A stretch of DNA of 64,000 nt from Haloglomus litoreum (GTDB lineage Archaea > Halobacteriota > Halobacteria > Halobacteriales > Haloarculaceae): assembly GCF_029338515.1 (NCBI RefSeq), contig NZ_CP119988.1:1116001-1180000 (forward strand). Reading direction: 5' to 3'. The notes under the pieces were generated by a model, which was not told the origin of the DNA, did no database searches, and worked only from the letters and a program-made list of their open reading frames with translations. Shown piece after piece: positions 1 to 64,000 of the stretch (position 1 is its first letter; every line of letters begins with the position of its first letter). Both the position numbers and the translations under genes were made by a program.

Positions 1-138
1 GCCCGGAGCAGTCGTCGTCGTCGGTTCACACCCGGCACGTGCCGCGACGAGCGAAAGAAGCCACCGCTTCGCCGGTCGAGGGCTGCCGCCGCCGTCGCCG
101 CAACCCTCTTGTCCCGACCGGCCGTGGCAACGCTCGGC

Positions 139-567
139 ATGGAATACAGCGTGGTCGAGACGGACGACGTGGACGTGACCGACCTCTCGCAGGTCGAAGA
201 GATCCCCCCGGACCTGGATATGCAGTCCATCGATTCGGCGCTCGGGCTGGAGGAGATGCTCTGCAAGATCTGGCACTTCGAGGAGGGCGAGGAGATCGGT
301 TACCACGCCCACGGGGAGCAGGAGGAGCTGTTCTACGTCCTCGAGGGGCGGTTCTCGCTGAAGCTCGGGCGCTCGGGCGAGGAGGAGTTCCGCGAGGTCG
401 GCCCGGGAACGTTCTGGGCCGCCGGCCCGATGATCGGGCATGGCCACCGCTGTGTGAGCGAGACCGGGAAGATACTCGCGCTGGGTGCCCCGAACGTCTC
501 GGACCCCGGGCGTGATCCGCACCAGATCACCGACGAGGAGATCGAGGCGGCCCAGTCCGACGACTGA
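139..567 (+). CDS. Single-domain cupin protein
   Basis: A 142-residue protein with one small double-stranded beta-barrel. The first cupin motif is visible around GYHAHGEQEELFYVLEG, with His residues and a Glu as probable metal ligands. The second is around GPGTFWAAGPMIGHGHRC. No signal peptide or extra domain is seen, so it is probably cytoplasmic. A GTG start at 109 would add ten residues of poor coding character, so I chose the ATG at 139, which opens MEYSVVETDD. Cupins of this size bind metals or small acids, or act as isomerases or dioxygenases. The substrate cannot be told. It is monocistronic, facing a small gene on the other strand. Confidence 0.8.
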   Translation: MEYSVVETDDVDVTDLSQVEEIPPDLDMQSIDSALGLEEMLCKIWHFEEGEEIGYHAHGEQEELFYVLEGRFSLKLGRSGEEEFREVGPGTFWAAGPMIGHGHRCVSETGKILALGAPNVSDPGRDPHQITDEEIEAAQSDD

Positions 568-625
568 CGCGGCGCCCGAGCTGCCGGTCGGGAGCGCTCC
601 GAAGAACGATGTGTGGGGCCGTCGC

Positions 626-790
626 CTAGACGGTCTTCCAGGCACCTCTGATGTCGGCCTGCGACATCTCCGTGTCGTGGACGTCCCGCGCGTGTTGCTG
701 GACCATCCCGATGAGTTCGTCCTCCTTCTCGGACCGTACCATGAAGTCGCAGTCGTAGCCCGCCTCTCGGCAGGATAGCTCTTTGGCCAT
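626..790 (-). CDS. DUF1059 family small protein
   Basis: A 54-residue ORF below common length cut-offs. It reads MAKELSCREAGYDC at the N-terminus, then an FMVRSE strand, a Glu/Asp-rich helix (EKEDELIGMVQQHARDVH) and a C-terminal helix ending GAWKTV. This matches the DUF1059 family: two Cys near the N-terminus (residues 7 and 14 here), a helix with a His pair, and a total length near 55. Its biochemical role is unknown. It lies alone on the minus strand, with a 33-bp tandem repeat about 110 bp upstream of its start. Family assignment is from remembered family features. Confidence 0.85.
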   Translation of the reverse strand: MAKELSCREAGYDCDFMVRSEKEDELIGMVQQHARDVHDTEMSQADIRGAWKTV

Positions 791-898
791 CTGTGGTTCC
801 TCCGGCGAACGGCAGGGCCCGGGTGTACATTGTTACAGACGGGATAGCGCGCCGCGGTTTCGGCCGTCGCTGGACAGGCCCGTCGTACCCCCTCATGC

Positions 899-964
899 GG
901 GTCCGTTCGGTCCCCGAACGTCGACCGTACTGGGTCCGTTCGGTCCCCCGAACGTCGACCGTAC
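899..964. repeat. Two tandem 32/33-bp repeats with internal inverted repeat
   Basis: Two adjacent copies begin GGGTCCGTTCGG and end GTCGACCGTAC, at 899-930 and 932-964. They differ only by one extra C in the second copy. Each holds an inverted repeat, GTTCG(G)...C(C)GAAC; in copy two it is a perfect 6-bp stem around TCCC. The block lies between two minus-strand genes: 15 bp past the stop of the zinc-finger-like gene and 109 bp before the DUF1059 start. Operator, terminator and simple slippage are all possible. Confidence 0.75.
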
Positions 965-978
965 CGACCCGCCGGCGG

Positions 979-1203
979 TCACTCCCCGTGGATGTCGTCG
1001 TGCAACCGGTGGGCCTCCTCGGGCGTGGTCGTGACCCACTCCTCGTCGGTGCCGAAGCGGACCTGGACCATCCCCTCGGGGATGTCGGCGTCGACGGTCC
1101 GGGCGTGCTCCCCCACGAGATGCTCGGCGTACTGGTCCCAGGCAGCGTCCCGCGAGGGTGCCACGGCCCGCCACGAACAGCCGGGATGTGAGCAACATAA
1201 CAT
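979..1203 (-). CDS. Small zinc-finger-like protein
   Basis: A 74-residue acidic protein. Near the N-terminus it has Cys in CCSHPGC (residues 3-9) followed by HLVGEH about 20 residues later. Together these form a C2H2-like metal site, followed by an acidic C-terminal part with VRFGTDEEW. Small CxxC/HxxxH proteins are common in haloarchaea and usually uncharacterised. It could bind nucleic acid or a protein partner, but nothing in the sequence decides this. The ATG at 1203 is the only good start. The gene is alone between two spacers. Confidence 0.6.
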   Translation of the reverse strand: MLCCSHPGCSWRAVAPSRDAAWDQYAEHLVGEHARTVDADIPEGMVQVRFGTDEEWVTTTPEEAHRLHDDIHGE

Positions 1204-1304
1204 GCTCTTACCCGGGAGATGGGTGACCGGTACATGACCCTTACCACCACCGGCTGCCGACCTGGGTCGGCGGTCTCCGGTGTCGGTCGGGCCCTGGCGG
1301 GGGT

Positions 1305-1640
1305 TCAGTTCGCTTCCGTGGTCGGGTTCGCGTCGACCGCGCCCGACTCGCCCGCGTAGGTGGCGTTCAGGTACTCGAGGATGCGCGAGGACTGGCTCAT
1401 CGTCACGCCGGTCGCGCTGTCGACGATGACGGGGACCTGCCGCTGGCCGGAGACGCGCTGGACCTCGTTGCGCCGGGAGTGGAGCCCCTCGACCCAGACG
1501 CTGTCGTACGCCAGGTCGAGTTCGTCCAGTCGGTCGACGACGAACTCACAGAAGGGGCACCCCTCCAGCCGGTAGAGGGTGATTGTCGGGTCGGCGTCGG
1601 TCGCGTCGGTCGCCTCGCCCGCGTCGGCGTCGGTGCTCAT
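1305..1640 (-). CDS. Glutaredoxin / GST-N-like thioredoxin-fold protein
   Basis: A 111-residue protein. After an acidic 17-residue leader, the thioredoxin fold starts with TITLYRLEGCPFCEF. The CPFC motif is the redox-active pair. Farther on are the cis-Pro strand (QVPVIVD) and the MSQSSRILEYL segment typical of the N-terminal domain of glutathione S-transferase-like proteins. It probably acts as a cytoplasmic thiol-disulfide reductant. Haloarchaea use gamma-glutamylcysteine rather than glutathione, so that thiol is a reasonable partner (inference). The ATG at 1640 was chosen because a TATA-like GTTATG (about 1666-1671, minus strand) lies 28 nt before it. It is divergent from the presenilin-type gene. 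Confidence 0.85.
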   Translation of the reverse strand: MSTDADAGEATDATDADPTITLYRLEGCPFCEFVVDRLDELDLAYDSVWVEGLHSRRNEVQRVSGQRQVPVIVDSATGVTMSQSSRILEYLNATYAGESGAVDANPTTEAN

Positions 1641-1772
1641 ATCGATTGTTCGGGGCCGGGGAAGCATAACTCTCCGGGGCCGGACACGGGGCGCGAGCCG
1701 CCACCGGCAGGTGACGCTCGGTCCCCACCACGGAGCGCAACGCCCAAACGCCGGCCACCCCCACGGACACGC

Positions 1773-2843
1773 ATGAACGCCGACCGGCGGTACGTCGCCG
1801 TGGCCGCCATCGTGGGCATCTTCGTCCTCGTACAGCTGGGGGCGCTCGCACTGGTGGAGCCGTTCAAGTCCGCGGGGTTCCAGGACGTCCAGAACCCGTC
1901 GGACCCGACCAACAGCCTGCTGTACGTGGGCGCCATCCTCGTCGCGACGGTCGTGATGCTCGGGGCGTTCAGGTACGGCGGCGACCGCGTCATCCGCGCG
2001 GTGCTCGTGTTCTCGTCGGGCTACCTCTCGTTCTACGTGTTCGCGGTCCTGGTCCCGGCCGCACCGCTCCCGGGGCTGGCGGCACTGGCTCCCGCCGTGG
2101 CGCTCGCCGCGCTCGTCACCGGCGCGCTCTGGGTCTACCCGGAGTGGTACGTCATCGACGCCGCCGGCGTCGTGATGGGTGCGGGGGCGGCCGGCCTGTT
2201 CGGCATCAACTTCGGCATCCTCCCGGCGCTCGTCCTGCTGGTGGTGCTGGCGGTGTACGACGCGATCAGCGTCTACGGGACCGAGCACATGCTCACGCTC
2301 GCCGAGGGCGTGATGGACCTGAAGGTCCCCGTCGTGCTCGTCGTCCCGCTGACGCTGTCGTACTCGTTCCTCGATGAGTCCCCGGAGGCGAGCGGGAGCG
2401 GCGACGGGGACGGTGACGAGGAGGACCCCGCGGTCGCCGACGGCGGCGAGGCCGATGCCACCGGGAGTACCTCCGGGAGCGCCCCCGACGGTCCCGACGA
2501 GCCCGCCGCGGACAGCATCGACGACGGGGACGATACCCGCGACGCCTTCTTCATCGGCCTCGGCGACGCCGTGATGCCGGCGGTCCTCATCGCGTCGGCG
2601 GGCTTCTTCGCGCCCGTCAGCGTCTCCTCGCTCGTACCGGGCATCGCGCTCACGCTACCCGCACTGACGGCGATGATCGGGACGAACCTCGGGCTGCTCG
2701 CGCTGATGTACTTCGTGATGCAGGGCCGGGCCCATGCGGGCCTGCCGCTACTCAACGGCGGCGCCATCGGTGGCTACCTCGTGGGCGCGGTCGCCGCCGG
2801 CATCCCGCTCGTCCGGGCGCTCGGACTGGCACCCTACATCTGA
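1773..2843 (+). CDS. Presenilin-type intramembrane aspartyl protease (PSH family)
   Basis: A 356-residue polytopic membrane protein that cleaves peptide bonds inside the membrane. The first catalytic Asp is D163 in the VYDAISVYG segment, and the second is D265 in GLGDAVMPA. The PAL-type motif is at about residues 296-298 (TLPALTAM). All three signatures of the presenilin/signal-peptide-peptidase clan are therefore present. Between the two Asp is a long, low-complexity acidic loop rich in Asp, Glu, Gly and Ser (about residues 203-255), in the position of the large loop of eukaryotic presenilin. About nine hydrophobic segments can be seen. I chose the ATG at 1773 because the upstream in-frame extension has no coding character. 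Its substrate is unknown. Confidence 0.9.
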   Translation: MNADRRYVAVAAIVGIFVLVQLGALALVEPFKSAGFQDVQNPSDPTNSLLYVGAILVATVVMLGAFRYGGDRVIRAVLVFSSGYLSFYVFAVLVPAAPLPGLAALAPAVALAALVTGALWVYPEWYVIDAAGVVMGAGAAGLFGINFGILPALVLLVVLAVYDAISVYGTEHMLTLAEGVMDLKVPVVLVVPLTLSYSFLDESPEASGSGDGDGDEEDPAVADGGEADATGSTSGSAPDGPDEPAADSIDDGDDTRDAFFIGLGDAVMPAVLIASAGFFAPVSVSSLVPGIALTLPALTAMIGTNLGLLALMYFVMQGRAHAGLPLLNGGAIGGYLVGAVAAGIPLVRALGLAPYI

Positions 2844-2939
2844 GCGCCGTCCCCGGCGGCCCCCCGCACATCTGCTGAAGCGAATTTCAGTAACTTCGTC
2901 TACAGAAATGTCCTTCAGATTATACTTTTTACGTCCCGG

Positions 2940-2953
2940 TCCATCGCGATGGA
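2940..2953. promoter_or_regulatory. 14-bp perfect palindrome at a predicted transcription start
   Basis: TCCATCGCGATGGA is a perfect palindrome. It lies 14-21 bp downstream of an AT-rich TATA-like stretch (ATTATACTTTTT, about 2918-2929), just where transcription of the following membrane-protein gene should begin. A repressor bound here would block initiation. This is inferred from position only. Confidence 0.4.
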
Positions 2954-2979
2954 TGCGGGGAACTCCCCCGGTGGTCCCG

Positions 2980-3276
2980 ATGAAATCTGCACACATGCGC
3001 CGCCTGTTGCTGGGCGGCACCGCTCTGCTCGTCGCCGGCTGGCTGGGCCAGGTCGCGCTCGTCGCGCCGGCCATCCTCGGCGCGGTCGCGCTGGCGACGC
3101 TGCTCCCGCTGACGCTGGTCTGCTCCCTCTACGCCGTCGTGCTTGTCACGACGCGTCTCGTCGACGGGAGGGGTCTGCCCTTCCGACCGGCGCCGCCCGA
3201 GACGGATGCCCGCGGTGCGGAGGCTCCGTCCTCCGGGACCCGTCGCAGTACCGGCGGGGCCACCGAGGCCGACTGA
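2980..3276 (+). CDS. Small two-segment membrane protein
   Basis: A 98-residue protein, or 93 residues if it starts at the ATG at 2995. After MKSAHMRR come two adjacent hydrophobic segments, LLLGGTALLVAGWLGQ and a longer stretch through VALATLLPLTLVCSLYAVVLV. A hydrophilic tail follows, rich in Pro, Glu and Arg. No catalytic motif is seen and I do not recognise the family. A TATA-like element at about 2918-2929 and a palindrome at 2940-2953 lie upstream. It is convergent with the ornithine cyclodeaminase-family gene. Confidence 0.6.
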   Translation: MKSAHMRRLLLGGTALLVAGWLGQVALVAPAILGAVALATLLPLTLVCSLYAVVLVTTRLVDGRGLPFRPAPPETDARGAEAPSSGTRRSTGGATEAD

Positions 3277-3367
3277 TCCCCCTCTGCCGGGGGTGTCCGC
3301 GTGCCACACCACCCCCGGCCGTTCTCGGTCACGTCTCTGCACCCGTCCTCGAACACTCCCTGCGAGG

Positions 3368-4372
3368 TCACTCCCCGGTGAGCGCGTCGCTCGCCGGCGC
3401 GAACTCGATGAGTTCGCCGAGTCCGGCGTCCTGGGCCTTCCGGTACAGCATGTACGCTGCCGCGACGGTCTCGATGCCCGTCCCGCCTGAATCGAACATG
3501 GTGATCTCCGAGCGGTCGGTCCGGCCCTCGGCGTGGCCGGCGACGACCTCGCCGAGTTCGGCGTGGATGTGATCCTCCGTGACGGCGCCCTCCTCGACGG
3601 CCTGGAGGAACGCGCCGGCGTCCTGGTGGGCCCGGGCCCGGAGGTCGGGGACGTACGTCGCGCGCTGCACGGCCGTCGCGTCGACCTCGCGCTTGTCGGG
3701 GTCGTACTGGCCCATCACGGTGACGTGGGCCCCATCCTCCAGCATCTCGCCGTCGAACACCGGCTCGCTGGCGTTCGTCGCCGTGACGACGATGTCGGCC
3801 CCCTCGACGGCGGCGTCGGGGGAGGCGACCGCCGCGACCGACGCGTCCAGCGCCTCGTTCATCTCGCCCGCGAAGCTCTCGCGGTGCTCCTTCGTCGGCG
3901 AGTACACCTCCACGGTCTCCAGGTCACGCACCGCAGCGGCCGCGCGCAACTGGCCGCGGGCCTGGGCGCCGGAGCCGAACAGGGCGAGGTCGGTCGCGTC
4001 CGGCCGTGCGAGTTCGTCGACCGCCACGCCGCCCGCGGCGCCGGTCTTGAAGGGGTTGAGCGAGGCGCCGTCGAGCAACGCGAGCGGGCGCCCGGTCTCG
4101 GCGTCGAACACCGGCAGGAAGAAGTGGGCGTCCCGGTCGCCGAACCCGGCCGCGTAGGTGTAGCCCCCCATCGCGCCTGTCTCCGGCAGGATGGCCATGT
4201 ACCCGGTCAGCATCCCCGGCGGCGACTGGTTCACGAGTTTGGTCCGTGGCTCGGCCGTCCCATCCTCGCCGATATCGCGATACCCCTCGCGGACGGCGTC
4301 GACGTACTCGGCCGGCGTGGCGAGCCCGGACAGCTCGTCGCTCCGCAGGAACAGCACCTCCGTGTCGGTCAT
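3368..4372 (-). CDS. Ornithine cyclodeaminase / archaeal alanine dehydrogenase family protein
   Basis: A 334-residue member of the mu-crystallin/ornithine cyclodeaminase family, of normal length. The N-terminal substrate domain includes PPGMLTGYMAILPETGAMGG. The NAD(P)-binding Rossmann domain starts at LALFGSGAQARGQ. Members either reductively aminate keto acids (alanine dehydrogenase, AF1665 type) or cyclise ornithine to proline. The usual LRTGAAGG-type substrate motif reads FKTGAAGG here, with Lys in place of Arg, so substrate preference may differ. The ATG at 4372 is the first good start. It is monocistronic. Confidence 0.85.
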   Translation of the reverse strand: MTDTEVLFLRSDELSGLATPAEYVDAVREGYRDIGEDGTAEPRTKLVNQSPPGMLTGYMAILPETGAMGGYTYAAGFGDRDAHFFLPVFDAETGRPLALLDGASLNPFKTGAAGGVAVDELARPDATDLALFGSGAQARGQLRAAAAVRDLETVEVYSPTKEHRESFAGEMNEALDASVAAVASPDAAVEGADIVVTATNASEPVFDGEMLEDGAHVTVMGQYDPDKREVDATAVQRATYVPDLRARAHQDAGAFLQAVEEGAVTEDHIHAELGEVVAGHAEGRTDRSEITMFDSGGTGIETVAAAYMLYRKAQDAGLGELIEFAPASDALTGE

Positions 4373-4590
4373 ACTCGGGATTCACACGGCCACCGTTTGG
4401 CGTTTGCGGCCCCGAACGCGGCCCCGTCGTCGGACGGCTGCCCCATCGAACATATCGTGCCTATCTCTCTGTTCCTGGCAGAATGTCGGGTATCTTGCCC
4501 GAAATTGCGATATATGCATCTAGATGGGTGAATTAATCGAATATGGGTGGGGCAACGCTAGATCGGAAGCGTGGGTGGCCCGCGGAGGAC

Positions 4591-4812
4591 TCAGTCGGCC
4601 AGGTCGAACGAGGGCTTCGACTCGCTGGCAGGGGTGTCCGTCGAGCGGCCGGGGGTGCGGACGAACATGGCGTGGCCCACGAGCCCGGCGGCGACGAGAC
4701 AACCCAGCGAGACCGCAGTCGTCAGGAGGATGCCACCGAGGAACAGGGCGGTGGCGATACTGGCTGCCGCGAGCGGAATCGCCCCGAGAACGAAGTCGTA
4801 GTAACTTGCCAT
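4591..4812 (-). CDS. Small haloarchaeal two-segment membrane protein
   Basis: A 73-residue protein beginning MASYYDF, with two hydrophobic helices (VLGAIPLAAASIATALFLGG and LLTTAVSLGCLVAAGLVGHA) and a short polar C-terminus. It resembles small conserved haloarchaeal membrane proteins with the same MASYYD start. No function is known. An alternative ATG at 4821 would add three residues; I prefer 4812 because a TATA-like AATAAG (about 4841-4846) makes a start near 4816 most likely. Confidence 0.65.
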   Translation of the reverse strand: MASYYDFVLGAIPLAAASIATALFLGGILLTTAVSLGCLVAAGLVGHAMFVRTPGRSTDTPASESKPSFDLAD

Positions 4813-5145
4813 ATCTATCATGATCTTCGGCCGTCGCTGAAATAAGCGTTTTCCAGATTCAACCAGTAAGCCGCTGAAGAGCGACAGGAACTTGCTGGGT
4901 GAGTAATAGATGGGTTCTCCATAACTTATGAAGTTGATCCCGTTCGATAACGGCGATCAGAGATCCGGTGACGTAAACCCGATTCCGCCGCCGGCGACCG
5001 TCGCTGGCGGTAGCCCTGGTTTCGCACGTGTCCCGAGTCGTTCGTCCCGCCTGCCCGATACGGCTGGAACCAGTCGGGGATTGGGACGGTCGGTTCCCCA
5101 CGGTCGAAGCGACGTGTTGAAACCTGTGGCGTCGGAGGCAGAGAC
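4813..5145. other. Intergenic spacer with a 23-bp near-palindrome
   Basis: A 333-bp spacer between divergent genes. The left third is AT-richer and carries the TATA-like element of the small membrane protein. At 4988-5010 CCGCCGGCGAC is followed, one base later, by GTCGCTGGCGG. This forms an 11-bp inverted repeat with a single mismatch, about 135 bp before the MFS start. I see no convincing ORF or tRNA here. Confidence 0.5.
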
Positions 5146-6444
5146 GTGAACCGGAACGACCGGGCGATCACGGGGCTGGTGATGGTCGCGCACGCGATGG
5201 TCCACACCTACGAGCTGTCGCTCCCGCTGTTGCTCCCGGTCTGGCAGGCGGAGTTCTCGACGGTGACGCTCCCGACGGGCACGCTCGCCGTCACGGGCTT
5301 CGTGATGGGTGTGGTCCTCACCATCGGCTACGCGCCGTTCGGGCTGGGGGCGCTCCCCGGCGGCGTCCTCGCGGACGCGTACGGCTCGCGCCGGCTCATC
5401 CTCTCGTGTCTCGTCGGGATGGGGGCCTCGTTCCTCCTGCTGGCGGTCTCGCCGGGGCTCATCGCGGTCGCGCTCGCCCTGTTCGTCTGGGGCGTCGCGG
5501 CGTCGGTCTACCACCCGTCCGGGCTGGCGCTCATCTCGAAGGGCGTCGAGGCACGCGGCTCCGCGTTCGCGTATCACGGGGTGGCCGGGAACCTCGGCAT
5601 CGCGCTGGGCCCGCTCGCGACGGCGCTCCTGCTGTTCGGCCTCGGTGACTGGCGTCTCGTCGTCGGCATCCTCGCGGTCCCGGCGCTCGTCGCGGCCGTC
5701 CTCGCCGCCCGCATCGACGTCGACGAGACGGCCGCCGTCGGGTCCGAGGCCGCGACCGACGGGGGGACCGGCGACGACGCGGACGACGAGGGGACCAGCG
5801 GCGACGCCCGCGCCTCCGGCTCCGTCGCCTCGCTCGGCGAGTTCCTCGCGGACTCGCGGCTCCTGTTCGGCGGCGCGTTCGTCCTCGTCTTCGCCGTCGT
5901 GATGCTCTCGGGGCTCTACTACCGCGGCTTGCTGACGTTCCTACCCGAGATCCTGGGGCGGTTCCCGTCGCTCGCACCCATCGAGTTCGCCGGCCGTTCG
6001 CTCGAACCGGAGCGGTACTTCTACGTCGGCCTGCTGATGGTCGGCGTCGCCGGACAGTACGCCGGCGGCCGCCTCACCGACCGTATCCCGGTCGAACTCG
6101 GCCTGCTGGGCGGCTACGGTGCACTCGCCGTCCTCGCCGTCCTCTTCCTCCCGGCCGCCACCCTCGGGCTCGCCCCCCTGATCGTGATGGGCGCGCTGGT
6201 CGGCTTCTTCCTGTTCGTCGTCCAGCCGTTCTACCAGGCGACGGTCGCCGAGTACACGCCCGCCGGGGCGCGGGGACTCTCGTACGGCTACACCTACCTC
6301 GGCGTGTTCGGCGTCGGCGCGCTCGGCGGCGCCGTCGCGGGCGGCGTCCTCACCTACGCCAACGACGCCGCGCTGTTCGCGGTGCTCGCTGGATTCGGCG
6401 GGCTGGCGGCGCTGTGTGGCGCGGTGCTGTACGTCCGGCGGTGA
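5146..6444 (+). CDS. MFS transporter, 12 membrane segments
   Basis: A 432-residue major facilitator. The first half runs from GLVMVAHAMVHTYELSLPL through PSGLALISKG and AYHGVAGNLGIALG. A central acidic cytoplasmic loop lies at about residues 190-225. The second half includes YRGLLTFLPEILG and GGRLTDRIPVELG. The MVHTYELSLPLLLPVW opening and the HPSG-like motif fit the fosmidomycin-resistance-like MFS branch, so export of a small organic anion is plausible. It starts with GTG at 5146, since no in-frame ATG gives a complete first helix. It is convergent with the pilin-like gene and only 12 bp from it. Confidence 0.85.
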   Translation: MNRNDRAITGLVMVAHAMVHTYELSLPLLLPVWQAEFSTVTLPTGTLAVTGFVMGVVLTIGYAPFGLGALPGGVLADAYGSRRLILSCLVGMGASFLLLAVSPGLIAVALALFVWGVAASVYHPSGLALISKGVEARGSAFAYHGVAGNLGIALGPLATALLLFGLGDWRLVVGILAVPALVAAVLAARIDVDETAAVGSEAATDGGTGDDADDEGTSGDARASGSVASLGEFLADSRLLFGGAFVLVFAVVMLSGLYYRGLLTFLPEILGRFPSLAPIEFAGRSLEPERYFYVGLLMVGVAGQYAGGRLTDRIPVELGLLGGYGALAVLAVLFLPAATLGLAPLIVMGALVGFFLFVVQPFYQATVAEYTPAGARGLSYGYTYLGVFGVGALGGAVAGGVLTYANDAALFAVLAGFGGLAALCGAVLYVRR

Positions 6445-6456
6445 GGCCGGCCGGCC

Positions 6457-7101
6457 CTACACCTCGTTCTCGTTCGATTCGGGGTCTGCGAAGTAGCGCA
6501 TCTGTTTCAGCGAGACGTCGTCGACGTAGATGGCGGCGTCGCCCGCGCTGGTCTCCCGGTAGACCCACACCTCGGCGGACTCGGCGTTCGCGTCGTTCCC
6601 GATCTCGGTCAGCACGCACTCCTCCCGGTAGGAGGTCCAGGTGACCTCGTAGGTGTTCTTCGCGATGATGTCGCCGTCGGCATCGTAGTACTGGGCACCG
6701 ACCCAGGCCCTCGTGTCGTCGGGGTCTGCGATTTTCGACTGGGCACAGAGCCGGTAGGTGTACCCCGGCTCGATGGTATCGGTGACCGTCTGCCCGGTGA
6801 ACTCGGCGTCCCCGTGCATCTTCAGCGCGTAGGAACCGAAATAGGCCTCCGCCGTGCCGATCGACGCGTCCGGTTCGAGGCCACCGTTGTCGTTGCCGTC
6901 CTCCCAGACCCCGTTCGCGCCCTTCTCGAACCCGGGGTTGAACAGGAGGTTGTCGCTGACGGGAACCGGTCGCTCGTTGGTGTCCATCGCGTCATCGGCC
7001 ATCCCGCTGGCGGCGACGAACACGACGCTTCCGAGTAGCACCACGACAGCCACCATCAGGATGACGCCGATGACCGGCGATACGGCTCGTTCCTCGTCCA
7101 T
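6457..7101 (-). CDS. Type IV pilin-like protein with carbohydrate-binding-like C-terminal domain
   Basis: A 214-residue protein. The N-terminus MDEERAVSPVIGVILMVAVV is a class III prepilin signal: short charged leader, then a hydrophobic helix to be processed by prepilin peptidase (PibD) and packed in a pilus core. The rest, from about residue 45, is a beta-rich domain starting NLLFNPGFEKG. It contains SYALKMHGD and ends IYVDDVSLKQ, the signature of CBM4/9-like jelly rolls. It may be a minor pilin that displays a sugar-binding head. I chose the ATG at 7101 because the prepilin motif then lies at the N-terminus. An inverted repeat sits 13 nt upstream. Confidence 0.8.
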   Translation of the reverse strand: MDEERAVSPVIGVILMVAVVVLLGSVVFVAASGMADDAMDTNERPVPVSDNLLFNPGFEKGANGVWEDGNDNGGLEPDASIGTAEAYFGSYALKMHGDAEFTGQTVTDTIEPGYTYRLCAQSKIADPDDTRAWVGAQYYDADGDIIAKNTYEVTWTSYREECVLTEIGNDANAESAEVWVYRETSAGDAAIYVDDVSLKQMRYFADPESNENEV

Positions 7102-7113
7102 ATCCGTGCCGAG

Positions 7114-7124
7114 GTACCAGGTAC
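7114..7124. promoter_or_regulatory. GTACC-A-GGTAC inverted repeat upstream of pilin-like gene
   Basis: A perfect 5-bp inverted repeat with one spacer base, 13 to 23 nt upstream of the pilin-like start at 7101 (minus strand). The same half-sites occur before the other pilin-like gene at 13710-13724. It may be an operator; this is inferred from position and recurrence only. Confidence 0.3.
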
Positions 7125-7224
7125 TCAAACGTTGCTCGCGTGCTTTCAGACGGTGAGAACACCTCACGCGCCGTCCCGACCGCGTGACGCGAGCCTTTTG
7201 CGCCCCCACCGGCTACCCCCGGGC

Positions 7225-8028
7225 GTGCCCCCCGACATCTCCGTCGCCGTCGTGGATGCCGAGACGCCCGGCAACGTCGGGACCGTCGCCCGCGCGATGA
7301 AGAACTTCGGGCTCTCGGACCTCCTCCTCGTGGACCCGCCGGAACTCGACCCCGAGGGCGAGGCCTACGGGATGGCCGGCCACGCCCGCGAGGACGTGCT
7401 GCCGAACGCCCGCGAGGTCACGTTCGATCACCTCGTCGAGACCTACCACACCGTCGGCTGCACCGCGGTCACGAACGAGGACGCCCGCAAGCACGTCCGA
7501 TACCCCTTCCGCACGCCTGCGGACCTCGCGGCGTCGCTCCGCGACGTGTCGGCCGACACCTGCATCGTCTTCGGTCGCGAGCGCGTCGGTCTCACGAACG
7601 AGGAACTCGGACGGCTGGACGAGGTCTGCGCGATTCCGGCCAGCGCGGACTACCCCGTCCTCAACCTCGGGCAGGCCGCGACCGTCGTCATCTACGAGCT
7701 CCGCGAGCTGACCGTCTCCGAGACGCAGGTCCCCGACGGGATCGAGCGCGCCGACGAATCCGAACTCGAGGGCCTCCACGAGGAGTTCGCGCGCTACCTC
7801 CGGAACGTCAATCACCCCGACGAGAAGCAGGCGAAGGCCCGGCGACTCCTCCGGCGCGTGCTGGGGCGCGCGCACCCGACCGGACGCGAGGCCCGTACCC
7901 TGCGTGGCATCCTCCGGCGCGGGAACGGCCTGCTCGAGAACCCAGAGCGACTCGACCGGGACGGACCGGACTCCACCGGCGACGACGGCGGCGCGGATTC
8001 CACCGGCGACGACGACCGGGCGCTCTGA
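7225..8028 (+). CDS. trmJ: tRNA (cytidine-2'-O-)-methyltransferase TrmJ
   Basis: A 267-residue SPOUT methyltransferase that places a 2'-O-methyl group at position 32 of tRNA. The fold begins DISVAVVDAETPGNVGTVAR, with the Asn-Val-Gly-Thr-Val-Ala-Arg motif that positions the catalytic Arg. The knot region is visible as IVFGRERVGLTNEEL and YPVLNLGQAATVVIYEL. The C-terminal 70 residues form the archaeal helical extension with RRVLGRAHPTGREARTLRGILRR. I chose the GTG at 7225 (MPPDISVAV) because earlier in-frame codons read as Arg/Pro-rich non-coding sequence. It is divergent from the pilin-like gene and probably monocistronic. Confidence 0.92.
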   Translation: MPPDISVAVVDAETPGNVGTVARAMKNFGLSDLLLVDPPELDPEGEAYGMAGHAREDVLPNAREVTFDHLVETYHTVGCTAVTNEDARKHVRYPFRTPADLAASLRDVSADTCIVFGRERVGLTNEELGRLDEVCAIPASADYPVLNLGQAATVVIYELRELTVSETQVPDGIERADESELEGLHEEFARYLRNVNHPDEKQAKARRLLRRVLGRAHPTGREARTLRGILRRGNGLLENPERLDRDGPDSTGDDGGADSTGDDDRAL

Positions 8029-8052
8029 CCACTCCCGACCTGGTGTCGGGTC

Positions 8053-9123
8053 TCACGAGCCGGTCTCGACGCGGAGGCTCACCGCCGGCAGGTCGAAGAA
8101 CGCCGTCTCGTATCCCTCGTGACGGGCCACCTGCGGCGGCACCGTCACGCGGAGCCGCAGCCGGTCCCCGTCCCGGAGCGACGGCATCCCGGCGCCGTAG
8201 TGGTACCCGAGGTCGGGACCGAGCGTCCGTGTCAGGCTCCCGTCGAAGGTGGTCGCTCCGTCTCGCTGGACGGTCGCCGCCAGCCCCATCGACGGGACGA
8301 CCAGCCGGTTGTGGACCGTCCGGGCCGACACCGCCAGGTACGGGTCGCCGGGGAGGTCGTCCCGCGAGACGGCGAGGACCGCCAGGTCGAGTCCTCCGGT
8401 CCGTGCGGTTCCGAGGTGCCGTCCCGGGAGGTCGGCCGGCGGCCTCCCCGTCGAGGGTGGAACCGTGTCCGGGACGGCGCGGGCGAGCGCCCCGGGGTCG
8501 CCCGCCCGCGAGACGCGCCGGCGCTCGATGCGCTCGCGCTCGCGGCGGCTGTAGTCGAACGCGACCGCCGCCGTCGCGGGAGCCGACAACCGCCCCTCCA
8601 ACGCCCCGACCCGCCGGTTGCGGAGGCCGCCGACGCGGATACGGACCGTGTAGCGGCCGTCGCCCGCGAGCGAGAAGTTGCCGCCGTAGTGGAAACCCAT
8701 CCGCTGGGCCAGCATCGGGTAGACGACCTCCTCGCTGACCAGGTCGCCGTCCCGGGTGAGCTCGGCGGTGACGCCGGCCTCCGGCAGCACGAGCCCCGAC
8801 TCGCGCTCCCAGACGGTGACCATCAGGTGGACATCGTCGTCGGCCTCGACCCCGGTCAGCTGGCTCCGGGTGCCCGTGACGTTCCAGAACCGGCCCGGAT
8901 GGGAGTACGTGACCGCCAGCCCGAACGGCCCCGCCGTCGTCGTATCGACCAGTTCCATCCCGGTCGCGAGCGTCGGCCGGTAGACGGTGTCGGGCCGGTA
9001 GTCGACGACCGGCGGCATCCGACCACCGGAGCGCCGCTGGAACGGCATCCCGCCGTAGACACAGCCCGAGATGGCGGCGCTCCCCGCGAGCGCACCCGCC
9101 CGGAGGAACGTGCGTCGTCGCAT
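8053..9123 (-). CDS. Tat lipoprotein with Fe2+-transport-protein-like domain (DUF7350-type)
   Basis: A 356-residue exported lipoprotein. The N-terminus MRRRTFLRAGALAGSAAISG followed by Cys is a Tat signal with a lipobox. The mature part has the haloarchaeal Tp34/P19-like pattern: VHLMVTVWERESGLVLPEAG, then YPMLAQRMGFHYGGN and GALEGR. A weaker second copy follows (LAVSARTVHNRLVVPSMG, DLGYHYGAGMPSLRDGDRL). The paired Met and His residues in LAQRMGFHYG are likely metal ligands. P19-type proteins take part in periplasmic iron acquisition; that role is inferred here. Its stop is 2 codons downstream in sequence from the halocyanin-like gene: the stop at 9128 and this start at 9123 are separated by 4 bp, so the two form an operon. 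Confidence 0.78.
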   Translation of the reverse strand: MRRRTFLRAGALAGSAAISGCVYGGMPFQRRSGGRMPPVVDYRPDTVYRPTLATGMELVDTTTAGPFGLAVTYSHPGRFWNVTGTRSQLTGVEADDDVHLMVTVWERESGLVLPEAGVTAELTRDGDLVSEEVVYPMLAQRMGFHYGGNFSLAGDGRYTVRIRVGGLRNRRVGALEGRLSAPATAAVAFDYSRRERERIERRRVSRAGDPGALARAVPDTVPPSTGRPPADLPGRHLGTARTGGLDLAVLAVSRDDLPGDPYLAVSARTVHNRLVVPSMGLAATVQRDGATTFDGSLTRTLGPDLGYHYGAGMPSLRDGDRLRLRVTVPPQVARHEGYETAFFDLPAVSLRVETGS

Positions 9124-9127
9124 CGGC

Positions 9128-9577
9128 CTACTCGACGACGCGGAACCCGCCCTTCATCCCGAGCGAGAGGTGCGGCTCGCAGAAGTACTTGTAGTAGCCC
9201 GCCTGCTGGACGGTTCTCTCGTAGGTGTGGCCCGCCCGTTTCGAGTAGCTGCTCTCCCAGTTCCGGTCCTCGAAGTCGACGACGTGTTGGCCACCGTTCC
9301 CGGTCCACTCCCAGGTGATGGTCGTCCCCGGGGAGACGTCCATCTTGATCGGGTCGAAGTCGAAGCCGTCACCGGCGCCGACGGCGACGGTGACGGCGGC
9401 CTCGCCGGTCGCGTCGACCGGCTCGCCGGCGTCCTCCACGTCCGCGAAGTGGTCACCGTACCCCTCGCCGCCGGAGCCGCCACCGAGCCCCAGGCAGCCG
9501 GCCAGTCCGGCGAGCGTGCCGACACCGGCCGCTCGTGTGAGGAACCCACGTCGGTCCGTTCTCGTCGGTCGCTCCAT
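9128..9577 (-). CDS. Halocyanin-like blue copper lipoprotein
   Basis: A 149-residue membrane-anchored cupredoxin, an extracytoplasmic one-electron carrier. RRGFLTRAAGVGTLAGLAGC is a Tat motif with the lipobox Cys at residue 28. The copper ligands are H98 (GGQHVV), C133, H136 and M141 (FCEPHLSLGM), the type 1 set. A Gly/Ser-rich linker follows the lipobox. The gene precedes the iron-lipoprotein gene by 4 bp on the same strand, so both are probably cotranscribed and may work together in redox handling of metals. A TATA-like CTTATC at about 9599-9604 lies near 25 nt upstream. Confidence 0.9.
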   Translation of the reverse strand: MERPTRTDRRGFLTRAAGVGTLAGLAGCLGLGGGSGGEGYGDHFADVEDAGEPVDATGEAAVTVAVGAGDGFDFDPIKMDVSPGTTITWEWTGNGGQHVVDFEDRNWESSYSKRAGHTYERTVQQAGYYKYFCEPHLSLGMKGGFRVVE

Positions 9578-9723
9578 ATCCCCACCTCCCCCCTATCCGG
9601 GGATAAGCGTGACTCCTGTCTGGGTCGGACAGTTAAGTGGGCCGTCGCTCGACCCGGGAACCACGGTGGAACCGGCCGCCTCGGAGCAGCCCTTATCAAC
9701 CCCCCATCTCGACAGGGAGTACC

Positions 9724-9729
9724 CTTAAG
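9724..9729 (+). promoter_or_regulatory. TATA-like element of the beta-helix gene
   Basis: CTTAAG is centred 27 nt before the ATG at 9754, the spacing expected for a leaderless haloarchaeal transcript. Confidence 0.4.
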
Positions 9730-9753
9730 CGAACGTAGCGACCTTCCGCGTCC

Positions 9754-11229
9754 ATGACGGACGAATCGAAGCCCGTGGCGGACGAACCGGGCGAACGGCC
9801 CGACTCGCCGGCCACGTCCGACGGGTCGGGGGGGTCCGGCGGTGGCCTCCCGCGCCGCGACGTGTTGAAGCTCGCGGGGTCGGCGACCGCCGCTGGCACC
9901 GTCGCCGCCGTCGGTGGAGCCGTCGCGGCCCCCACGCAGGAACGGGGCGACGTGCCCGCGAACCAGCCCGACCGCGGCGACCCCGCCGCGTACGAGGACT
10001 ACACCGTCCGCCGGGTACCCGAGCAGTACGATACCATCCAGGCGGCCGTCAACGACGCCGAGGAGCGCGACCTCGTGCTCGTCGGCCCGGGCGTCTACAA
10101 GGAGGCCGTCACCATCCAGGACACGAACGGGCTCACCATCCGCGGGACCGACCGGAACGAGGTGGTCCTCGACGGCGAGTTCCAGCGCCGCAACGGCATC
10201 ACCGCCATCGGGACGAACGGGAGCCTCGAGGACATCGTGCTGGAGAACATGACCGCCCGGAACTACCAGTACAACGGCTTCTACTGGACGGGGGTCGACG
10301 GCTGGCGGGGCTCGTACCTCACGGCGCACAACAACCGGATGTACGGCATCTACGCGTTCGACTCCGTGAACGGGAAGTTCGAGAAATCGTACGCCTCGGG
10401 CCACCGCGACAGCGGCTTCTACATCGGGCAGTGCTACCCGTGTCACGCCATCATCGACGACATCGTCTCGGAGGGGAACGCTGTCGGCTACTCGGGCACG
10501 AACGCCGGCGGCTACCTCACCATCAAGAACTCCGTCTGGCGCGAGAACATGTCCGGTATCCTGCCGAACTCGCTGGACAGCGAGGAACTCGCCCCGCAGG
10601 GCACCGCCCGCATCGAGAACAACGTCGTCGAGCGGAACAACAACGTCGGCGCGCCGGCCCGCAAACTGGCGTACCCGGCGTTCGGCACCGGCATCAACAT
10701 CGCCGGCGGCGTCGACAACGAGGTGGTCGGCAACGTGGTCCGCGACCACGTCAACTTCGGGCTCATCGCCTCCATCAACATCTCGGAGAACCTCTACAAG
10801 CCCGCCGACAACGTCTTCCGCGAGAACACGGTCGAGCGCTCCGGCCGCGCGGACCTCGCGGTCGGGGCGCCCTCGGGCGGCGGCAACCGGTTCGAGGCCA
10901 ACGAGTACGACTCCTCGCGCCCGGCGGGCCTGCAGGACGGCTTCGGCCTCCTCGGCAGCGACATCTGGCCGACGCTCGTGCTGGGCAAGCAGTTCCTCCA
11001 GGGTTTCGGCGAGCCGCCCCGCGGCGACTGGAAGGCGTACCCGCACCCCGACGACCAGCCGACCATGCCCGACGCCGAGTCCGCGCCGCCGCGCGAGGCC
11101 GTCGCGGAGAAGGCCGAGGTCCAGTACGGGCTCACGCCCGGTCGTGGTCCCGGCGCTGCCCAGGGGGGTGAGGAGCGACGCTCCGAGCCACGTCGGGGAG
11201 CGGCGCGGACCGACGGAGGTGACCGGTGA
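9754..11229 (+). CDS. Tat-exported right-handed parallel beta-helix protein
   Basis: A 491-residue secreted protein. After a 35-residue polar leader it carries a Tat signal (LPRRDVLKLAGSATAAGTVA). The mature part opens with YDTIQAAVNDAEERDLVLVG and VYKEAVTI, then NGLTIRGTD, the standard entry of NosD/pectate-lyase-type beta-helices. It continues through about ten rungs (for example NVVERNNNV, NEVVGNVVRDH, NVFRENTVERS). A GQCYPCH segment supplies two Cys. The C-terminal 100 residues are not helical rungs and include KAYPHPDDQP. It may bind or act on surface polysaccharide; no catalytic triad can be named. The stop codon overlaps the start of the next membrane-protein gene by one base, so the two are translationally coupled. 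Confidence 0.82.
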   Translation: MTDESKPVADEPGERPDSPATSDGSGGSGGGLPRRDVLKLAGSATAAGTVAAVGGAVAAPTQERGDVPANQPDRGDPAAYEDYTVRRVPEQYDTIQAAVNDAEERDLVLVGPGVYKEAVTIQDTNGLTIRGTDRNEVVLDGEFQRRNGITAIGTNGSLEDIVLENMTARNYQYNGFYWTGVDGWRGSYLTAHNNRMYGIYAFDSVNGKFEKSYASGHRDSGFYIGQCYPCHAIIDDIVSEGNAVGYSGTNAGGYLTIKNSVWRENMSGILPNSLDSEELAPQGTARIENNVVERNNNVGAPARKLAYPAFGTGINIAGGVDNEVVGNVVRDHVNFGLIASINISENLYKPADNVFRENTVERSGRADLAVGAPSGGGNRFEANEYDSSRPAGLQDGFGLLGSDIWPTLVLGKQFLQGFGEPPRGDWKAYPHPDDQPTMPDAESAPPREAVAEKAEVQYGLTPGRGPGAAQGGEERRSEPRRGAARTDGGDR

Positions 11230-11696
11230 TGGCGGGTTCCACCGCCACCGAGGGACTCGTCGAGAACCGCCACGACACCGCGACGAACGCGCTCATCGCC
11301 GGGTTCGCGGTCCTGTTCGGGCTGTACGGCTCGTGGATGTTCGCCGACTTCCTCCCCCGTGCCGTCGGGTTCGCGCTCCCGGCGCTCGTGGGGGCATTCG
11401 CCTGCTATCGGCGCGCCGACCGCGGCTCCGTGGCGGCCGCCGGCTGCTACGGCCTCGCCGTGCTCGTCGTCCTGACGCCGTTCGCACTGCAGCTCCCGTA
11501 CGTACTCAACGGGGGGATGGTCTCGAACGGCGGCGCGCTCTCCTTCTTCCAGCCGATGGACCTCGTGTTCCTGCTCATCTTCCTCGTCATCGCGGCGGTG
11601 CCGGCGCTCGTCGGCTTCTACCTGAACAACCGTGGCAACGTCCGCGAGCGGGTCGGTGGTGCGGTCGGCAGGGTCGTCGGGCGGGTCAGGGGTTGA
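11229..11696 (+). CDS. Four-segment membrane protein coupled to the beta-helix gene
   Basis: A 155-residue integral membrane protein of unrecognised family. Four hydrophobic segments are seen: NALIAGFAVLFGLYGSWMF, AVGFALPALVGAFACY, AAAGCYGLAVLVVLTPFAL and LVFLLIFLVIAAVPALVGFY. The C-terminus is basic (RERVGGAVGRVVGRVRG) and probably cytoplasmic. Its ATG at 11229 overlaps the stop of the beta-helix gene (TGATG), which suggests a fixed stoichiometry and a shared role at the cell surface. A GTG at 11226 is an alternative start. Confidence 0.7.
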   Translation: MAGSTATEGLVENRHDTATNALIAGFAVLFGLYGSWMFADFLPRAVGFALPALVGAFACYRRADRGSVAAAGCYGLAVLVVLTPFALQLPYVLNGGMVSNGGALSFFQPMDLVFLLIFLVIAAVPALVGFYLNNRGNVRERVGGAVGRVVGRVRG

Positions 11697-11720
11697 CGCG
11701 GCTGGTCGTCGCTCGGTCTG

Positions 11721-13619
11721 TCACTCCGGCCGGCCGTAGCCAGCTAGCTCCGAGATGCTCTCGTCAGCGTCCGCGATGGCCTCGCGGACCGCCGCCACGC
11801 CCCCCTTCCCGACGCGGTCGGGGTTCGCCAGCACGCGGACCGTTTCCTCGCCGACCGGGACGAAGCCCGCGTCGAGACGGTCGGCCGTCGCGCGAAGCCC
11901 CAGTCCTGCGTCGGCCTTCCCCGCGAGCACTCGTCGCGCGGGGCTCTCGTGGGCCCGCGTCCCGGCGTCGAACCCGTCGATGGCGTCGACGAGGTCGTGG
12001 CGGTCGACGCCGCGCTCCTCGGCGAGGTCGGCCACGGCGTTGCCGAGCGTGGTGCGCAGTCCCGAGGCCGACGTGCGGTTGACGAACCGCAGGTCCCGGT
12101 CAACGAGGTCGCCCAGGTCCTCGACGTTCTCCGGGTTGTCGGCCGGGACGACCAGCCCCCACTCGCGGGTCCACGCGCCGAGTTCCTCGGCCTCGATACC
12201 GACCTCGCCGGGCGCGCTCGTGACGGCCACGTCGGGGACGCCGTCCCGCAGCCGGCGGAGTCCCTCGCGCGAGCCGACCCCGAGGTAACGGGGGCGCTGG
12301 GTGCGAGACACGTCGTCGAGCAGCTCGGACAGCAGCGGGTCGTCCTCACCGACCCCGAACAGGGTCGGCGGGCGCACGTCCGGCGAGAACAGCTGCACGT
12401 CGACCGACTCGCCCTCGTCGAGGTACTCCACGTCCGGGTCGACGGCGACGACGCCGTCCGCCTCGACGAGCGAGGTGGTCGCGCCGCTCCCCTTGTCCAC
12501 CGGGTAGACGAGCGTCTCGCCATCGCCGTCGGTCACGAGGCCGGCGGGCATGTAGCGCAGTCGCCCCTCTCCGTAGCGTTCGGCGACAGCCATCTTCCCC
12601 TCGACGGTCGCCGTCTGTGCCTCCGGCAGCCCCGCCGCCTCGCGGATGGCGGGTGCGACGAAGGTGCGGAAGATGGTGAGCGCCGAGACGGGGTAGCCCG
12701 GCAGCCCGACGTACGCCGACCCGTCCATCCGGCCGATGAGCATCGGCTTCCCGGGCTTGACCGCGACGCCGTGGAGGAGGAGTTCGCCACGCTCCTCGAC
12801 GACGCGGTAGATGACGTCGACCGCCGAGGCCGAGGTCGACCCCGAGGAGAGCACGAGGTCGCACTCCGCGGCGGCCTCCCGGAGGACCGACTCCATCGCG
12901 TCGTAGTCGTCGCCGGCGTGGGGGTAGAGCCGCGCCTCGCCGCCTGCGGCCTCGACAGCCGTCGCCGTCGTGTAGGAGTTCACGTCGTAGATCTGCCCGG
13001 CGTCGCTGTCCAGTTCGTCACCGGGACGGACGAGTTCCTCGCCCGTCGAGACGATGCCGACGGTCGGCCGCCCCCGGACAGGCACCTCGTCGACGCCGAG
13101 CGCCGCGAGGAGACCGATTTCCCGTGGTCCGAGTTCGGTACCTGGGCCGAGCGCGCGCTCACCCGCAGCCACGTCGGCGCCCGCGAACATCACGCGGTCG
13201 CCCGGGGCGACCGACGTGCGGACGAGCACGTCGTCGCCGTCCCTGTCCGTTCGTTCGACCATCACCACCGCGTCGGTGTCCTCGGGGACGACGGCGCCGG
13301 TGGATATCTCGGCACACGAACCCTCCGGCACCGCGACATCCGGCGCCTCGCCCGCGTGGACCTCCCCGACGAGTTCGAGACGGGCGGGGTCGGCCTCGTC
13401 CGCGCCGAAGGTGTCGCTCGCGTGGACGGCGTAGCCGTCGACCGACGCCCGGTCGAAGCCGGGCACGTCGATGGCGGCGTCGATGCGCTCTGCGAGGACG
13501 CGGCCGCGCGCCTCGCGCAACGGGACCGTCTCGGGGTCGGGCGTGAGGTCCAGGGAGGCGATGGCGTCGTGCGCCTCGTCGGGCGACGCGAGGTCCCTGA
13601 ACTCCTTCCGCTCGCTCAT
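11721..13619 (-). CDS. MoeA-type molybdopterin molybdotransferase fused to a PBP-like domain
   Basis: A 632-residue, two-part protein. Residues 1 to about 405 are MoeA, which inserts molybdate into adenylylated molybdopterin: GRVLAERIDAAIDVPGFDRA, then DAVVMVERTD, PTVGIVSTGEELV and VKPGKPMLIG with GLPGYPVSAL. From about residue 415 (LFGVGEDDPLL) to the end it is a periplasmic-binding-protein-like domain, seen in RYLGVGSREGLRRL, RFVNRTSASGLRTTL and GKADAGLGLRATA. This MoeA/LysR-substrate-domain fusion is known in archaea, where the second domain may sense molybdate or tungstate. The start is the ATG at 13619 (MSERKEF). A second, unfused MoeA lies at 27907-29157. Confidence 0.9.
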   Translation of the reverse strand: MSERKEFRDLASPDEAHDAIASLDLTPDPETVPLREARGRVLAERIDAAIDVPGFDRASVDGYAVHASDTFGADEADPARLELVGEVHAGEAPDVAVPEGSCAEISTGAVVPEDTDAVVMVERTDRDGDDVLVRTSVAPGDRVMFAGADVAAGERALGPGTELGPREIGLLAALGVDEVPVRGRPTVGIVSTGEELVRPGDELDSDAGQIYDVNSYTTATAVEAAGGEARLYPHAGDDYDAMESVLREAAAECDLVLSSGSTSASAVDVIYRVVEERGELLLHGVAVKPGKPMLIGRMDGSAYVGLPGYPVSALTIFRTFVAPAIREAAGLPEAQTATVEGKMAVAERYGEGRLRYMPAGLVTDGDGETLVYPVDKGSGATTSLVEADGVVAVDPDVEYLDEGESVDVQLFSPDVRPPTLFGVGEDDPLLSELLDDVSRTQRPRYLGVGSREGLRRLRDGVPDVAVTSAPGEVGIEAEELGAWTREWGLVVPADNPENVEDLGDLVDRDLRFVNRTSASGLRTTLGNAVADLAEERGVDRHDLVDAIDGFDAGTRAHESPARRVLAGKADAGLGLRATADRLDAGFVPVGEETVRVLANPDRVGKGGVAAVREAIADADESISELAGYGRPE

Positions 13620-13709
13620 GGGTCGGGGTTGGGCGGGGCCCGTAATGAAGGGCTGGCAGGGAGGTGACGGGTCGCGAACGCCGCTCCTGTCACACAACTA
13701 CTTGTATCC

Positions 13710-13724
13710 GTACCGATACGGTAC
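13710..13724. promoter_or_regulatory. GTACCG-ATA-CGGTAC inverted repeat before pilin-like gene
   Basis: A perfect 6-bp inverted repeat with a 3-nt spacer. It lies 6 to 20 nt upstream of the ATG at 13730, downstream of an AT-rich ACTACTTGTAT stretch that may be the TATA region. This is an operator-like position, and the GTACC half-site recurs before the other pilin-like gene. Confidence 0.35.
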
Positions 13725-13729
13725 AGCGT

Positions 13730-14845
13730 ATGCGCGTAGGACGGGGCCAGTCGGAGTCGCTCGGGGTGCTCCTCCTGGTCGGGCTCACGCTGCTGCTGGG
13801 GGTGACTCTGTTCCTGACGTTCGGAACCGTCGGGGACTCGCTCGACAACTCCCCACCCAGCGCCGCCTTCGAGACCGAAGTCGAAGGGGGAACGATCACC
13901 TTCGCCCACACCTCCGGACCAACGGTCGAGGCGGCCGATCTGACGGCGGTCCTCCGGCAGGGCGACACCGAGCGGCGCGTTGCCCTCTCGACGGTGGCGA
14001 GCGGGGCGCTCGGTGCCGGCGATGTCGTCAGTTTCCCGCACGGCCTCGGCGACGGTGAGGTGACCATCAGGCTGGTCCATGAGCCGACGAACGGCGTGCT
14101 CGTGCGGGTCAAGCGGACCATCGAGAACGCCTTCGCCGTCTCGCTCTCGGTGAGCGAGAGCGGCGGCACCTACAGCTTCATGCCGACCGTCAGCGGTGGA
14201 ACGCCCGGGGCCCCAGCGGTGTCGCTGTCGTCCAGCAGCGTCTCGGCGTTCGACGTGAACCAGGACAACCCCGGGACCGGAAGCGTGACGTTCACCGACG
14301 GCGGGAACGGCATCCGTCTCCAGGGCAACCGGTGGCAGCAGCGCCCGTACGACTACTACGTGACCGGTGACACCGTGGTCGAGTTCGAGTTCCGGTCGGA
14401 CGACCAGGGAGAGATCAACGGCCTCGCGCTCGAGAACGACAACACACAGTCGACCAGCAGGGGGATCCGGGCCTGGGGTACACAGGGCTGGGGAACCGGT
14501 GTCCAGGACGTGGATGGTCAGTCGTACAGTTCCGGCGACGGCTGGCGGACCTATCGGATCCAGGCATCGCAACTCGGCGCGTTCTCCGCCGGGAGCAGTA
14601 AACGCATCAACCGGCTCGTCTTCATCGCTGACGAGGATGATGGCGACCAGGACACCGACACGCAGATCCGCAACGTCCGCCTCTACGAGTCCGGCGAGGA
14701 CTACCAGTACCGCTGGGAGGTCAACGGCAACCTCGTCTCGAACGAGCCGACGCTGTCGCGCTCGCTCTCCAGCGGTGATACGGTGACGCTCACCGTCGCG
14801 GACGGGAACGGCCGAACCGCGACCGCGAGCTACACGGTCTCCTGA
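13730..14845 (+). CDS. Type IV pilin-like surface protein with lectin-like and Ig-like domains
   Basis: A 371-residue protein. GRGQSESLGVLLLVGLTLLL is a prepilin-type signal for PibD processing. Next comes a pilin-type beta domain (PSAAFETEVEGGTITFAHTS to about residue 145). Then a jelly-roll-like domain, residues about 170-320, with TVVEFEFRSDD, GDGWRTYRIQ and FIADEDDGDQDTDT, an Asp-rich loop that could bind Ca2+ as in CBM36/60-type modules. The last 50 residues are a PKD/Ig-like strand set (YRWEVNGNLVSN to ATASYTVS). A displayed adhesin on a pilus is the best reading. The ATG at 13730 puts the prepilin motif at the N-terminus. Confidence 0.75.
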   Translation: MRVGRGQSESLGVLLLVGLTLLLGVTLFLTFGTVGDSLDNSPPSAAFETEVEGGTITFAHTSGPTVEAADLTAVLRQGDTERRVALSTVASGALGAGDVVSFPHGLGDGEVTIRLVHEPTNGVLVRVKRTIENAFAVSLSVSESGGTYSFMPTVSGGTPGAPAVSLSSSSVSAFDVNQDNPGTGSVTFTDGGNGIRLQGNRWQQRPYDYYVTGDTVVEFEFRSDDQGEINGLALENDNTQSTSRGIRAWGTQGWGTGVQDVDGQSYSSGDGWRTYRIQASQLGAFSAGSSKRINRLVFIADEDDGDQDTDTQIRNVRLYESGEDYQYRWEVNGNLVSNEPTLSRSLSSGDTVTLTVADGNGRTATASYTVS

Positions 14846-14940
14846 GGAGCCAGAGCTCCGCCCAGGCGGAACATTACAGACACATCTCGCTGAAGTGGTG
14901 GACGGGCTGGACAATTCGGTTATACTGCTCGTCCGCGGAT

Positions 14941-15735
14941 TCAGGCCTCGACGGCCAGCCCGGACTCGCGCAGCGCCTCGTCGGGGTCGGCGTCCTCGTG
15001 GACGACCAGGCTGACCGCGCGCGTCATCGCCTCGGGGTCGTCGTGCTGGAAGATGGTCCGGCCCATCGAGACGCCCGCCGCGCCGCCGTCCATCGCGCCG
15101 CGGACGGCGGCGAGCGTCTCTCGGTCCGTGTCCGGTTCGCCGCCCGCGATGACGACGGGCAGCCGCGTCGACTCGCAGACGTGCTCGTAGCTCTCCGCGT
15201 CCCCGGAGTACGCCGTCTTCACCACGTCCGCGCCGAGTTCCTCGCCCAGCCGGACCGCGTGGCCCAGCGCCTCGGGGTCGTGCTCATCCACGCCCGGGCC
15301 ACGGGCGTACGTCATCGCGAGGACGGGCAGGCCGTAGTCGGCGGCCGTCGTCGTCAGCTCGGCGAGCTCCTCGATCTGGTGGGGCTCGTGGTCCGAGCCG
15401 ACGTTGATGTGGAAGGAGACCGCGTCCGCGCCCGCCCGGATGGCGTCCTTCACGCTGCCCGTGGTGCGCTTGTCGTTCGTGTCCGGCCCGACGACGGTCG
15501 AGCCGTTGAGGTGGACGATGTAGCCCGCGCCGTTCTTGTGGGGGTGGACCCGCGGGGCGATGCCCTTCTGCGTGAGCACCGAGTCGGCGCCACCCCGCGT
15601 GATGGCGTCGATGGTCGATTCGATGTCCTTCAGCCCTGTCACTGCGCCCAGTGTGATGCCATGGTCCATCGGCACCACGACGTACCGCCCGTCCGTCCCG
15701 ATACGGTCCAGACGGGCCGCCTTCCCTGCATCCAT
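14941..15735 (-). CDS. aroA': 2-amino-3,7-dideoxy-D-threo-hept-6-ulosonate synthase (ADTH synthase)
   Basis: A 264-residue class I aldolase of the DhnA/FbaB type. It condenses an aspartate-semialdehyde-derived unit with a ketose phosphate to start archaeal 3-dehydroquinate synthesis. VVVPMDHGITLGAV is the family opening, GADVVKTAYSGD contains the Schiff-base Lys, and VVIAGGEPDTD with GVSMGRTIFQ forms the phosphate site. It sits next to trpCBA and so belongs to aromatic amino acid synthesis. I chose the ATG at 15735 (MDAGKAARLD). A TTG at 15765 is an alternative, but a TATA-like GTTATC near 15797 would place transcription start around 15770 and leave a short leader. A plain fructose-bisphosphate aldolase role is less likely given the neighbours. 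Confidence 0.88.
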   Translation of the reverse strand: MDAGKAARLDRIGTDGRYVVVPMDHGITLGAVTGLKDIESTIDAITRGGADSVLTQKGIAPRVHPHKNGAGYIVHLNGSTVVGPDTNDKRTTGSVKDAIRAGADAVSFHINVGSDHEPHQIEELAELTTTAADYGLPVLAMTYARGPGVDEHDPEALGHAVRLGEELGADVVKTAYSGDAESYEHVCESTRLPVVIAGGEPDTDRETLAAVRGAMDGGAAGVSMGRTIFQHDDPEAMTRAVSLVVHEDADPDEALRESGLAVEA

Positions 15736-16038
15736 GTTACCCGTAGGTGTGGCAGGTACGGACAAGGGCGTTCCGGTCGGGGCCGACGTTGCACGATAAC
15801 TGACCCGCCGTCGCCGGAGAGAGATTACACGGAGTAGACAGTGTAGTCGACACCGATACCCTCTCGAAAGCCCCCGGCCGCTGAGGGTTCCGCGGCTCGC
15901 TACGCGCGCTCGCTTCGCTCGCGTGCTTGCTTCGCCGGGGAACCGCTCAGCGACCGGCCCCTTTCAGTCCCACCCTGTTGCTGGTTCCACCGAGTGACGC
16001 ACGCCGAAACCCAGGTGTGTACGTCCTGATTCCCGAGG
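15736..16038. other. Intergenic spacer containing a long inverted element
   Basis: A 303-bp spacer between two minus-strand genes. Its left end holds the promoter region of the ADTH synthase gene (TATA-like near 15797). Its middle is the inverted element described separately at 15863-15974. I see no ORF with haloarchaeal coding character. Confidence 0.6.
15863..15974. repeat. Haloarchaeal-type intergenic inverted element
   Basis: A left arm GGCCGCTGAGGGTTCC (15876-15891) pairs imperfectly with a right arm GGAACCGCTCAGCG plus ACCGGCC (15939-15959). Between them is a second self-complementary block built on GCTCGCTTCGCTCGC. The element is bounded by CTCGAAAGCCCCC and CCCCTTTCAGTCCCACCC. I recall near-identical boundary sequences from many haloarchaeal intergenic regions, so this is probably a dispersed repeat; that part is memory, not a search. 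Confidence 0.6.
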
Positions 16039-16290
16039 CTACCGGTTCCGGTCGATCCACTCACAGAACGCGTCGAAATCGTTCGCCCCTGCGTCGTCGG
16101 CGATGTCGCGGAGCGTCCCGGGTCGGAGTTCGTCGTGCAGCGGAACGGTCACCCGGCGCGTGTCCTCGGGATTCGTCGGATGCTCGTAGACCAGCTGTGC
16201 GTGGTCACCAGCGGTCCGAACGTGGACGAAGTTGCCGACGTTGACCAGCACCTTCACCACGTCGTATCCGGAGAACGTCGACCGCGACAC
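16039..16290 (-). CDS. hicA: HicA-type mRNA interferase toxin
   Basis: An 83-residue protein with the HicA/YcfA double-stranded-RNA-binding-like fold. The N-terminus FSGYDVVKVLVNVGNFVHVR is followed by AGDHAQLVY, where H30 is at the position of the catalytic His. Next comes RRVTVPLHDELRPGTLRDI, the TVP-x-H-x-E-x-x-x-GT-L-R-x-I signature of the family. The HicB-type gene lies 3 bp upstream on the same strand, so the antitoxin is translated first. It is slightly longer than many HicA proteins, with a C-terminal FCEWIDRNR extension. Confidence 0.85.
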   Translation of the reverse strand: MSRSTFSGYDVVKVLVNVGNFVHVRTAGDHAQLVYEHPTNPEDTRRVTVPLHDELRPGTLRDIADDAGANDFDAFCEWIDRNR

Positions 16291-16293
16291 GCG

Positions 16294-16539
16294 TCACTCC
16301 AGCACGTCCGGGAGTTCGCCGCCGGACTCGTTCTGGGCGGGGTCGATGCCCAGTTCGCGTAACTCCTCGTCGGTCGGTTCGTGGCCGATCTCACCGGCAG
16401 CGAGGGCGACGGCCTCGTCGAGGTTGTCGAGTGCCTCCGCCCGCGTCTCGCCCTGTGAGGTCACCTCCGCGTCGAGGTCCCGGGCCGTCCACCAGCCCTC
16501 CTCGTCCTGCGTGAGCCGGATCTGCCGGCCAGTGCTCAT
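16294..16539 (-). CDS. hicB: HicB-type antitoxin
   Basis: An 81-residue protein with the HicB partial RNase H fold: IRLTQDEEGWWTARDLDAEV, then TSQGETRAEALDNLDEAVAL, the signature helix that follows the GxTxxEAL motif. The C-terminus is acidic (DEELRELGIDPAQNESGG). No separate DNA-binding domain is present. I chose the ATG at 16539 (MSTGRQ); the longer reading frame upstream is Arg-rich and non-coding. It is the first gene of the pair with hicA, inside an aromatic biosynthesis neighbourhood. Confidence 0.82.
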   Translation of the reverse strand: MSTGRQIRLTQDEEGWWTARDLDAEVTSQGETRAEALDNLDEAVALAAGEIGHEPTDEELRELGIDPAQNESGGELPDVLE

Positions 16540-16591
16540 GGCTCGTGGTTGGTCGTCATCCCGGAAAACGCTTCGGACGGAACCAGGCCGT

Positions 16592-17458
16592 TCAGTCCGC
16601 CTGCGACGCTTCCGTCCCGGCGCCCGCCAGCGCACCCTCCTTCAGTTCCCGGCCGAGTTCCTCCAGTCGGTCGGCGGTCTCCGCGACCGGCCGGTCCGCC
16701 TCGTGGCCCTCGGCGACGATGTCGACGAGCGCGCTCCCGACGATGACGCCGTCGGCGCCCGCCGCGATGACGTCGCGCGCCTGCTCGAACGAGGAGATGC
16801 CGAAGCCCACGGCGCGTGGGAGGTCGGTGCCCGTCTCCGCGACGCGCGCGAGCGACTCGGCCGTGCGGTCGGAGACGCTCTGGCGGGCACCCGTCACGCC
16901 CAGTCGCGCCTGGATGTAGAGGTAGCCCGAGGCGAGGTCCACGAGTCGCTGGAGCCGCTCCTCGCCCGTCGTCGGCGCCACGATGGAGACGAGATCGCGC
17001 CCGTGCTCGTCGCAGGCCTCGCGCAGCGGGCCGGCCTCCTCGGCCGGCAGGTCGGGCACGACGAAGCCGTCGATGCCCTCTGCGGCGGCGCGCTCGACGA
17101 ACGGTTCGGGCCCCTCGGCCTCGCCGTAGCGGTAGATGAGGTTGTAGTAGGTCATGCAGACCAGCGGCACGTCCACGTCGAGGTCCGAGACGAACTCGAA
17201 GTAGCGCTCGACGGTCATCCCGCCCTCCAGCGACCGGACGACGGCCTGCTGGATGGTCGGCCCCTCGGCGATGGGCTCGGAGAACGGCAGCCCCAGTTCG
17301 ATGCAGTCCGCGCCGGCGCGGGCGAGCGCCTCGACGTACTCGAGGGAGGCCTCGTAGTTCGGGTCGCCCGCGGCGAGGTAGGGGACGAAGGCGGGTTCGC
17401 CGTCGAAGGCCTCGGGGATGCGGCTCTGCCCCGCGCCGCCCATCGGCTCGTCGCTCAT
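16592..17458 (-). CDS. trpA: Tryptophan synthase alpha subunit
   Basis: A 288-residue TIM barrel that splits indole-3-glycerol phosphate to indole and glyceraldehyde 3-phosphate. The catalytic Glu is in [18 protein letters not shown] and the catalytic Asp in [14 protein letters not shown]. The phosphate site is [10 protein letters not shown] and [12 protein letters not shown]. The C-terminal tail is longer than in E. coli TrpA. Its ATG overlaps the trpB stop by four bases (ATGA), so it is the last gene of the trpC-trpB-trpA operon and expression is translationally coupled. Confidence 0.97.
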
Positions 17459-18774
17459 CGCAGGCCCCCGTGCTCGTCGAACACGTCCATCTCCGGGGCG
17501 TTCGGGAGGTCGCGCTTCGCGGTCTCCTCGATGGCCGACTCGAGGTCCTTGTCCCCGCGCCCGGAGACGTTGACGACGACGTACTCCCCGAGTTCCGTGG
17601 GGTCGTCGTGTTCCTCGAGATAGGCCAGCGCGTGGGCGGTCTCCAGGGCCGGGATGATGCCCTCGTCCTGTGAGAGCCGGTGGAACGCCTCCAGCGCCGC
17701 GTCGTCGTCGACGTTCACGGCCTCGACGCGCCCCTCGTCGACGAGGTTCGCGAGTTCGGGCCCGACACCGGCGTAGTCCAGCCCCGAGGAGACGGAGTGG
17801 GACTCCATGATCTGCCCGTCGCCGTCCTGCAGGACCTTCGTCCGGGCGCCGTGGAGCACCCCCTCGGTGCCGGTCGAGAGCGACGCCGAGTTGGGTGCGA
17901 CGCCGCGTGCCTCGTCGACTGCCAGCGAGGAGCCGCCCGCCTCGACGGCGTACAGGTCGACGTCGTCCTCGGCGCCGGGCTCGTTGTTCGCCGGGTCGGT
18001 GCCGGGCAGTCCCCCGGGGTCGACGAACTCCGAGAAGATGCCCATCGTGTTCGAGCCGCCGCCCGCACAGGCGACGACGGCGTCCGGGAGCTGCCCGAAC
18101 GCCTCGACGGACTGGCGCTTCGTCTCTGCACTGATGGGCCGGTGGAAGTCACGGACCATCGACGGGAACGGGTGTGGGCCGACGACACTCCCGATGACGT
18201 AGTGGGTCGTCTCCACCGTCGTCGCCCAGTCGCGCATCGTCTCGTTGATGGCCTCCTTCAGCGTCCCGCGGCCGATGTCCACGGGATTGACCTCGGCGCC
18301 GTTGATGCGCATCCGGAAGACGTTGGGTCGCTGCCGGTTGATGTCGCGCCGGCCCATGTAGATCTCGCAGGGCATATCCAGGTGTGCGGCCGCCATCGCC
18401 GTCGCGGTCCCGTGCTGTCCCGCGCCCGTTTCGGCGACGATGCGCTCCTTGCCCATGTACTTCGCCAGCAGACACTGCCCGAGCGCGTTGTTGAGCTTGT
18501 GTGCGCCGCCGTGGAGCAGGTCCTCGCGCTTTAAGTACACCTCGACGCCGTAGCGCTCGCTCAACTGGTCGGCCCGGCCCAGCGGGGTGGGTCGACCCCC
18601 GAAGTCCCGCAGGCGCTCGCGGAACTCGTCCATGAAGCCGTCCTCGTTCTCGAGGACGTAGCGCTCGTAGGCGTCGGTCAGTTCCTCGATGGCCGGCATC
18701 AGTGCCTCCGGGACGTACTGGCCGCCGTAGCGCCCGAACTTCCCGTCGCCGCCGCGTCGTTGTTGCTCGCTCAT
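17455..18774 (-). CDS. trpB: Tryptophan synthase beta subunit
   Basis: A 439-residue PLP enzyme that condenses indole with serine to tryptophan. [17 protein letters not shown] opens the protein, and the PLP Lys is in [15 protein letters not shown]. The catalytic Glu region is [13 protein letters not shown] and the phosphate-binding loop is [10 protein letters not shown]. The length and GGQYVPE opening match TrpB1, the form that works with TrpA. An acidic insertion (EPGAEDDVD) is a halophilic feature. It overlaps trpC by four bases and trpA by four bases. Confidence 0.97.
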
Positions 18775-19559
18775 GATGGATCGGCACCCTCGGCGGGTGT
18801 CGTCAGTCGTGCCGTGTTCGCGCGGACGTCGCCGTCCATGATGGCCGAGCCGACCAGCAGCCCGTCGGCGCCGGCCGCCCGCATCCGCGCGGCGTCCTCG
18901 ACGGTACCGATGCCGCTCTCCGCAATCAGGGTGACGTTTGCCCGCTCGCTCGCCGGCAGCGCGTCCGCGACGCCCTCGAAGGTGGAGAGGTCCACCTCCA
19001 GCGCGGCGAGGTCGCGGTTGTTCACGCCGACGATGTCCGCGCCGGCCGCGAGCGCCCGCTCCAGTTCCTCGGTATCGTGGACCTCGACGAGCACCTGGAA
19101 GCCGCGCTCGCGGGCCGCTTCCAGCATCGGTTCGAGGTCGTCACCGAGGAAGCGCGCGATGAGCAACACGACGTCCGACTCGACCGCATCGAGCTGGGCC
19201 TCGTGCAGCAGGAAGTCCTTCCGGAGGACGGGCACGTCCACGGCCGCGCGGATCCGTTCGAGCGACTCGGTCGACCCGCCGAAGTGCTCGGGCTCGGTGA
19301 GGACCGACAGCGCCGCCGCCCCCCCTTCGACCATCGCCTCGGCCAGCGCCACGGGGTCCTCGCGGCGCTCGCCCTCGGTGGTGGGGGAGGTCGGTTTCAC
19401 CTCCGCGATGACCGGCACGCGCCCGTCTGCCTCGGCGGCGGCGAACGCGTCCGGGAGCGAGCGTGGTTCGACCGACACCCGCTCGTCGCTCCCCCCGCGC
19501 TCGCGGGCCGCCGCCAGGATGGAGCGCACGGCCGGGGCCAGCTCCTCGGTGGTATCCAT
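18771..19559 (-). CDS. trpC: Indole-3-glycerol phosphate synthase
   Basis: A 262-residue TIM barrel. It closes the ring of carboxyphenylamino-deoxyribulose phosphate to indole-3-glycerol phosphate, the substrate of TrpA. The catalytic Lys residues are in [11 protein letters not shown] and [31 protein letters not shown] and LIAESGIG supply the other active-site residues. First gene of the trpCBA operon. A TATA-like element (CTTATGCAC on the minus strand, about 19584-19592) lies near 28 nt before the ATG at 19559, suggesting leaderless mRNA and no room for a leader peptide attenuator. Confidence 0.96.
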
Positions 19560-19917
19560 TACTGTACACTGACGGACTCATCTGTGCATAAGGCTTGCGG
19601 GACGCGGTCGCCGTCGGCCCGCCGCCTGTCGGTCCGTCGCGGCGTCCGCCGGCCCACGTATATACGTCCCCACATAGACGGCGACAGTCGTTAGCCGTCG
19701 TTCTCCCATGTCAGTGGTACGAGCGACCCGTCGGCCGCCGGTGGTGAGCGTCGGCGTACGCGAGCCCTGGCACGAGCGGCGTGCGCGCCGATGGTGGGAC
19801 GGTCGACGGGCCGGACGAACAATGCTAGGACGACCAGCCAACGACGGGGACACGGACGGGGCGACCGAACAGCACGACGACAGAACGGACGAACGGCGCG
19901 GCCCTCCGCCGGAGCGG
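19560..19917. other. Divergent promoter region between trpC and the Tat oxidoreductase pair
   Basis: A 358-bp spacer with the trpC promoter at its left end. At 19659-19664 there is a clear TATATA, probably for the rightward transcript, with start near 19688. The reading frame of the next gene stays open back to ATG codons at 19708 and 19822. However, codons before 19918 use A or T at the third position far more often than the gene body, so this stretch may be a long 5' leader rather than coding. Confidence 0.45.
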
Positions 19918-21003
19918 ATGCGGACCGAGCACGCCACCGGGGACGGGACGGACAGCCGCCGGGCACACCCCTCGCGCCGGAGCCAGAGCCGACGCGGGTT
20001 CCTCGGCGGCCTGGCGGGCATGGGAATCGGTGTAGGGACGGTGACGCCCGGGCCCGTCCTCCAGCAGGTCGAGGACCTGCTGACGCAGGTCGAGGAGGAG
20101 GACCTGCCGGACGGCACTACGGACGCGCCGCACGACCCGCACACGGTGGCGACGTTCGACGCCATCATCGACGCGGTTGTGCCGAACACGCAGGACGACC
20201 CCGTCACCGGGGACAAGGTCGGCGAGCCGCTCGACGACATCCACCAGTACGGTGGGCTCGACGCCGACATGACCGGGATGTGCATCGACATCCTCAACGA
20301 CTTCATGTCGCCGGAGGTGTCCCTCCCGAAGGTGGCCAACACGGGCGAGACGGCGCCGCTCTCGCAGGCGCTGGCGGCCATCCTGGACGTGGCGGCGAGC
20401 GAACTCGTCGCCCGCGGCGGGAACGAGGACACGCCGGAACCAGGCCGGTTCGGCCCTGCCGGCGGGCCCTTCGCCAGCCTCTCCCGGAAGGACCGCTTCC
20501 GGGCGCTGTACGACGTCGAGAACCGGGCCAACCAGCTCGGGGACGGCGAAGCACAGGTCAGCGAGACCGTCGGCATCGAGAACGGGCGGTACAGCCGGAC
20601 CGGGAGCTTCGTGGTCGCGCTGGCGGTCGTGTTCCCGCCCATCGTCTACTACAGCGATATGAACGCCTACGACGACTTCATCGACACCGCGCCCAGCGAG
20701 CGCGACTTCGACCCCGCCGAGCACACCAGCGCGCCCGAGGGGGCCGACACGTTGTTCGGCTGGGCACAGACCGGCTACCCCGGTATCACGGAGGGGCACG
20801 ACGCGCTGCTGGGGTACGAACTGGACGAGTCGTTCGAGGCGACCGGCTACGGCAAGCAACGGTCCCGGGGCCCGGGGCCCCGGAACGACTCGGGGGACGA
20901 TGGGCCGGACACGGCGTCCGACGACGCGGACGGCAGTGAGGGACCGTGGGGCGGCCTGCTTCCCGAGACTCCTGCGGACCAGTTCACGGGGGGTGGATTC
21001 TGA
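19918..21003 (+). CDS. Tat-exported gluconate 2-dehydrogenase subunit 3 (gamma)-like protein
   Basis: A 361-residue small-subunit-type protein. A Tat signal (SRRGFLGGLAGMGIG) starts near residue 25 with this start. The mature part has the gluconate dehydrogenase gamma-subunit pattern, HTVATFDAIIDAVVPNTQDD, followed by a helical domain with LSRKDRFRALYDVEN and FPPIVYYSDMNAYDD. The C-terminus is a low-complexity acidic Gly/Asp stretch. This subunit class carries its GMC partner through the Tat pore. The GMC oxidoreductase starts inside this stop codon (TGATG). ATG codons at 19708 and 19822 are possible starts; 19918 was preferred on third-position GC. Confidence 0.75.
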   Translation: MRTEHATGDGTDSRRAHPSRRSQSRRGFLGGLAGMGIGVGTVTPGPVLQQVEDLLTQVEEEDLPDGTTDAPHDPHTVATFDAIIDAVVPNTQDDPVTGDKVGEPLDDIHQYGGLDADMTGMCIDILNDFMSPEVSLPKVANTGETAPLSQALAAILDVAASELVARGGNEDTPEPGRFGPAGGPFASLSRKDRFRALYDVENRANQLGDGEAQVSETVGIENGRYSRTGSFVVALAVVFPPIVYYSDMNAYDDFIDTAPSERDFDPAEHTSAPEGADTLFGWAQTGYPGITEGHDALLGYELDESFEATGYGKQRSRGPGPRNDSGDDGPDTASDDADGSEGPWGGLLPETPADQFTGGGF

Positions 21004-22817
21004 TGAGCACGGACATCAGCAGCGACTTCGACGTCATCGTGGTGGGTGCCGGCGGCGACGGTCCCGCCTGCGCACAGCGACTGGGCGAGCGCGGCCTCGA
21101 CGTGCTGGTGCTCGAGGCCGGCCCCTGGTACGGCAACGAGAAGTGGGAGCGACCTACGGAGAGCGGGGGGACGGCGAAGGTCTCCTCGGACCCGGAGGAC
21201 CTCTCTGGCGAGCTGCTCGACGAGCAGTTCACCACCCGGGAGGCGGAGATGCTGGAGAAGCTCGTCTGGGGGCCGGCCGACATCGAGCGGCCGCTCTGGT
21301 ACCGCGAGCAGCCCGAGGACGGCCTCATCCTGCAGGTCGCCGGCGTCGGCGGCACGACCCTGCACTACACGGGCTGTCATCCCCGGGCGTACCCCGCGGC
21401 ATTCGACGAGAACAGCGTCGCTGCGGGCGGCGAGGGCTGGCTCATCGACTACGAGGACCTCGCCGCCGACGGACCCGTGGGCTCGGACAAATCGTACTAC
21501 CGGACCGTCGAGGACCAGCTCGACGTCTCGCCCGCCCCGACGACGCCGAAGGAGGAGGTGTACTACCAGGGCGCCTCGAACATGGGCTTCGACCTGCTGG
21601 AGGGCCGCGACGTGGAGGGCGAGGGCTACCGGCCACAGCCCAACGCCATCACGCGGCCCGACCAGCAACTCCGGGCCAACGAGGGCCGGAACACGGACGA
21701 CTACAGCGCCGACAGCGTCGATGGCCACACGCTGGTCGGGACCGAGATCCCCGGCAACCCACACCCGCGCGGCGCGGACTACGCGGAGAAGGCCAAGAAG
21801 TCAAGCGCCATCGGCTTCGTCCCCGAGGCACTCGAGACGGGAAACGTCACCATCCGACCGAACGCCTTCGTGACGGAGGTGCTCCCGGAGGGCGGCCCCG
21901 GCAGCATCGAGGCACGTGGGGTCCGCTTCCGGGACACGTGGAGCGGCGACTCGCGCATCGTCGAGGCCGACGCCGTCGTCCTCGCCGCGGGCGCCATCGA
22001 GACGCCCCGGCTGTGGCTGAACTCCCCCCTCCCGCGCAGCGAGTGGGTCGGTCGCGGCCTGACCATCCACTTCGGCGAGGTCATCGTCGGCCAGTTCAGC
22101 AGGGAGGCGCTGAAGGGAGCCATCGGGCAGGAACAACTCGACCCCTGGGCGGGCGAGCAGATCGCCGCACGCTTCGACTGGCCGGGCTACGGCGGCGTCC
22201 AGACGTTCGGTGGCGCCCCCGGTACGACCGCGCTCTCGTCGGTCGCGGGCTCGGCGCAGACGTTCACCAGCGACGTCCTCGAGGATGTGGGCATCGAGGC
22301 CGACCCGGACGAGCCGTGGGACACCCGCGGACGCATCGCCGGCGAGGAGCTGAAGCGGTTCATGGGCGGCTACGACCGGATGCTCTCGCTCCAGATCATG
22401 ACCGACGACGAGCCCCAGAAGCGCAACCGCGTGGAACTGGGTGGGTACGTCGACGAACACGGGGCCGTCCCGAAGGTCACCTACACCCCGAGCGAGGACG
22501 ACATCCGCAAGCGGGACGAGCTGTCGCGCCGCTGCGCGAACATCCTCCGCAGCGCCGTCCCGGATGGGCTGGCCCCCGACGAGCACGTCCACGTCCACCG
22601 GCTCGACGCCGGCCCCAGCGCCATCCACATCCACTCCACGATGCGGATGGGGTTCGTCGCCGACGAGAACTGCGAGGCCTACGACGTGGACCGGCTGTTC
22701 ATCGCCGACCACTCCGTCCTGCCCAACGGGCTGGGCGGCCCGAACCCGACGAACACGGGCCAGGCGCTCGCGATGCGGACGGGTGACCGCATCGCGGACC
22801 TCTACTTCGACGCCTGA
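21003..22817 (+). CDS. GMC family FAD-dependent oxidoreductase
   Basis: A 604-residue flavoprotein that oxidises an alcohol or sugar. The FAD-binding motif FDVIVVGAGGDGPACAQRL is at residues 9-27, followed by VLVLEAG. GVGGTTLHYTG and VVLAAGAIETPRLWL are further GMC signatures. The C-terminal active site includes AIHIHSTMRMG and LPNGLGGPNPTNTGQALA. It has no signal peptide of its own. By analogy with gluconate, fructose and sorbitol dehydrogenases it would be co-exported with the Tat subunit encoded just upstream. No cytochrome c subunit gene is adjacent, so the electron acceptor is unknown; haloarchaeal halocyanins are candidates. Confidence 0.88.
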   Translation: MSTDISSDFDVIVVGAGGDGPACAQRLGERGLDVLVLEAGPWYGNEKWERPTESGGTAKVSSDPEDLSGELLDEQFTTREAEMLEKLVWGPADIERPLWYREQPEDGLILQVAGVGGTTLHYTGCHPRAYPAAFDENSVAAGGEGWLIDYEDLAADGPVGSDKSYYRTVEDQLDVSPAPTTPKEEVYYQGASNMGFDLLEGRDVEGEGYRPQPNAITRPDQQLRANEGRNTDDYSADSVDGHTLVGTEIPGNPHPRGADYAEKAKKSSAIGFVPEALETGNVTIRPNAFVTEVLPEGGPGSIEARGVRFRDTWSGDSRIVEADAVVLAAGAIETPRLWLNSPLPRSEWVGRGLTIHFGEVIVGQFSREALKGAIGQEQLDPWAGEQIAARFDWPGYGGVQTFGGAPGTTALSSVAGSAQTFTSDVLEDVGIEADPDEPWDTRGRIAGEELKRFMGGYDRMLSLQIMTDDEPQKRNRVELGGYVDEHGAVPKVTYTPSEDDIRKRDELSRRCANILRSAVPDGLAPDEHVHVHRLDAGPSAIHIHSTMRMGFVADENCEAYDVDRLFIADHSVLPNGLGGPNPTNTGQALAMRTGDRIADLYFDA

Positions 22818-22938
22818 AGCCCTGCGACGTGTCTCTCCGTCACCCGGGCGACCGATCCCCGTTGCGACCGCTTGCTCATCGCTTCATTACTTCCCAATCT
22901 CGAAATTTCGTTCAAAATGTCGAATTTATCGTGGGAAT

Positions 22939-23109
22939 CGGGTATAGAGGAATCTAATCGGCATGGGGAACTGTGAGTTCCGGTGCTGCCGCGGGTGTGT
23001 GCCGCGGCGGCGGCGCGTGTGCAGCGGGGACCCGAGGTGGGGGACCAGTCGGGCGTGTGTGTTGGCGGTGGGGCTCCTGTGTTGGGGTAGGGAGACTACG
23101 AGGCGTCTG
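22939..23109 (+). other. G-rich intergenic stretch with hairpin; possible non-coding RNA
   Basis: After an AT-rich run, GTATAG (about 22938-22943) could act as a TATA box with start near 22967. Downstream the plus strand is strikingly G-rich and C-poor. It contains a perfect 7-bp hairpin, GCCGCGG-GTGTGTG-CCGCGGC, at 22988-23008. A frame open from 22963 gives a Cys/Arg-rich product running antisense through the next gene, so a protein is unlikely. The RNA reading is speculative. Confidence 0.25.
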
Positions 23110-23364
23110 TCACGCGGGTTCCACGCGCCAGGTGGTCGCGCTCGTGTACGACCACTTCTCGATCTCGAGGTCCGTCGCGGAGTCGCGGAGTTGCACCATC
23201 AGCGCGCCGATCTCCTTCGCGGAGAGGCCGACCTCGTCCGCGATGAACTTGCTCTTGAAGTAGAGCTCGCCGTCCTGGGCGCGCTCGCTGAGGTACGCCT
23301 GGAGGCGCTCGTACTTGCTCTCGGTCTCCGCGTCGTCGGAGGGGGACTGCGTGGTTGCGCTCAT
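23110..23364 (-). CDS. Conserved haloarchaeal helical protein (DUF7123-type)
   Basis: An 84-residue protein. After a 15-residue polar leader comes SKYERLQAYLSERAQDGELY, then FKSKFIADEVGLSAKEIGAL and the C-terminal strand EKWSYTSATTWRV. This resembles a small winged-helix fold and matches a protein that is nearly invariant in haloarchaea (DUF7123 by memory). Function is unknown; DNA binding is plausible. I chose the ATG at 23364: a GAGGTG Shine-Dalgarno-like motif lies 7 nt upstream. A TATA element (CTTTATATGG, minus strand, about 23401-23410) lies 40 nt upstream and overlaps the alternative ATG at 23403, which excludes that start. Confidence 0.8.
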   Translation of the reverse strand: MSATTQSPSDDAETESKYERLQAYLSERAQDGELYFKSKFIADEVGLSAKEIGALMVQLRDSATDLEIEKWSYTSATTWRVEPA

Positions 23365-23669
23365 CTCTGACACCTCATCCCCGCCTTGCGACCACACCTC
23401 CATATAAAGGCGAGTCGCTTGCCGTTGCTTCGGCTCGTTTCGCCCCCCGAATTCCGAAAAGAGTTCGTTTTACCATCTTTTCAGATCGGACGAGACCTTT
23501 TATCGACGCCTCTGAACGCTTCATATCCGAAAAAGTGTGTAGATCAGTTATGTTCTCTCGTGCGTATGAATTCTGGTGAAAATGGCTGGAATTTATGCCC
23601 GACAGGCGGGCCGCGCGCGCCGGGACGGTGCTCTATATGACAACGTTTCGCACGGTTCGGCGGGGCTGC
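23365..23669. other. AT-rich spacer with promoter of the DUF7123-type gene
   Basis: A 305-bp spacer between two minus-strand genes. At 23401-23410 CCATATAAAG (plus strand) provides the TATA box for the gene to the left. From about 23440 to 23600 the sequence is AT-rich for this genome (for example GACCTTTTATCGACG and ATATCCGAAAAAGTG). I found no ORF of haloarchaeal codon use and no tRNA in it. Confidence 0.5.
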
Positions 23670-24455
23670 TCACTCCCGTTCGTGGACCCAGAACGTCTCC
23701 GTCTCGGTGACCTCCTTCTTGAAGATCGGGACCTCCTCTTTCAGGCGGTCGATGCCGTCCTCGACGGTCCGGAACGCCTCCTCGCGGTGGCCGGCGAGGA
23801 CGACCACGAAGACGATGTCCTCGCCGTCCGGGATGACGCCGGTCCGGTGGTGGAGGCGGACCTCGAACACGCCCTCGCGCTCGGCGAGTTCGGCCTCGAG
23901 GCCGCGCATCCGCTTCTCGGCGACCGACTCGTACTTCTCGAACTCCAGGTACTGGGTCCGGTCGTCGTCCGGGTCGTCGCGTGCCCGGACGCGGCCGGTG
24001 AAGGTGGCGATGGCGCCCGACCGGTCGGCGTCGGGGGCGCGCTTCACCTCGGCGACGAGCGATTCCAGCGTCTCGAACGGTTCCGTGTCCTCGATGGCGG
24101 CCACGAGGTCCGCGGTCGGGCCGTCCGGCTCGGCCACCCGGGCGATGACCTCGCCGGGTGGCTCGTCGTCGCCGACGACGACCGTCGGGAGGTCGGCCTC
24201 CGGGAAGCCGACGGCGAGCGCGTGGTCGTGGTCGGGGGCGAGGCGCTCGATGGCGTCCCGCAGGGACGGGGCGGGTCCTGTCGCCTCCCACGTCTCGGCG
24301 CCGAGGCGGTAGGTGGTGTCGGCGCCCTCCGCGCGGGTCATGGCTCCCCCGTCCTCGACGACCTGCCGGACGACACCGACCCGACCCTCAAGCGCGTCGG
24401 CCAGCCGGCCGGCCAGCCGGTCCGCGCCGGGCCCACAGATGGCAACTGCCTGCAT
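23670..24455 (-). CDS. moaE: MobB-like / MoaE fusion, molybdopterin synthase large subunit
   Basis: A 261-residue fusion. Residues 1 to about 120 are MobB-like, opening MQAVAICGPGADRLAGRLAD and including HDHALAVGFPEADLPTVVVG. The nucleotide-binding loop is degenerate (GPGADR in place of a normal P-loop). From about residue 135 it is MoaE: AIATFTGRVRARD, LEFEKYESVAEKRM, VRLHHRTGVIPDGEDIVFV and the catalytic Lys region PIFKKEVTETETFWV. MoaE transfers sulfur from MoaD thiocarboxylate to precursor Z. The ATG at 24455 is the only start giving the MobB opening. Together with two MoeA genes in this window it indicates active Moco use. Confidence 0.9.
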   Translation of the reverse strand: MQAVAICGPGADRLAGRLADALEGRVGVVRQVVEDGGAMTRAEGADTTYRLGAETWEATGPAPSLRDAIERLAPDHDHALAVGFPEADLPTVVVGDDEPPGEVIARVAEPDGPTADLVAAIEDTEPFETLESLVAEVKRAPDADRSGAIATFTGRVRARDDPDDDRTQYLEFEKYESVAEKRMRGLEAELAEREGVFEVRLHHRTGVIPDGEDIVFVVVLAGHREEAFRTVEDGIDRLKEEVPIFKKEVTETETFWVHERE

Positions 24456-24546
24456 ACTCGATGCCAGGGCGGCTGCGGGCTTGTATCCACGGGATAATCG
24501 GACGTTAAGCGGAAGGTTAACCGACCGGCCGGGGGTAGGCCGGGAT

Positions 24547-25242
24547 ATGAAGGTAGTCGTCTCCGTCGGGGGGAGCGTCCTCGCGCCGGACCTGGCCGCC
24601 GACCGGGTCGCCGCGTACGGCGACGTGCTGGGGGCCCTCGCCGCGGAGCACGAGGTGGCCGCGGTCGTCGGTGGCGGGCGCGTCGCGCGCGAGTACATCG
24701 ACGCGGCCCGTCAGCTCGGTGGCAACGAGATCGAACTGGACCAGCTCGGCATCGGCGTCACGCGGCTGAACGCCCGCCTCCTCGGTGCCGCGATGGAGGG
24801 GCCCGTCAAGCCGCCCGAGGAGTACGACGCGGCCGCGGAGTCGCTCCGCCGCGATGGGCTCGTCGTGATGGGCGGTGTCGTTCCCGGCCAGACCACCGAC
24901 GCCGTCGCCGCGGCCCTCGCCGAGTACGTCGAGGCGGACCTGCTGGTCTACGCCACGTCGGTCCCGGGCGTGTTCGACGCCGACCCCAACGAGGACCCCG
25001 ACGCCGAGCGCTACGACCGCTTGCCTGCGGCGGACCTCGTGGAACTCGTCGCCTCGGGCGGCTCGCTGGGCTCGGCGGGCTCGAACGCACCCATCGACCT
25101 GCTCGCCGCGAAGCTGGTCCAGCGCTCCGGAACCCGGACGCTCGTCCTCGACGGCGAGGACCCCGAACGGGTCCGCCAGGCCGTCGCCGAGGGCGAGTTC
25201 GACGGCACGGAGATCGTCCCGGACGCGGAGGTGGAGTCGTGA
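24547..25242 (+). CDS. pyrH: UMP kinase, archaeal type
   Basis: A 231-residue amino-acid-kinase-fold enzyme that phosphorylates UMP to UDP. MKVVVSVGGSVLAPD is the ATP phosphate loop and VVGGGRVAREYIDAARQLG the UMP-binding segment. TDAVAAALAEYVEADLLVYAT plus VPGVFDADPNEDPDAERYDR is the nucleotide-binding C-terminal part. The length is typical of the archaeal form. A TATA-like GGTTAA lies about 29 nt before the ATG. Its TGA overlaps the GTG of lysS by four bases (GTGA), so the two genes are coupled. Confidence 0.95.
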   Translation: MKVVVSVGGSVLAPDLAADRVAAYGDVLGALAAEHEVAAVVGGGRVAREYIDAARQLGGNEIELDQLGIGVTRLNARLLGAAMEGPVKPPEEYDAAAESLRRDGLVVMGGVVPGQTTDAVAAALAEYVEADLLVYATSVPGVFDADPNEDPDAERYDRLPAADLVELVASGGSLGSAGSNAPIDLLAAKLVQRSGTRTLVLDGEDPERVRQAVAEGEFDGTEIVPDAEVES

Positions 25243-26987
25243 GCGACGAGGGCGACGACGCGGTCGACGCCCCAACCGGCACCGTGGACGTCCCGCTCGA
25301 CGCGGAGTCGTTCGAGGCGCGCTCGCCCCACACGCTGGCCGAGAGCGACCGTCAGCACGCCTTCTGGGCCGACGCGGTCGCGGATGCCGTCGAGGCACGG
25401 GTCGAGGCGGCGATCGAGGCGGGCGAGCGCGACCCGGACGCCCCCATCGTGGTGAAGGGCGGCATCTCGCCGTCAGGAGTGCCCCACCTCGGCAACATGA
25501 ACGAGGTGATGCGGGGGTACTTCGTCGCCGAGGTGCTCCGCGAGCGCGGCCACGAGGTCCGGCAGGTGTTCACCACGGACGACCGTGACCCGCTGCGGAA
25601 GGTGCCCCGGAAGCTGGCCGACCTCGACGGGAACGTCGTCGGCCTCGGCGAGGTCGAGGACGCGGGCGCGCTGGGCCGGAATCTCGGCAAGCCCTACACC
25701 GCGATTCCGGACCCGTTCGGCTGCTGTGACTCCTACGGCGACCACTTCTCGGAGCTCATCCGGCGGTCGGCCGAGCAGCTGGGCGTCGACATCGAGATCG
25801 TCTCGAACACCGAGCTGTACGAGGCCGGCGACCTGGAGGCCGCCACGCGCGAGGTGCTCGCGAACGCGGATGCCGCCCGCGAGGTGCTGGCCAACTACCA
25901 GAACAAGGTCGACGCCGACTACGTCCCGTTCAACCCCATCTGCGCCGAGTGCGGGAAGGTGACCGAGACCGTCACGAGCATCGACCTCGACGCGGGCACG
26001 GTCGACTACCGCTGTACGGACATGGAGGCCGGCGACAACACCATCGAGGGCTGTGGCCACGAGGGGATCGCCACGTTCCGCGAGGGCAAGCTCCCCTGGC
26101 GGTTCGAGTGGCCGGCCCAGTGGCGCGTCCTCGGGGTGGACTTCGAGCCGTTCGGCAAGGACCACGCCGAGGGGTCCTGGCCCTCCGGCGACCACATCGC
26201 CCGCGCGGTCTTCGGCGATCAGCCGCCCGTGCCGATGGTGTACGAGTGGTTCACGCTCAACGGGGAGCCGTTCTCCTCCTCGGCCGGGAACGTCGTCCTC
26301 GCGGGCGAGGTACTGGACCTGCTGGAGCTGGAGGTGGTCCACTTCTTCTTCGCGAAGGACCCCAAGCGCGCCCGGGACTTCGACATCCACGCGCTGGACC
26401 AGCTCGTCGACGAGTTCGACCGCTTCGAGCGCGTCCACTTCGGCGAGGTCGAGGCCCCCGAGACCGAGCGCGAGCGCGCCGAGCGCGTCTACCCGTTCGT
26501 CGTCGACGAGGTCCGGCCCGACCGGGTGCGCATCGCCTACACGTTCGCCGCGGTACTGGGGATGACCGACGACGCCGAGTTGCGCGAGACGATGGCCCGG
26601 CGCTCGGGTCACATCCCCGACGACGCGCCCGCATGGGCCACCGACGACGCGCTCGACCGCGTCCCGCTCGCCCGGAACTGGGCGGTGCGGACGGACAACG
26701 AGTACAACTACCGGCTCGCCGAGGACCTGCCCGACGTCGAGTTCGACGCGAACACGGAGGCGGCACTCTCGGAGCTGGCCGAGTTCATCGAGGCCGAGGA
26801 GCCCGACGGCGAGGCCCTGCAGGAGGCCGTCTACGAGACCGCACGCGGGAACGACGTGGACGTGGGCGACTTCTTCACCGCGGGCTATCGGCTGTTCCTC
26901 GACGAGGACCAGGGCCCGCGGCTGGGGCCGTTCCTCGCGGCGCTGGACCGCCAGTTCGTGGTGCGACGGTTGCGGCTGGAGGGCTGA
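25239..26987 (+). CDS. lysS: Lysyl-tRNA synthetase, class I
   Basis: A 582-residue class I LysRS, the archaeal form unrelated to the bacterial class II enzyme. The HIGH-equivalent is SGVPHLGNMNE after IVVKGGISP. A zinc-binding insertion is seen with CAECGKVTE and YRCTDMEAGD followed by CGH. The KMSKS-equivalent is FSSSAGNVV. The C-terminal anticodon-binding part is helical. The acidic N-terminal extension (DEGDDAVDAPTGTVD) is a halophilic addition. It begins with GTG at 25239, overlapping the pyrH stop. Confidence 0.96.
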   Translation: MSDEGDDAVDAPTGTVDVPLDAESFEARSPHTLAESDRQHAFWADAVADAVEARVEAAIEAGERDPDAPIVVKGGISPSGVPHLGNMNEVMRGYFVAEVLRERGHEVRQVFTTDDRDPLRKVPRKLADLDGNVVGLGEVEDAGALGRNLGKPYTAIPDPFGCCDSYGDHFSELIRRSAEQLGVDIEIVSNTELYEAGDLEAATREVLANADAAREVLANYQNKVDADYVPFNPICAECGKVTETVTSIDLDAGTVDYRCTDMEAGDNTIEGCGHEGIATFREGKLPWRFEWPAQWRVLGVDFEPFGKDHAEGSWPSGDHIARAVFGDQPPVPMVYEWFTLNGEPFSSSAGNVVLAGEVLDLLELEVVHFFFAKDPKRARDFDIHALDQLVDEFDRFERVHFGEVEAPETERERAERVYPFVVDEVRPDRVRIAYTFAAVLGMTDDAELRETMARRSGHIPDDAPAWATDDALDRVPLARNWAVRTDNEYNYRLAEDLPDVEFDANTEAALSELAEFIEAEEPDGEALQEAVYETARGNDVDVGDFFTAGYRLFLDEDQGPRLGPFLAALDRQFVVRRLRLEG

Positions 26988-27002
26988 GCCCGAAGCCCTC
27001 CG

Positions 27003-27827
27003 TCAGCGCGTCTCGTCCCCCATCCCGGTGTAGAGTTCGCCGTCCATCGCCACCCAGCCGCTCTGGCTGCCGGCCATCCGCAGGGTCGCCTCCTGGACGA
27101 ACTCGTTGAAGCCGTTGCTGAGGCCGAACCCCCACTCGTTCAGGCCACGGAGCTCCACCGTGAGGTGGGCGACGTTGGCGTCGGTCGTCTCGTAGGCGAC
27201 GTAGCCGGGCGTCTCGAACGTCGTGCAGGCGGCGTTCTCGTCGTCGGGCCAGTACGGCTCGCAGGCGTCGGCCGTCAGGTTCTCGACCGGTCGGAGGACG
27301 GCGGCGCCGGCGACGGGGTCGACCACGTCGACGCGGTCCTCGACCGGGACGTAGACCGAGAACCGGTAGTAGGTCGGCTCGGCGTACGCCCGCTTGTTGC
27401 TCATGTCGGCCGGGAGTTCGTCCTCGGGGACCTTCTCCCAGCCGAGGTGCGTACCGTTGTCGGCGAACTCGTGGACGAGGTAGTAGAGCTCACCCTCGAC
27501 GCGGTCGGCCGTCAGCGCCAGCATCGGGCCCTCGGGTGTCTCGACGAGTTCGACCCGCCAGTCGGCCGCGCCGTCCTCGGTCTCCACCGTGACGTTGGCC
27601 GCGTCGATGAGGGCCGTCCCGTTCGCGACGGGAACCGGGAGGTAGAGCGTGACGTTGGTCAGTGTCTCGTTCGTCGCGAGCGTCCCGTCGTACTGGTAGT
27701 AACTGTTGTAGCTGCCGGCGATGCCGAATCCACCGAGGGCACCGAGGAGGAACAGGAAGCCACCGGCGACGACCGCGAGGGCGACCACGACGGTCGCCGC
27801 GGCGATGCCGACGGCGCGGAGGTTCAT
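27003..27827 (-). CDS. Membrane-anchored exported protein of unknown function
   Basis: A 274-residue haloarchaeal protein I do not recognise by name. One N-terminal membrane segment (AAATVVVALAVVAGGFLFLLGAL without its first residues) anchors a large outside domain. That domain is rich in Asn-X-Thr/Ser sequons (for example TNETLTNVTLY, NGTALID, DNGTHLG), so it is probably N-glycosylated. Two Cys near residues 190-205 (DACEPYW and NAACTTF) could form a disulfide. The C-terminus ends without a sorting signal. It is convergent with lysS (15 bp apart). Confidence 0.65.
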   Translation of the reverse strand: MNLRAVGIAAATVVVALAVVAGGFLFLLGALGGFGIAGSYNSYYQYDGTLATNETLTNVTLYLPVPVANGTALIDAANVTVETEDGAADWRVELVETPEGPMLALTADRVEGELYYLVHEFADNGTHLGWEKVPEDELPADMSNKRAYAEPTYYRFSVYVPVEDRVDVVDPVAGAAVLRPVENLTADACEPYWPDDENAACTTFETPGYVAYETTDANVAHLTVELRGLNEWGFGLSNGFNEFVQEATLRMAGSQSGWVAMDGELYTGMGDETR

Positions 27828-27906
27828 CTATATCACCACCGGATAGTGGCGCTATTCGGAGATATACCAACGACCCGATTCCCGATTCCGGAGAAGGGGG
27901 CCGCGG

Positions 27907-29157
27907 CTACGCGTAGTACTCCCAGTCCTCGACGGGGACCGTCGCGCCCTCCGCGTACCCCTCCGTCTCCTCGGGGACGACGACCCACCCGTCGGCCAGC
28001 GCCACGGAGGACAGGACGCCGGACCCGGAGGCGCGCGTCGGCGTCGCCTCCAGTCCGGCCTCCCCTTCGCCCGACTCCGCCACCGTGACCCGCGCGAACG
28101 TCTTGACGCCCGGTTCGCTGGGAAGCTTCCGTGTCAGCGTCGCCGTCCGCGTCGGATGCTCGCGGAGCGGCATCTGGCCAGCCCACTTGATGGCCGGCCG
28201 GAGGAACTGGACGGCGTTGACGATACAGGCGACCGGATACCCGGGGAGCATCAGGACCGGCGTGTCCCGGACCACACCGAAGCCGAACGGGTGGCCCGGC
28301 TTCAGGGCGACCCCGTGGACCAGCACCTCGCCGAGGCGGTCGACGACCTCCGGGATGAGGTCCCGCTCCCCGACCGAGGAGCCGCCCGTCGTGACGATGA
28401 GGTCCTTCGTGAGGTCGCGCTCGATGGCCGCACGCAGCGCCTCGGGGTCGTCGGTGACGGTGTTGCGGTAGGTCGCCGCGCCGCCCCAGCGCTCGACGTA
28501 CCGGGAGACCGTGAGGCCGTTCGTCTCGACCACCTCGCCCGGACCGGGGTCGCGTTCGACGACCTCCTCGCCGGTCGGGATGACACCGACCATGGGCCGG
28601 TCGTGGACCCGCACGCGTCGGACGCCACAGGATTTGAGCAGGCCCAGGTCCGACGGCCGGAGCTGGTGGCCGGGGTCGTAGAGTCGCTGTCCCTCCTCGA
28701 CGTCCTCGCCGGGGGGTGCGACGTTCTCGCCCTCGGCCACGGCGTCGAACACCTCCACCTCCCCGGCGAACAGGTCGGTCTGTTCGACCATCACGACGGC
28801 ATCGGCGCCATCGGGCAGCGCACTCCCGGTGTGGACGCGGGTTGCCTCACCCGGGCCGACGCTGGCGTCCTCGGGGTCGGTCCCCTCGTCGTCGCCCACC
28901 TCGCGCAGGACCTCCGGCGCGCGGTCGCTGGCGCCGAACGTGTCCGCGGCCCGGACGGCGAACCCGTCCATCGCGGCGCGGTGGTAGTCCGGGACCGCGT
29001 GCCGGGCGTCGACCGGCTCGGCCAGCGCCCGCCCCTCGGCGGCCGACAGGGGGACCGTGTCCGTCCGGTCGACGGGTGTCACGGCCTCGCGGAGCCGTTC
29101 GCGGGCGGGGGCCACCCGGGTCACCTCCTTGAACCCGTGGTCGTGCAGGTCGCTCAT
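27907..29157 (-). CDS. moeA: Molybdopterin molybdotransferase MoeA
   Basis: A 416-residue stand-alone MoeA. EGRALAEPVDARHAVPDYHR is the opening, DAVVMVEQTDLF the substrate loop and MVGVIPTGEEVV the domain III start. LIVTTGGSSVGERDLIP and ALKPGHPFGFG line the active site, with LMLPGYPVACIV after it. The C-terminal domain IV has GVLSSVALADGWVV. It inserts molybdenum or tungsten into adenylylated molybdopterin. The paralogue at 11721-13619 carries an additional binding domain, so the two may differ in metal or regulation, as MoeA pairs in archaea often do. Confidence 0.93.
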   Translation of the reverse strand: MSDLHDHGFKEVTRVAPARERLREAVTPVDRTDTVPLSAAEGRALAEPVDARHAVPDYHRAAMDGFAVRAADTFGASDRAPEVLREVGDDEGTDPEDASVGPGEATRVHTGSALPDGADAVVMVEQTDLFAGEVEVFDAVAEGENVAPPGEDVEEGQRLYDPGHQLRPSDLGLLKSCGVRRVRVHDRPMVGVIPTGEEVVERDPGPGEVVETNGLTVSRYVERWGGAATYRNTVTDDPEALRAAIERDLTKDLIVTTGGSSVGERDLIPEVVDRLGEVLVHGVALKPGHPFGFGVVRDTPVLMLPGYPVACIVNAVQFLRPAIKWAGQMPLREHPTRTATLTRKLPSEPGVKTFARVTVAESGEGEAGLEATPTRASGSGVLSSVALADGWVVVPEETEGYAEGATVPVEDWEYYA

Positions 29158-29249
29158 ATCGGAGTCGAGGGGCGGGTGGCGCAAAAACGGGCGGGTCGAG
29201 CGGCTCCCGGCCAGGAAGATACTTACCGCCGAGGGACACCCCTTCTGAC

Positions 29250-30329
29250 ATGAACCGGCGGCAGGCCCTCCGTCAGTTCCACCGGTCGCGGACGACCGAC
29301 GAGCGGTGGCTCCCGGGCGAGTCGGGGAGCGAGGGGGTCGGCCGACGGACGTGGCTGAAACGTCTGGGCGCGGCCGTCGTGGGGGTCGGGGCCGCGAAGG
29401 CCCTCGACAACGTCGTCGTCGGCTACGGTGTCGTCACGGGGACGAACCTCACCGAGCAGTCGATGGCGTCGCTCGTCTCGGCGCCCTTCGCCTGGAACGA
29501 CCGGTGGGTCGAGGTTCCGGGCGGTCGCATCGAACTGTCCAACGGCGGGGAGCGGCTGTCGCTCCGGGGCGCCGGGAGCCGGTCGTTCATCGTCGGGGAG
29601 ACGACGCCCGAGCGTGCGCGCGAGGCCGCGGCGGCGGTCGGCGTCGACCCGGACGCCGCCGAGCAGGCCGTGGCCGACATCCGGGCGTTCCGCGAGGGCG
29701 CGGTGCGGTACGAGCCGCTGCCGTTCGACGAGTTCGGGGCGGCCGCGGCCGAGGGGACGGCACGTCCGGCGACGACGGGCCTGATGCGCGCCATCCTCCG
29801 GGAGGTGGACCCGGCGGCGGTCGCCGCGTTCGTCGGCGTCCACCCCTCCGAGCCCGTGGCGCTGGCCCCGGCGCTGGCCGAGGCGTTCCGCGAGCACACC
29901 TACTACGACCTGCCGCGGTACGCGGCCGGCTCCGTCGAGGACAACGTCATCATGGGTGCGGCGGACCTGCGCCGGTACTTCGAGTCGCCCACCTCGTTCG
30001 AGGCGCTGGCGAGCGGCGAGACGAGCGGGATGTTCTGCTACGAGTTCACCTTCCGGTCGGTGCAGGCGTTCCACGCCCAGCCCGCCCTCGACCAGTCCCC
30101 GCCGGTCGCCGCGTGCAAGGTGTTCGACGAGCGCCACAAGCACGTCTACACCGCGCTGGCGACCGTGACGCGCCGGGACGGCGACCTCGTCGTCCCGATG
30201 ACGTTCGTCGATTACACCCACACGACGCTGTACGACGATCTCAACCTGCGTGGCGTCATGGGCGAGGGGCTGAACGGCTACACCAGCCGCCACCGCGCGA
30301 CGGAGTTGCGCTGGTGGAGCAGCGGCTGA
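29250..30329 (+). CDS. Tat-type exported protein of unknown function beside archaeosortases
   Basis: A 359-residue protein. After a 30-residue polar leader, VGRRTWLKRLGAAVVGVGAA resembles a Tat signal with a twin Arg and a hydrophobic core. The rest is mixed alpha/beta with GVHPSEPVALAPALAEAF, FTFRSVQAFHAQPALD and HKHVYTALATVTRRDG. No known catalytic motif is apparent. The C-terminus is polar, with no PGF-CTERM-like tripartite signal, so it is not itself a recognisable sortase substrate. A TATA-like GATACTTA is centred 28 nt upstream. The archaeosortase genes follow on the same strand 75 bp downstream, but have their own promoters. Confidence 0.65.
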   Translation: MNRRQALRQFHRSRTTDERWLPGESGSEGVGRRTWLKRLGAAVVGVGAAKALDNVVVGYGVVTGTNLTEQSMASLVSAPFAWNDRWVEVPGGRIELSNGGERLSLRGAGSRSFIVGETTPERAREAAAAVGVDPDAAEQAVADIRAFREGAVRYEPLPFDEFGAAAAEGTARPATTGLMRAILREVDPAAVAAFVGVHPSEPVALAPALAEAFREHTYYDLPRYAAGSVEDNVIMGAADLRRYFESPTSFEALASGETSGMFCYEFTFRSVQAFHAQPALDQSPPVAACKVFDERHKHVYTALATVTRRDGDLVVPMTFVDYTHTTLYDDLNLRGVMGEGLNGYTSRHRATELRWWSSG

Positions 30330-30376
30330 CCGGGCCGTGCCGGTCGTGCACACGCCCCGAGGCCAGCCACAAGCGG

Positions 30377-30381
30377 TATAT
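30377..30381 (+). promoter_or_regulatory. TATA box of first archaeosortase gene
   Basis: TATAT (in GCGGTATATCCC) is centred 26 nt before the GTG at 30405, giving a leaderless transcript and supporting GTG as the start. Confidence 0.5.
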
Positions 30382-30404
30382 CCCGGCACGACGACCACTC
30401 ACCC

Positions 30405-31361
30405 GTGTCGCAGGCGCTGACCGACGCGCTGGCCTGGGTGTCCATCGCCGCGTTCGTCGTGGCGGTGCTCGCGGAGCTGCGCGACCGCCGGACGGCGAGT
30501 CTCGCCGCCGCGGGCGCGTGGGCCCTGTTCGCGGTGTTCTGGCTGGCGCTCATTCCGCAGTTCCTGCTCGTCGAGAAGAGCGCCATCGAAGGCGTTCTCA
30601 GTGCGCTCGCCGTCCCTGCCTCGCTGTCGGCGGCGTACCTCCTCTACCGGGGTCGCGAGTCCCTGCTCGTCCTCACCCGCGGGGTCGCGGTGATGGGGCT
30701 CATCTACCTGCCCGCGACGACCATCCCGTGGATCTACGGGTCGCTCATCGAGACGACGACGGCGCAGACCAACGTGCTCATCGAGGCCGCTGGCTACGAC
30801 CCCACTGTCGCGACGGGCGAGGAGGGCCTCCGCAACACGTTCGTCTTCAACACGGACGGGAACACGTACGAGACGTTCATCGTCCTCGCCTGTACGGGGC
30901 TGGGAAGCATGGCCATCTTCGCGGGGCTCATCGCCGCCGTCCGTGCGCCGCTCCGCCGGAAACTGGCCGCCTTCGCCATCAGCGTCCCGGTCATCTGGGT
31001 GCTCAACCTCGTCCGGAACGCGTTCATCGCGGTCGCGTTCGGCAAGCAGTGGTTCCAGGTCGCGGTCCCGCAGGTGTCGGCCCTGTTCGGCATCCAGCCG
31101 GACGAGGTGGGGCTGGTGTCGTTCTACCTCGCCGACAAGGTCATCTCCCAGTCCGCCTCCGTGGTCGCGCTCGTGCTCATCACGTACCCCGTCGTCCGGG
31201 CGCTCCCGGAACTCGCGGGCGTGCTGGACGACGCGCTCTACGTCGTCACCTACCGCGAGTTCCACACCGCGGAGGCGCTCGGGCTGGAGGCCGACTCCGA
31301 CCGGACGACGGCGGCCCCCCCGGGGGACTCCGAGACCGTCGGCCACTCCGACGACGACTGA
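30405..31361 (+). CDS. Archaeosortase A paralogue with altered third active-site residue
   Basis: A 318-residue polytopic membrane protein of the exosortase/archaeosortase family, whose members cleave C-terminal PGF-type signals and link the protein to lipid. The Cys nucleophile is C163 in LACTGLGSMAIFAGL. The first Arg is R204 in LNLVRNAFI, 41 residues later, as in characterised ArtA. The third position, which should be Arg, is K245 in FYLADKVISQ, and there is a two-residue insertion before it. About eight membrane helices are seen. The C-terminal tail is acidic. It lies 91 bp before a second, canonical copy. It may be active with different specificity, or impaired. Confidence 0.88.
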   Translation: MSQALTDALAWVSIAAFVVAVLAELRDRRTASLAAAGAWALFAVFWLALIPQFLLVEKSAIEGVLSALAVPASLSAAYLLYRGRESLLVLTRGVAVMGLIYLPATTIPWIYGSLIETTTAQTNVLIEAAGYDPTVATGEEGLRNTFVFNTDGNTYETFIVLACTGLGSMAIFAGLIAAVRAPLRRKLAAFAISVPVIWVLNLVRNAFIAVAFGKQWFQVAVPQVSALFGIQPDEVGLVSFYLADKVISQSASVVALVLITYPVVRALPELAGVLDDALYVVTYREFHTAEALGLEADSDRTTAAPPGDSETVGHSDDD

Positions 31362-31423
31362 CGATGCCCGGGCCGTCGCACCGTCTCGCCTCATGTACCC
31401 CCGGTGTCCTCCCGGGCAAGAGC

Positions 31424-31427
31424 TATA
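31424..31427 (+). promoter_or_regulatory. TATA box of second archaeosortase gene
   Basis: TATA (in AGCTATAGG) is centred about 27 nt before the ATG at 31453. This favours that ATG over the in-frame GTG at 31429, which would lie only about 4 nt from the TATA. Confidence 0.5.
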
Positions 31428-31452
31428 GGTGGAATTTCCCAACGGTGGAGCG

Positions 31453-32511
31453 ATGAGTGGACCGGCCGCGGCGCTCCTGTCGGGACTCGACGCGCTGGGG
31501 GCGCTGTCGGACCCGCTCGCGTGGCTGGTCGTGGCGGCCTTCGTCGGCGGCAGCCTTCTCGAGCTCCGGGCCCGCGAGCCCGCGCGCTACGTGCTGGTGG
31601 GGGCGTGGCTCCTGTTCGCGCTGTTCTGGTTCACGCTGGTCCACCACTTCGCGTTCGAGCAGAAGTCGCTCATCGAGGGGATCGGCAGCCTCGCCGCCGT
31701 CCCCATCTCCGTCTACGTCGGCTACCTCCTCCTCCAGGGCCGCGACTCGCTGTTCGTCCTCTCGCGGGCCGTCGCCGGGATGGGGGCCGTCTTCATGCCG
31801 TTCGAGGCGCTCGCCGTCCTCCGGCGGCCGCTCATCGAGATCGTCACGTCACAGACGGAGTTCCTGATGGCGCTGCTCGGCCAGGACCCGACGGTGCTGA
31901 CGTGGTCGGAGGCGACCGAACGCATCGCCGCCCAGTACGACTGGTCGGCTGCCCGCGCCCGGAGCTTCAGCGACGCGCGGGGCTACTACGACTACCGGAA
32001 CACCTTCTTCTGGCTCCACGACGGTCAGTACCCCATCACGTACACCATCCGGCTGGCGTGCACGGGGCTGGGGAGCATGGCCATCTTCGCGGGGCTCATC
32101 GTCGCCGTCCGGGCGCCGCTCCGCCGGAAGGCCCGCGCGTTCGCCGTCTCGGTCCCCGTCATCTACGCGCTGAACCTCGTCCGCAACGTCTTCATCGGCC
32201 TCGCGTTCGGCCAGCAGCGGATGCAGTGGTTCGTCCCGCAGGTGATGGACCTGTTCGGGACCACCGACCCGCGGATGGTGTCGTACTTCCTGGCCGACCG
32301 TGTGCTCGCCCAGTCGCTGTCGGTCGTGGCGCTGGTCGCCGTCACCTACCTCGTCGTCCGCGAGCTACCGGAGGTGCTGACCGTCGTCGAGGACGTGCTG
32401 TACGTCCTCACGGGGAGCGAGTACGACCTCGGCGCGGCGCTGGATGTCGAGGGGACGAGCGACGACCCCGAGCCGGAGCCGGGGGCGGTCCGTGCCGACG
32501 GCGGGGACTGA
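31453..32511 (+). CDS. artA: Archaeosortase A
   Basis: A 352-residue polytopic membrane transpeptidase that processes PGF-CTERM proteins such as the S-layer glycoprotein. The catalytic residues C203 (LACTGLGSM), R244 (LNLVRNVFI) and R283 (FLADRVLAQ) are spaced 41 and 39, identical to C173, R214 and R253 of Haloferax volcanii ArtA. A long outside loop near residues 145-190 (AQYDWSAARARSF) is unlike the first copy. The C-terminal tail is acidic with a SEYDLGAALD segment. It has its own promoter. dph5 is convergent, its stop one base beyond this stop. Confidence 0.93.
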   Translation: MSGPAAALLSGLDALGALSDPLAWLVVAAFVGGSLLELRAREPARYVLVGAWLLFALFWFTLVHHFAFEQKSLIEGIGSLAAVPISVYVGYLLLQGRDSLFVLSRAVAGMGAVFMPFEALAVLRRPLIEIVTSQTEFLMALLGQDPTVLTWSEATERIAAQYDWSAARARSFSDARGYYDYRNTFFWLHDGQYPITYTIRLACTGLGSMAIFAGLIVAVRAPLRRKARAFAVSVPVIYALNLVRNVFIGLAFGQQRMQWFVPQVMDLFGTTDPRMVSYFLADRVLAQSLSVVALVAVTYLVVRELPEVLTVVEDVLYVLTGSEYDLGAALDVEGTSDDPEPEPGAVRADGGD

Positions 32512-32512
32512 C

Positions 32513-33310
32513 TCAGGCCAGTCGCTCGTCGGCCAGTTCGACGGGCGCGCCCGCCAGCTCCACCAGTGCGTCCCGTTCGATGTAGTGCAACTCGCCCGGT
32601 AGCACGAGCAGGTGGAGCGGGTCGCCGAAGTCCCGCTCCGCGAGCGCCGACAGGCGGTCGGCCGCGACGACCGGGTCGGGGCTGCCGGCCCGTGCGACGA
32701 CGACGCCGAGGTCGTCGCCCCGGCCCGCCTCGGTCAGCAACCCGGCGGCGGTGCTCGCGGCCATGTACTCGTCCTCCTCGACGAGTTCGTGGTCGACCTT
32801 GATGTCGAGGAAGCAGAGCGTGTGGAGCCCGCGCTCGCGGTTCGCGTCGACGGTGTCGAGCACGCTCGCGGGCACGTCGTCGCCGCCGTGCGCGTACGGG
32901 AACGGGAGCGTCGTCGCCTTCCCGAAACGGTAGTTCTGCAGGCCAGTCAGCGAGGCCGCGGCCGCTGCCGCCGTGGTACCGTGGACGACGCGCGTCTCGA
33001 TGCCGCGCTCGTGGGCACGCAGGCGCAGGTCGACGTGCGTGGTGGCGATCATCGTGTCGCCCGCGGTGCAGAAGACGGCGTCCCCCGACTCGGCGGCGTC
33101 GAGGATGGGCTCGGGGTCCTGTTCGACGCCCTCACGGTCGCGGACCTCGACCGCGATATCGTGTTCGGCTTCGAGGTCGGCGAGTGTCGCGCCGGCGAGC
33201 TTGCTGGTGTAGAACTCGGCGAAGACACGGTCCGCCGCGCGGAGGGCGTCGCGGCCCTCGACGGTGACCGAGCGTTCGTCCCAGAGGCCGAGGCCGACGA
33301 AGGTGAGCAT
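32513..33310 (-). CDS. dph5: Diphthine synthase
   Basis: A 265-residue tetrapyrrole-methylase-fold enzyme that trimethylates the modified His of elongation factor 2 on the way to diphthamide. MLTFVGLGLWDERSVTVEG and FAEFYTSKLA are the N-terminal signatures. GDAVFCTAGDTMIATTHVDL forms the AdoMet site, followed by VVHGTTAAAAAASLTGLQNY. The length is typical of archaeal Dph5. I chose the ATG at 33310, since MLTFVGLGL is the conserved N-terminus. Confidence 0.96.
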   Translation of the reverse strand: MLTFVGLGLWDERSVTVEGRDALRAADRVFAEFYTSKLAGATLADLEAEHDIAVEVRDREGVEQDPEPILDAAESGDAVFCTAGDTMIATTHVDLRLRAHERGIETRVVHGTTAAAAAASLTGLQNYRFGKATTLPFPYAHGGDDVPASVLDTVDANRERGLHTLCFLDIKVDHELVEEDEYMAASTAAGLLTEAGRGDDLGVVVARAGSPDPVVAADRLSALAERDFGDPLHLLVLPGELHYIERDALVELAGAPVELADERLA

Positions 33311-33435
33311 ACGCTGAGTCGGTTGGTCGCGGGGGTAAGCGTGACGGAGCGGGCCATCACTGGTACGGCGACACAGGGTGAAATGGGGGTTTGAGATTCC
33401 GGGACCGTATTCCATGGACGGCCCGTCCGTGGGGT

Positions 33436-34185
33436 ATGGACAGACGAACGTTCCTCTCGGGGGTCGGAGCCGCCGGAGGAGCCGCGCTCGCCGGGTGTTC
33501 GAACCCCCTCGCCTCCCCGACCCGTGTCGAGAGCCGGCGAGGAATCACGTTCGGGGCCGACATCGTGGGGGACGACGCCCGCTCGAAGGAGGCGTGGGAG
33601 CCGTTCGAGGCGTCGATGCACGACCGCTACGGGTCGCTGGGCGTCTACGGCGATGCCGGCCCGGACCCGGAGCACGGGCTGGAGTTCGGCGGCGGCTGGA
33701 CGCAGCCGCTCGACCACGAGGGCGGCCTCGAATCCCACCACGCGCTGGTCTTCCACCGGTTCCCGGGGGGCGAGGACGGCACCGCGGGTGGCGCGCTCTG
33801 GCTCTGGAGCGCGGTCGACCCGACCGCCGCTGACGGCGCAACCGTCGAGCGCATCGAGGCGGCCGTCGACCTGCCGTCGAACGGAGCCTCGATGGGGATC
33901 TACGACCCGGCACAGGACTACCGGAGCGAGGACACGGACGCCTACGGCGTGGCGACCCCCCGGATGGACGTGGACGGGCTCTCGGTCTCGATGGCACTCC
34001 CGGCCGGTCGCGTCGGATACGACCCCGAGGGCACGACGGTCGGGGAGGGGGGCGGCTACGCGCCGCTGTGGCAGGGCAGCCACGAGGGGATGGTGGGGCT
34101 GGTCGCGACCTGTATGCTGGCGTGGCCGGCCGAGGACGGACAGACGCTCCAGTGGTCGGTCGCCGTCGAGACCCTGGGTGCGTGA
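33436..34185 (+). CDS. Tat lipoprotein of unknown function
   Basis: A 249-residue exported lipoprotein. MDRRTFLSGVGAAGGAALAG followed by Cys is a Tat signal with lipobox. The mature domain is beta-rich with ALVFHRFPGGEDGTAGGAL and an acidic surface. No known domain is recognised. I chose the ATG at 33436, which puts RR at residues 3-4; an upstream in-frame start at 33391 would bury the signal. It has no obvious operon partner: dph5 diverges and the hydrolase gene follows after 105 bp. Confidence 0.7.
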   Translation: MDRRTFLSGVGAAGGAALAGCSNPLASPTRVESRRGITFGADIVGDDARSKEAWEPFEASMHDRYGSLGVYGDAGPDPEHGLEFGGGWTQPLDHEGGLESHHALVFHRFPGGEDGTAGGALWLWSAVDPTAADGATVERIEAAVDLPSNGASMGIYDPAQDYRSEDTDAYGVATPRMDVDGLSVSMALPAGRVGYDPEGTTVGEGGGYAPLWQGSHEGMVGLVATCMLAWPAEDGQTLQWSVAVETLGA

Positions 34186-34290
34186 ACCTCGCCCCGGGCG
34201 CAGGGGAGAGCGGACGGAGGCCGGCTGTCGGGCGGCCTCTCCGGCCTCGCCGACCCCACCGTTAATCCGGGCAGGTCGAGACCACAGCGT

Positions 34291-35658
34291 ATGCCGAGCG
34301 ATGCCCTCCCCGATGCGACCGCCCGCGAACTCGACGGCTTCCTCGAGGACTGGCTCGCCGACGAGGACGTGCCCGGCGTCAGCGTCGCGGTCGTCGACAC
34401 GGACGGCCTGCGCTACGCCGCGGGCCTCGGTGCGCGCTCGCTGGAGCCCCGCGCGCCGGCGACGCCGGATACCCGCTACGCCGTCGCGTCGCTGGCCAAG
34501 CCCGTTGTCGCGACGGGCGTCCTGCAATTGGCCGAGCGCGAGGGACTCGCCCTCGACGATGCGGTCGCCGACCACCTCCCCGTGCTGGCGGACGCGCCGG
34601 GCGAGCCAGTCACGGTCGGCGACCTGCTCTCGCACTCGTCGGGTCTGCCGCGGGACTTCGTCGCGACCCACAGGGACCTGGCCGACCGGGCGGCGCTGTG
34701 CGAGCACATGGATTCGGTCGCCGAGCGGCGACTGACCGACCGCAGGCGGTACGCCTACTCGAACGGGGGCTACATGCTGCTGGGCGAGGTCATCGAGTCG
34801 GTCGACGGTCGCCCGTTCCGGACGTATCTCGCCGACGAGGTGCTGGCGCCGCTCGGGATGGACCGCTCGGGGTTCGAGTCCGCGCTCTTCGACGACGAGG
34901 ACGTGATGACGGGGTACGCGCCCGGCGACGACGGGCCGAAGGCGGCGGGGCCGGACCCGGAGGAGATCGACCACGCGGGCGCGTCCGGCGGCCTCCTGGC
35001 CACGGTGACGGACCTGTCGCGGCTGCTGCGCTGCGTCCTGAACGGGGGGGAACTCGATGGGACGCGGCTGCTGGAGCCCGGGAGCGTCGGGCGGATGACG
35101 ACCCGGCAGTCGCCGCCGCTGCCGACGGTCGACGGGAGCGAGCCGGGCTACGGCTACGGCTGGGAGGTGAGCGAGCTCCTCGGTGAGCGGCTGGTGACCC
35201 ACCGTGGCGGCCTCGGCGTCGCCAGCGCGTACGTCGGGCTGCTCCCCGAGCGGGGCGTCGGCGTCGCGCTGGGCTTCAACAGCGGCAGCCACCCCACCGT
35301 CACGGCGGGCAAGAGCGCGCTGGCGCTGGCCTGTGGCGAGGACCCGATGTCGGTCGTCGACGAACTCCGGATCACGCGGGCCGTCGAGCGGGTGACGGGG
35401 ACCTACGAGGCCCACGGCGGCCGGTCGTCGGTGGCCGTCTCGGCGTCGTTCCCGGGGACCGTCGAGGTCCGACTCGGCGGCGAGGACGGCGACCGCTCGT
35501 TCACCGCCGCCCACGAGGTCGTCGAGGCCGACCGCTACGTCTTCGAGACGCACGACGCCAGCGGCGTCCGGATGGTCGCCGAGTTCCGGCTGGACGACCA
35601 CGGTGTCGAACTCCGGCTGTCGATGGGGAAGTGGACGACCGTGTTCACGCGGGCGTAG
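34291..35658 (+). CDS. Serine hydrolase, class C beta-lactamase / penicillin-binding fold
   Basis: A 455-residue cytoplasmic hydrolase (no signal peptide). The catalytic tetrad is S67-x-x-K70 (VASLAKPVV) and Y156-S-N158 (YAYSNGGYML). A C-terminal HRGG in RLVTHRGGLGVA matches the HxG motif. After about residue 355 comes an extra beta-domain (VTGTYEAHGGRSSVAVS and ELRLSMGKW) of the lipocalin-like type seen in archaeal esterases of this clan. Archaea lack peptidoglycan, so an esterase or D-amino-acid peptidase role is more likely than cell wall work. Confidence 0.9.
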   Translation: MPSDALPDATARELDGFLEDWLADEDVPGVSVAVVDTDGLRYAAGLGARSLEPRAPATPDTRYAVASLAKPVVATGVLQLAEREGLALDDAVADHLPVLADAPGEPVTVGDLLSHSSGLPRDFVATHRDLADRAALCEHMDSVAERRLTDRRRYAYSNGGYMLLGEVIESVDGRPFRTYLADEVLAPLGMDRSGFESALFDDEDVMTGYAPGDDGPKAAGPDPEEIDHAGASGGLLATVTDLSRLLRCVLNGGELDGTRLLEPGSVGRMTTRQSPPLPTVDGSEPGYGYGWEVSELLGERLVTHRGGLGVASAYVGLLPERGVGVALGFNSGSHPTVTAGKSALALACGEDPMSVVDELRITRAVERVTGTYEAHGGRSSVAVSASFPGTVEVRLGGEDGDRSFTAAHEVVEADRYVFETHDASGVRMVAEFRLDDHGVELRLSMGKWTTVFTRA

Positions 35659-35687
35659 CGCGCGGTGGTGGTCGCCGCTCGGCGCGC

Positions 35688-36272
35688 TCAGGCGTCCGGT
35701 GCCCCGACGAACGCGGGAGGGTCGGCGTTCCGGCGGTCGTCGAGGAACGCCCGCTCGGCGTCGTCGAGGTTCTCGCGCTCGCGGAAGCGGTCCAGGCCCG
35801 CGCGGTAGCGCTCGCCGTCGGCGGTCGCGGGACGGCCGGCAGGCCGCGCCAGCACCAGTTCCGCGAGGCCGCTCTCCTCGCCGGCCCACGTGAAGCCGGC
35901 CTTGTACAGCGCCTCGTAGGAGAACGCGTTGTTGACGCCGATGGCGACGTGTTCGAAGCCCCGGTCGGCCGCGCGGGCGGCGACGAACGCTGCGAGGCGG
36001 GCCCCGAGCCCACCCCCACGGGTGTCCTGCCGGACGGTCAGGTAGCGGAGCTTCAGCGTGTCGGCGTCGGTGCGGTCGGCGTCGAACGCGGCCGCGGCGA
36101 GGGCCGCGTCGGGATCCGAGGGGTCGCCGCGCTCGGGCGCGTACGCGACGGCCTTGCCCGTGCTGGACATCACGAACTTCCCGGCGTAGGCGAACGCCCG
36201 GTAGTCGAGCCGCAGCGTCGGGCCGTCGTCGGGCCATCCGAGCACCGCGTACGCGACCGCCGACTCGTCCAT
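35688..36272 (-). CDS. GNAT family N-acetyltransferase
   Basis: A 194-residue acetyltransferase. The acetyl-CoA loop is LTVRQDTRGGGLGARLAAFV, after the beta-4 strand TLKLRYLTV. The following helix and strand (FEHVAIGVNNAFSYEALYKAGFTWAG) complete motif A/B of GNAT. The C-terminal 45 residues (RYRAGLDRFRERENLDDAER) form a charged helical extension. The substrate cannot be told. It is convergent with the beta-lactamase-fold gene, with 29 bp between stops. Confidence 0.85.
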   Translation of the reverse strand: MDESAVAYAVLGWPDDGPTLRLDYRAFAYAGKFVMSSTGKAVAYAPERGDPSDPDAALAAAAFDADRTDADTLKLRYLTVRQDTRGGGLGARLAAFVAARAADRGFEHVAIGVNNAFSYEALYKAGFTWAGEESGLAELVLARPAGRPATADGERYRAGLDRFRERENLDDAERAFLDDRRNADPPAFVGAPDA

Positions 36273-36458
36273 ACGGGGCGTCGGTGCTGCCGTGTGAAAA
36301 CGACGGCGGGGGATCGCCAGCGATCTCTATCGGTACCGGACCAGTATCCTGATAATCTCCGGAATTCTGCCGGTGTCGACTTGTTTCACGAGTTGTCTCG
36401 CTGGCGGGTTCCCGCTGGGAGCGAGGCGCACAAGTCACCGCGTCCCGAAGCCCGGCAC

Positions 36459-36872
36459 ATGAGCACTGCCGCCGCTCTCTCGTCCCGGTTCGACCGCTCG
36501 GCCACGACCGTCGGCCTCGCGCTGGTCGACCTGGTCCTCATCATGGCCTTCTTCGTCCTCGGTGAGCTCCAGCACGGGGGCGTCGCCGCCATCCCGAGTG
36601 CGCCGGTCGCCGCCGCACCGTTCCTGTTTGGCTGGGTCGTCTCCACGGTCCTGCTCGGCCTGTACGGGCCGCCGTGGCGCGAGTCGCTGCGCGACGCCGC
36701 CATCCGGACCGCTGGTGCGTGGACGGGTGCGGTCGCCATCGGACAGCTGCTCCGCGACTCCGCGTTCCTCCCGGGCAACGCCGCGCCCGCGTTCATCCTC
36801 GTCTCGCTGGTCGTCGGGATGGCACTGCTGGTGCCGTGGCGGCTCGCCGCGCTCCGGTTCGAGCTTGTTTGA
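36459..36872 (+). CDS. DUF3054 family membrane protein
   Basis: A 137-residue four-helix membrane protein. The segments are LALVDLVLIMAFFVLGEL, AAPFLFGWVVSTVLLGLYG, AAIRTAGAWTGAVAIGQLL and APAFILVSLVVGMALLVPW, with RLAALR at the cytoplasmic end. Length, order and the WxxA motif fit DUF3054, a family of unknown role. I chose the ATG at 36459. An AT-rich island follows directly downstream. Confidence 0.82.
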   Translation: MSTAAALSSRFDRSATTVGLALVDLVLIMAFFVLGELQHGGVAAIPSAPVAAAPFLFGWVVSTVLLGLYGPPWRESLRDAAIRTAGAWTGAVAIGQLLRDSAFLPGNAAPAFILVSLVVGMALLVPWRLAALRFELV

Positions 36873-37212
36873 ACGGACACCCGCCACCCCCTACTGGAGG
36901 TTCGCCGTGGCTTCCGGAACTCCCCGGGTCAAGAAATCGACATAACAACTAAATTTGTATATATGGGGTTGAATGATATGTATTCTGACATTTCTGGCAT
37001 TATGAAGAATCCAAAACCTTGGATTCTAGAATTACATTTAGTATTTATGATTTATATGCGACATATAGTTATTGTTCGGATTCTTGGTGAATGGTAATAC
37101 AAATTAGATTGTATAGTTGTACTGTCGATTCCTTCCCGGAAGACGCGGTTCCCTCGGATTCGGGATGGATGTCCCCGGGCGGCAGATCGCGGAGATCCGG
37201 CTGGACGGCCGT
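36873..37212. other. AT-rich intergenic island at the boundary of the catabolic region
   Basis: A 340-bp spacer. From about 36940 to 37125 the composition falls sharply, to runs such as ACAACTAAATTTGTATATAT and TTTATGATTTATATGCGAC, in a genome near 70% GC. It contains the hairpin listed at 37007-37026 and a 10-bp palindrome ATTCTAGAAT (37023-37032). I see no ORF with haloarchaeal codon use, no tRNA and no transposase remnant. It separates housekeeping genes on the left from acyl-CoA genes on the right. Confidence 0.7.
37007..37026. repeat. Perfect 8-bp hairpin in AT-rich island
   Basis: GAATCCAA (37007-37014), loop AACC, TTGGATTC (37019-37026). It could be a terminator-like structure, an operator or the edge of a lost element. 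Confidence 0.5.
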
Positions 37213-38031
37213 CTACTCGAACTCCTCGGAGACCGCCGGCGGTCCCTCGATCACGATCGTCTCGCCGGTGAGGTAGCTCGACGCCGGCGTGGCGAGGAAC
37301 ACTACCGCATCGGCGATCTCGTCGGCACCGCCGACGACCCGGTCGACCGTCGAACGGTCGTGGGCGGTCTCGGACCCGACGCCCATGACACCCGCCGAGC
37401 CGGGGGTCAGGACGAGCCCGGGCGCGATGCAGTTGACCCGGACGTCCCGGTCGGCCCACTCGTTAGCGAGCGAGCGCGTCAGGTTCTCGACGCCGGCCTT
37501 GGCGGCGCCGTAGTGGCTCATCGTCTTCGAGCCGTACTGGCCAGCGACCGACGAGAAGTTCACGATACGCCCGCCGCCCGACAAGTGTGGGAGCGCCGCG
37601 GTCGAGCAGAGGTGGGTCCCCTTCAGGTTGATCTCCGCGACGGTGTCCCAGCCGTTCGGCGAGATCTCCTCGGCACTGCTGACGAACGACGCCCCCGCGT
37701 TGTTCACCAGCACGTCCAGCCCCCCCAGCTCCTCGACCGTCTCCGCGACCGCCTGGTCGACGGCCTCTGGGTCGGACACGTCCGTCTCGACCGGGAGCGC
37801 CGCCGCGTCGAAGGTCGCCTCCAGCTCCTCGGCGACCGACTCCAGGTCGTCCAGCGACCGGCTCGCCAGGGCGACGTCCATCCCGACCGCGGCCAGTTCG
37901 AACGCCGTCACGCGGCCGATACCGCGGCTCGCCCCTGTGACGAGCGCCACGTCCCCCTCCGCACGGAACCGGTCGCCCACGTCCGCGACGTCACTGGCCG
38001 ATAGCCACTCGTACGCGTCGTCTGCTGCCAT
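37213..38031 (-). CDS. SDR family oxidoreductase
   Basis: A 272-residue short-chain dehydrogenase. It has the cofactor motif TGASRGIG (about residues 32-39), the NNAG motif and the catalytic Ser in VNFSSVAGQYG. The Tyr-Lys pair is in SHYGAAKAGVENL. The C-terminal substrate loop has APGLVLTPGSAGVMG, typical of hydroxyacyl-CoA or 3-oxoacyl reductase-like members. A 24-residue leader precedes the Rossmann fold. It is the first plus-of-boundary gene of the acyl-CoA region. A TATA-like element (in AAAATAGC, near 38058) is 27 nt upstream. Confidence 0.85.
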   Translation of the reverse strand: MAADDAYEWLSASDVADVGDRFRAEGDVALVTGASRGIGRVTAFELAAVGMDVALASRSLDDLESVAEELEATFDAAALPVETDVSDPEAVDQAVAETVEELGGLDVLVNNAGASFVSSAEEISPNGWDTVAEINLKGTHLCSTAALPHLSGGGRIVNFSSVAGQYGSKTMSHYGAAKAGVENLTRSLANEWADRDVRVNCIAPGLVLTPGSAGVMGVGSETAHDRSTVDRVVGGADEIADAVVFLATPASSYLTGETIVIEGPPAVSEEFE

Positions 38032-38090
38032 ACGCGGTCCACCGGAGCCAGGGGAAAATAGCTACCGGCCCGAGAGCCACCGATCCGGCG

Positions 38091-39275
38091 TCAGTACGAA
38101 CGCGGGAGGCCGAGCACGTTCTCGGCGATGTGGTTGCGCATCATCTGGCTGGAGCCCGGCGCGATGGTCGCCAGCCGCGACTGCTTCCAGAGATCGACCA
38201 CGAAGTAGTCCTCGCTGAGCCCGTTCCCACCGTGGACCTGGACGGCGAAGTCACAGGCGTCGTAGCCGGCCTCGGAACCGCGTAGCTTCGCCATGTTGGC
38301 CGCCGCGCCGGCGTCACGGTCCTCGGCGTCGACCTGCCAGGCGGCCTTCTTCAGGAGCTGCTCGGCGGCCTCCAGGTGCGACCACTTGTCGGCGATCGGG
38401 TGCTGGATCGCCTGGTGACTGCCGATGGGCGCGTCGAAGACGTGCCGTTCGCTGGCGTAGTCGACTGCCCGCTTGAGCGCACACTTGCCCGTCCCGATGG
38501 AGCCGGCTGCACCGACGATCCGCTCCGGATTGACCGTCTCGAACAGGTGGTAGAGCCCGTTGCCCTCCTCACCGATCACCGCGTCGGCGTCGAGGCGGTA
38601 GTCGTCGAAGCTGATCTCGTACTGCTTCTCCGGGGCCGGGATACCGGTGTCGAGTTCGCGGTACTCCACCCCGGACTCGTGCGGGTCGGCGAGGAACAGC
38701 GTGATTCCCTGCGTCCGCCGTTCGACTTCCGCTCGGGGCGTCGTCCGTGCGACCAGGAGCATCTTGTCCGCGCGCCCGACGCCGCTGATCCACTGCTTCG
38801 AGCCGTTGACCACGTACCCGTCGCCGTCCCGCTCGGCCGTGGTGTCCAGGTTGGGCGTGTTGTGGCCCGCGCCGGGCTCGGTCAGTGCCATGCAGAACCG
38901 CATCTCCCCGTTCACGAGCTGTGGGAGGTACTCCGACTTCTGATGCTCCGTGCCGTTCCGCGTGAGCGTGATCGCGCCGAACACCGGCGTCACGACGAAC
39001 AGCATCTCCGCACCCATGCAGCCGTGCTCCGTGAGCGTCCGGACGATGGCCGTCAGCTCCTGGAGCCCCATCCCCTCGCCGCCGTACTCCTGCGGGACCG
39101 TCGCCCCCAGAAAGCCCGCGTCGGCGCAGTCCTCCCAGAACGCCGTCGGGTCCTCCTGTTCGCCGTTGACGGTCTGCCAGTAGTCGTCGTCGTAGTTCGA
39201 GGCGACCTCCGCGGCCGTCTCCTCGATCATCCGTAATGCGTCACCTTCACCGAAGGCTGCGCCGCTCTGAGCCAT
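38091..39275 (-). CDS. Acyl-CoA dehydrogenase
   Basis: A 394-residue FAD enzyme that introduces the alpha-beta double bond into an acyl-CoA. Family signatures are CMALTEPGAGHNTPNLDT (FAD/substrate loop), NGSKQWISGVGRAD and, in the C-terminal helical domain, RHVFDAPIGSHQAIQHPIAD and DFAVQVHGGNGLSEDYFV. It is of full length. A promoter-like GTACTAAC lies about 26 nt upstream. It lies beside an SDR, an acyl-CoA ligase and an ACAD11-type kinase, so it is part of a beta-oxidation set. Chain-length preference cannot be told. Confidence 0.93.
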   Translation of the reverse strand: MAQSGAAFGEGDALRMIEETAAEVASNYDDDYWQTVNGEQEDPTAFWEDCADAGFLGATVPQEYGGEGMGLQELTAIVRTLTEHGCMGAEMLFVVTPVFGAITLTRNGTEHQKSEYLPQLVNGEMRFCMALTEPGAGHNTPNLDTTAERDGDGYVVNGSKQWISGVGRADKMLLVARTTPRAEVERRTQGITLFLADPHESGVEYRELDTGIPAPEKQYEISFDDYRLDADAVIGEEGNGLYHLFETVNPERIVGAAGSIGTGKCALKRAVDYASERHVFDAPIGSHQAIQHPIADKWSHLEAAEQLLKKAAWQVDAEDRDAGAAANMAKLRGSEAGYDACDFAVQVHGGNGLSEDYFVVDLWKQSRLATIAPGSSQMMRNHIAENVLGLPRSY

Positions 39276-39377
39276 ACGCTAGCGTGTGTCTCCATCGTAC
39301 TAACTGTTGTTCATCACGAGTCGGGTGCTAGCGGCCCGAGTCCGCTGGCGACCCCCACGGTCAGTCCGGTGACACGG

Positions 39378-41039
39378 TCAGTTACGGTCGTCCTCGTGCC
39401 CGTCCCTGAGTTCGGTCCGCCTGATCTTTCCCGTGACGGTCTTCGGGAGGTCGTCGACGAATTCGATCTCGCGGGGATACTCGTGGGCGGAGAGGCGGTC
39501 GCGGACGAACCCCTTGATCGCCTCTCGCGTCTCCCCGGTGGCGGCGGCGTCGTCGGCGGGGACGACGAAGGCCTTGACCCGCTCGCCGCGCTCGTCGTCG
39601 GGGACGCCGACGACCGCCGCCTCCATGACGGCATCGTGCTCGACCAGTTTCGACTCCACGTCGAACGGGCCGATCCGGTAGCCCGCCGACAGGATCACGT
39701 CGTCGGCCCGCCCCTCGAACCAGTAGTAGCCGTCCTCGTCCTCTCGGGCCAGGTCGTCAGTCAGCACCCAATCGTCGATCCGGGACTCCGCCGTCTTCTC
39801 CGGCCGCTCCCAGTACTCGAGGAACGTGCTCGGGAACGTCCTGATGGCGATCTCGCCGGTCTCGCCGCGCTCGACCGGCTCGAGCGTCCCCGGTTCGACG
39901 AGCTTCGTCTCGATACCGGGGTAGGGCTTGCCCATGCTCCCCGGTTTGACCACCCAGGAATCGAACGGGTAGTTCGCCACCACGGTCCCGTACATCTCCG
40001 AGCAGCCGTAGGTGTCGAGGATGGGCGTCCCGAACCGCTCGCGGGCCCACTCCACGACCGGCGCGTTGAGGGGTTCGCCGACCGACAGGAGTGTCCGCAG
40101 GTCCAGGTCGCGCCCTTCGAGCAGGTCGGCCTGCTTCCACAGCATCCGGTAGGCCGTCGGGACACTGAACAGGACGGTGATCGGATGCTCGTCGAGGATG
40201 TCGACCCAGGCCGCGGCGTCGAACTCCCCCTCGTAGACCACGAACGGCACCCCCCAGAACAGCGCGCCGAAGGGGTTGAGCCCGGTCAGCCAGCCGGGGT
40301 CGGCGGTACACCAGTAGAGATCCCCTGCCCGGAGGCCCGCAGGGAGTTTGGCGAAGCTCGCGTTCCCGACGGTGAAGTCGTGGCTGTGGACCACGCCCTT
40401 CGCCGGCCCGGTCGTGCCGGAGGTGTAGTAGAGGAAGGCGGGGTCGTCCGGCGCCGTCCGGACGGTCTCGAACGTGGGGGCGGCGTCGGCGACGCCCTCG
40501 TCGTAATCCACGTCGCCGTCCCGGAGCCGCCCGCCGCCACGGTCGATCACGACGACATTCTCCACGGTGTCGACGTCCGAGACCGCGTTGGCGACCGTGT
40601 CCCGGTTCGCTGCGGTCGTGACGACGGTCCCGGCCCGGCTGTCGGCCACCCGGTGCTCGATACCGTCCGGGCCGTACCGCTCGTTGATCGCCCCGAATAT
40701 CGCCCCGGTCTTCAACGTCCCCAGGATGGTGAAGTAGTGCTCCGGGATCCGCGGCAGGTACGTGATGACGCGGTCCCCACGCTCGACGCCGAGCCCGGTC
40801 AGCAGGTTCGCCACCTCGTTCGACCGTCGGCGCAGGTCGGCGTACGTGAGTCGCCGCTCCTCGCCGTCGGCCCCCAGCCAGAGGATCGCCAGTGTGTCGC
40901 CGTCGTCGGCGTGCCGGTCGGTCGACTCGTGCGCGAAGTTCAGTGCCGTCTCGGCGTCCCAGTCGCACTCGGCACGGAGTGCGTCCCAGTCGAACGACGC
41001 CGTGACCGAGTCGTAGTCGGTCGCCTCGTTCAGGAACAT
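39378..41039 (-). CDS. AMP-forming acyl-CoA synthetase
   Basis: A 553-residue ANL-family ligase that activates a carboxylic acid to its CoA thioester. The P-loop is YYTSGTTGPAKGVVHSHDF. The A5 motif is YGCSEMYGTVV, the hinge region is DWVLTDDLAREDEDGYYWFEGRADD, and the catalytic Lys is in DLPKTVTGKIRRTEL. HWCTADPGW-type residues (YWCTADPGWLTGL) suggest the acetyl/medium-chain (MACS) branch. A TATA-like GTTATAT lies 30 nt upstream of the ATG at 41039. It is divergent from the kinase gene. Confidence 0.92.
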   Translation of the reverse strand: MFLNEATDYDSVTASFDWDALRAECDWDAETALNFAHESTDRHADDGDTLAILWLGADGEERRLTYADLRRRSNEVANLLTGLGVERGDRVITYLPRIPEHYFTILGTLKTGAIFGAINERYGPDGIEHRVADSRAGTVVTTAANRDTVANAVSDVDTVENVVVIDRGGGRLRDGDVDYDEGVADAAPTFETVRTAPDDPAFLYYTSGTTGPAKGVVHSHDFTVGNASFAKLPAGLRAGDLYWCTADPGWLTGLNPFGALFWGVPFVVYEGEFDAAAWVDILDEHPITVLFSVPTAYRMLWKQADLLEGRDLDLRTLLSVGEPLNAPVVEWARERFGTPILDTYGCSEMYGTVVANYPFDSWVVKPGSMGKPYPGIETKLVEPGTLEPVERGETGEIAIRTFPSTFLEYWERPEKTAESRIDDWVLTDDLAREDEDGYYWFEGRADDVILSAGYRIGPFDVESKLVEHDAVMEAAVVGVPDDERGERVKAFVVPADDAAATGETREAIKGFVRDRLSAHEYPREIEFVDDLPKTVTGKIRRTELRDGHEDDRN

Positions 41040-41146
41040 CGATCCGCAGGTTCGACGGCGGGCACGTTATATCTACTGCCGGATGGAGCGCCGGCTCGCG
41101 GCCGTCCCACGGCGCCGGCAGCCTCCCGAGTCCATCGGCACGAAAG

Positions 41147-41152
41147 CATATT
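41147..41152 (+). promoter_or_regulatory. TATA box of the ACAD11-type kinase gene
   Basis: CATATT (in AAAGCATATTGTG) is centred 27 nt before the ATG at 41177, consistent with a leaderless transcript and with choosing this ATG. Confidence 0.45.
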
Positions 41153-41176
41153 GTGCCGGGCCGCGTCCACACTGGC

Positions 41177-42244
41177 ATGAGTCCCGGCGACGACCGTCTC
41201 GACGAGCTGGTCGATCCGGACGCCCTCTCGGCCTGCCTGCGGGCCGAACTGGGCGAATCCGACACGTTCGAGCTCACGTACCACGACGAGGGCCACTCCA
41301 ACGAACTGTTGTTCGTCCGCTGGGGGGACGAGGAGTACGCGCTCCGCCGACCGCCGACCGGGACGACGCCCGAGTCCGCACACGACGTCCTCCGGGAGTA
41401 CGAGGTGCTCTCCGCGCTCGGCGACGCCGCCGTGCCCGTTCCCGAGATGGTGTTCGCCTGCGAGGACCACGACGTCATCGGCAGCGACTTCTTCGTCATG
41501 GAGCGGCTGGACGGCACGGTCATCCACAACGACACGGGTGAGCCCGGGCGGTTCGGGGAGCCGGCCCACCGGCGGCGCGTCGGGACGGAGCTGGCGGAGA
41601 CGCTCGCGGCCATCCACGCCGTCGACTACGAGCGTGTCGGCCTGGGCGACTACGGACGCCCCGAACAGTACCTCTCGAAGCAGGTCTCGCTCTGGAGGGC
41701 CCAGCTCGAGGGGACGCTGGAGCGGACGGATCGGACCCTCGACCCCCTCCGGACGGCCGGCGACTGGCTCGCCGACGCCGTCCCCGAACAGTCCGGCCCC
41801 ACGCTCGTCCACGGCGACTACAAGCTGGACAACGTGATGTTCGCCCCCGGGACACCCCCGGAGATCGTCGGCGTGTTCGACTGGGAGATGAGCACGCTGG
41901 GCGACCCGCTCGCCGACGTCGGCTACATGCTGTTCAACTGGGGACCGGCCAGCGACGACCTCGCGGTCCCGGAGCTGTTCCCCCCCTTCACCGACCGTGA
42001 GGGCTACCCCTCCCGACAGGAACTCGTCGAGCTGTACGAGGCAGCGAGCGGCCGCGAGTACCGCCACGACCGGTTCTACCGCGCGCTGGCGGGGTTCAAA
42101 CTCGCGACGGCGCTGGAGGCGTTCTACGCACGGTACCTCGAGGGGACGACCAGCGACCCGATGTACCCCGCCCTCGAGGAGGGGGTCCCGGAACTCGCAA
42201 CCCGCGTCGAACGCATCATCGACGGAGCGGAGCCGCTCGACTGA
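41177..42244 (+). CDS. ACAD10/11-type phosphotransferase (APH fold)
   Basis: A 355-residue aminoglycoside-phosphotransferase-fold kinase. It has the N-lobe motif HSNELLFVRWGDEEYALRR, the catalytic loop LVHGDYKLDNVMF and the metal-binding Asp in VFDWEMSTLGDPLADVGYM. These exact motifs define the ACAD10/ACAD11 kinase subfamily, which in mammals phosphorylates 4-hydroxyacyl-CoAs. Here the kinase is free-standing rather than fused to an acyl-CoA dehydrogenase, but such a dehydrogenase and an SDR are encoded within 3 kb. A role in hydroxyacyl-CoA breakdown is an inference from that context; true antibiotic resistance is unlikely. Confidence 0.85.
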   Translation: MSPGDDRLDELVDPDALSACLRAELGESDTFELTYHDEGHSNELLFVRWGDEEYALRRPPTGTTPESAHDVLREYEVLSALGDAAVPVPEMVFACEDHDVIGSDFFVMERLDGTVIHNDTGEPGRFGEPAHRRRVGTELAETLAAIHAVDYERVGLGDYGRPEQYLSKQVSLWRAQLEGTLERTDRTLDPLRTAGDWLADAVPEQSGPTLVHGDYKLDNVMFAPGTPPEIVGVFDWEMSTLGDPLADVGYMLFNWGPASDDLAVPELFPPFTDREGYPSRQELVELYEAASGREYRHDRFYRALAGFKLATALEAFYARYLEGTTSDPMYPALEEGVPELATRVERIIDGAEPLD

Positions 42245-42319
42245 GCCCCGCGCGGCCACCGGGAGCACCGACCCGTACCGGCCGCCAAGTTATTTGATGG
42301 TCCGGACACACGAGTCGAT

Positions 42320-42754
42320 ATGGACGTTCACGGCGTGGACCGCGTCATCATCGCGACCCCGAACATCGACGAGACGGCCGGTCAGTTCTCCGACCTGCTG
42401 GGTCTGGAGTTCGGCGACCTGATGGAACCGACGACGGAGACGGCATCCGGCGAGCAGCCGGTCGCGAACCTCCTCAGCCCGAGCGGCGTCGAACTCGTGA
42501 CACCGCGCTCGGAGGACGGCCAGGTCGCGCGGTTCCTCGAGCACAACGGGCCCGGCCTCTACGCCGTCTCCATCCGTGTGGGCGACCTGGCCGCGGCCGT
42601 TTCGGAACTCGAGGCGAAGGGTGTCGAGCCGGTCGGTCGGTACGAGTCGGCGGCGTTCGCGGAGGTGTTCTACCACCCCGAGCAGTTCGGCGGTGCGTTC
42701 GTCATCCTCGCCGAGTACGACGCCCCCCACCCGGCCGAGACCGCCTCGACGTAG
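42320..42754 (+). CDS. VOC (glyoxalase/methylmalonyl-CoA epimerase-like) protein
   Basis: A 144-residue vicinal-oxygen-chelate protein with two beta-alpha-beta-beta-beta modules. DVHGVDRVIIATPNIDETAG contains the first metal His. ANLLSPSGVELVTPR gives the first Glu-bearing strand, and GPGLYAVSIRVGDLAAAVSE starts the second module, where the usual second His is replaced (LYAVSI). FGGAFVILAEY ends it with a missing Glu ligand. The metal set is therefore incomplete. It lies next to acyl-CoA genes, so it may be an epimerase or a lyase-like protein. A TATA-like GTTATTTG is about 29 nt upstream. Confidence 0.75.
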   Translation: MDVHGVDRVIIATPNIDETAGQFSDLLGLEFGDLMEPTTETASGEQPVANLLSPSGVELVTPRSEDGQVARFLEHNGPGLYAVSIRVGDLAAAVSELEAKGVEPVGRYESAAFAEVFYHPEQFGGAFVILAEYDAPHPAETAST

Positions 42755-42766
42755 CTCGCTCCTCTT

Positions 42767-43621
42767 TCAGTTGTCGTCGACGTACTGGCCGACGGTCTCG
42801 TCGAATCGCTCCTCGATGGTCTCGGGCGACCATTCGTCGTCGTCGACCACCGTGTACTCGTACTGCGGTGCCGGCGTGACGAGATCGATCCGGTCGCCGC
42901 CCGCCCGGACGGTCTGTCCGGTCAGGTCACAGTCGGTGCTCGCGAGGAACACCACCATCGCCGCGGCGCCATCCGGGCCGGGGAGGTCTTCCGGCCACTC
43001 CTCGGTGAGCCGGGTGTCCGCGACCGGCCAGACGGCATTGACCCGGACGTCGTAGCGGGCCAGCTCCTCGGCGGCGGTCCGCGTGAGCCCCAGGACGCCG
43101 GCCTTCGCGGCCGCGTAGTTCCCCAGTCCGAACCCGCCGGCCGCGATGTCCGAGGAGGCGTTGACGACCGCCCGCTCGCGCTCCACGCCGTCCTTCGACT
43201 GCTCGCGCCAGTAGGCGGCCGCGTGATGGAGGACCGAGAACGAGCCCTTCAGGTGGACCCGCAGGACCTCGTCGAACTCCGACTCGGTCATGCTCACCAG
43301 CGCGTTCTCCCGGAGGATGCCGGCGTTGTTGTAGACGACGTCGAGCTCGCCGAACGCGTCCAGCGCCGTCTCGACCACGCCGCTGGCACCGTCCCAGCTG
43401 CCGACGTCTCCGTAGTCGGCGACCGCGGTTCCGCCGTCGGCCTCGATGGCCTCGACGACGGCATCGGCCGGCCGCTGGTTCTGGCCGCCACCCGAGGAAT
43501 CGCCGCCGATGTCGTTGACGACCACGTTCGCGCCGCGGGCGGCGAACTGGCGACAGGCCGCGCGGCCGATGCCCCGCCCGCCGCCGGTCACCGCCACCGT
43601 CCGTCCGTCGAACGACACCAT
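42767..43621 (-). CDS. SDR family oxidoreductase, last gene of the ABC importer operon
   Basis: A 284-residue short-chain dehydrogenase: TGGGRGIG (residues 12-19), NDIGGDSSGGG with an insertion as in MFE-2-type 3-hydroxyacyl-CoA dehydrogenases, NNAG, Ser in VVNASSDIAAG and the Tyr-Lys pair in NYAAAKAGVLG. The GGGQNQRPADAVVEAIEADG segment is typical of the multifunctional-enzyme 2 dehydrogenase domain, so D-3-hydroxyacyl-CoA oxidation is the best guess. It starts one base after the livF-like stop, so it is cotranscribed with the importer. The C-terminus is an extended acidic helix. Confidence 0.82.
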   Translation of the reverse strand: MVSFDGRTVAVTGGGRGIGRAACRQFAARGANVVVNDIGGDSSGGGQNQRPADAVVEAIEADGGTAVADYGDVGSWDGASGVVETALDAFGELDVVYNNAGILRENALVSMTESEFDEVLRVHLKGSFSVLHHAAAYWREQSKDGVERERAVVNASSDIAAGGFGLGNYAAAKAGVLGLTRTAAEELARYDVRVNAVWPVADTRLTEEWPEDLPGPDGAAAMVVFLASTDCDLTGQTVRAGGDRIDLVTPAPQYEYTVVDDDEWSPETIEERFDETVGQYVDDN

Positions 43622-43622
43622 C

Positions 43623-44324
43623 TCAGCCCCCCATGTACGCTTTCATGATCTCGTCGCTGTTCATGATCTCGGCCGCCTCCCCCTCGTCGCTGATGCGGCC
43701 GTTCTCGAGGACGTAGGCCCGGTCGGCGATGTCGAGGGCCTTGTTGACGTTCTGCTCGACCAGCAGCACCGTCGTTCCCTGGTCGTTGATCGCCGCGATC
43801 TCCTCCAGCAGCTCCGTCGCAAGCATCGGGGCCAGCCCGATCGACGGCTCGTCGATGAGGATGAGGTCGGGGTCACCCATCAGCGCGTTGGAGATGTTGA
43901 GCATCTGCCGCTCACCCCCGCTCAGCGTGCTGGCGTACTGGCTCCGGCGCTCCTCCAGCCGTGGGAACAGGTCGAAGATGCGGTCGAGCCGTTCGGTCTT
44001 CGTCTCCGCGTCCGCACCGTACGCGCCCAGTCGGAGGTTGTCGATGACGGACATGTCCGGGTAGACGCCCTCGTCCTCGGGCGCGATTGTCAGCCCGAGG
44101 CCGGCCCGCTCGTCGACCGGCGTGTCGACGATCGACTGGCCCTTGAACTGGATGTCTCCCGAGAGCGGACTGAGCCAGCCCATGATGTTCCGGAGCGTCG
44201 TGGTCTTGCCCGCACCGTTGTTGCCGATGAGCGTCACCAGCTCGCCCTCCTCGACCGATAGCGACACGTCCCAGAGTACCTGGACGTCGTCGTAGCTCGA
44301 GGAGATGCCGTCGACTTCAAGCAT
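43623..44324 (-). CDS. livF: ABC transporter ATP-binding protein, LivF type
   Basis: A 233-residue ATPase of the HAAT (branched-chain amino acid) importer family. Walker A is IGNNGAGKTTTLRN, the signature TLSGGERQMLNISNAL and Walker B LILIDEPSIGLAP, followed by the switch His region (in QGTTVLLVEQ the usual His is Glu-Gln, as in LivF). Its start overlaps the LivG-type stop by 8 bases. It is one of two cytoplasmic ATPases of this importer. Confidence 0.93.
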   Translation of the reverse strand: MLEVDGISSSYDDVQVLWDVSLSVEEGELVTLIGNNGAGKTTTLRNIMGWLSPLSGDIQFKGQSIVDTPVDERAGLGLTIAPEDEGVYPDMSVIDNLRLGAYGADAETKTERLDRIFDLFPRLEERRSQYASTLSGGERQMLNISNALMGDPDLILIDEPSIGLAPMLATELLEEIAAINDQGTTVLLVEQNVNKALDIADRAYVLENGRISDEGEAAEIMNSDEIMKAYMGG

Positions 44325-45039
44325 GTTCTAGGAACTCCTCCCCGAGGTACGCCTTGATCACGTCGTCGTTCGAGGAGATCTCCTCGGGCGTCCCCTCTGC
44401 GATCTTCTGCCCGTTCTGGAGAACGAGGATGCGGTCCGATATGTCCATGATTGCGTCCATGATGTGTTCGATGACGAATACGTTCCGGCGCTCGTTGATC
44501 TCCCGGATCAGGTCCAGGAAGTCGTTCATCTCCGACGGGTTCAGCCCCGCCATGATCTCGTCGAGCAGGAGGAGCTCGGGGTCGGTGGCGAGCGCACGCG
44601 CCAGGTCGAGCCGCTTCTGCTGGACGACCGTCAGGTCGCCGGCGGGCAGGTCGGCCTTCCCGCCCAGCTCGACGAACTCGAGGAGACGCCGGGCCTCCTC
44701 CCGGTCGAGTCTGCCGGCTCCGGCCTGCTGTGCGAACGTGACGTTCTGGAACACCGTCTGACTGGTGAACGGGCGCGGGGTCTGGAACGTCCGGGCGATG
44801 CCCGCCTGGCACGCCTCGTGCTGGGCGAACCCGGTGATGTCCTCCCCGCCGAACGTGATCGACCCTTCCGTGGGTTCGAGCGCGCCGGCGATCATGTTGA
44901 ACGTCGTCGTCTTCCCGGCGCCGTTCGGGCCGATGAGGCTGTAGATCTTCCCGCTCTCCAGCGTCATGTCCACGTTGTCGACGGCGGTGAGGCCGCCGAA
45001 CCGCTTCGTCAGCCCCTCACAGCGCAACAGCTCAGTCAT
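44317..45039 (-). CDS. livG: ABC transporter ATP-binding protein, LivG type
   Basis: A 240-residue ATPase. LTKRFGGLTAVDNVDMTLE is the LivG opening, Walker A is SLIGPNGAGKTTTFNMI, the signature is in LTVVQQKRLDLARAL (a degenerate LSGGQ) and Walker B is LLLDEIMAGLNPSE. FIIEH-like VFVIEHIMDAIMD supplies the switch His. The LSGGQ is replaced by LTVVQQ, which is shared by many LivG-like proteins from catabolic gene clusters. The start at 45039 (MTELLRC) overlaps the LivM-type stop by 8 bases. Confidence 0.9.
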   Translation of the reverse strand: MTELLRCEGLTKRFGGLTAVDNVDMTLESGKIYSLIGPNGAGKTTTFNMIAGALEPTEGSITFGGEDITGFAQHEACQAGIARTFQTPRPFTSQTVFQNVTFAQQAGAGRLDREEARRLLEFVELGGKADLPAGDLTVVQQKRLDLARALATDPELLLLDEIMAGLNPSEMNDFLDLIREINERRNVFVIEHIMDAIMDISDRILVLQNGQKIAEGTPEEISSNDDVIKAYLGEEFLEHA

Positions 45040-46033
45040 CTCGACCCTCCGTGGCAGTGTCGTCCGGGCTCCTGAGGCGCCGCACGATGCCATCGAGCCG
45101 GTTGGACTTGCCGAAGACCGACACGAGCCCGTTCGGGACGGTCAGTACGAGCAGCATGAACAGGAGCCCGAAGACGATGCCGTGGAAGAACGGGTACGCC
45201 GCCTGCGTCTCCGCACGGACCGGCGTCATCAGCGCGGCGCCCAGGATGGGCCCGATGACCGTCCCCATCCCGCCGATGACGCTCATGATCATCATGTCGC
45301 CCGAGGTCGTGACCGCGAACATCGTCGACGGGTTGATGTACAGCCAGTAGATGGCCGCGATACCACCCGCAATGGCGGGGAAGATGGCGCTCAGTACGAA
45401 CGCGCCGATCTTGTACCACGTCGTGTTGAGGCCCACCGAGCTGGCGGCCTCCTCGTCGTCGTGGATCGCCGACAGCGTGAGGCCGAAGTACGACCGGACG
45501 ACCAGATAGCTGGTCAGCACCGTCGCGACGGCCAGCGCCAGCATGAGCTCGTAGGTGACGAGTTCGTAGTCCCCGATGGGGAGGACCTTCCCCTGTGTGC
45601 CACCGGTGATGTCGAGGGTGACCGCGACCTGCAGCATCAGCTCGGCGAACGCGAGCATGATGATCGAGAAGTAGACGTCGCTCAGCCGGATCGTCGCGGC
45701 AGCGACGGGCAGGGAGACGACCGTGGCGAACAGTCCACCGCCGAGCAGGGCCACGTAGAGGTTCAGCCCGGCGTCCGTGAAGAGGATCGCGGAGCTGTAC
45801 CCACCGATACCGAAGAAGGCCACGTGCCCGAAGGAGATGTAGCCGGTGTACCCGCTGAGGAGGTTCCAGCTGCTGGCCAGCGTCACGAACATCACCGTCG
45901 TGAACACCAGCCCCGTCAGGTAGCTGTTCTCGGTGACGAACGGGAGCGCGGCCAGGGCGAGGACGAGGATGCCGCCGATGGCGAACCCGTATCGGTCCCA
46001 CTCGTGGGGATCGAACGACGAGAGGAGGCTCAT
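45032..46033 (-). CDS. livM: ABC transporter permease, LivM type
   Basis: A 333-residue permease with about ten membrane segments. WNLLSGYTGYISFGHVAFFGIGGYSSAIL is recognisable in part as SGYTGYISFGHVAFFGIGGY, the HAAT permease signature. The coupling loop is LVVRSYFGLTLSAIHDDEEA, followed by SSVGLNTTWYKIGAFVLSA. GGMGTVIGPILGA is the second conserved block. The start at 46033 overlaps the LivH-type stop by four bases. Confidence 0.93.
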   Translation of the reverse strand: MSLLSSFDPHEWDRYGFAIGGILVLALAALPFVTENSYLTGLVFTTVMFVTLASSWNLLSGYTGYISFGHVAFFGIGGYSSAILFTDAGLNLYVALLGGGLFATVVSLPVAAATIRLSDVYFSIIMLAFAELMLQVAVTLDITGGTQGKVLPIGDYELVTYELMLALAVATVLTSYLVVRSYFGLTLSAIHDDEEAASSVGLNTTWYKIGAFVLSAIFPAIAGGIAAIYWLYINPSTMFAVTTSGDMMIMSVIGGMGTVIGPILGAALMTPVRAETQAAYPFFHGIVFGLLFMLLVLTVPNGLVSVFGKSNRLDGIVRRLRSPDDTATEGRDD

Positions 46034-46941
46034 ACGCGGGCACCTCCGAACAGGCCGGTCGGCTTCACGAACAGCGTCACGACGAGGATCAACAACAGCA
46101 CCAGGTTCCTGATCCCGGGGTCGAACACGTAGCCGCTGACCGATCCGATCATCCCGAGGATGAGCGCGCCGAACAACGCCCCCGTGAAGCTCCCCATCCC
46201 GCCGAAGACGATGACGAGGAAGCCGAAGATCAGGTAGGCAAAGCCCGTGTCGACGGAGACTGTGTACACCATCCCGATCATCGCGCCGGCGATTGCAGCC
46301 AGGATGGCCGAGAGGCCGAACGCGGCGTAGTAGATCCGGTCCCGGTTGATGCCGGCGGCCTGTGCCAGCCGCGGATTCTGGACGGTACCCCGCATCGCCC
46401 GCCCGAACTCCGTCCGGGTCATCAGGTAGTACAGCGCGACCATGGCGACCGTCGCGAGCACGAGCGCGTAGATCCGGGCGTACGTGATGTTGACGCCGAG
46501 GACGCTGATGGTCTGGTCGAGGGGAGCCGACTGCAGGCTCCGCGGGTCGACGCCGAAGACGGCCCGGGCCACGTTGTTGAGGAACAGGAACAGCCCGAAG
46601 GTGGCGAGCAGCGAGATGAGTTCCGGGTCGTCCGACTCCAGCACCCTGTCGATGACGAGATACTGGATCGCGACTCCGGCGAGGAAGAACACCGGGAGCA
46701 ACAGCAGGATCCCGATGGCCGGGTGGATACCCAGCGTCTCGTTGAGCAGCAGCGTCCCGAACGCTCCGAAGACGACGAACTCGCCGTGGGCCAGGTTGAT
46801 CACGCGCATCACGCCGAAGATGAGGTTCAGCCCCAGCGCGACGAGTGCCCAGAGCGCTCCGAGCACGAGCCCACCGGTCACGACCCGCACGATGGTACTG
46901 ACATCGACGCCGACTAGCTGCAGTGCACTGGGATCTATCAT
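46030..46941 (-). CDS. livH: ABC transporter permease, LivH type
   Basis: A 303-residue permease. GLNLIFGVMRVINLAHGEFV is the LivH signature near the N-terminus, the coupling loop is YYLMTRTEFGRAMRGTVQNP, and FLVIVFGGMGSFTGALFGA the second conserved block. About eight membrane segments are seen. It pairs with the LivM-type permease. The stop of the binding-protein gene lies three bases upstream, so all five importer genes plus the SDR form one operon. Confidence 0.93.
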   Translation of the reverse strand: MIDPSALQLVGVDVSTIVRVVTGGLVLGALWALVALGLNLIFGVMRVINLAHGEFVVFGAFGTLLLNETLGIHPAIGILLLLPVFFLAGVAIQYLVIDRVLESDDPELISLLATFGLFLFLNNVARAVFGVDPRSLQSAPLDQTISVLGVNITYARIYALVLATVAMVALYYLMTRTEFGRAMRGTVQNPRLAQAAGINRDRIYYAAFGLSAILAAIAGAMIGMVYTVSVDTGFAYLIFGFLVIVFGGMGSFTGALFGALILGMIGSVSGYVFDPGIRNLVLLLILVVTLFVKPTGLFGGARV

Positions 46942-46944
46942 CGT

Positions 46945-48204
46945 TCAGGGGGCGCTGTCTCGGTTGCCCCACTCCGGAGTCGGGAGCCACGGATCGCCCG
47001 TCGCGAAGTCGTCGGGATAGAGCAGCGTCATCTCCTGGTCCTGCCACTGTCTGACCGCCTCGTTCTCGTACTGGTGGAGGTTCCAGCCCGTCTCGTGGAA
47101 CTGGGTCCGTCCCAGCGTCGTCTCGATGTCGGTGTTGGCGAGCGCCTGGTTCACGTCGTCGGCGTTGGTCGAGCCGGCCTCCTCGATGGCGTTCTCGTAC
47201 ACCATCCCAGCGGCCGTCGCGTACGACATCGGCATCTCCGCGACCGTGTCCTTGCGTTCGTCCCACATCTCCACGTAGGTGTCGACGCGCTCGTACTCGT
47301 AGCGTCGGTCCCACCACGCGCCGTTGAACATGTAGTCCACCTGCTCACCAAGGGTGTCGACGATGACGGTCTGGGAGCTGTAGTTCTGGTAGTGGATACC
47401 GACGTTCAGATCGGCCTGCTGGGCCTGTTCGCCGAAGCGGGCCTCGTCGGCGGGGAACCCGCACAGACAGAGGACGTCGGGGTCGGCGTTGTCGATCGCG
47501 CTGATGATGTTCGAGAAGTCCTGCAGGTCGAGCGGGTACTCCTCCTGGTAGACCACGTCGAAGCCGGACCCCTCGAAGCTCTCGACGAACGCGTCGCCGA
47601 GCGTGCTCGTGTACGCGGCGTCGGCCTTCGCGACCGCGACAGTGGTGGGCTCGGACATGTCGTAGGAGCCCCAGTCGACCGAGGTGAGGAACTCCGGGAA
47701 CGACTTGCCGTACTGGTCGGTCTTGCTGAGCGTCGAGTAGTAGTACTCGAGCCCCCGGCTGAAGATCTCGGGGTCCGACGACGCGCCGCTGACCATCGGG
47801 ATCTGCTGTTGCTGTGAGACGACCGACGCCGAGAAGTTGTTCGGACTCCCGTACGGGCCGAACAGGAAGTCGACCTCGTCCTCGGAGGCGAGTCGGTTCG
47901 CCAGCTCGCGCGCCCTGTCGGGACTGCTCTCGTCGTCGTAGTGGACGAGTTCCACCTCGTTGTCGAGGATGCCGCCGTTCTCGTTGACGTGGTCTCGCCA
48001 GATCTGGAACCCGGTGTGGTACTGCTCGCCGAGCACCGCGGTCGGTCCCGACAGTGACGCCGAGTACCCGAACTCCAGCGTTCCACCGCCGCCGCCACCG
48101 CCGAGGCCGGCACAGCCGGCGGTCGACGCGAGGGCGACGGCCCCGAGCGAACCTTTGAGATAGCCCCGCCTGCTCACCCTGCTAGACATGTGATTGTCTG
48201 GCAT
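46945..48204 (-). CDS. livK: ABC transporter substrate-binding lipoprotein, LivK type
   Basis: A 419-residue receptor of the HAAT family. A Tat-like signal (SRRGYLKGSLGAVALASTAG) ends at a lipobox Cys, followed by a Gly-rich linker. The mature domain has GYSASLSGPTAVLGEQYHTG, VNENGGILDNEVELVHYDD, DFLFGPYGSPNNFS and AAGMVYENAIEEAG, all of the type I binding-protein fold. The ligand is not necessarily an amino acid: relatives in catabolic clusters bind aromatic, short-chain or dicarboxylic acids. A TATA-like element centred 27 nt away supports the ATG at 48204; ATGs at 48210 and 48189 are alternatives. Confidence 0.9.
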   Translation of the reverse strand: MPDNHMSSRVSRRGYLKGSLGAVALASTAGCAGLGGGGGGGTLEFGYSASLSGPTAVLGEQYHTGFQIWRDHVNENGGILDNEVELVHYDDESSPDRARELANRLASEDEVDFLFGPYGSPNNFSASVVSQQQQIPMVSGASSDPEIFSRGLEYYYSTLSKTDQYGKSFPEFLTSVDWGSYDMSEPTTVAVAKADAAYTSTLGDAFVESFEGSGFDVVYQEEYPLDLQDFSNIISAIDNADPDVLCLCGFPADEARFGEQAQQADLNVGIHYQNYSSQTVIVDTLGEQVDYMFNGAWWDRRYEYERVDTYVEMWDERKDTVAEMPMSYATAAGMVYENAIEEAGSTNADDVNQALANTDIETTLGRTQFHETGWNLHQYENEAVRQWQDQEMTLLYPDDFATGDPWLPTPEWGNRDSAP

Positions 48205-48228
48205 GGTCATCCAGTAAAATCGGAGACA

Positions 48229-48234
48229 CTTATA
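48229..48234 (-). promoter_or_regulatory. TATA box of the importer operon
   Basis: TATAAG on the minus strand (in AGTATAAGTG), centred 27 nt before the ATG at 48204; it probably drives livK-H-M-G-F and the SDR as one leaderless mRNA. Confidence 0.5.
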
Positions 48235-48296
48235 CTCTTTGGAGGTGATAAACGACCCTGCACGACGGCGCCCACGGCCCTCCTCCGGACTCTGTG

Positions 48297-48908
48297 CTAC
48301 TCGTAGTACGTCTGCCAGTCCTCGGCCAGTTCGAACTTCTGGACCTTCCCGGTCGTCGTCTTGGGGAGGTCGTCGACGATCTCGATGTCGACCGCCCCGT
48401 CGTCGTGGCCCTCGGTGAACGTCCGGAACGAAGGGACCGGCACGTCGGTCCCCTCCCACTCGAAGGCCGCGACCGTCTCGATATCGTTGTCCGCGACCAG
48501 CGGCGCGGTCTTCGCGTGGAGGGCGTCGTCGACCAGAAGGCCGTCCGCCTCGGAGTGGTCGAACTCGTAGGCGATGTCCGCGGGGGTGATCTCGGGGTTG
48601 ATGAACACGGGGACGACGCCGGCCTTGAGCGCGCCGAAGTACGCCTCCAGGAACTGGAGGGAGTTGCCCGCGACGAACGCGAGTCGCGACCCCTTCTCGT
48701 AGCCGGCCTCGCGGAGCGCGTGGGCTGCGCGGTTCGTCCGGCGGTCGAACTCGGCGAACGTGACCGTCTCGTCGCGCTCGGGCACGACGAACGCCGGCTT
48801 CTCCGGGTAGCGGTTCCCCGCCCGGTGCGCGATGTCTCCCGCGGCGATACGCCCGATCTCGTTCGCCCGCTCCACCTCGGTGGCGGCATAGGTGCTATCC
48901 ATTGCCAT
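48297..48908 (-). pseudogene. Internally deleted AMP-forming acyl-CoA ligase
   Basis: A 203-residue open frame made from two ends of an ANL ligase. The first 165 residues are a normal N-terminal part: RAGNRYPEKPAFVVPERDE, TNRAAHALREAGYEKG, FVAGNSLQFLEAYFGALKAG and VFINPEITPADIAYEF. It then jumps to the C-terminal motif EIVDDLPKTTTGKVQKFEL. About 300 residues are missing, including the ATP-binding P-loop TSGTTG and the A5 and A7 motifs, so it cannot adenylate. The start and frame are intact, and the last residues still contain the catalytic Lys. It may be a decaying gene or a retained short protein with another use. The ATG at 48908 was chosen; 48902 is possible. Confidence 0.8.
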
Positions 48909-48986
48909 ACTCCGCGTTCCGAGCAACGGATGATAAGCGGTTGGGTGGGGTCGGTGCCCGGTCGCCTCGTCCCGGGCGTCGGTGGT

Positions 48987-49727
48987 TCAGAGGAAGCCGC
49001 CGTCGACCTTCAGCGCGCGCCCGGTGACGAACGAGGCGTCGTCGCTGGCGAGGAACGCCACGCAGGCCGCCACCTCCGCAGGCTCGCCGAGTCGGTCGAC
49101 CGCGCTCCGCCGCTCCATCCCGGTCTTCTCCTCCTCGGAGTACCACTCCCGCAGCATCGGCGTGTCGATGCCCCCCGGACAGACGGCGTTGATGCGGATG
49201 TCGTGGCGGCCGAGCTCCTGGGCGAGGCTCTTCGTCAGATGCAGGACGGCGGCCTTCGTCAGCGCGTAGGTCGTGAACGGCGCTGGGAGCCACCCGGCCA
49301 TCGAGGCCGTGTTGACGATGGCGCCGCCGCCACTGGCCTTCATCAGCGGCAGGACGGCCCGGCAGCCGTTCCAGACGCCGTTGAGGTTGACATCGACGAT
49401 CTGGTCGCGGTGCTCGATGTCCGTCTCCTCGAAGCGGCGGTTCTCGCCGACGCCGGCGTTGTTGAACAGGACATCGATGCCGCCGTGGGTGTCGGCCACC
49501 GCGTCCAGGACGGACTCGACCGCGTCGTACGAACGAACGTCGAGTTCGTGGAAGGCCGCCGAGCCGCCGTCGGCCTCGATGGCCTCGACCACCGCCCGGC
49601 CGCCGTCCGTGTCGACGTCCGTGACCACGACCTCGGCACCCTCGGCCGCGAAGCGTTTCGCTGTCGCTGCCCCGATCCCCGAAGCGCCGCCGGTCAGCAC
49701 GACGGTCTTCTCGTCGAGTCCTCGCAT
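48987..49727 (-). CDS. SDR family oxidoreductase, 3-oxoacyl reductase-like
   Basis: A 246-residue classical SDR: TGGASGIG (residues 12-19), D-V-D in VVTDVDTDGG for NAD preference, NNAGVG, catalytic Ser in VNTASMAGWL (a Ser-Met pair) and the Tyr-Lys pair in TTYALTKAAVLHL. The C-terminus VTGRALKVDGGF is the usual ending. It could oxidise 3-hydroxyacyl-CoA or reduce the 3-oxo form. A TATA-like element (in GTAAATAGC near 49754) is 27 nt upstream. It precedes the deleted ligase gene on the same strand. Confidence 0.88.
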   Translation of the reverse strand: MRGLDEKTVVLTGGASGIGAATAKRFAAEGAEVVVTDVDTDGGRAVVEAIEADGGSAAFHELDVRSYDAVESVLDAVADTHGGIDVLFNNAGVGENRRFEETDIEHRDQIVDVNLNGVWNGCRAVLPLMKASGGGAIVNTASMAGWLPAPFTTYALTKAAVLHLTKSLAQELGRHDIRINAVCPGGIDTPMLREWYSEEEKTGMERRSAVDRLGEPAEVAACVAFLASDDASFVTGRALKVDGGFL

Positions 49728-49882
49728 GGGGTCTCTGGTCGCCTCGCCGGTAAATAGCTACTGGCGGGACGGTCGCCGGTCGAGACAGCCCTCCGCACGC
49801 CGTTCCGCGTCCAGCCCCGACAGTCGTCCGTGACGCCCGCTGTCGTCCACCTCGCTGTGTCCCGCCCGTGGCGCCGGGGAAA

Positions 49883-49888
49883 CTATAA
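49883..49888 (+). promoter_or_regulatory. TATA box of acyl-CoA synthetase gene
   Basis: CTATAA (in AAACTATAACC), centred about 27 nt before the ATG at 49913; leaderless spacing. Confidence 0.5.
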
Positions 49889-49912
49889 CCCTGCCCTGCG
49901 GACTCCGATGCC

Positions 49913-51592
49913 ATGAGTGATAGTAGCACGGAGGGGGAGCGACTGGACGCCTACCACTTCTACGAGCGGGAGTGGGAGAGCTACGACCAGCTCCGGGCGG
50001 CCTTCGAGTGGGAGGTCCCCGAGCGGTTCAACATCGCGGCGTTCGTCTGTGACCGGTGGGCGACGGATCCGGACCGGACGGCGATCCACGCCGAGACGGC
50101 GGCCGGCGACCGGCGGGTGTACGGCTTCCGCGATTTGTACGAGATGGCGAACGGGCTGGCGAACTACCTGGCCGCCCAGGGCGTCGAGCGGGGCGACCGG
50201 GTCGGCGTGAACCTGCCCCAGAAGCCGGAGACGGCGGTCGCGCACCTGGCCTGCTGGAAGCTGGGAGCCGTCTCGGTCCCGCTGAGCGTGAAGTTCGGGC
50301 CCGACGCGCTGGGCTACCGGCTCGAGGACTCGGGAGCGGTCGCCTGCGTCGTCGACGCTGTGAACGTGGAGGCGCTCCGAGAGGTTCGCCCGTCGCTCCC
50401 GGCGCTCGAGACGACGCTCACCGTCGACGCCGAGCCGACGGCGGAAGAGCGAGACCTGGCGAGCGCCATCGCGGACCGGTCGACGACGTTCGAGACCGCC
50501 GACACCGCCGCCGAGGACCCGGCGATCATCATCTACACATCCGGAACCACGGGTGACCCGAAGGGGGTGTTGCACGCCCACCGGTTCTTCCTGGGCCACC
50601 TCCCGCTGTTCCTCACGGACTTCTGCAACGTCGAACTCCGGGACGAGGACGTGTTCTGGCTCCCCTCGGAGTGGTCCTGGATCGCGGTGTTCGACATCGT
50701 GTTCCCGGCCTGGTTCTACGGGAAGCCGGTGGTCGCCTACCAGGCCGACGGGTTCGACCCGGCGGCGGCGTTCGAGTTGATCGACCGGTACGACGTGACG
50801 GTGACGTTCATCCCGCCGACCGCCCTCCGGATGATGAAGACGATCGAGGACACCGACGCGTACGACCTCGGGTCGCTGCGGACCATCGCTGCCGGCGGCG
50901 AGGCGCTGGACCGTGACACGTTCGAGTGGGCGTTCGAGACGTTCGGCGAGGACGTCGCGGTCCACGAGGGGTACGGGCAGACGGAGGCCAACATGCTCGT
51001 CGCGAACTGTACCGCGCTCGCGGACTACAAGATCGGCAAACTCGGGCTCCCGGGGCCGGGCCACGAACTCGCCATCCTCGACCCGGAGAGCGCCGAGCCG
51101 ACCGTTCCGACGGGTGAGGTCGGCGAGATCGGGGTCCGGTACGAGGGCGACCCGGTCTGCTTTCTGGAGTACTGGAACAAGCCCGAGCGGACCGACGCCA
51201 AGATCGAGAACGGCTGGCTACTCACCGGTGACCTCGGGTGGGTCGACGAGGACGGCTACTACGCGTTCGAGAGCCGGAAGGACGACGTCATCATCTCGGC
51301 GGGCTACCGCATCAGCCCCGAGGAGATCGAGGAGACGCTGACGGGCCACCCCGCGGTCGCGCAGGCCGGCGTCGTCGGCGTCCCGGACGCCGAGCGCGGC
51401 GAGGTCCCGAAGGCGTTCATCGAGCTGGCGCCCGGTCGCGAGGGGACCGGGGGACTGCGGGCCGAGCTTCAGGACCACGTCAAGTCCCGGCTCGCCCGCT
51501 ACGAGTATCCCCGGGAGATCGTCGTCAGGGAGGAACTCCCCCGGACCACGACTGGCAAGGTCCGGCGGAGCGCACTGACCGACGAGGAGTGA
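49913..51592 (+). CDS. AMP-forming acyl-CoA synthetase
   Basis: A 559-residue ANL ligase. P-loop YTSGTTGDPKGVLHAHRF, A5 motif YGQTEANMLVANC, hinge and A8 loop NGWLLTGDLGWVDEDGYYAF and SRKDDVIISAGYRISPEEIE, catalytic Lys in LPRTTTGKVRRSAL. The WLPSEWSWIAVFDIV segment with its Trp-rich pocket resembles the medium-chain acyl-CoA synthetase group. It is the first gene on the plus strand here, followed by the E2 gene after 185 bp. Confidence 0.93.
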   Translation: MSDSSTEGERLDAYHFYEREWESYDQLRAAFEWEVPERFNIAAFVCDRWATDPDRTAIHAETAAGDRRVYGFRDLYEMANGLANYLAAQGVERGDRVGVNLPQKPETAVAHLACWKLGAVSVPLSVKFGPDALGYRLEDSGAVACVVDAVNVEALREVRPSLPALETTLTVDAEPTAEERDLASAIADRSTTFETADTAAEDPAIIIYTSGTTGDPKGVLHAHRFFLGHLPLFLTDFCNVELRDEDVFWLPSEWSWIAVFDIVFPAWFYGKPVVAYQADGFDPAAAFELIDRYDVTVTFIPPTALRMMKTIEDTDAYDLGSLRTIAAGGEALDRDTFEWAFETFGEDVAVHEGYGQTEANMLVANCTALADYKIGKLGLPGPGHELAILDPESAEPTVPTGEVGEIGVRYEGDPVCFLEYWNKPERTDAKIENGWLLTGDLGWVDEDGYYAFESRKDDVIISAGYRISPEEIEETLTGHPAVAQAGVVGVPDAERGEVPKAFIELAPGREGTGGLRAELQDHVKSRLARYEYPREIVVREELPRTTTGKVRRSALTDEE

Positions 51593-51777
51593 ACCGACCC
51601 GGCGACTCACTGAAGCGCTCCCCCGGGCCGAACGTTTATGTCGCCTGGCACGCGCCATGACTCCATGCACCCCCGAGGAACCGGGAGCGTCGGCGCTTCC
51701 GCCGACACGACAGCCACCCGTATCTCACCGAGTGACCGCCAGCCCGTGCCGACCGGTTCGCCGGCGGTAGCCGATCG

Positions 51778-53010
51778 ATGGAAGTAGTGACGCTGCCCAA
51801 ACTTGGCATCAGCGACGAGGGCGAACTCGTCGCCTGGGAGGTCGAGATCGGCGACACGGTCGAGGAGGGCGACCTGCTGGCGGTGTTCGAGTCCGACAAG
51901 GCCAGCGCGGAGGTGACGGCGACCGCCGGTGGCGTCCTTCTGGCGACGTATCTCGACGAGGGCGACGTCATCGACGTCGACCCCGGACGCCCCATCGCGG
52001 TCGTCGGCGAGTCGGGTGAGACGCCGCCGCAGTACGAGGACCTGCTCGCGGACGAGGACGCCAGAGCGAGTGCCACAGCCGGGGGCACCCCTGGTGCGGG
52101 AGCGACGCAGGTGGCCGAGGAGTCTGGCGGTGGCGGCGAGTCCGGCGGTGTCGGAGACACCGACGACGGAAACGACGGGGGCTCGTCGGGAATCACGGCG
52201 ACGCCGCGCGCGAAGCGCTACGCCCGGGAGGTTGATGTGGACCTCGCCGCGGTCGAGGGGACCGGCCCGCAGGGGGCGGTCACCGAGGACGATGTCGTCG
52301 CGTACGAGGAGTTGGCCGACACGGACCCGGCCGGACTGACGGTCACCGAGAGCCGGACGCTGTCGGGGACGCGGCGGACCATCGCCGAGCGTCTCTCCCG
52401 GAGCGCCCGCGAGAAGCCCCACGTGATGGGTACCCGGCAGGTGTCCATCGAGCGGCTCGAGACGTTCCACGACCGGCTGGAGGAGGCCGGCCCCTCGCTG
52501 AACGACCTCATCCTCGTCGCGGTGGCGCGGACCCTTGCGGACTACCCGGCGTTCAACGCCCGGTACGAGGACGAGACCCACCGGCTCGTCGAGGAGGTGA
52601 ACGTCGGCTACGCGGTCGACACGCCGAAGGGGCTGGTCGTGCCGGTCCTCCGGAATCTGTCCGGGAAGGACCCCGCGGCGGTCCACGAGGAGCGCAGGGA
52701 GCGAGTCGAGCGCGTCCGGGCGGACGAGCACACGGCCGAGGATCTGCAGGGCGGGACGTTCACCGTGACGAACGTCGGGTCGCTCGGCGTCGACGTGTCC
52801 CACTCCATCATCGACCCCCCACAGGTCGCCATCCTGGCGATCGGCCGGCGCAAACCGGCCGCCTTCGAGCGTGATGGGACGTTCGTGCTGGAGCGAGCCA
52901 TCACGTTCAGTCTCACCATCGACCACCGCGTCCTCGACGGGGCCGACACCGGGCGCTTTCTCGCCCGGCTCGACGACTACCTCCAGGAGCCCGATCGACT
53001 CGTGGAGTGA
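51778..53010 (+). CDS. 2-oxoacid dehydrogenase complex E2, dihydrolipoamide acyltransferase
   Basis: A 410-residue E2. Lipoyl domain at residues 1-80 with the lipoyl Lys K41 in FESDKASAEV. A Gly/Ser/Asp-rich linker follows (about 95-140), then a peripheral-subunit-binding domain starting TATPRAKRYAREVDVDL. The catalytic domain (about 185-410) has GTRRTIAERLSRSA and FTVTNVGSLG. It ends with the active-site His and Asp in TIDHRVLDGADTG. It transfers the acyl group from E1 to CoA. E1 beta and E1 alpha lie on the opposite strand just downstream; no E3 gene is in the window. Confidence 0.93.
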   Translation: MEVVTLPKLGISDEGELVAWEVEIGDTVEEGDLLAVFESDKASAEVTATAGGVLLATYLDEGDVIDVDPGRPIAVVGESGETPPQYEDLLADEDARASATAGGTPGAGATQVAEESGGGGESGGVGDTDDGNDGGSSGITATPRAKRYAREVDVDLAAVEGTGPQGAVTEDDVVAYEELADTDPAGLTVTESRTLSGTRRTIAERLSRSAREKPHVMGTRQVSIERLETFHDRLEEAGPSLNDLILVAVARTLADYPAFNARYEDETHRLVEEVNVGYAVDTPKGLVVPVLRNLSGKDPAAVHEERRERVERVRADEHTAEDLQGGTFTVTNVGSLGVDVSHSIIDPPQVAILAIGRRKPAAFERDGTFVLERAITFSLTIDHRVLDGADTGRFLARLDDYLQEPDRLVE

Positions 53011-53078
53011 GCGGTCCTCGGGCGGTCGTGCTGTCTGGGCCACAGCGGCGGAACGGACCGGGCCGTGCCACGGCCGTC

Positions 53079-54047
53079 TCAGAACGTGTCGCGGATCGCG
53101 TCGACGATCCCGTCGGTGCCGGGTATCACCTCGTCTTCCAGCGGCGGGCTGAACGGGATGGGGGTGTCCGCGACGCCGACCGTCTGGGGCGGCGCATCGA
53201 GGCTGAAGAAGTCGTTCGTCGTCACCTCGCTCACGATGTGGCTCTGGGTGCCGTAGCGCAGCGGCGTCTCGTCGACGGCGACGAGCCGACCGGTCTTGCG
53301 GACACTCGCGCGGATGGTCTCGGTGTCGAGCGGAGCGAACGTCCGTGGATTGACCACCTCCACGTCGATCTCGCCGGCGAGTCGTTCGGCGGCCTCGATC
53401 GCCCGGTAGAACAGCTGCTGGGTCGCGACGACGGTGACATCATCGCCCTCGCGCTCGACGGCAGCCTCACCCAGCGGGAGCGTGTACTCCTCGTCGGGGA
53501 CCTCGCCGCGCTTCCCCATGAGGTTCTTGTGGGGAAGGACGAAGACGGGGTTGTCGTCCCGGATCGCGCTCTTGAGCAACCCCTTCGCGTCGTACGGGGT
53601 GGTCAGGGTGACGACGACGAACCCCGGCTGGCTGCCCATCCAGGCGTGGACGCTCTGGGAGTGCTGGGCGCCCGACCGGATACCCGCACCCGACGGCGCC
53701 AGCACCGTCAGCGGGACGGAGAACTGGCCGCCGCTGATGTAGCCCATCTTCGGGATCTGGTTGATCATCTCGTCGCCGGCGGTCGCGGCGAAGTCCGCGA
53801 ACTGCAACTCGGCCACGGGCCGCAGCCCGCCCACCGCCGCCCCGAGCGCGTGGCCCGCGATGCCGACCTCCGAGAGGGGCGTATCGCGGACCCGCGTCTC
53901 GCCGTACTTCTCCTGGAGCGACCGTGTCTCACCGAAGTTCCCGCCGAAGGAGCCCACGTCCTCGCCGGCGACGTACACCCGCTCGTCGCGCGCGAGTTCC
54001 TCGTCGAGCGCCGCCCGGAGCGCCTCGCTGACGGACAGCTCCGTCAT
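53079..54047 (-). CDS. 2-oxoacid dehydrogenase E1 component, beta subunit
   Basis: A 322-residue transketolase-like subunit. VYVAGEDVGSFGGNFGET is the family opening, DTPLSEVGIAGHALGAAVGG and LQFADFAATAGDEMINQIPK are the TPP-binding and interface blocks, and FAPLDTETIRASVRKTGRLV is the C-terminal domain. It forms a heterotetramer with E1 alpha. The stop of E1 alpha overlaps its start by four bases (ATGA), so they are coupled. The FGGNFGET and PLSEVGI motifs are seen in acetoin, pyruvate and branched-chain E1 beta alike. Confidence 0.93.
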   Translation of the reverse strand: MTELSVSEALRAALDEELARDERVYVAGEDVGSFGGNFGETRSLQEKYGETRVRDTPLSEVGIAGHALGAAVGGLRPVAELQFADFAATAGDEMINQIPKMGYISGGQFSVPLTVLAPSGAGIRSGAQHSQSVHAWMGSQPGFVVVTLTTPYDAKGLLKSAIRDDNPVFVLPHKNLMGKRGEVPDEEYTLPLGEAAVEREGDDVTVVATQQLFYRAIEAAERLAGEIDVEVVNPRTFAPLDTETIRASVRKTGRLVAVDETPLRYGTQSHIVSEVTTNDFFSLDAPPQTVGVADTPIPFSPPLEDEVIPGTDGIVDAIRDTF

Positions 54048-55075
54048 CGTTCCTCACCCCCGTCCGTCCCCTCCTGCCCGTACAGCGGCCGGACGTAGAC
54101 GTCCTCGTAGGCCGTCGCTGGCTCCGGAAACTCGCTCTCCCGTGCGTACGCGACCGCGTCGGCAGCGGTGGACTCGGCATCGGCGTACCGGGCCTCGTAC
54201 TCCGCGTCGGTGAGGTAGCCCCGGTCCTGCAACCGGTCGCGGAACGACGCCAGCGGGTCGTGCGCCTCGCCGGCCGCGGCGTCGGGGTCCTCGCGGTACT
54301 GCTGTTTGTCCCCCTCGAAGTGCCCCCGCATCCGGACGACCCGGCTCTCGATGACCGTCGGCCCGCCGCCACTCCGGGCGCGCTCGACGGCCGCCGAGAC
54401 AGCCTCGTGGATGGCTACCGGATCCATCCCGTCGACCGACGCCGTCGGGATACCCAGGGGCTCGCCGTACGCCGATAGCTCGTCGGCGGGGAGGTTCCCC
54501 GCGTCGTAGGAGATGGCGAACCCGTTGTTCTCGATCACGTAGACGACCGGGAGGTTCCAGGTCGCCGCGAACACGAGCGCCGTGTGGAACGACCCGCGCG
54601 AGGTGCCGCCGTCGCCGATGGTCGAGACGACGACGTTCCCCGTCTCGCGCATCTGCTGGGCGAGCGCGAGGCCTGCGGCCGGGTTCTGGCCGGAGCCGAT
54701 GGTCGCGGCGTGTCCGTAGAGGTGCCGTTCGTGGTCGGCGAGGTGCATCGACCCACCCTTCCCGTGGTTGGAGCCGGTCGCCTTCCCGTAGATCTCGGCC
54801 ATCGCCTCCCGCATCGGGACGCCCTTTACCAGGTACTGGCCGTGGAGCCGCGAACCGCCGACTGCGAGCCAGTCGTCCGGCTCCATTGCGGTGCCCATCC
54901 CGGCATGCGAGGCCTCGTGCCCGTGACAGAGGTGGAGGAAGCCCGGGACATCCCCGTCCCTGAACTGGTCGAGTGCGGCCTCGTCGAACGCCCGGATACG
55001 GATCATCTCCTCGAGGAGCGTCTCGATGGTCCCCGCCGAGCAGTCCTCGAGGCTAGCTGTCGTCTCGTGAACCAT
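54044..55075 (-). CDS. 2-oxoacid dehydrogenase E1 component, alpha subunit
   Basis: A 343-residue TPP-dependent decarboxylase subunit. The TPP motif is IGDGGTSRGSFHTALVFAAT to VVYVIENNGFAISY. GFLHLCHGHEASHAGMG and GSNHGKGGSMHLADHERH are family blocks. The phosphorylation-loop-like HFEGDKQQYRED is retained. RIRAFDEAALDQF is the N-terminal helix. The pattern (CHGHEA, KGGSMHL) is closest to pyruvate/acetoin-type E1 alpha. I chose the ATG at 55075, 26 nt downstream of a TATA element. First gene of the alpha-beta pair. Confidence 0.92.
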   Translation of the reverse strand: MVHETTASLEDCSAGTIETLLEEMIRIRAFDEAALDQFRDGDVPGFLHLCHGHEASHAGMGTAMEPDDWLAVGGSRLHGQYLVKGVPMREAMAEIYGKATGSNHGKGGSMHLADHERHLYGHAATIGSGQNPAAGLALAQQMRETGNVVVSTIGDGGTSRGSFHTALVFAATWNLPVVYVIENNGFAISYDAGNLPADELSAYGEPLGIPTASVDGMDPVAIHEAVSAAVERARSGGGPTVIESRVVRMRGHFEGDKQQYREDPDAAAGEAHDPLASFRDRLQDRGYLTDAEYEARYADAESTAADAVAYARESEFPEPATAYEDVYVRPLYGQEGTDGGEER

Positions 55076-55098
55076 GCCCAGTACGGTGTCTGATGGGT

Positions 55099-55104
55099 GA
55101 TAAA
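55099..55104 (-). promoter_or_regulatory. TATA box of the E1 alpha-beta operon
   Basis: TTTATC on the minus strand (in CCTTTATCACC), centred about 26 nt before the ATG at 55075; leaderless spacing. Confidence 0.5.
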
Positions 55105-55164
55105 GGTGGGTCCCGGTCGGGAACCGGGCACAGCTTCTTGACGGCACGCCGAAAACGGTGGGAC

Positions 55165-56232
55165 ATGCGTGCCGCCGTGTACCACGGGAGACGGGATGTC
55201 CGGATCGAGGCAGTCGACCCACGGCCGGTCGGGCCGACGGATGTCGCAGTAGATATCGCCTACTGTGGAATCTGTGGTTCGGATGTCCACGAGTACGCCG
55301 CCGGCCCGATCGCCATCCCGGCGGACGAACCGCATCCACTGACCGGCGAGACGCTGCCGCTGACGCTGGGTCACGAGTTCAGCGGGACCGTCCGCGAGGT
55401 CGGCGAGGACGTCGAGCGCGTCGCCGCGGGCGACCGGGTGACGGTGAACCCGGCCATCTGGTGTGGGGACTGCAAGTTCTGCCAGCGCGGTGACCACAAC
55501 CTCTGTGTGACGGGCGGGAGCATCGGGCTGGCCGGCTGGGGCGGCGGACTGGCCGAGCGGGCCGTCGTTCCCGCCTCGCAGGTCGTCCCCGTCCCGGCGG
55601 GGGTCGGGCTCGACGACGCCGCGCTCGCCGAGCCCTACGCCGTTGCGCTCCACGCGGTCCGACGCTCGCGACTTCGCGCCGGCGACGACGCGGCCGTCTT
55701 CGGCGCCGGCCCTATCGGACTGGGCGTCGCACAGCTGGCGCGTCTCGCGGGCGCGAACCGCCTGTTCGTCAGTGAACCCGCAGCCGGGCGGCGGTCCGTG
55801 GCCGGCGAACTCGGTGCGCGGACGCTCGACCCGGCCGAGACCGACCCCGTCGGCCATGTCTCCGGACTGACCGACGGGGGCGTCGCCGTGGCCTTCGAGG
55901 CAGCCGGCGCCGAACCAGCGCTCCGGGACGCCGTCCGCACGACCGACCGCGGCGGCGAGGTGGTACTCATCAGCGTGTTCGAGGAGGAGATAGCCATCCA
56001 ACCGAACTTCGTGATGATGGCCGAGCGGTCGCTCGTCGGCTCGATCGCATACGGTACCGGACCGCGGGCCGCCGCCGGGGAGTTCGCCGCCGTCCTCGAT
56101 ATGCTGGCGGACGGCCGCCTCGACCCCGAGCCGCTCGTCACCGACCGGATCGACCTCGACGATGTCGTCGCGGACGGGTTCGAGGCGCTGATCGACCCGG
56201 ACGGCCAGGTGAAAATACTGGTCTCTCCCTGA
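55165..56232 (+). CDS. Zinc-dependent alcohol dehydrogenase, butanediol dehydrogenase-like
   Basis: A 355-residue medium-chain dehydrogenase. Catalytic zinc ligands are Cys in YCGICGSDVHEYA and His-Glu in LTLGHEFSGTV. The structural zinc loop is GDCKFCQRGDHNLC, with one Cys of the usual four replaced by Asp or lost. The NAD motif is VFGAGPIGLG. The DVHEYAAGPIAIPADEPHPLTGE insertion is the signature of (R,R)-2,3-butanediol dehydrogenases and their sorbitol relatives. It is divergent from the E1 alpha-beta operon with an 89-bp shared promoter region. Confidence 0.87.
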   Translation: MRAAVYHGRRDVRIEAVDPRPVGPTDVAVDIAYCGICGSDVHEYAAGPIAIPADEPHPLTGETLPLTLGHEFSGTVREVGEDVERVAAGDRVTVNPAIWCGDCKFCQRGDHNLCVTGGSIGLAGWGGGLAERAVVPASQVVPVPAGVGLDDAALAEPYAVALHAVRRSRLRAGDDAAVFGAGPIGLGVAQLARLAGANRLFVSEPAAGRRSVAGELGARTLDPAETDPVGHVSGLTDGGVAVAFEAAGAEPALRDAVRTTDRGGEVVLISVFEEEIAIQPNFVMMAERSLVGSIAYGTGPRAAAGEFAAVLDMLADGRLDPEPLVTDRIDLDDVVADGFEALIDPDGQVKILVSP

Positions 56233-56286
56233 CACACTGGGTGCGTCGGTCCGGTCGTGTGGCCGCGGGAGGGCGCCGGACCCGAT

Positions 56287-56295
56287 ACTATTTAT
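56287..56295 (+). promoter_or_regulatory. TATA box of acyl-CoA dehydrogenase gene
   Basis: CTATTTATC in a locally AT-rich stretch, about 31 nt before the ATG at 56323; transcription would start within a few bases of the ATG. Confidence 0.45.
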
Positions 56296-56322
56296 CATGA
56301 TACGCTCTAGCACTGCGCAGGA

Positions 56323-57546
56323 ATGAGCCTAGTCGACCACCCGGACTCCGAGCGTGCTCGCGAACTGGCCGAACGGACCCGCGATCTGATGGAGGAGGTC
56401 GTCCTGCCGTTCGAGCGCGACCTCGCGCCCGGTGAGTCCGTCTCCCCGGACGGACTGGCGACGTTGCGCGAGGCCGCACACGACTACGGGGTCTACTGCC
56501 CGCAGATGCCCACCGAGTACGGCGGCATGGGCGAGTCGTTCCGGGACTCGCTCGCCGTCTTCGAGGAGGCGGGGCGGTCACTGCTGGGCCCGCCGGCACT
56601 CCGGGTGGACGCCCCCGACGAGGGGAACATGCACACCATCGAACTCGCGGGGACGGACGAGCAGAAAGAGCGGTGGCTGCCGCCGCTCATCGAGGGGGAG
56701 GCACGCTCGGCGTTCTCGATGACGGAGCCGGCACCGGGTGGCGGGTCGGACCCGAAGATGCTGCAGACGACCGCCGAGAAGGACGGCGACGAGTGGGTCA
56801 TCGACGGCCACAAGTGGTGGACCTCGAACGGCTACGAGGCCGACGTGTTCCTCGTGATGGCCCGCACCGACCAGGAGAAACACCCCTACGAGGGCTGTTC
56901 GCTGTTCCTCGTGCCGGCGGCGACCGATGGCGTCGAACTGGTGCGGGACGTGCCCGCGATGGAGAGCGCGGTGCTCGACCTGAGCCACGCGGAGGTCCGG
57001 TACGACGGCGTGCGCGTGCCCGAGGAGAACCTGCTGGGCGCGGAGAACGACGGCTTCCGGATCGCCCAGCAGCGGCTGGGGCCCGCGCGGCTCACCCACT
57101 GCATGCGCTTCTGCGGGATGGCCGACCGCGCACTGGGGGTCGCGCGGGCCTACATGCGCAACCGCGACGCGTTCGGCTCCTCGCTGGAGGAGAAGCAGTC
57201 GCTACGCCACCGGATGGCCGAGCGCGAACTCGACCTCCACGGGACGCGGACGATGACCCGCGACGCGGCCCGGCGCGTGAGCGGTGGCGACGAGGCCCGC
57301 CTCCCGGTCGCGATGTGCAAGGTCCGTGCCGCGCGGATGATCCAGGAGACGGTCGACTTCGCCATCCAGTGCTGTGGCGGCGCGGGGCTCTCGCGGGATC
57401 TCCCGCTCGTGGACTTCTACGAGGGGATGCGCTTCTTCCGCATCGGCGACGGCGCCGACGAGGTCCACCTCCGGTCGATCGCCCGGGCGGCGTTCGCCGA
57501 CGAGCACGTCGCCGAGGCGGATCTGGGCAACCTGCCGCAGTTCTGA
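56323..57546 (+). CDS. Acyl-CoA dehydrogenase, ACAD10/11-like
   Basis: A 407-residue FAD enzyme. FSMTEPAPGGGSDPKMLQTT is the FAD loop, GHKWWTSNGYEADVFLVMAR the adjacent strand, and AFGSSLEEKQSLRHRMAERE plus DFAIQCCGGAGLSRDLPL the C-terminal block. The TEP-x-x-x-SDP and HKWWTSNG motifs place it with the ACAD10/11 group, which oxidises long or branched acyl-CoA and works beside the kinase subfamily found at 41177. It is convergent with the ligase gene (16 bp between stops). Confidence 0.92.
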   Translation: MSLVDHPDSERARELAERTRDLMEEVVLPFERDLAPGESVSPDGLATLREAAHDYGVYCPQMPTEYGGMGESFRDSLAVFEEAGRSLLGPPALRVDAPDEGNMHTIELAGTDEQKERWLPPLIEGEARSAFSMTEPAPGGGSDPKMLQTTAEKDGDEWVIDGHKWWTSNGYEADVFLVMARTDQEKHPYEGCSLFLVPAATDGVELVRDVPAMESAVLDLSHAEVRYDGVRVPEENLLGAENDGFRIAQQRLGPARLTHCMRFCGMADRALGVARAYMRNRDAFGSSLEEKQSLRHRMAERELDLHGTRTMTRDAARRVSGGDEARLPVAMCKVRAARMIQETVDFAIQCCGGAGLSRDLPLVDFYEGMRFFRIGDGADEVHLRSIARAAFADEHVAEADLGNLPQF

Positions 57547-57562
57547 TTCGGACCCTCGCTCG

Positions 57563-59230
57563 CTACCCGTCGGCGGAACCGTCGATCCGCGAGCGCGCCT
57601 CCGCCTCCAGGGACTCCTGGACGATCTTGCCCGTCTCGGTCGTCGGCCACTCGTCGATCTCGAAGAAGTTCCGTGGGATCCTGTAGTCGGCGATGCGGTC
57701 CTTGCAGGCCGCCCGCCACTCCTCGGCCGAGCGGGGTTCGGCCCCGGGCGCGTACTCGATGAACGCGACGATGCGCTGTCCCCAGTAGTCGTCTGGGACA
57801 CCGACGACGGCCACGTCGGCGATGTCGTCGAAGGCGTCCCCGAGGAACGTCTCCACGGCACGGGTCGAGACGTTCTCGCCCCCGGTCTTCACCACGTCGT
57901 CCAGCCGGCCGTCGAAGTAGACGTAGCCGCCGTCGACCCGGCCGTAGTCCCCCGAGTGCCAGTAGCCCTCCTCGTCCCAGCCCGCCGCGGTTCGCTCCGG
58001 CTGCTGGTAGTACCCCTCGAATACCGACCAGCCGCGGTAGCAGAGCTCCCCAGCCTCACCCGGGGGGAGCCGGTCGCCCGTCTCCGGGTCCTTCGCAACC
58101 ACCTCGATGCCCGGCAGCGGCTGCCCGTTGCTGTACTTCCGGAGGTCGGCGTCCGGGTCGTCGGCGTCCACCACCGAGACGAGCGGACCGCCCTCGGTCT
58201 GTGCGTAGAGGTTCGCGAAGGTCCGCTCGTCGGGTGGAGCGTCGCTCATCGCCACGGCCGCGTCGTACTGCGAGGGGGTCGCCGCGACGAGCGCCTTCTC
58301 GATCGTGAACTCCGTCTCCTCGAAGGTCGGTGCGTCCCGGAGCGCGGCGTACATCGTCCCGAACCCGAACATCGACTCGATGCCGTGCTCGTCGATGACT
58401 TCGAGCGCGGTCCCGGGGTCGAACCGTGGCTGGAAGTAGAGCGTGCTGCCCCAGACCGCCGTGTTCATCAGTATCCCGGTCACCAGGCCCCCGTTGTGGT
58501 AGAACGGCGAGAAGTTGATGAACCGATCCTCGGGCTCGATCCCCATGGCCCGACCGACGAAGTAGGCGTTGGGTACCAGCGACTCGTGAGTGAGCATCGC
58601 GCTCTTCGACGTGCCCGTCGTCCCCGACGTCTGGAGCAGGTACTGGACGTCCCCCGGCCCGGGCGCGTGGTCGCCGGGGGACCACGCCCCAGCAGCCATC
58701 TCCTCCCCGGCGTCGAGGAACGCCCCGTACTCGCGGCACGGGTCCCGGAGTCGGCCCCCGAGGTCGAGCGCCACGACGTGTTCCAGGGTCGGAACCGCAG
58801 CCGAGTCGACGCCACCGTCGGCGGTCCCCTCGAGGTCCGGCAGGGCCTCCGAGAGCAGCCCCAGGTGGTCACTGCCGCCGTCACGGGCCGTCGTCACCAG
58901 CACGGCGGGGTCCGCCCGCCGGAGCACCTCCCCCAGTTCCTCGGCACCCCACATCGCGTTGTAGGGGTTGACGACGGCTCCGGCCTGGAGCGTCCCGTAG
59001 GTGAGCGCAACGAACTCGGGGCGGTTCGCCATGAGTATCGCGACGTGGTCGCCCGGCCCGACGCCGTGGGCGTACAGGGCCGCGGCGACCCGGTCCGCAG
59101 CTGCCCGGAGTTCGCCGTACGTGGTGACCTGTTGCTCGCCGTCCGTGACGAACACGAACGCCGGTTCGTCGGGGTGCTCTTCGGCCCGGGCGCGGAGTAG
59201 TTGCTGGGCGGTCCGCTCGAAGGGCGGCAT
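57563..59230 (-). CDS. AMP-forming acyl-CoA synthetase
   Basis: A 555-residue ANL ligase. P-loop YLLQTSGTTGTSKSAMLTH, A5 motif NLYAQTEGGPLVS, hinge YWHSGDYGRVDGGYVYFDGR, A8 block DDVVKTGGENVSTRAVE and the catalytic Lys in TTETGKIVQESLE. It differs from its neighbours: the Gln-Thr-Ser P-loop and ENVS-type motif resemble the fatty-acid or crotonobetaine/long-chain ligases. A TATA-like element near 59255 (minus strand) is about 25 nt upstream. Confidence 0.92.
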   Translation of the reverse strand: MPPFERTAQQLLRARAEEHPDEPAFVFVTDGEQQVTTYGELRAAADRVAAALYAHGVGPGDHVAILMANRPEFVALTYGTLQAGAVVNPYNAMWGAEELGEVLRRADPAVLVTTARDGGSDHLGLLSEALPDLEGTADGGVDSAAVPTLEHVVALDLGGRLRDPCREYGAFLDAGEEMAAGAWSPGDHAPGPGDVQYLLQTSGTTGTSKSAMLTHESLVPNAYFVGRAMGIEPEDRFINFSPFYHNGGLVTGILMNTAVWGSTLYFQPRFDPGTALEVIDEHGIESMFGFGTMYAALRDAPTFEETEFTIEKALVAATPSQYDAAVAMSDAPPDERTFANLYAQTEGGPLVSVVDADDPDADLRKYSNGQPLPGIEVVAKDPETGDRLPPGEAGELCYRGWSVFEGYYQQPERTAAGWDEEGYWHSGDYGRVDGGYVYFDGRLDDVVKTGGENVSTRAVETFLGDAFDDIADVAVVGVPDDYWGQRIVAFIEYAPGAEPRSAEEWRAACKDRIADYRIPRNFFEIDEWPTTETGKIVQESLEAEARSRIDGSADG

Positions 59231-59323
59231 GGGAGACGCATCCCCGGAGACCCACTTAGTCCTTTGCCGTGGGGCCGAAGCGTGACCCGACGCCGATAGA
59301 GTGGGACCGCCGGCTCCCGTGTC

Positions 59324-60136
59324 TCAGAAGTCGTACGGGAGCGGGGCGGTGAGCTGTCCGCCGTCGACGGTGAAGTAGCCGCCCGTCACGTAGGCCGCCG
59401 CGGGGCTGGCGAGGAACAGCGTCAGCGGGACGCAGTCGCCGGGCGTCCCGAAGCGGCCCGAGGGGATGTCCTCTAGCAGTTCGTCGGGGAGCGACCCGCC
59501 CGAGGCCTCCAGCACGCCCTCCGTCTCGATGACACCGGGCGCGACGGTGTTGGCGCGGATGCCGTCCTCTGCCCACTCCGCGGCGACGGTCTGCATCAGG
59601 TTGTGGATGCCGGCCTTGCCGGCGCCGGAGTGGGCGTGGAACGGCGCCCCGCGCTCGGAGTTCGTCGCACCCATCGCCAGGACGACCCCGCCACCCTGTT
59701 CTCGCATCTGTTCGGCGGCGGCGAAGGTGCAGTAGGCGGTGCCGTCGAGGATGGTGCCGACGACGGCGCGCCAGCCGTTCGGCGTCAGCTCCTCGGTCGG
59801 CGTGACGAAGTTCGCGCCCGCGTTGTTGACCAGGATGTCGAGGCTGCCGAGTTCGTCGACGACAGTGTCGACCATCGACTCGACGGATTCGTACTCGCGG
59901 ACGTCGACGGTCGTCGCGCACGCCCGCGCGCCGCGCTCCTCGAGTTCTTCTGCGACCGGCGCGAGGTGGTCCATATCGCGGCTGGCGATGGCGACGTCCG
60001 CGCCGTGGTCGGCGAACCCGAGCGCGATCTCCTCGCCGATACCGGTCCCGCCGCCGGTGACGAGGGCGACCTCGCCCTCGAACAGGTCGTCGGTGAATAC
60101 ATCCGTACTCTCCGGTGTCTCGCCGAAGCCCGCCAT
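59324..60136 (-). CDS. SDR, 2,4-dienoyl-CoA reductase (DECR)-like, lacking the usual Tyr
   Basis: A 270-residue SDR. TGGGTGIG at residues 27-34 binds NADP(H), and NNAG is at 104-107. The catalytic Lys is K174, but the residue four before it, normally Tyr, is S170 (HAHSGAGKAG). In this respect it follows peroxisomal and bacterial 2,4-dienoyl-CoA reductases, which also lack the Tyr. The AVAPG equivalent, ANTVAPGVIETEGVL, is likewise DECR-like. It would reduce a dienoyl-CoA made when unsaturated chains are degraded. The start overlaps the stop of the upstream beta-keto acid cleavage gene by one base, so the two are coupled. Confidence 0.82.
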   Translation of the reverse strand: MAGFGETPESTDVFTDDLFEGEVALVTGGGTGIGEEIALGFADHGADVAIASRDMDHLAPVAEELEERGARACATTVDVREYESVESMVDTVVDELGSLDILVNNAGANFVTPTEELTPNGWRAVVGTILDGTAYCTFAAAEQMREQGGGVVLAMGATNSERGAPFHAHSGAGKAGIHNLMQTVAAEWAEDGIRANTVAPGVIETEGVLEASGGSLPDELLEDIPSGRFGTPGDCVPLTLFLASPAAAYVTGGYFTVDGGQLTAPLPYDF

Positions 60137-61017
60137 CACGCCACCCCCATGATGTCGCGGGCCTCGTCCGGTGTCGCCGGTTCGCGTCCGACGTTGCGAC
60201 TCATCTCGGCGGCCCGCTCGACCAGCCCCGGGTTGGTGGACATCTCCCCGTTCGGGAGGTAGAAGTTGTCCTCCAGGCCGACGCGGACGTTGCCGCCCAT
60301 CGACAGGGCGGCAGCCACCAGCGGCCACTGGTCCTCACTGATGCCGATGACCTGCCAGGTGGCGTCGTCGGGGAGCTGGCGGACCTGATGGGCCAGGTTC
60401 TCCACCGAGGCGGGGATACCGCCGAGTACGCCCATGATGAGGCTGAACTGCAGCGGGTGCTCCAGTTCACCGGACTGCAGGAACGGGCGGATGCTCCCGA
60501 TATGGCCCGTGTCGAAACACTCCAGTTCGGGCTTGACACCGGCGTCGTTCATCGCCCGGACGAACGCCCTGATGTCGTCGAACGGGTTCTCGAACACCAT
60601 GTTGAAGACGAAGTCCTCGCGCTCCTCGGAGTACTTCGCGTAGTTCATCGAGCCCATGTTCAGTGCGGCGATGTCGGGCCCGACCTCGCGGAGGTACTCC
60701 GTCCGTTCCTCGACCGGGAAGCCGACCGCGCCGGTCGAGAAGTTGATCAGGATGTCGGTGCGGTCGCGGACCGCATCGTATATCTCCTGGTAGGTCTCCG
60801 TATCGACGGTCTGCTCGCCCTCGTCGGTCCGCGCGTGGATATGGGCGATGGCCGCACCGGACTCGCGGGCCGCGGCGGCGTCCTTCGCGATCTCCTCAGG
60901 CGTATAGGGAATCGCCTCGCACTGGTCGCGCGTCGTCAGTGCACCGGTGAGCGCGGCGGAGATGATCGTCCTGTCGGGGTCGTTGCCTTTGACGGATTGC
61001 TGGGTTTCGAGCGTCAT
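60136..61017 (-). CDS. Beta-keto acid cleavage enzyme (BKACE, DUF849)
   Basis: A 293-residue TIM-barrel zinc enzyme. It cleaves a beta-keto acid with acetyl-CoA to give acetoacetate and a new CoA thioester. RTIISAALTGALTTRDQCEA is the opening, and the zinc ligands H59-x-H61 are in AIAHIHARTDEG. GNVRVGLEDNFYLPNGEMS is the C-terminal conserved block. The MNYAKYSEEREDFVFNM segment sets the substrate pocket, and the substrate is not determined. The downstream DECR-like SDR overlaps its stop. I chose the ATG at 61017. Confidence 0.9.
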   Translation of the reverse strand: MTLETQQSVKGNDPDRTIISAALTGALTTRDQCEAIPYTPEEIAKDAAAARESGAAIAHIHARTDEGEQTVDTETYQEIYDAVRDRTDILINFSTGAVGFPVEERTEYLREVGPDIAALNMGSMNYAKYSEEREDFVFNMVFENPFDDIRAFVRAMNDAGVKPELECFDTGHIGSIRPFLQSGELEHPLQFSLIMGVLGGIPASVENLAHQVRQLPDDATWQVIGISEDQWPLVAAALSMGGNVRVGLEDNFYLPNGEMSTNPGLVERAAEMSRNVGREPATPDEARDIMGVA

Positions 61018-61298
61018 GATTGGATGCGTCCCGAGGGGTGGTCCGCGGGGGGCCGTCGCCCGGCAGCGTCGCCATGGGGACGTGCGGTGCCGTCGCGAAG
61101 ACACACCGGTAGGCGGGCACGCACTTCGTCCGAGAGTCCCTGCCATGCCACTTAGGTCCTTCGTCGGTCCGGACGCGGCAGTCGGCTCCCTCGCGGTGCG
61201 GTACTCACCCCCACAGTTATTACCGCCGGGAGGATTGGACCAGCCAACGACCTCGCCGCCAGCGTCTCGGCGGCCGAGCCAGCGGCCCGCTCAGAGCA
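61018..61298. other. Divergent promoter region between BKACE and carboxyltransferase genes
   Basis: A 281-bp spacer. On the plus strand AGTTATTACC (about 61213-61222) is a TATA-like element with a likely start near 61244, giving a leader of about 55 nt before the ATG at 61299. No ORF of good codon use is seen. Confidence 0.4.
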
Positions 61299-62978
61299 AT
61301 GAAAATCGACATCGACGGTGACTTCGACGAGCAGACGGCGCGCGCGATAATCACGGCCATCTCCCGGCACGTCGGCGAGCCGATCGAACTCGGTGACGGC
61401 GACGACCCTCCCGCCACGGCGTTCGACGAGGCGGTCATCACGGAGCGCGAGGAACGCCTCCGCGAGGAGATCGAGGAGATCATGACTGGGGGGCCGGAGC
61501 GTGGCCACGAGAAGATCGCGGAGCTGGGCAAGCTGTTCGTCCGCGAGCGGATGGACCTCGTGTTCGACGACGTCCGGTTCGAGGACGGCACCTTCGCCGG
61601 CCAGCACAACGACGACTGGACGCCCGCCGACGGACTCGTCACCGGCGTCGCGGAGATGGACGGGCGGCGGGTCTACTTCTCGGCCAACGACTACACGGTG
61701 AAGGCGGGCTCGATCGGCTCCCAGGGGATCGAAAAGCAGATCCGGCTGAGCGAGCGGGCCGTGGACGCACGGGCGCCGATCGTCCGGCTCATCGACTCCA
61801 CGGGCGCGCGACTCACGCCCGGCGAGCGCGACGAGACACAGTCACACGCCGACCGGTACACGGGTGGGAAGTCCTTCTTCAACCAGTGTATCCACTCCGG
61901 GCAGGTCCCACAGATCGGCATCCTCTACGGCCCGAACATCGCCGGGTCGGCCTACACGCCGGTGTTCTGTGACTTCCTCATCATGGTCGAGGGGACCTCC
62001 GGGATGGCCATCGCCTCGCCCCGCATCGTCGAGGAGATGACCGGCGAGCAGACCGATATGCAGGCGCTCGGCGGCCCCGAGATCCACGCCCGGCACTCCG
62101 GGAGCGCGGACCTGGTCGTCCCCGACGAGGAGGCCGCCGCCGAGATGGCCCGCACGCTGCTGGGCTACCTCCCCCAGAGCCACGACGCGGCCCTGCCGAC
62201 CGAGCCGCCGGCGCCACCTGGGCTGGCGCCCGGGAGCCTGGACAGCGCCATCCCCGAGCGGCCCAACGAGGCCTACGACGTGAACCAGGTGATCAAGCGC
62301 GTCGTCGACCGTGACTCGTGGCTGGAACTGAAACCCGACTTCGCCCCGGAGATCGTCACCGGGTTCGGCCGCATCGACGGGCGGCCCGTCGGCGTCGTCG
62401 CCAACCAGCCCGAGCACGTCTCCGGCGCCATCTTCCCCGACTCGGCGGAGAAGGCGGCGGGCTTCATCTGGAAGTGCGACGCGTTCGGCATCCCGCTGGT
62501 CTACCTCTGTGATACGCCCGGGTTCATGATCGGCTCGGCGGTCGAGAAGGAGGGCGTGCTCCAGAAGGGCCGGAAGTTCATCTACGCCACCTCGAACGCA
62601 CAGGTGCCGAAGATCTGCGTCATCACCCGCAAGGCGTACGGTGCGGGGATCTACGCGATGTGTGGGCCCGCCTTCGAGCCGGACGCGACGCTCGCGCTCC
62701 CGTCGGCCGAACTCGCGGTCATGGGCCCGGACGCCGCGGTCCGGGCCGTCTTCGCCCGGCAGATCGACGACATCGACGACCCCGCAGAGCGCGAGGCGTT
62801 CATCGAGGAGAAGAAGGCCGAGTACCGCAAGGATATCCGCAAACAGGCCTCGAATATGCAGGTCGACGAACTCGTCCCCGCCGGAGACCTGCGTGAACAG
62901 CTCGTCGAGCGACTCGGCGCGCTCCGGAACAAGCAGCGCCGCAGCTACGACCGTTACCACGGGACGGTGCTGTTCTGA
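61299..62978 (+). CDS. Acyl-CoA carboxylase carboxyltransferase (beta) subunit
   Basis: A 559-residue biotin-dependent carboxyltransferase with two crotonase-like halves. The N-half contains GQHNDDWTPADGLVTGVAEM and LIDSTGARLTPGER. The C-half has GRPVGVVANQPEHVSGAIFP, CDTPGFMIGSAVEKEG, VITRKAYGAGIYAMCGPAF and AELAVMGPDAAVRAVF, which carry the oxyanion-hole residues. A short N-terminal extension (residues 1-35, MKIDIDGDFDEQTARAIITA) is unusual. No biotin carboxylase or biotin carrier gene lies in the window. It may act on acetyl-, propionyl-, methylcrotonyl- or a longer branched acyl-CoA. Confidence 0.9.
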   Translation: MKIDIDGDFDEQTARAIITAISRHVGEPIELGDGDDPPATAFDEAVITEREERLREEIEEIMTGGPERGHEKIAELGKLFVRERMDLVFDDVRFEDGTFAGQHNDDWTPADGLVTGVAEMDGRRVYFSANDYTVKAGSIGSQGIEKQIRLSERAVDARAPIVRLIDSTGARLTPGERDETQSHADRYTGGKSFFNQCIHSGQVPQIGILYGPNIAGSAYTPVFCDFLIMVEGTSGMAIASPRIVEEMTGEQTDMQALGGPEIHARHSGSADLVVPDEEAAAEMARTLLGYLPQSHDAALPTEPPAPPGLAPGSLDSAIPERPNEAYDVNQVIKRVVDRDSWLELKPDFAPEIVTGFGRIDGRPVGVVANQPEHVSGAIFPDSAEKAAGFIWKCDAFGIPLVYLCDTPGFMIGSAVEKEGVLQKGRKFIYATSNAQVPKICVITRKAYGAGIYAMCGPAFEPDATLALPSAELAVMGPDAAVRAVFARQIDDIDDPAEREAFIEEKKAEYRKDIRKQASNMQVDELVPAGDLREQLVERLGALRNKQRRSYDRYHGTVLF

Positions 62979-63099
62979 GGCTCACGGGCCGTCGTCAGGC
63001 GACTCGACCGAGACGGGCAGCGCGCCGAGGAAAAGCTTTAGGCCGTCGGCAGGCCCCAGTTACCGCGACCGCTCCGCAGCGCGGGCGGGACCTGTAACC

Positions 63100-63909
63100 A
63101 TGACACCGGATCCGACAGCGGCCTCGAACGAGGACCTGAGCGTCACGACCAGCGACGACGGCGTGGTCGTGCGAGCCACCATCGACCGCCCGGAGACCCA
63201 CAATGCGCTCAACGACCGGGTGCTCGACGGCCTGATGGCCGTGATGGACGCCGCGGACGGGAGTCCCGCCCGCGTGGTCGTGGTCCGGGGCGCCGATGGC
63301 ACCTTCTGTTCGGGGGGCGACCTGTCGGGGATGGACGAGGACGGGACGCCGTCGATGCAGGAGCGCCGGCGGAGTTCGGGGAAACTCAGCGAGCTGTTCG
63401 AGCGGATGGTCGCCACCTCGGCACTGACCGTCGCGGCGGTCGAGGGGTACTGCCTCGCCGGGGGCTGCGGGCTCGCGGCGGCCTGCGAGTTCGTGGTCGC
63501 CGCCGCCGACGCCGAGTTCGGGACGCCAGAGGTCAACGTCGGGATGTTCCCGATGCAGGCGATGGCGTCGATCATGCCGGCGGTCCGCGAGAAGCAGGGA
63601 CTGAAGCTCCTGTTCACCGGCGAGCACGTCTCCGCCACCGAGGGCCGGGAGATCGGGCTCGTCACGGACGTGTACGATGCCGAGTCGTTCGACGACGAAC
63701 TCGCGGCGTTCGTCGACGAGCTGGCCGCCAACAGTCCCGTCATGATCTCGATGGGCAAGGAGGCGTACTACAACCAGCGGGACATGTCGTTCGAGCGGTC
63801 CTACCGCTACCTGAAGGAGATGCTCGTCCTGCTGATGGAGAGCGAGGACCACGCCGAGGGGGTCGCCGCCTTCCTCGAGGACCGCGAGCCGGCGTGGAAA
63901 CGGCGGTAG
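63100..63909 (+). CDS. Enoyl-CoA hydratase / isomerase
   Basis: A 269-residue crotonase. DRPETHNALNDRVLDGL is the opening, FCSGGDLSGMD the CoA-binding loop with the oxyanion-hole Gly pair, GYCLAGGCGLAAACEFVVAA and AEFGTPEVNVGMFP the second signature. Catalytic Glu positions cannot be fixed by eye: the residue usually found in the second-Glu position (EVNVGMFP) reads Glu-Val-Asn. It could be a hydratase, isomerase or lyase. It follows the carboxyltransferase by 121 bp on the same strand with a separate TATA-like GCTTTAGG near 63035-63042, leaving a leader of about 34 nt. Confidence 0.88.
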   Translation: MTPDPTAASNEDLSVTTSDDGVVVRATIDRPETHNALNDRVLDGLMAVMDAADGSPARVVVVRGADGTFCSGGDLSGMDEDGTPSMQERRRSSGKLSELFERMVATSALTVAAVEGYCLAGGCGLAAACEFVVAAADAEFGTPEVNVGMFPMQAMASIMPAVREKQGLKLLFTGEHVSATEGREIGLVTDVYDAESFDDELAAFVDELAANSPVMISMGKEAYYNQRDMSFERSYRYLKEMLVLLMESEDHAEGVAAFLEDREPAWKRR

Positions 63910-63942
63910 GCGACCGGACTCTCCGACTCCACCCGGGCCAAG

Positions 63943-63948
63943 CTATAT
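63943..63948 (+). promoter_or_regulatory. TATA box of the gene cut by the window end
   Basis: CTATAT (in AAGCTATATGAC), centred 27 nt before the ATG at 63973; supports that ATG as a leaderless start. Confidence 0.5.
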
Positions 63949-63972
63949 GACACCGTCGGGTGAGCGTCCGGC

Positions 63973-64000
63973 ATGGAGCTAGCATTCGATGACTCCGAGA
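63973..64000 (+). CDS. N-terminus of a gene cut by the window end
   Basis: Only nine codons are present, reading MELAFDDSE. The opening resembles the start of acyl-CoA dehydrogenases, which would fit the neighbours, but nine residues cannot prove it. The ATG is preceded by a TATA box at leaderless spacing. Confidence 0.5.

Follow-up and report, generated by a model that had tools for sequence, protein, structure and literature searches.

Two archaeosortase A genes of old clades lie in tandem in Haloglomus and may serve two classes of PGF-CTERM tail

The window analyzed here is a stretch of 64,000 nucleotides of Haloglomus litoreum DNA, and positions refer to it unless another locus is named. 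Two full-length archaeosortase A (ArtA) genes lie in it head to tail. The upstream gene, p1 (30405-31361, +), encodes a protein of 318 amino acids that matches the NCBIfam model TIGR04125 with 310.8 bits, and the downstream gene, p2 (31453-32511, +), encodes 352 amino acids and matches the same model with 330.2 bits, both far above the cut-off of 75 bits. The p2 frame starts with a GTG at 31429, and the ATG at 31453 is the preferred start, from which the 352 residues are numbered. The coordinates and the TIGR04125 scores (311 and 330 bits) confirm the first-pass annotation of this DNA, which had described two ArtA-type genes in tandem. Upon pairwise alignment, the two proteins were 49% identical.

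The critical residues of Haloferax volcanii ArtA are Cys173, Arg214, and Arg253 according to a review (PMC9263693), which agrees with the trio named in the first-pass annotation. In p2, the equivalent residues are the nucleophile Cys203 (codon TGC, 32059-32061, +), Arg244 (CGC, 32182-32184, +), and, at the third catalytic position, Arg283 (CGT, 32299-32301, +). In p1, they are the nucleophile Cys163 (TGT, 30891-30893, +), Arg204 (CGG, 31014-31016, +), and Lys245 (AAG, 31137-31139, +). The catalytic Cys and the first Arg are therefore in register in both proteins, and the third catalytic Arg is present in p2 and replaced by Lys in p1. Read directly from the codons, the catalytic spacing is 41/41 residues in p1 and 41/39 residues in p2, and the alignment places a two-residue insertion in p1 in the loop QPDEVG (31095-31112, +), directly before the helix that carries Lys245. 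Residues, spacings, and insertion were all as claimed from the first reading. In the AlphaFold2 model of p1 (pLDDT 89.4, pTM 0.83), Lys245 is near the start of a long predicted helix (237-266), and the insertion is in the preceding loop, between this helix and helix 221-228. A search by sequence found no solved-structure relative.

Upstream of the pair, a conserved neighbour (29250-30329, +) encodes a protein of 359 amino acids with a twin-arginine-like N-terminus, which has no match in NCBIfam or Pfam; homologues with 37-79% identity stand beside artA in other genomes. On the other side lies a dph5-like methylase gene (32513-33415, -; PF00590, TP_methylase), a marker of the conserved artA locus. 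When the artA loci of 14 relatives were compared, artA and dph5 were found together in all 14, irrespective of the artA copy number, and most of these loci also had a gene resembling 29250-30329. Genes of the latter type adjoin artA in many genera, and one looks duplicated in genome G317 (L093 4101-5117 and 6806-7711). The protein encoded at 29250-30329 may be part of the sorting system.

ArtA was present in 288 of the 293 genomes of the order, only 13 of which had more than one match, so the earlier statement that ArtA is normally single copy was right. A search of the source Haloglomus genome (one contig, 4,695,480 bases) returned exactly two ArtA genes, p1 and p2. Within the family of Haloglomus (f1, Haloarculaceae), tandem ArtA genes were found in 4/4 Haloglomus, both Halorarius, genome G377, two genomes of genus g11, and eleven Natronomonas. 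The genomes of genus g10 (G250 and G187, for example) have a single ArtA, whose third catalytic residue is Lys.

In a tree of 99 ArtA proteins, p2 fell in clade B (support 100/98), together with the second copies of Halorarius and G377 (95/92). p1 grouped with the first copy of G377 (100/98) and then with the g10 proteins and the first Halorarius copies (91/84), and the broader clade A, which adds the Natronomonas copy with Arg and the proteins of families f7, f17, f6, and f14, had moderate support (90/80). As p1 is in clade A and p2 in clade B, on opposite sides of the tree, a recent tandem duplication was rejected as the origin of the pair. Judged by this tree, p1 and p2 come from two old ArtA clades; Haloglomus keeps both at the ancestral artA locus. 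A different arrangement was observed in genome G304 (genus g3), which has a clade-B ArtA and an unlinked ArtA (L111 485-1501, -) grouping with family f12 (100/99). No PGF-CTERM tail was found within 20 kb around this extra gene, which was possibly acquired by transfer.

We surveyed the third catalytic position in 156 aligned ArtA proteins. The catalytic Cys and the first Arg were invariant (156/156), and the third position was Arg in 124 proteins, Lys in 11, Gly in 8, Asn in 6, Tyr in 3, Ser in 2, and His in 1, with one gap. The 11 Lys-type proteins (four from Haloglomus, one from G377, and six from g10) all belong to one subclade, and all of them keep the Cys, the Arg, and the Asp preceding the Lys. 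The view that this Lys is unique or harmful was thus rejected, as it is a lineage trait (11/156). In the alignment, no conserved basic residue besides Lys245 tells the Lys-type proteins apart from those of the Arg class, and the takeover of the role by another Arg in p1 was rejected on this ground. The Lys type is the sole ArtA in all six g10 genomes sampled, and the three g10 genomes that were checked had 9-17 PGF-CTERM matches each. As these genomes keep PGF-CTERM proteins, a third-position Lys is compatible with a working ArtA. The divergence that the first-pass annotation had read from this residue is thereby largely undone, since Lys occurs in ArtA that serve as the only copy. The best explanation is that Lys in place of Arg is a variant which this lineage tolerates and which leaves the enzyme active.

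Because the third Arg is not universal in the ArtA family, Lys does not exclude p1 from it. Lineages without a basic third residue had an invariant His nearby, the sole exception being a Tyr group of three highly diverged proteins. This His was one residue before the third position in 7/7 proteins of f7 and genome G023, and five residues before it in 10/10 second copies of Natronomonas; each of the two was found in 0/124 proteins of the Arg class. Natronomonas genomes often have a second ArtA, with Glu-Gly or Glu-Ser in place of Asp-Arg (L042 1432-2397, -; L080, L087, L109, and others). In the single-copy ArtA of f7 (L161, L157, L033, L151, L152, and L164), His-Asn replaces Asp-Arg, and in the ArtA of G023 (L147) the site is His-His, so that the published critical Arg is absent from both. 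The Tyr proteins (L054, L055, and L056; 132-150 bits) are ArtA-like with Glu-Tyr at this site and might represent a sortase type of their own.

A large surface protein, usually encoded next to artA, combines signal, surface, and PGF-CTERM domains. Since its clear match to NF041335 is below the equivalog cut-off of this model, the label S-layer-type is given by domain and position. In Haloglomus, the gene (L205) lies some 43 kb upstream of the window and encodes a Gln-PGF tail in 4/4 species. Across genomes, the residue before PGF in the S-layer-type tail was Gln in 20 of the 24 that bear a clade-A copy, counting the Gln-AGF tail of G377, and in 0 of the 43 others; an earlier form of this table gave 3e-13 in a Fisher test. 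The four non-Gln genomes were G332, which has clade A only and yet a Thr-PGF tail, G325 (Gly), and two f3 genomes, in which the clade-A-like copy is elsewhere and the S-layer-type protein adjoins the clade-B copy and ends in Ala-PGF or Ser-PGF, where Gly was predicted. In genomes without clade A, the residue was Gly in all with clade B only, Thr in 6/6 of f4, and Ile in 3/3 of f12 and G124. Within g11, the S-layer tail is Gln-PGF in genomes with an additional clade-A copy and Gly-PGF in those without it. Only five of the held-out loci had a tail close enough to be assessed; Gln versus not-Gln was right in all five and the exact residue in three. To allow for relatedness, we used a dph5 tree of 46 genomes, in which the locus decided the coding of the two f3 genomes, so that both counted as without clade A. 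The tree held only three to four independent contrasts, none of them contrary, with which the test cannot reach 0.05, so the association between clade and tail loses its significance after correction for relatedness.

With E values of up to 10 admitted, TIGR04126 matched the source genome 43 times. Nineteen tails were read, 10 of them Gln-PGF, 8 Gly-PGF, and 1 Leu-PGF; the first reading had proposed a search for two PGF-CTERM tail classes. Tails were counted with a genome-wide DNA pattern, using the reversed pattern as the control, in 142 genomes of the family and 45 others, and each genome was given its ArtA class on the basis of sequenced copies or of its genus. The median excesses over the control for Gln-PGF and Gly-PGF were +3.5 and -1 with clade A only (28 genomes), 0 and +10 with clade B only (56 genomes), +10 and +12 with both clades (9 genomes), and +3 and +6 in Natronomonas with a second copy (11 genomes), respectively. 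Gln-PGF tails were essentially missing where clade B was the only one, as were Gly-PGF tails where clade A was. With relatedness ignored, clade-A-bearing genomes differed from B-only genomes in Gln-PGF (P = 3e-7), and genomes bearing clade B or a second copy differed from A-only genomes in Gly-PGF (P = 1e-12). In Natronomonas, Gly-PGF tails occur in the genomes that have a second ArtA and are missing from those that lack it (P = 4e-4, uncorrected for relatedness). The Gln-PGF signal was weak in family f7, and G377 had few tails of either class. Halorarius G325 has both clades, but its Gln-PGF tails are gone, and its clade-A copy (L077 1447-2376, -) is on a long branch (0.86 vs. 0.27); its sister G324 has kept both. 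The clade-A copy of G325 appears to be a natural example of a copy that is losing its role.

We propose, with a probability of roughly 0.56, that the two ArtA of old clades in Haloglomus run two parallel sorting channels, split by Gln-PGF and Gly-PGF tails. Both enzymes would be active, presumably by the cysteine transpeptidase chemistry that has been put forward for ArtA, and each would prefer its own tail type. The clade-A enzyme p1, with its Lys, would cut and anchor proteins with a Gln-Pro-Gly-Phe tail, including the S-layer-type glycoprotein, and the clade-B enzyme p2 would cut and anchor those with a Gly-Pro-Gly-Phe tail. The Lys copy, as far as tail sequences can tell, probably serves the S-layer, and p1 would be, if anything, the main enzyme of the pair, because the Haloglomus S-layer-type protein bears the clade-A tail type. 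The idea of a specialised sortase with other substrates, also put forward in the first-pass annotation, thus gains support in the form of a correlation, as clade A goes with Gln-PGF, clade B mostly with Gly-PGF, and the Haloglomus genome has both. The association between clade and tail is a correlation, and either enzyme could accept both tails. A bolder version, which we put forward only tentatively, is that the residue before PGF is a channel code that the ArtA clades recognize, with Gln for clade A, Gly for clade B, Thr for the f4 type (probably Haloferacaceae), and Ile for another, and that the two Haloglomus channels are mutually exclusive, the Lys enzyme being dedicated to the S-layer.

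It may be instead that p1 and p2 are functionally redundant and that the residue before PGF is lineage baggage, which goes with the artA clade and its neighbours by descent or transfer and confers no specificity. The S-layer-type gene often adjoins artA and would travel along, the independent contrasts are few, and PGF, the motif known from H. volcanii (PMC9263693), is common to both tail classes. We nevertheless find redundancy doubtful, as the Gln/Gly pattern spans many unlinked genes per genome, and as both copies are kept with full catalytic residues in 4/4 Haloglomus, although redundant genes should tend to decay.

The two enzymes might also share their substrates and differ in the attached lipid, the partner, or the growth condition. 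ArtA substrates of H. volcanii are lipid-anchored, with PssA and PssD involved (PMC9263693), and the acceptor is not readable from sequence. Such a difference is, however, an improbable explanation, since by itself it gives no account of why the tail class tracks the presence of a clade. Considering that Lys replaces a catalytic Arg, and that Arg253 is critical in H. volcanii ArtA (PMC9263693), p1 could be a weakened or regulatory partner of p2. This proposal, which the first-pass annotation had made in the words "catalytically weakened partner", was not supported and appears very improbable to us: six g10 genomes with PGF-CTERM proteins have this Lys in their sole ArtA, the Cys, the Arg, and the Asp before Lys are conserved throughout the Lys class, and other single-copy lineages have neither Arg nor Lys at the third position.

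To our knowledge, PGF-CTERM has so far been treated as one signal, with one ArtA per cell. By title or abstract, we found no prior description of two ArtA clades or of tail classes in the open-access literature. If two clades read two versions of the tail, the haloarchaeal surface sorting code would be finer than PGF alone, the residue before PGF would be a predictable and testable determinant of specificity, and Haloglomus would offer a natural system for studying archaeosortase specificity within one cell. In addition, the third Arg published as critical is replaceable in nature: Lys can stand in for it, or it can be lost while a His appears nearby. This bears directly on the catalytic mechanism of ArtA.

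Among known systems, ArtA of H. volcanii (HVO_0915) with PGF-CTERM (TIGR04125/TIGR04126) is like the Haloglomus pair in family, in the catalytic Cys and Arg, and in the kind of substrate (S-layer glycoprotein, PGF-CTERM), whereas Haloglomus has two ArtA of two clades, Lys in one of them, and two tail classes per genome. The Lys-type ArtA of g10 resembles p1 in its Lys, its membership of clade A, the Gln-PGF tails, and a locus beside dph5, but g10 is without a clade-B copy, essentially without Gly-PGF tails, and mostly without the two-residue insertion. Halorarius (G324 and G325), G377, and Natronomonas have two ArtA at the same locus, as Haloglomus does; unlike Haloglomus, Halorarius has Arg in both copies, and the second Natronomonas copy is of another lineage, with Glu-Gly or Glu-Ser for Asp-Arg. 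Archaeosortases B and H and other enzymes of the exosortase family (TIGR04144, NF041736) have the core domain in common with p1 and p2, which match these models weakly (22-25 bits) and far below their cut-offs (150 and 200), and those families use other sorting signals.
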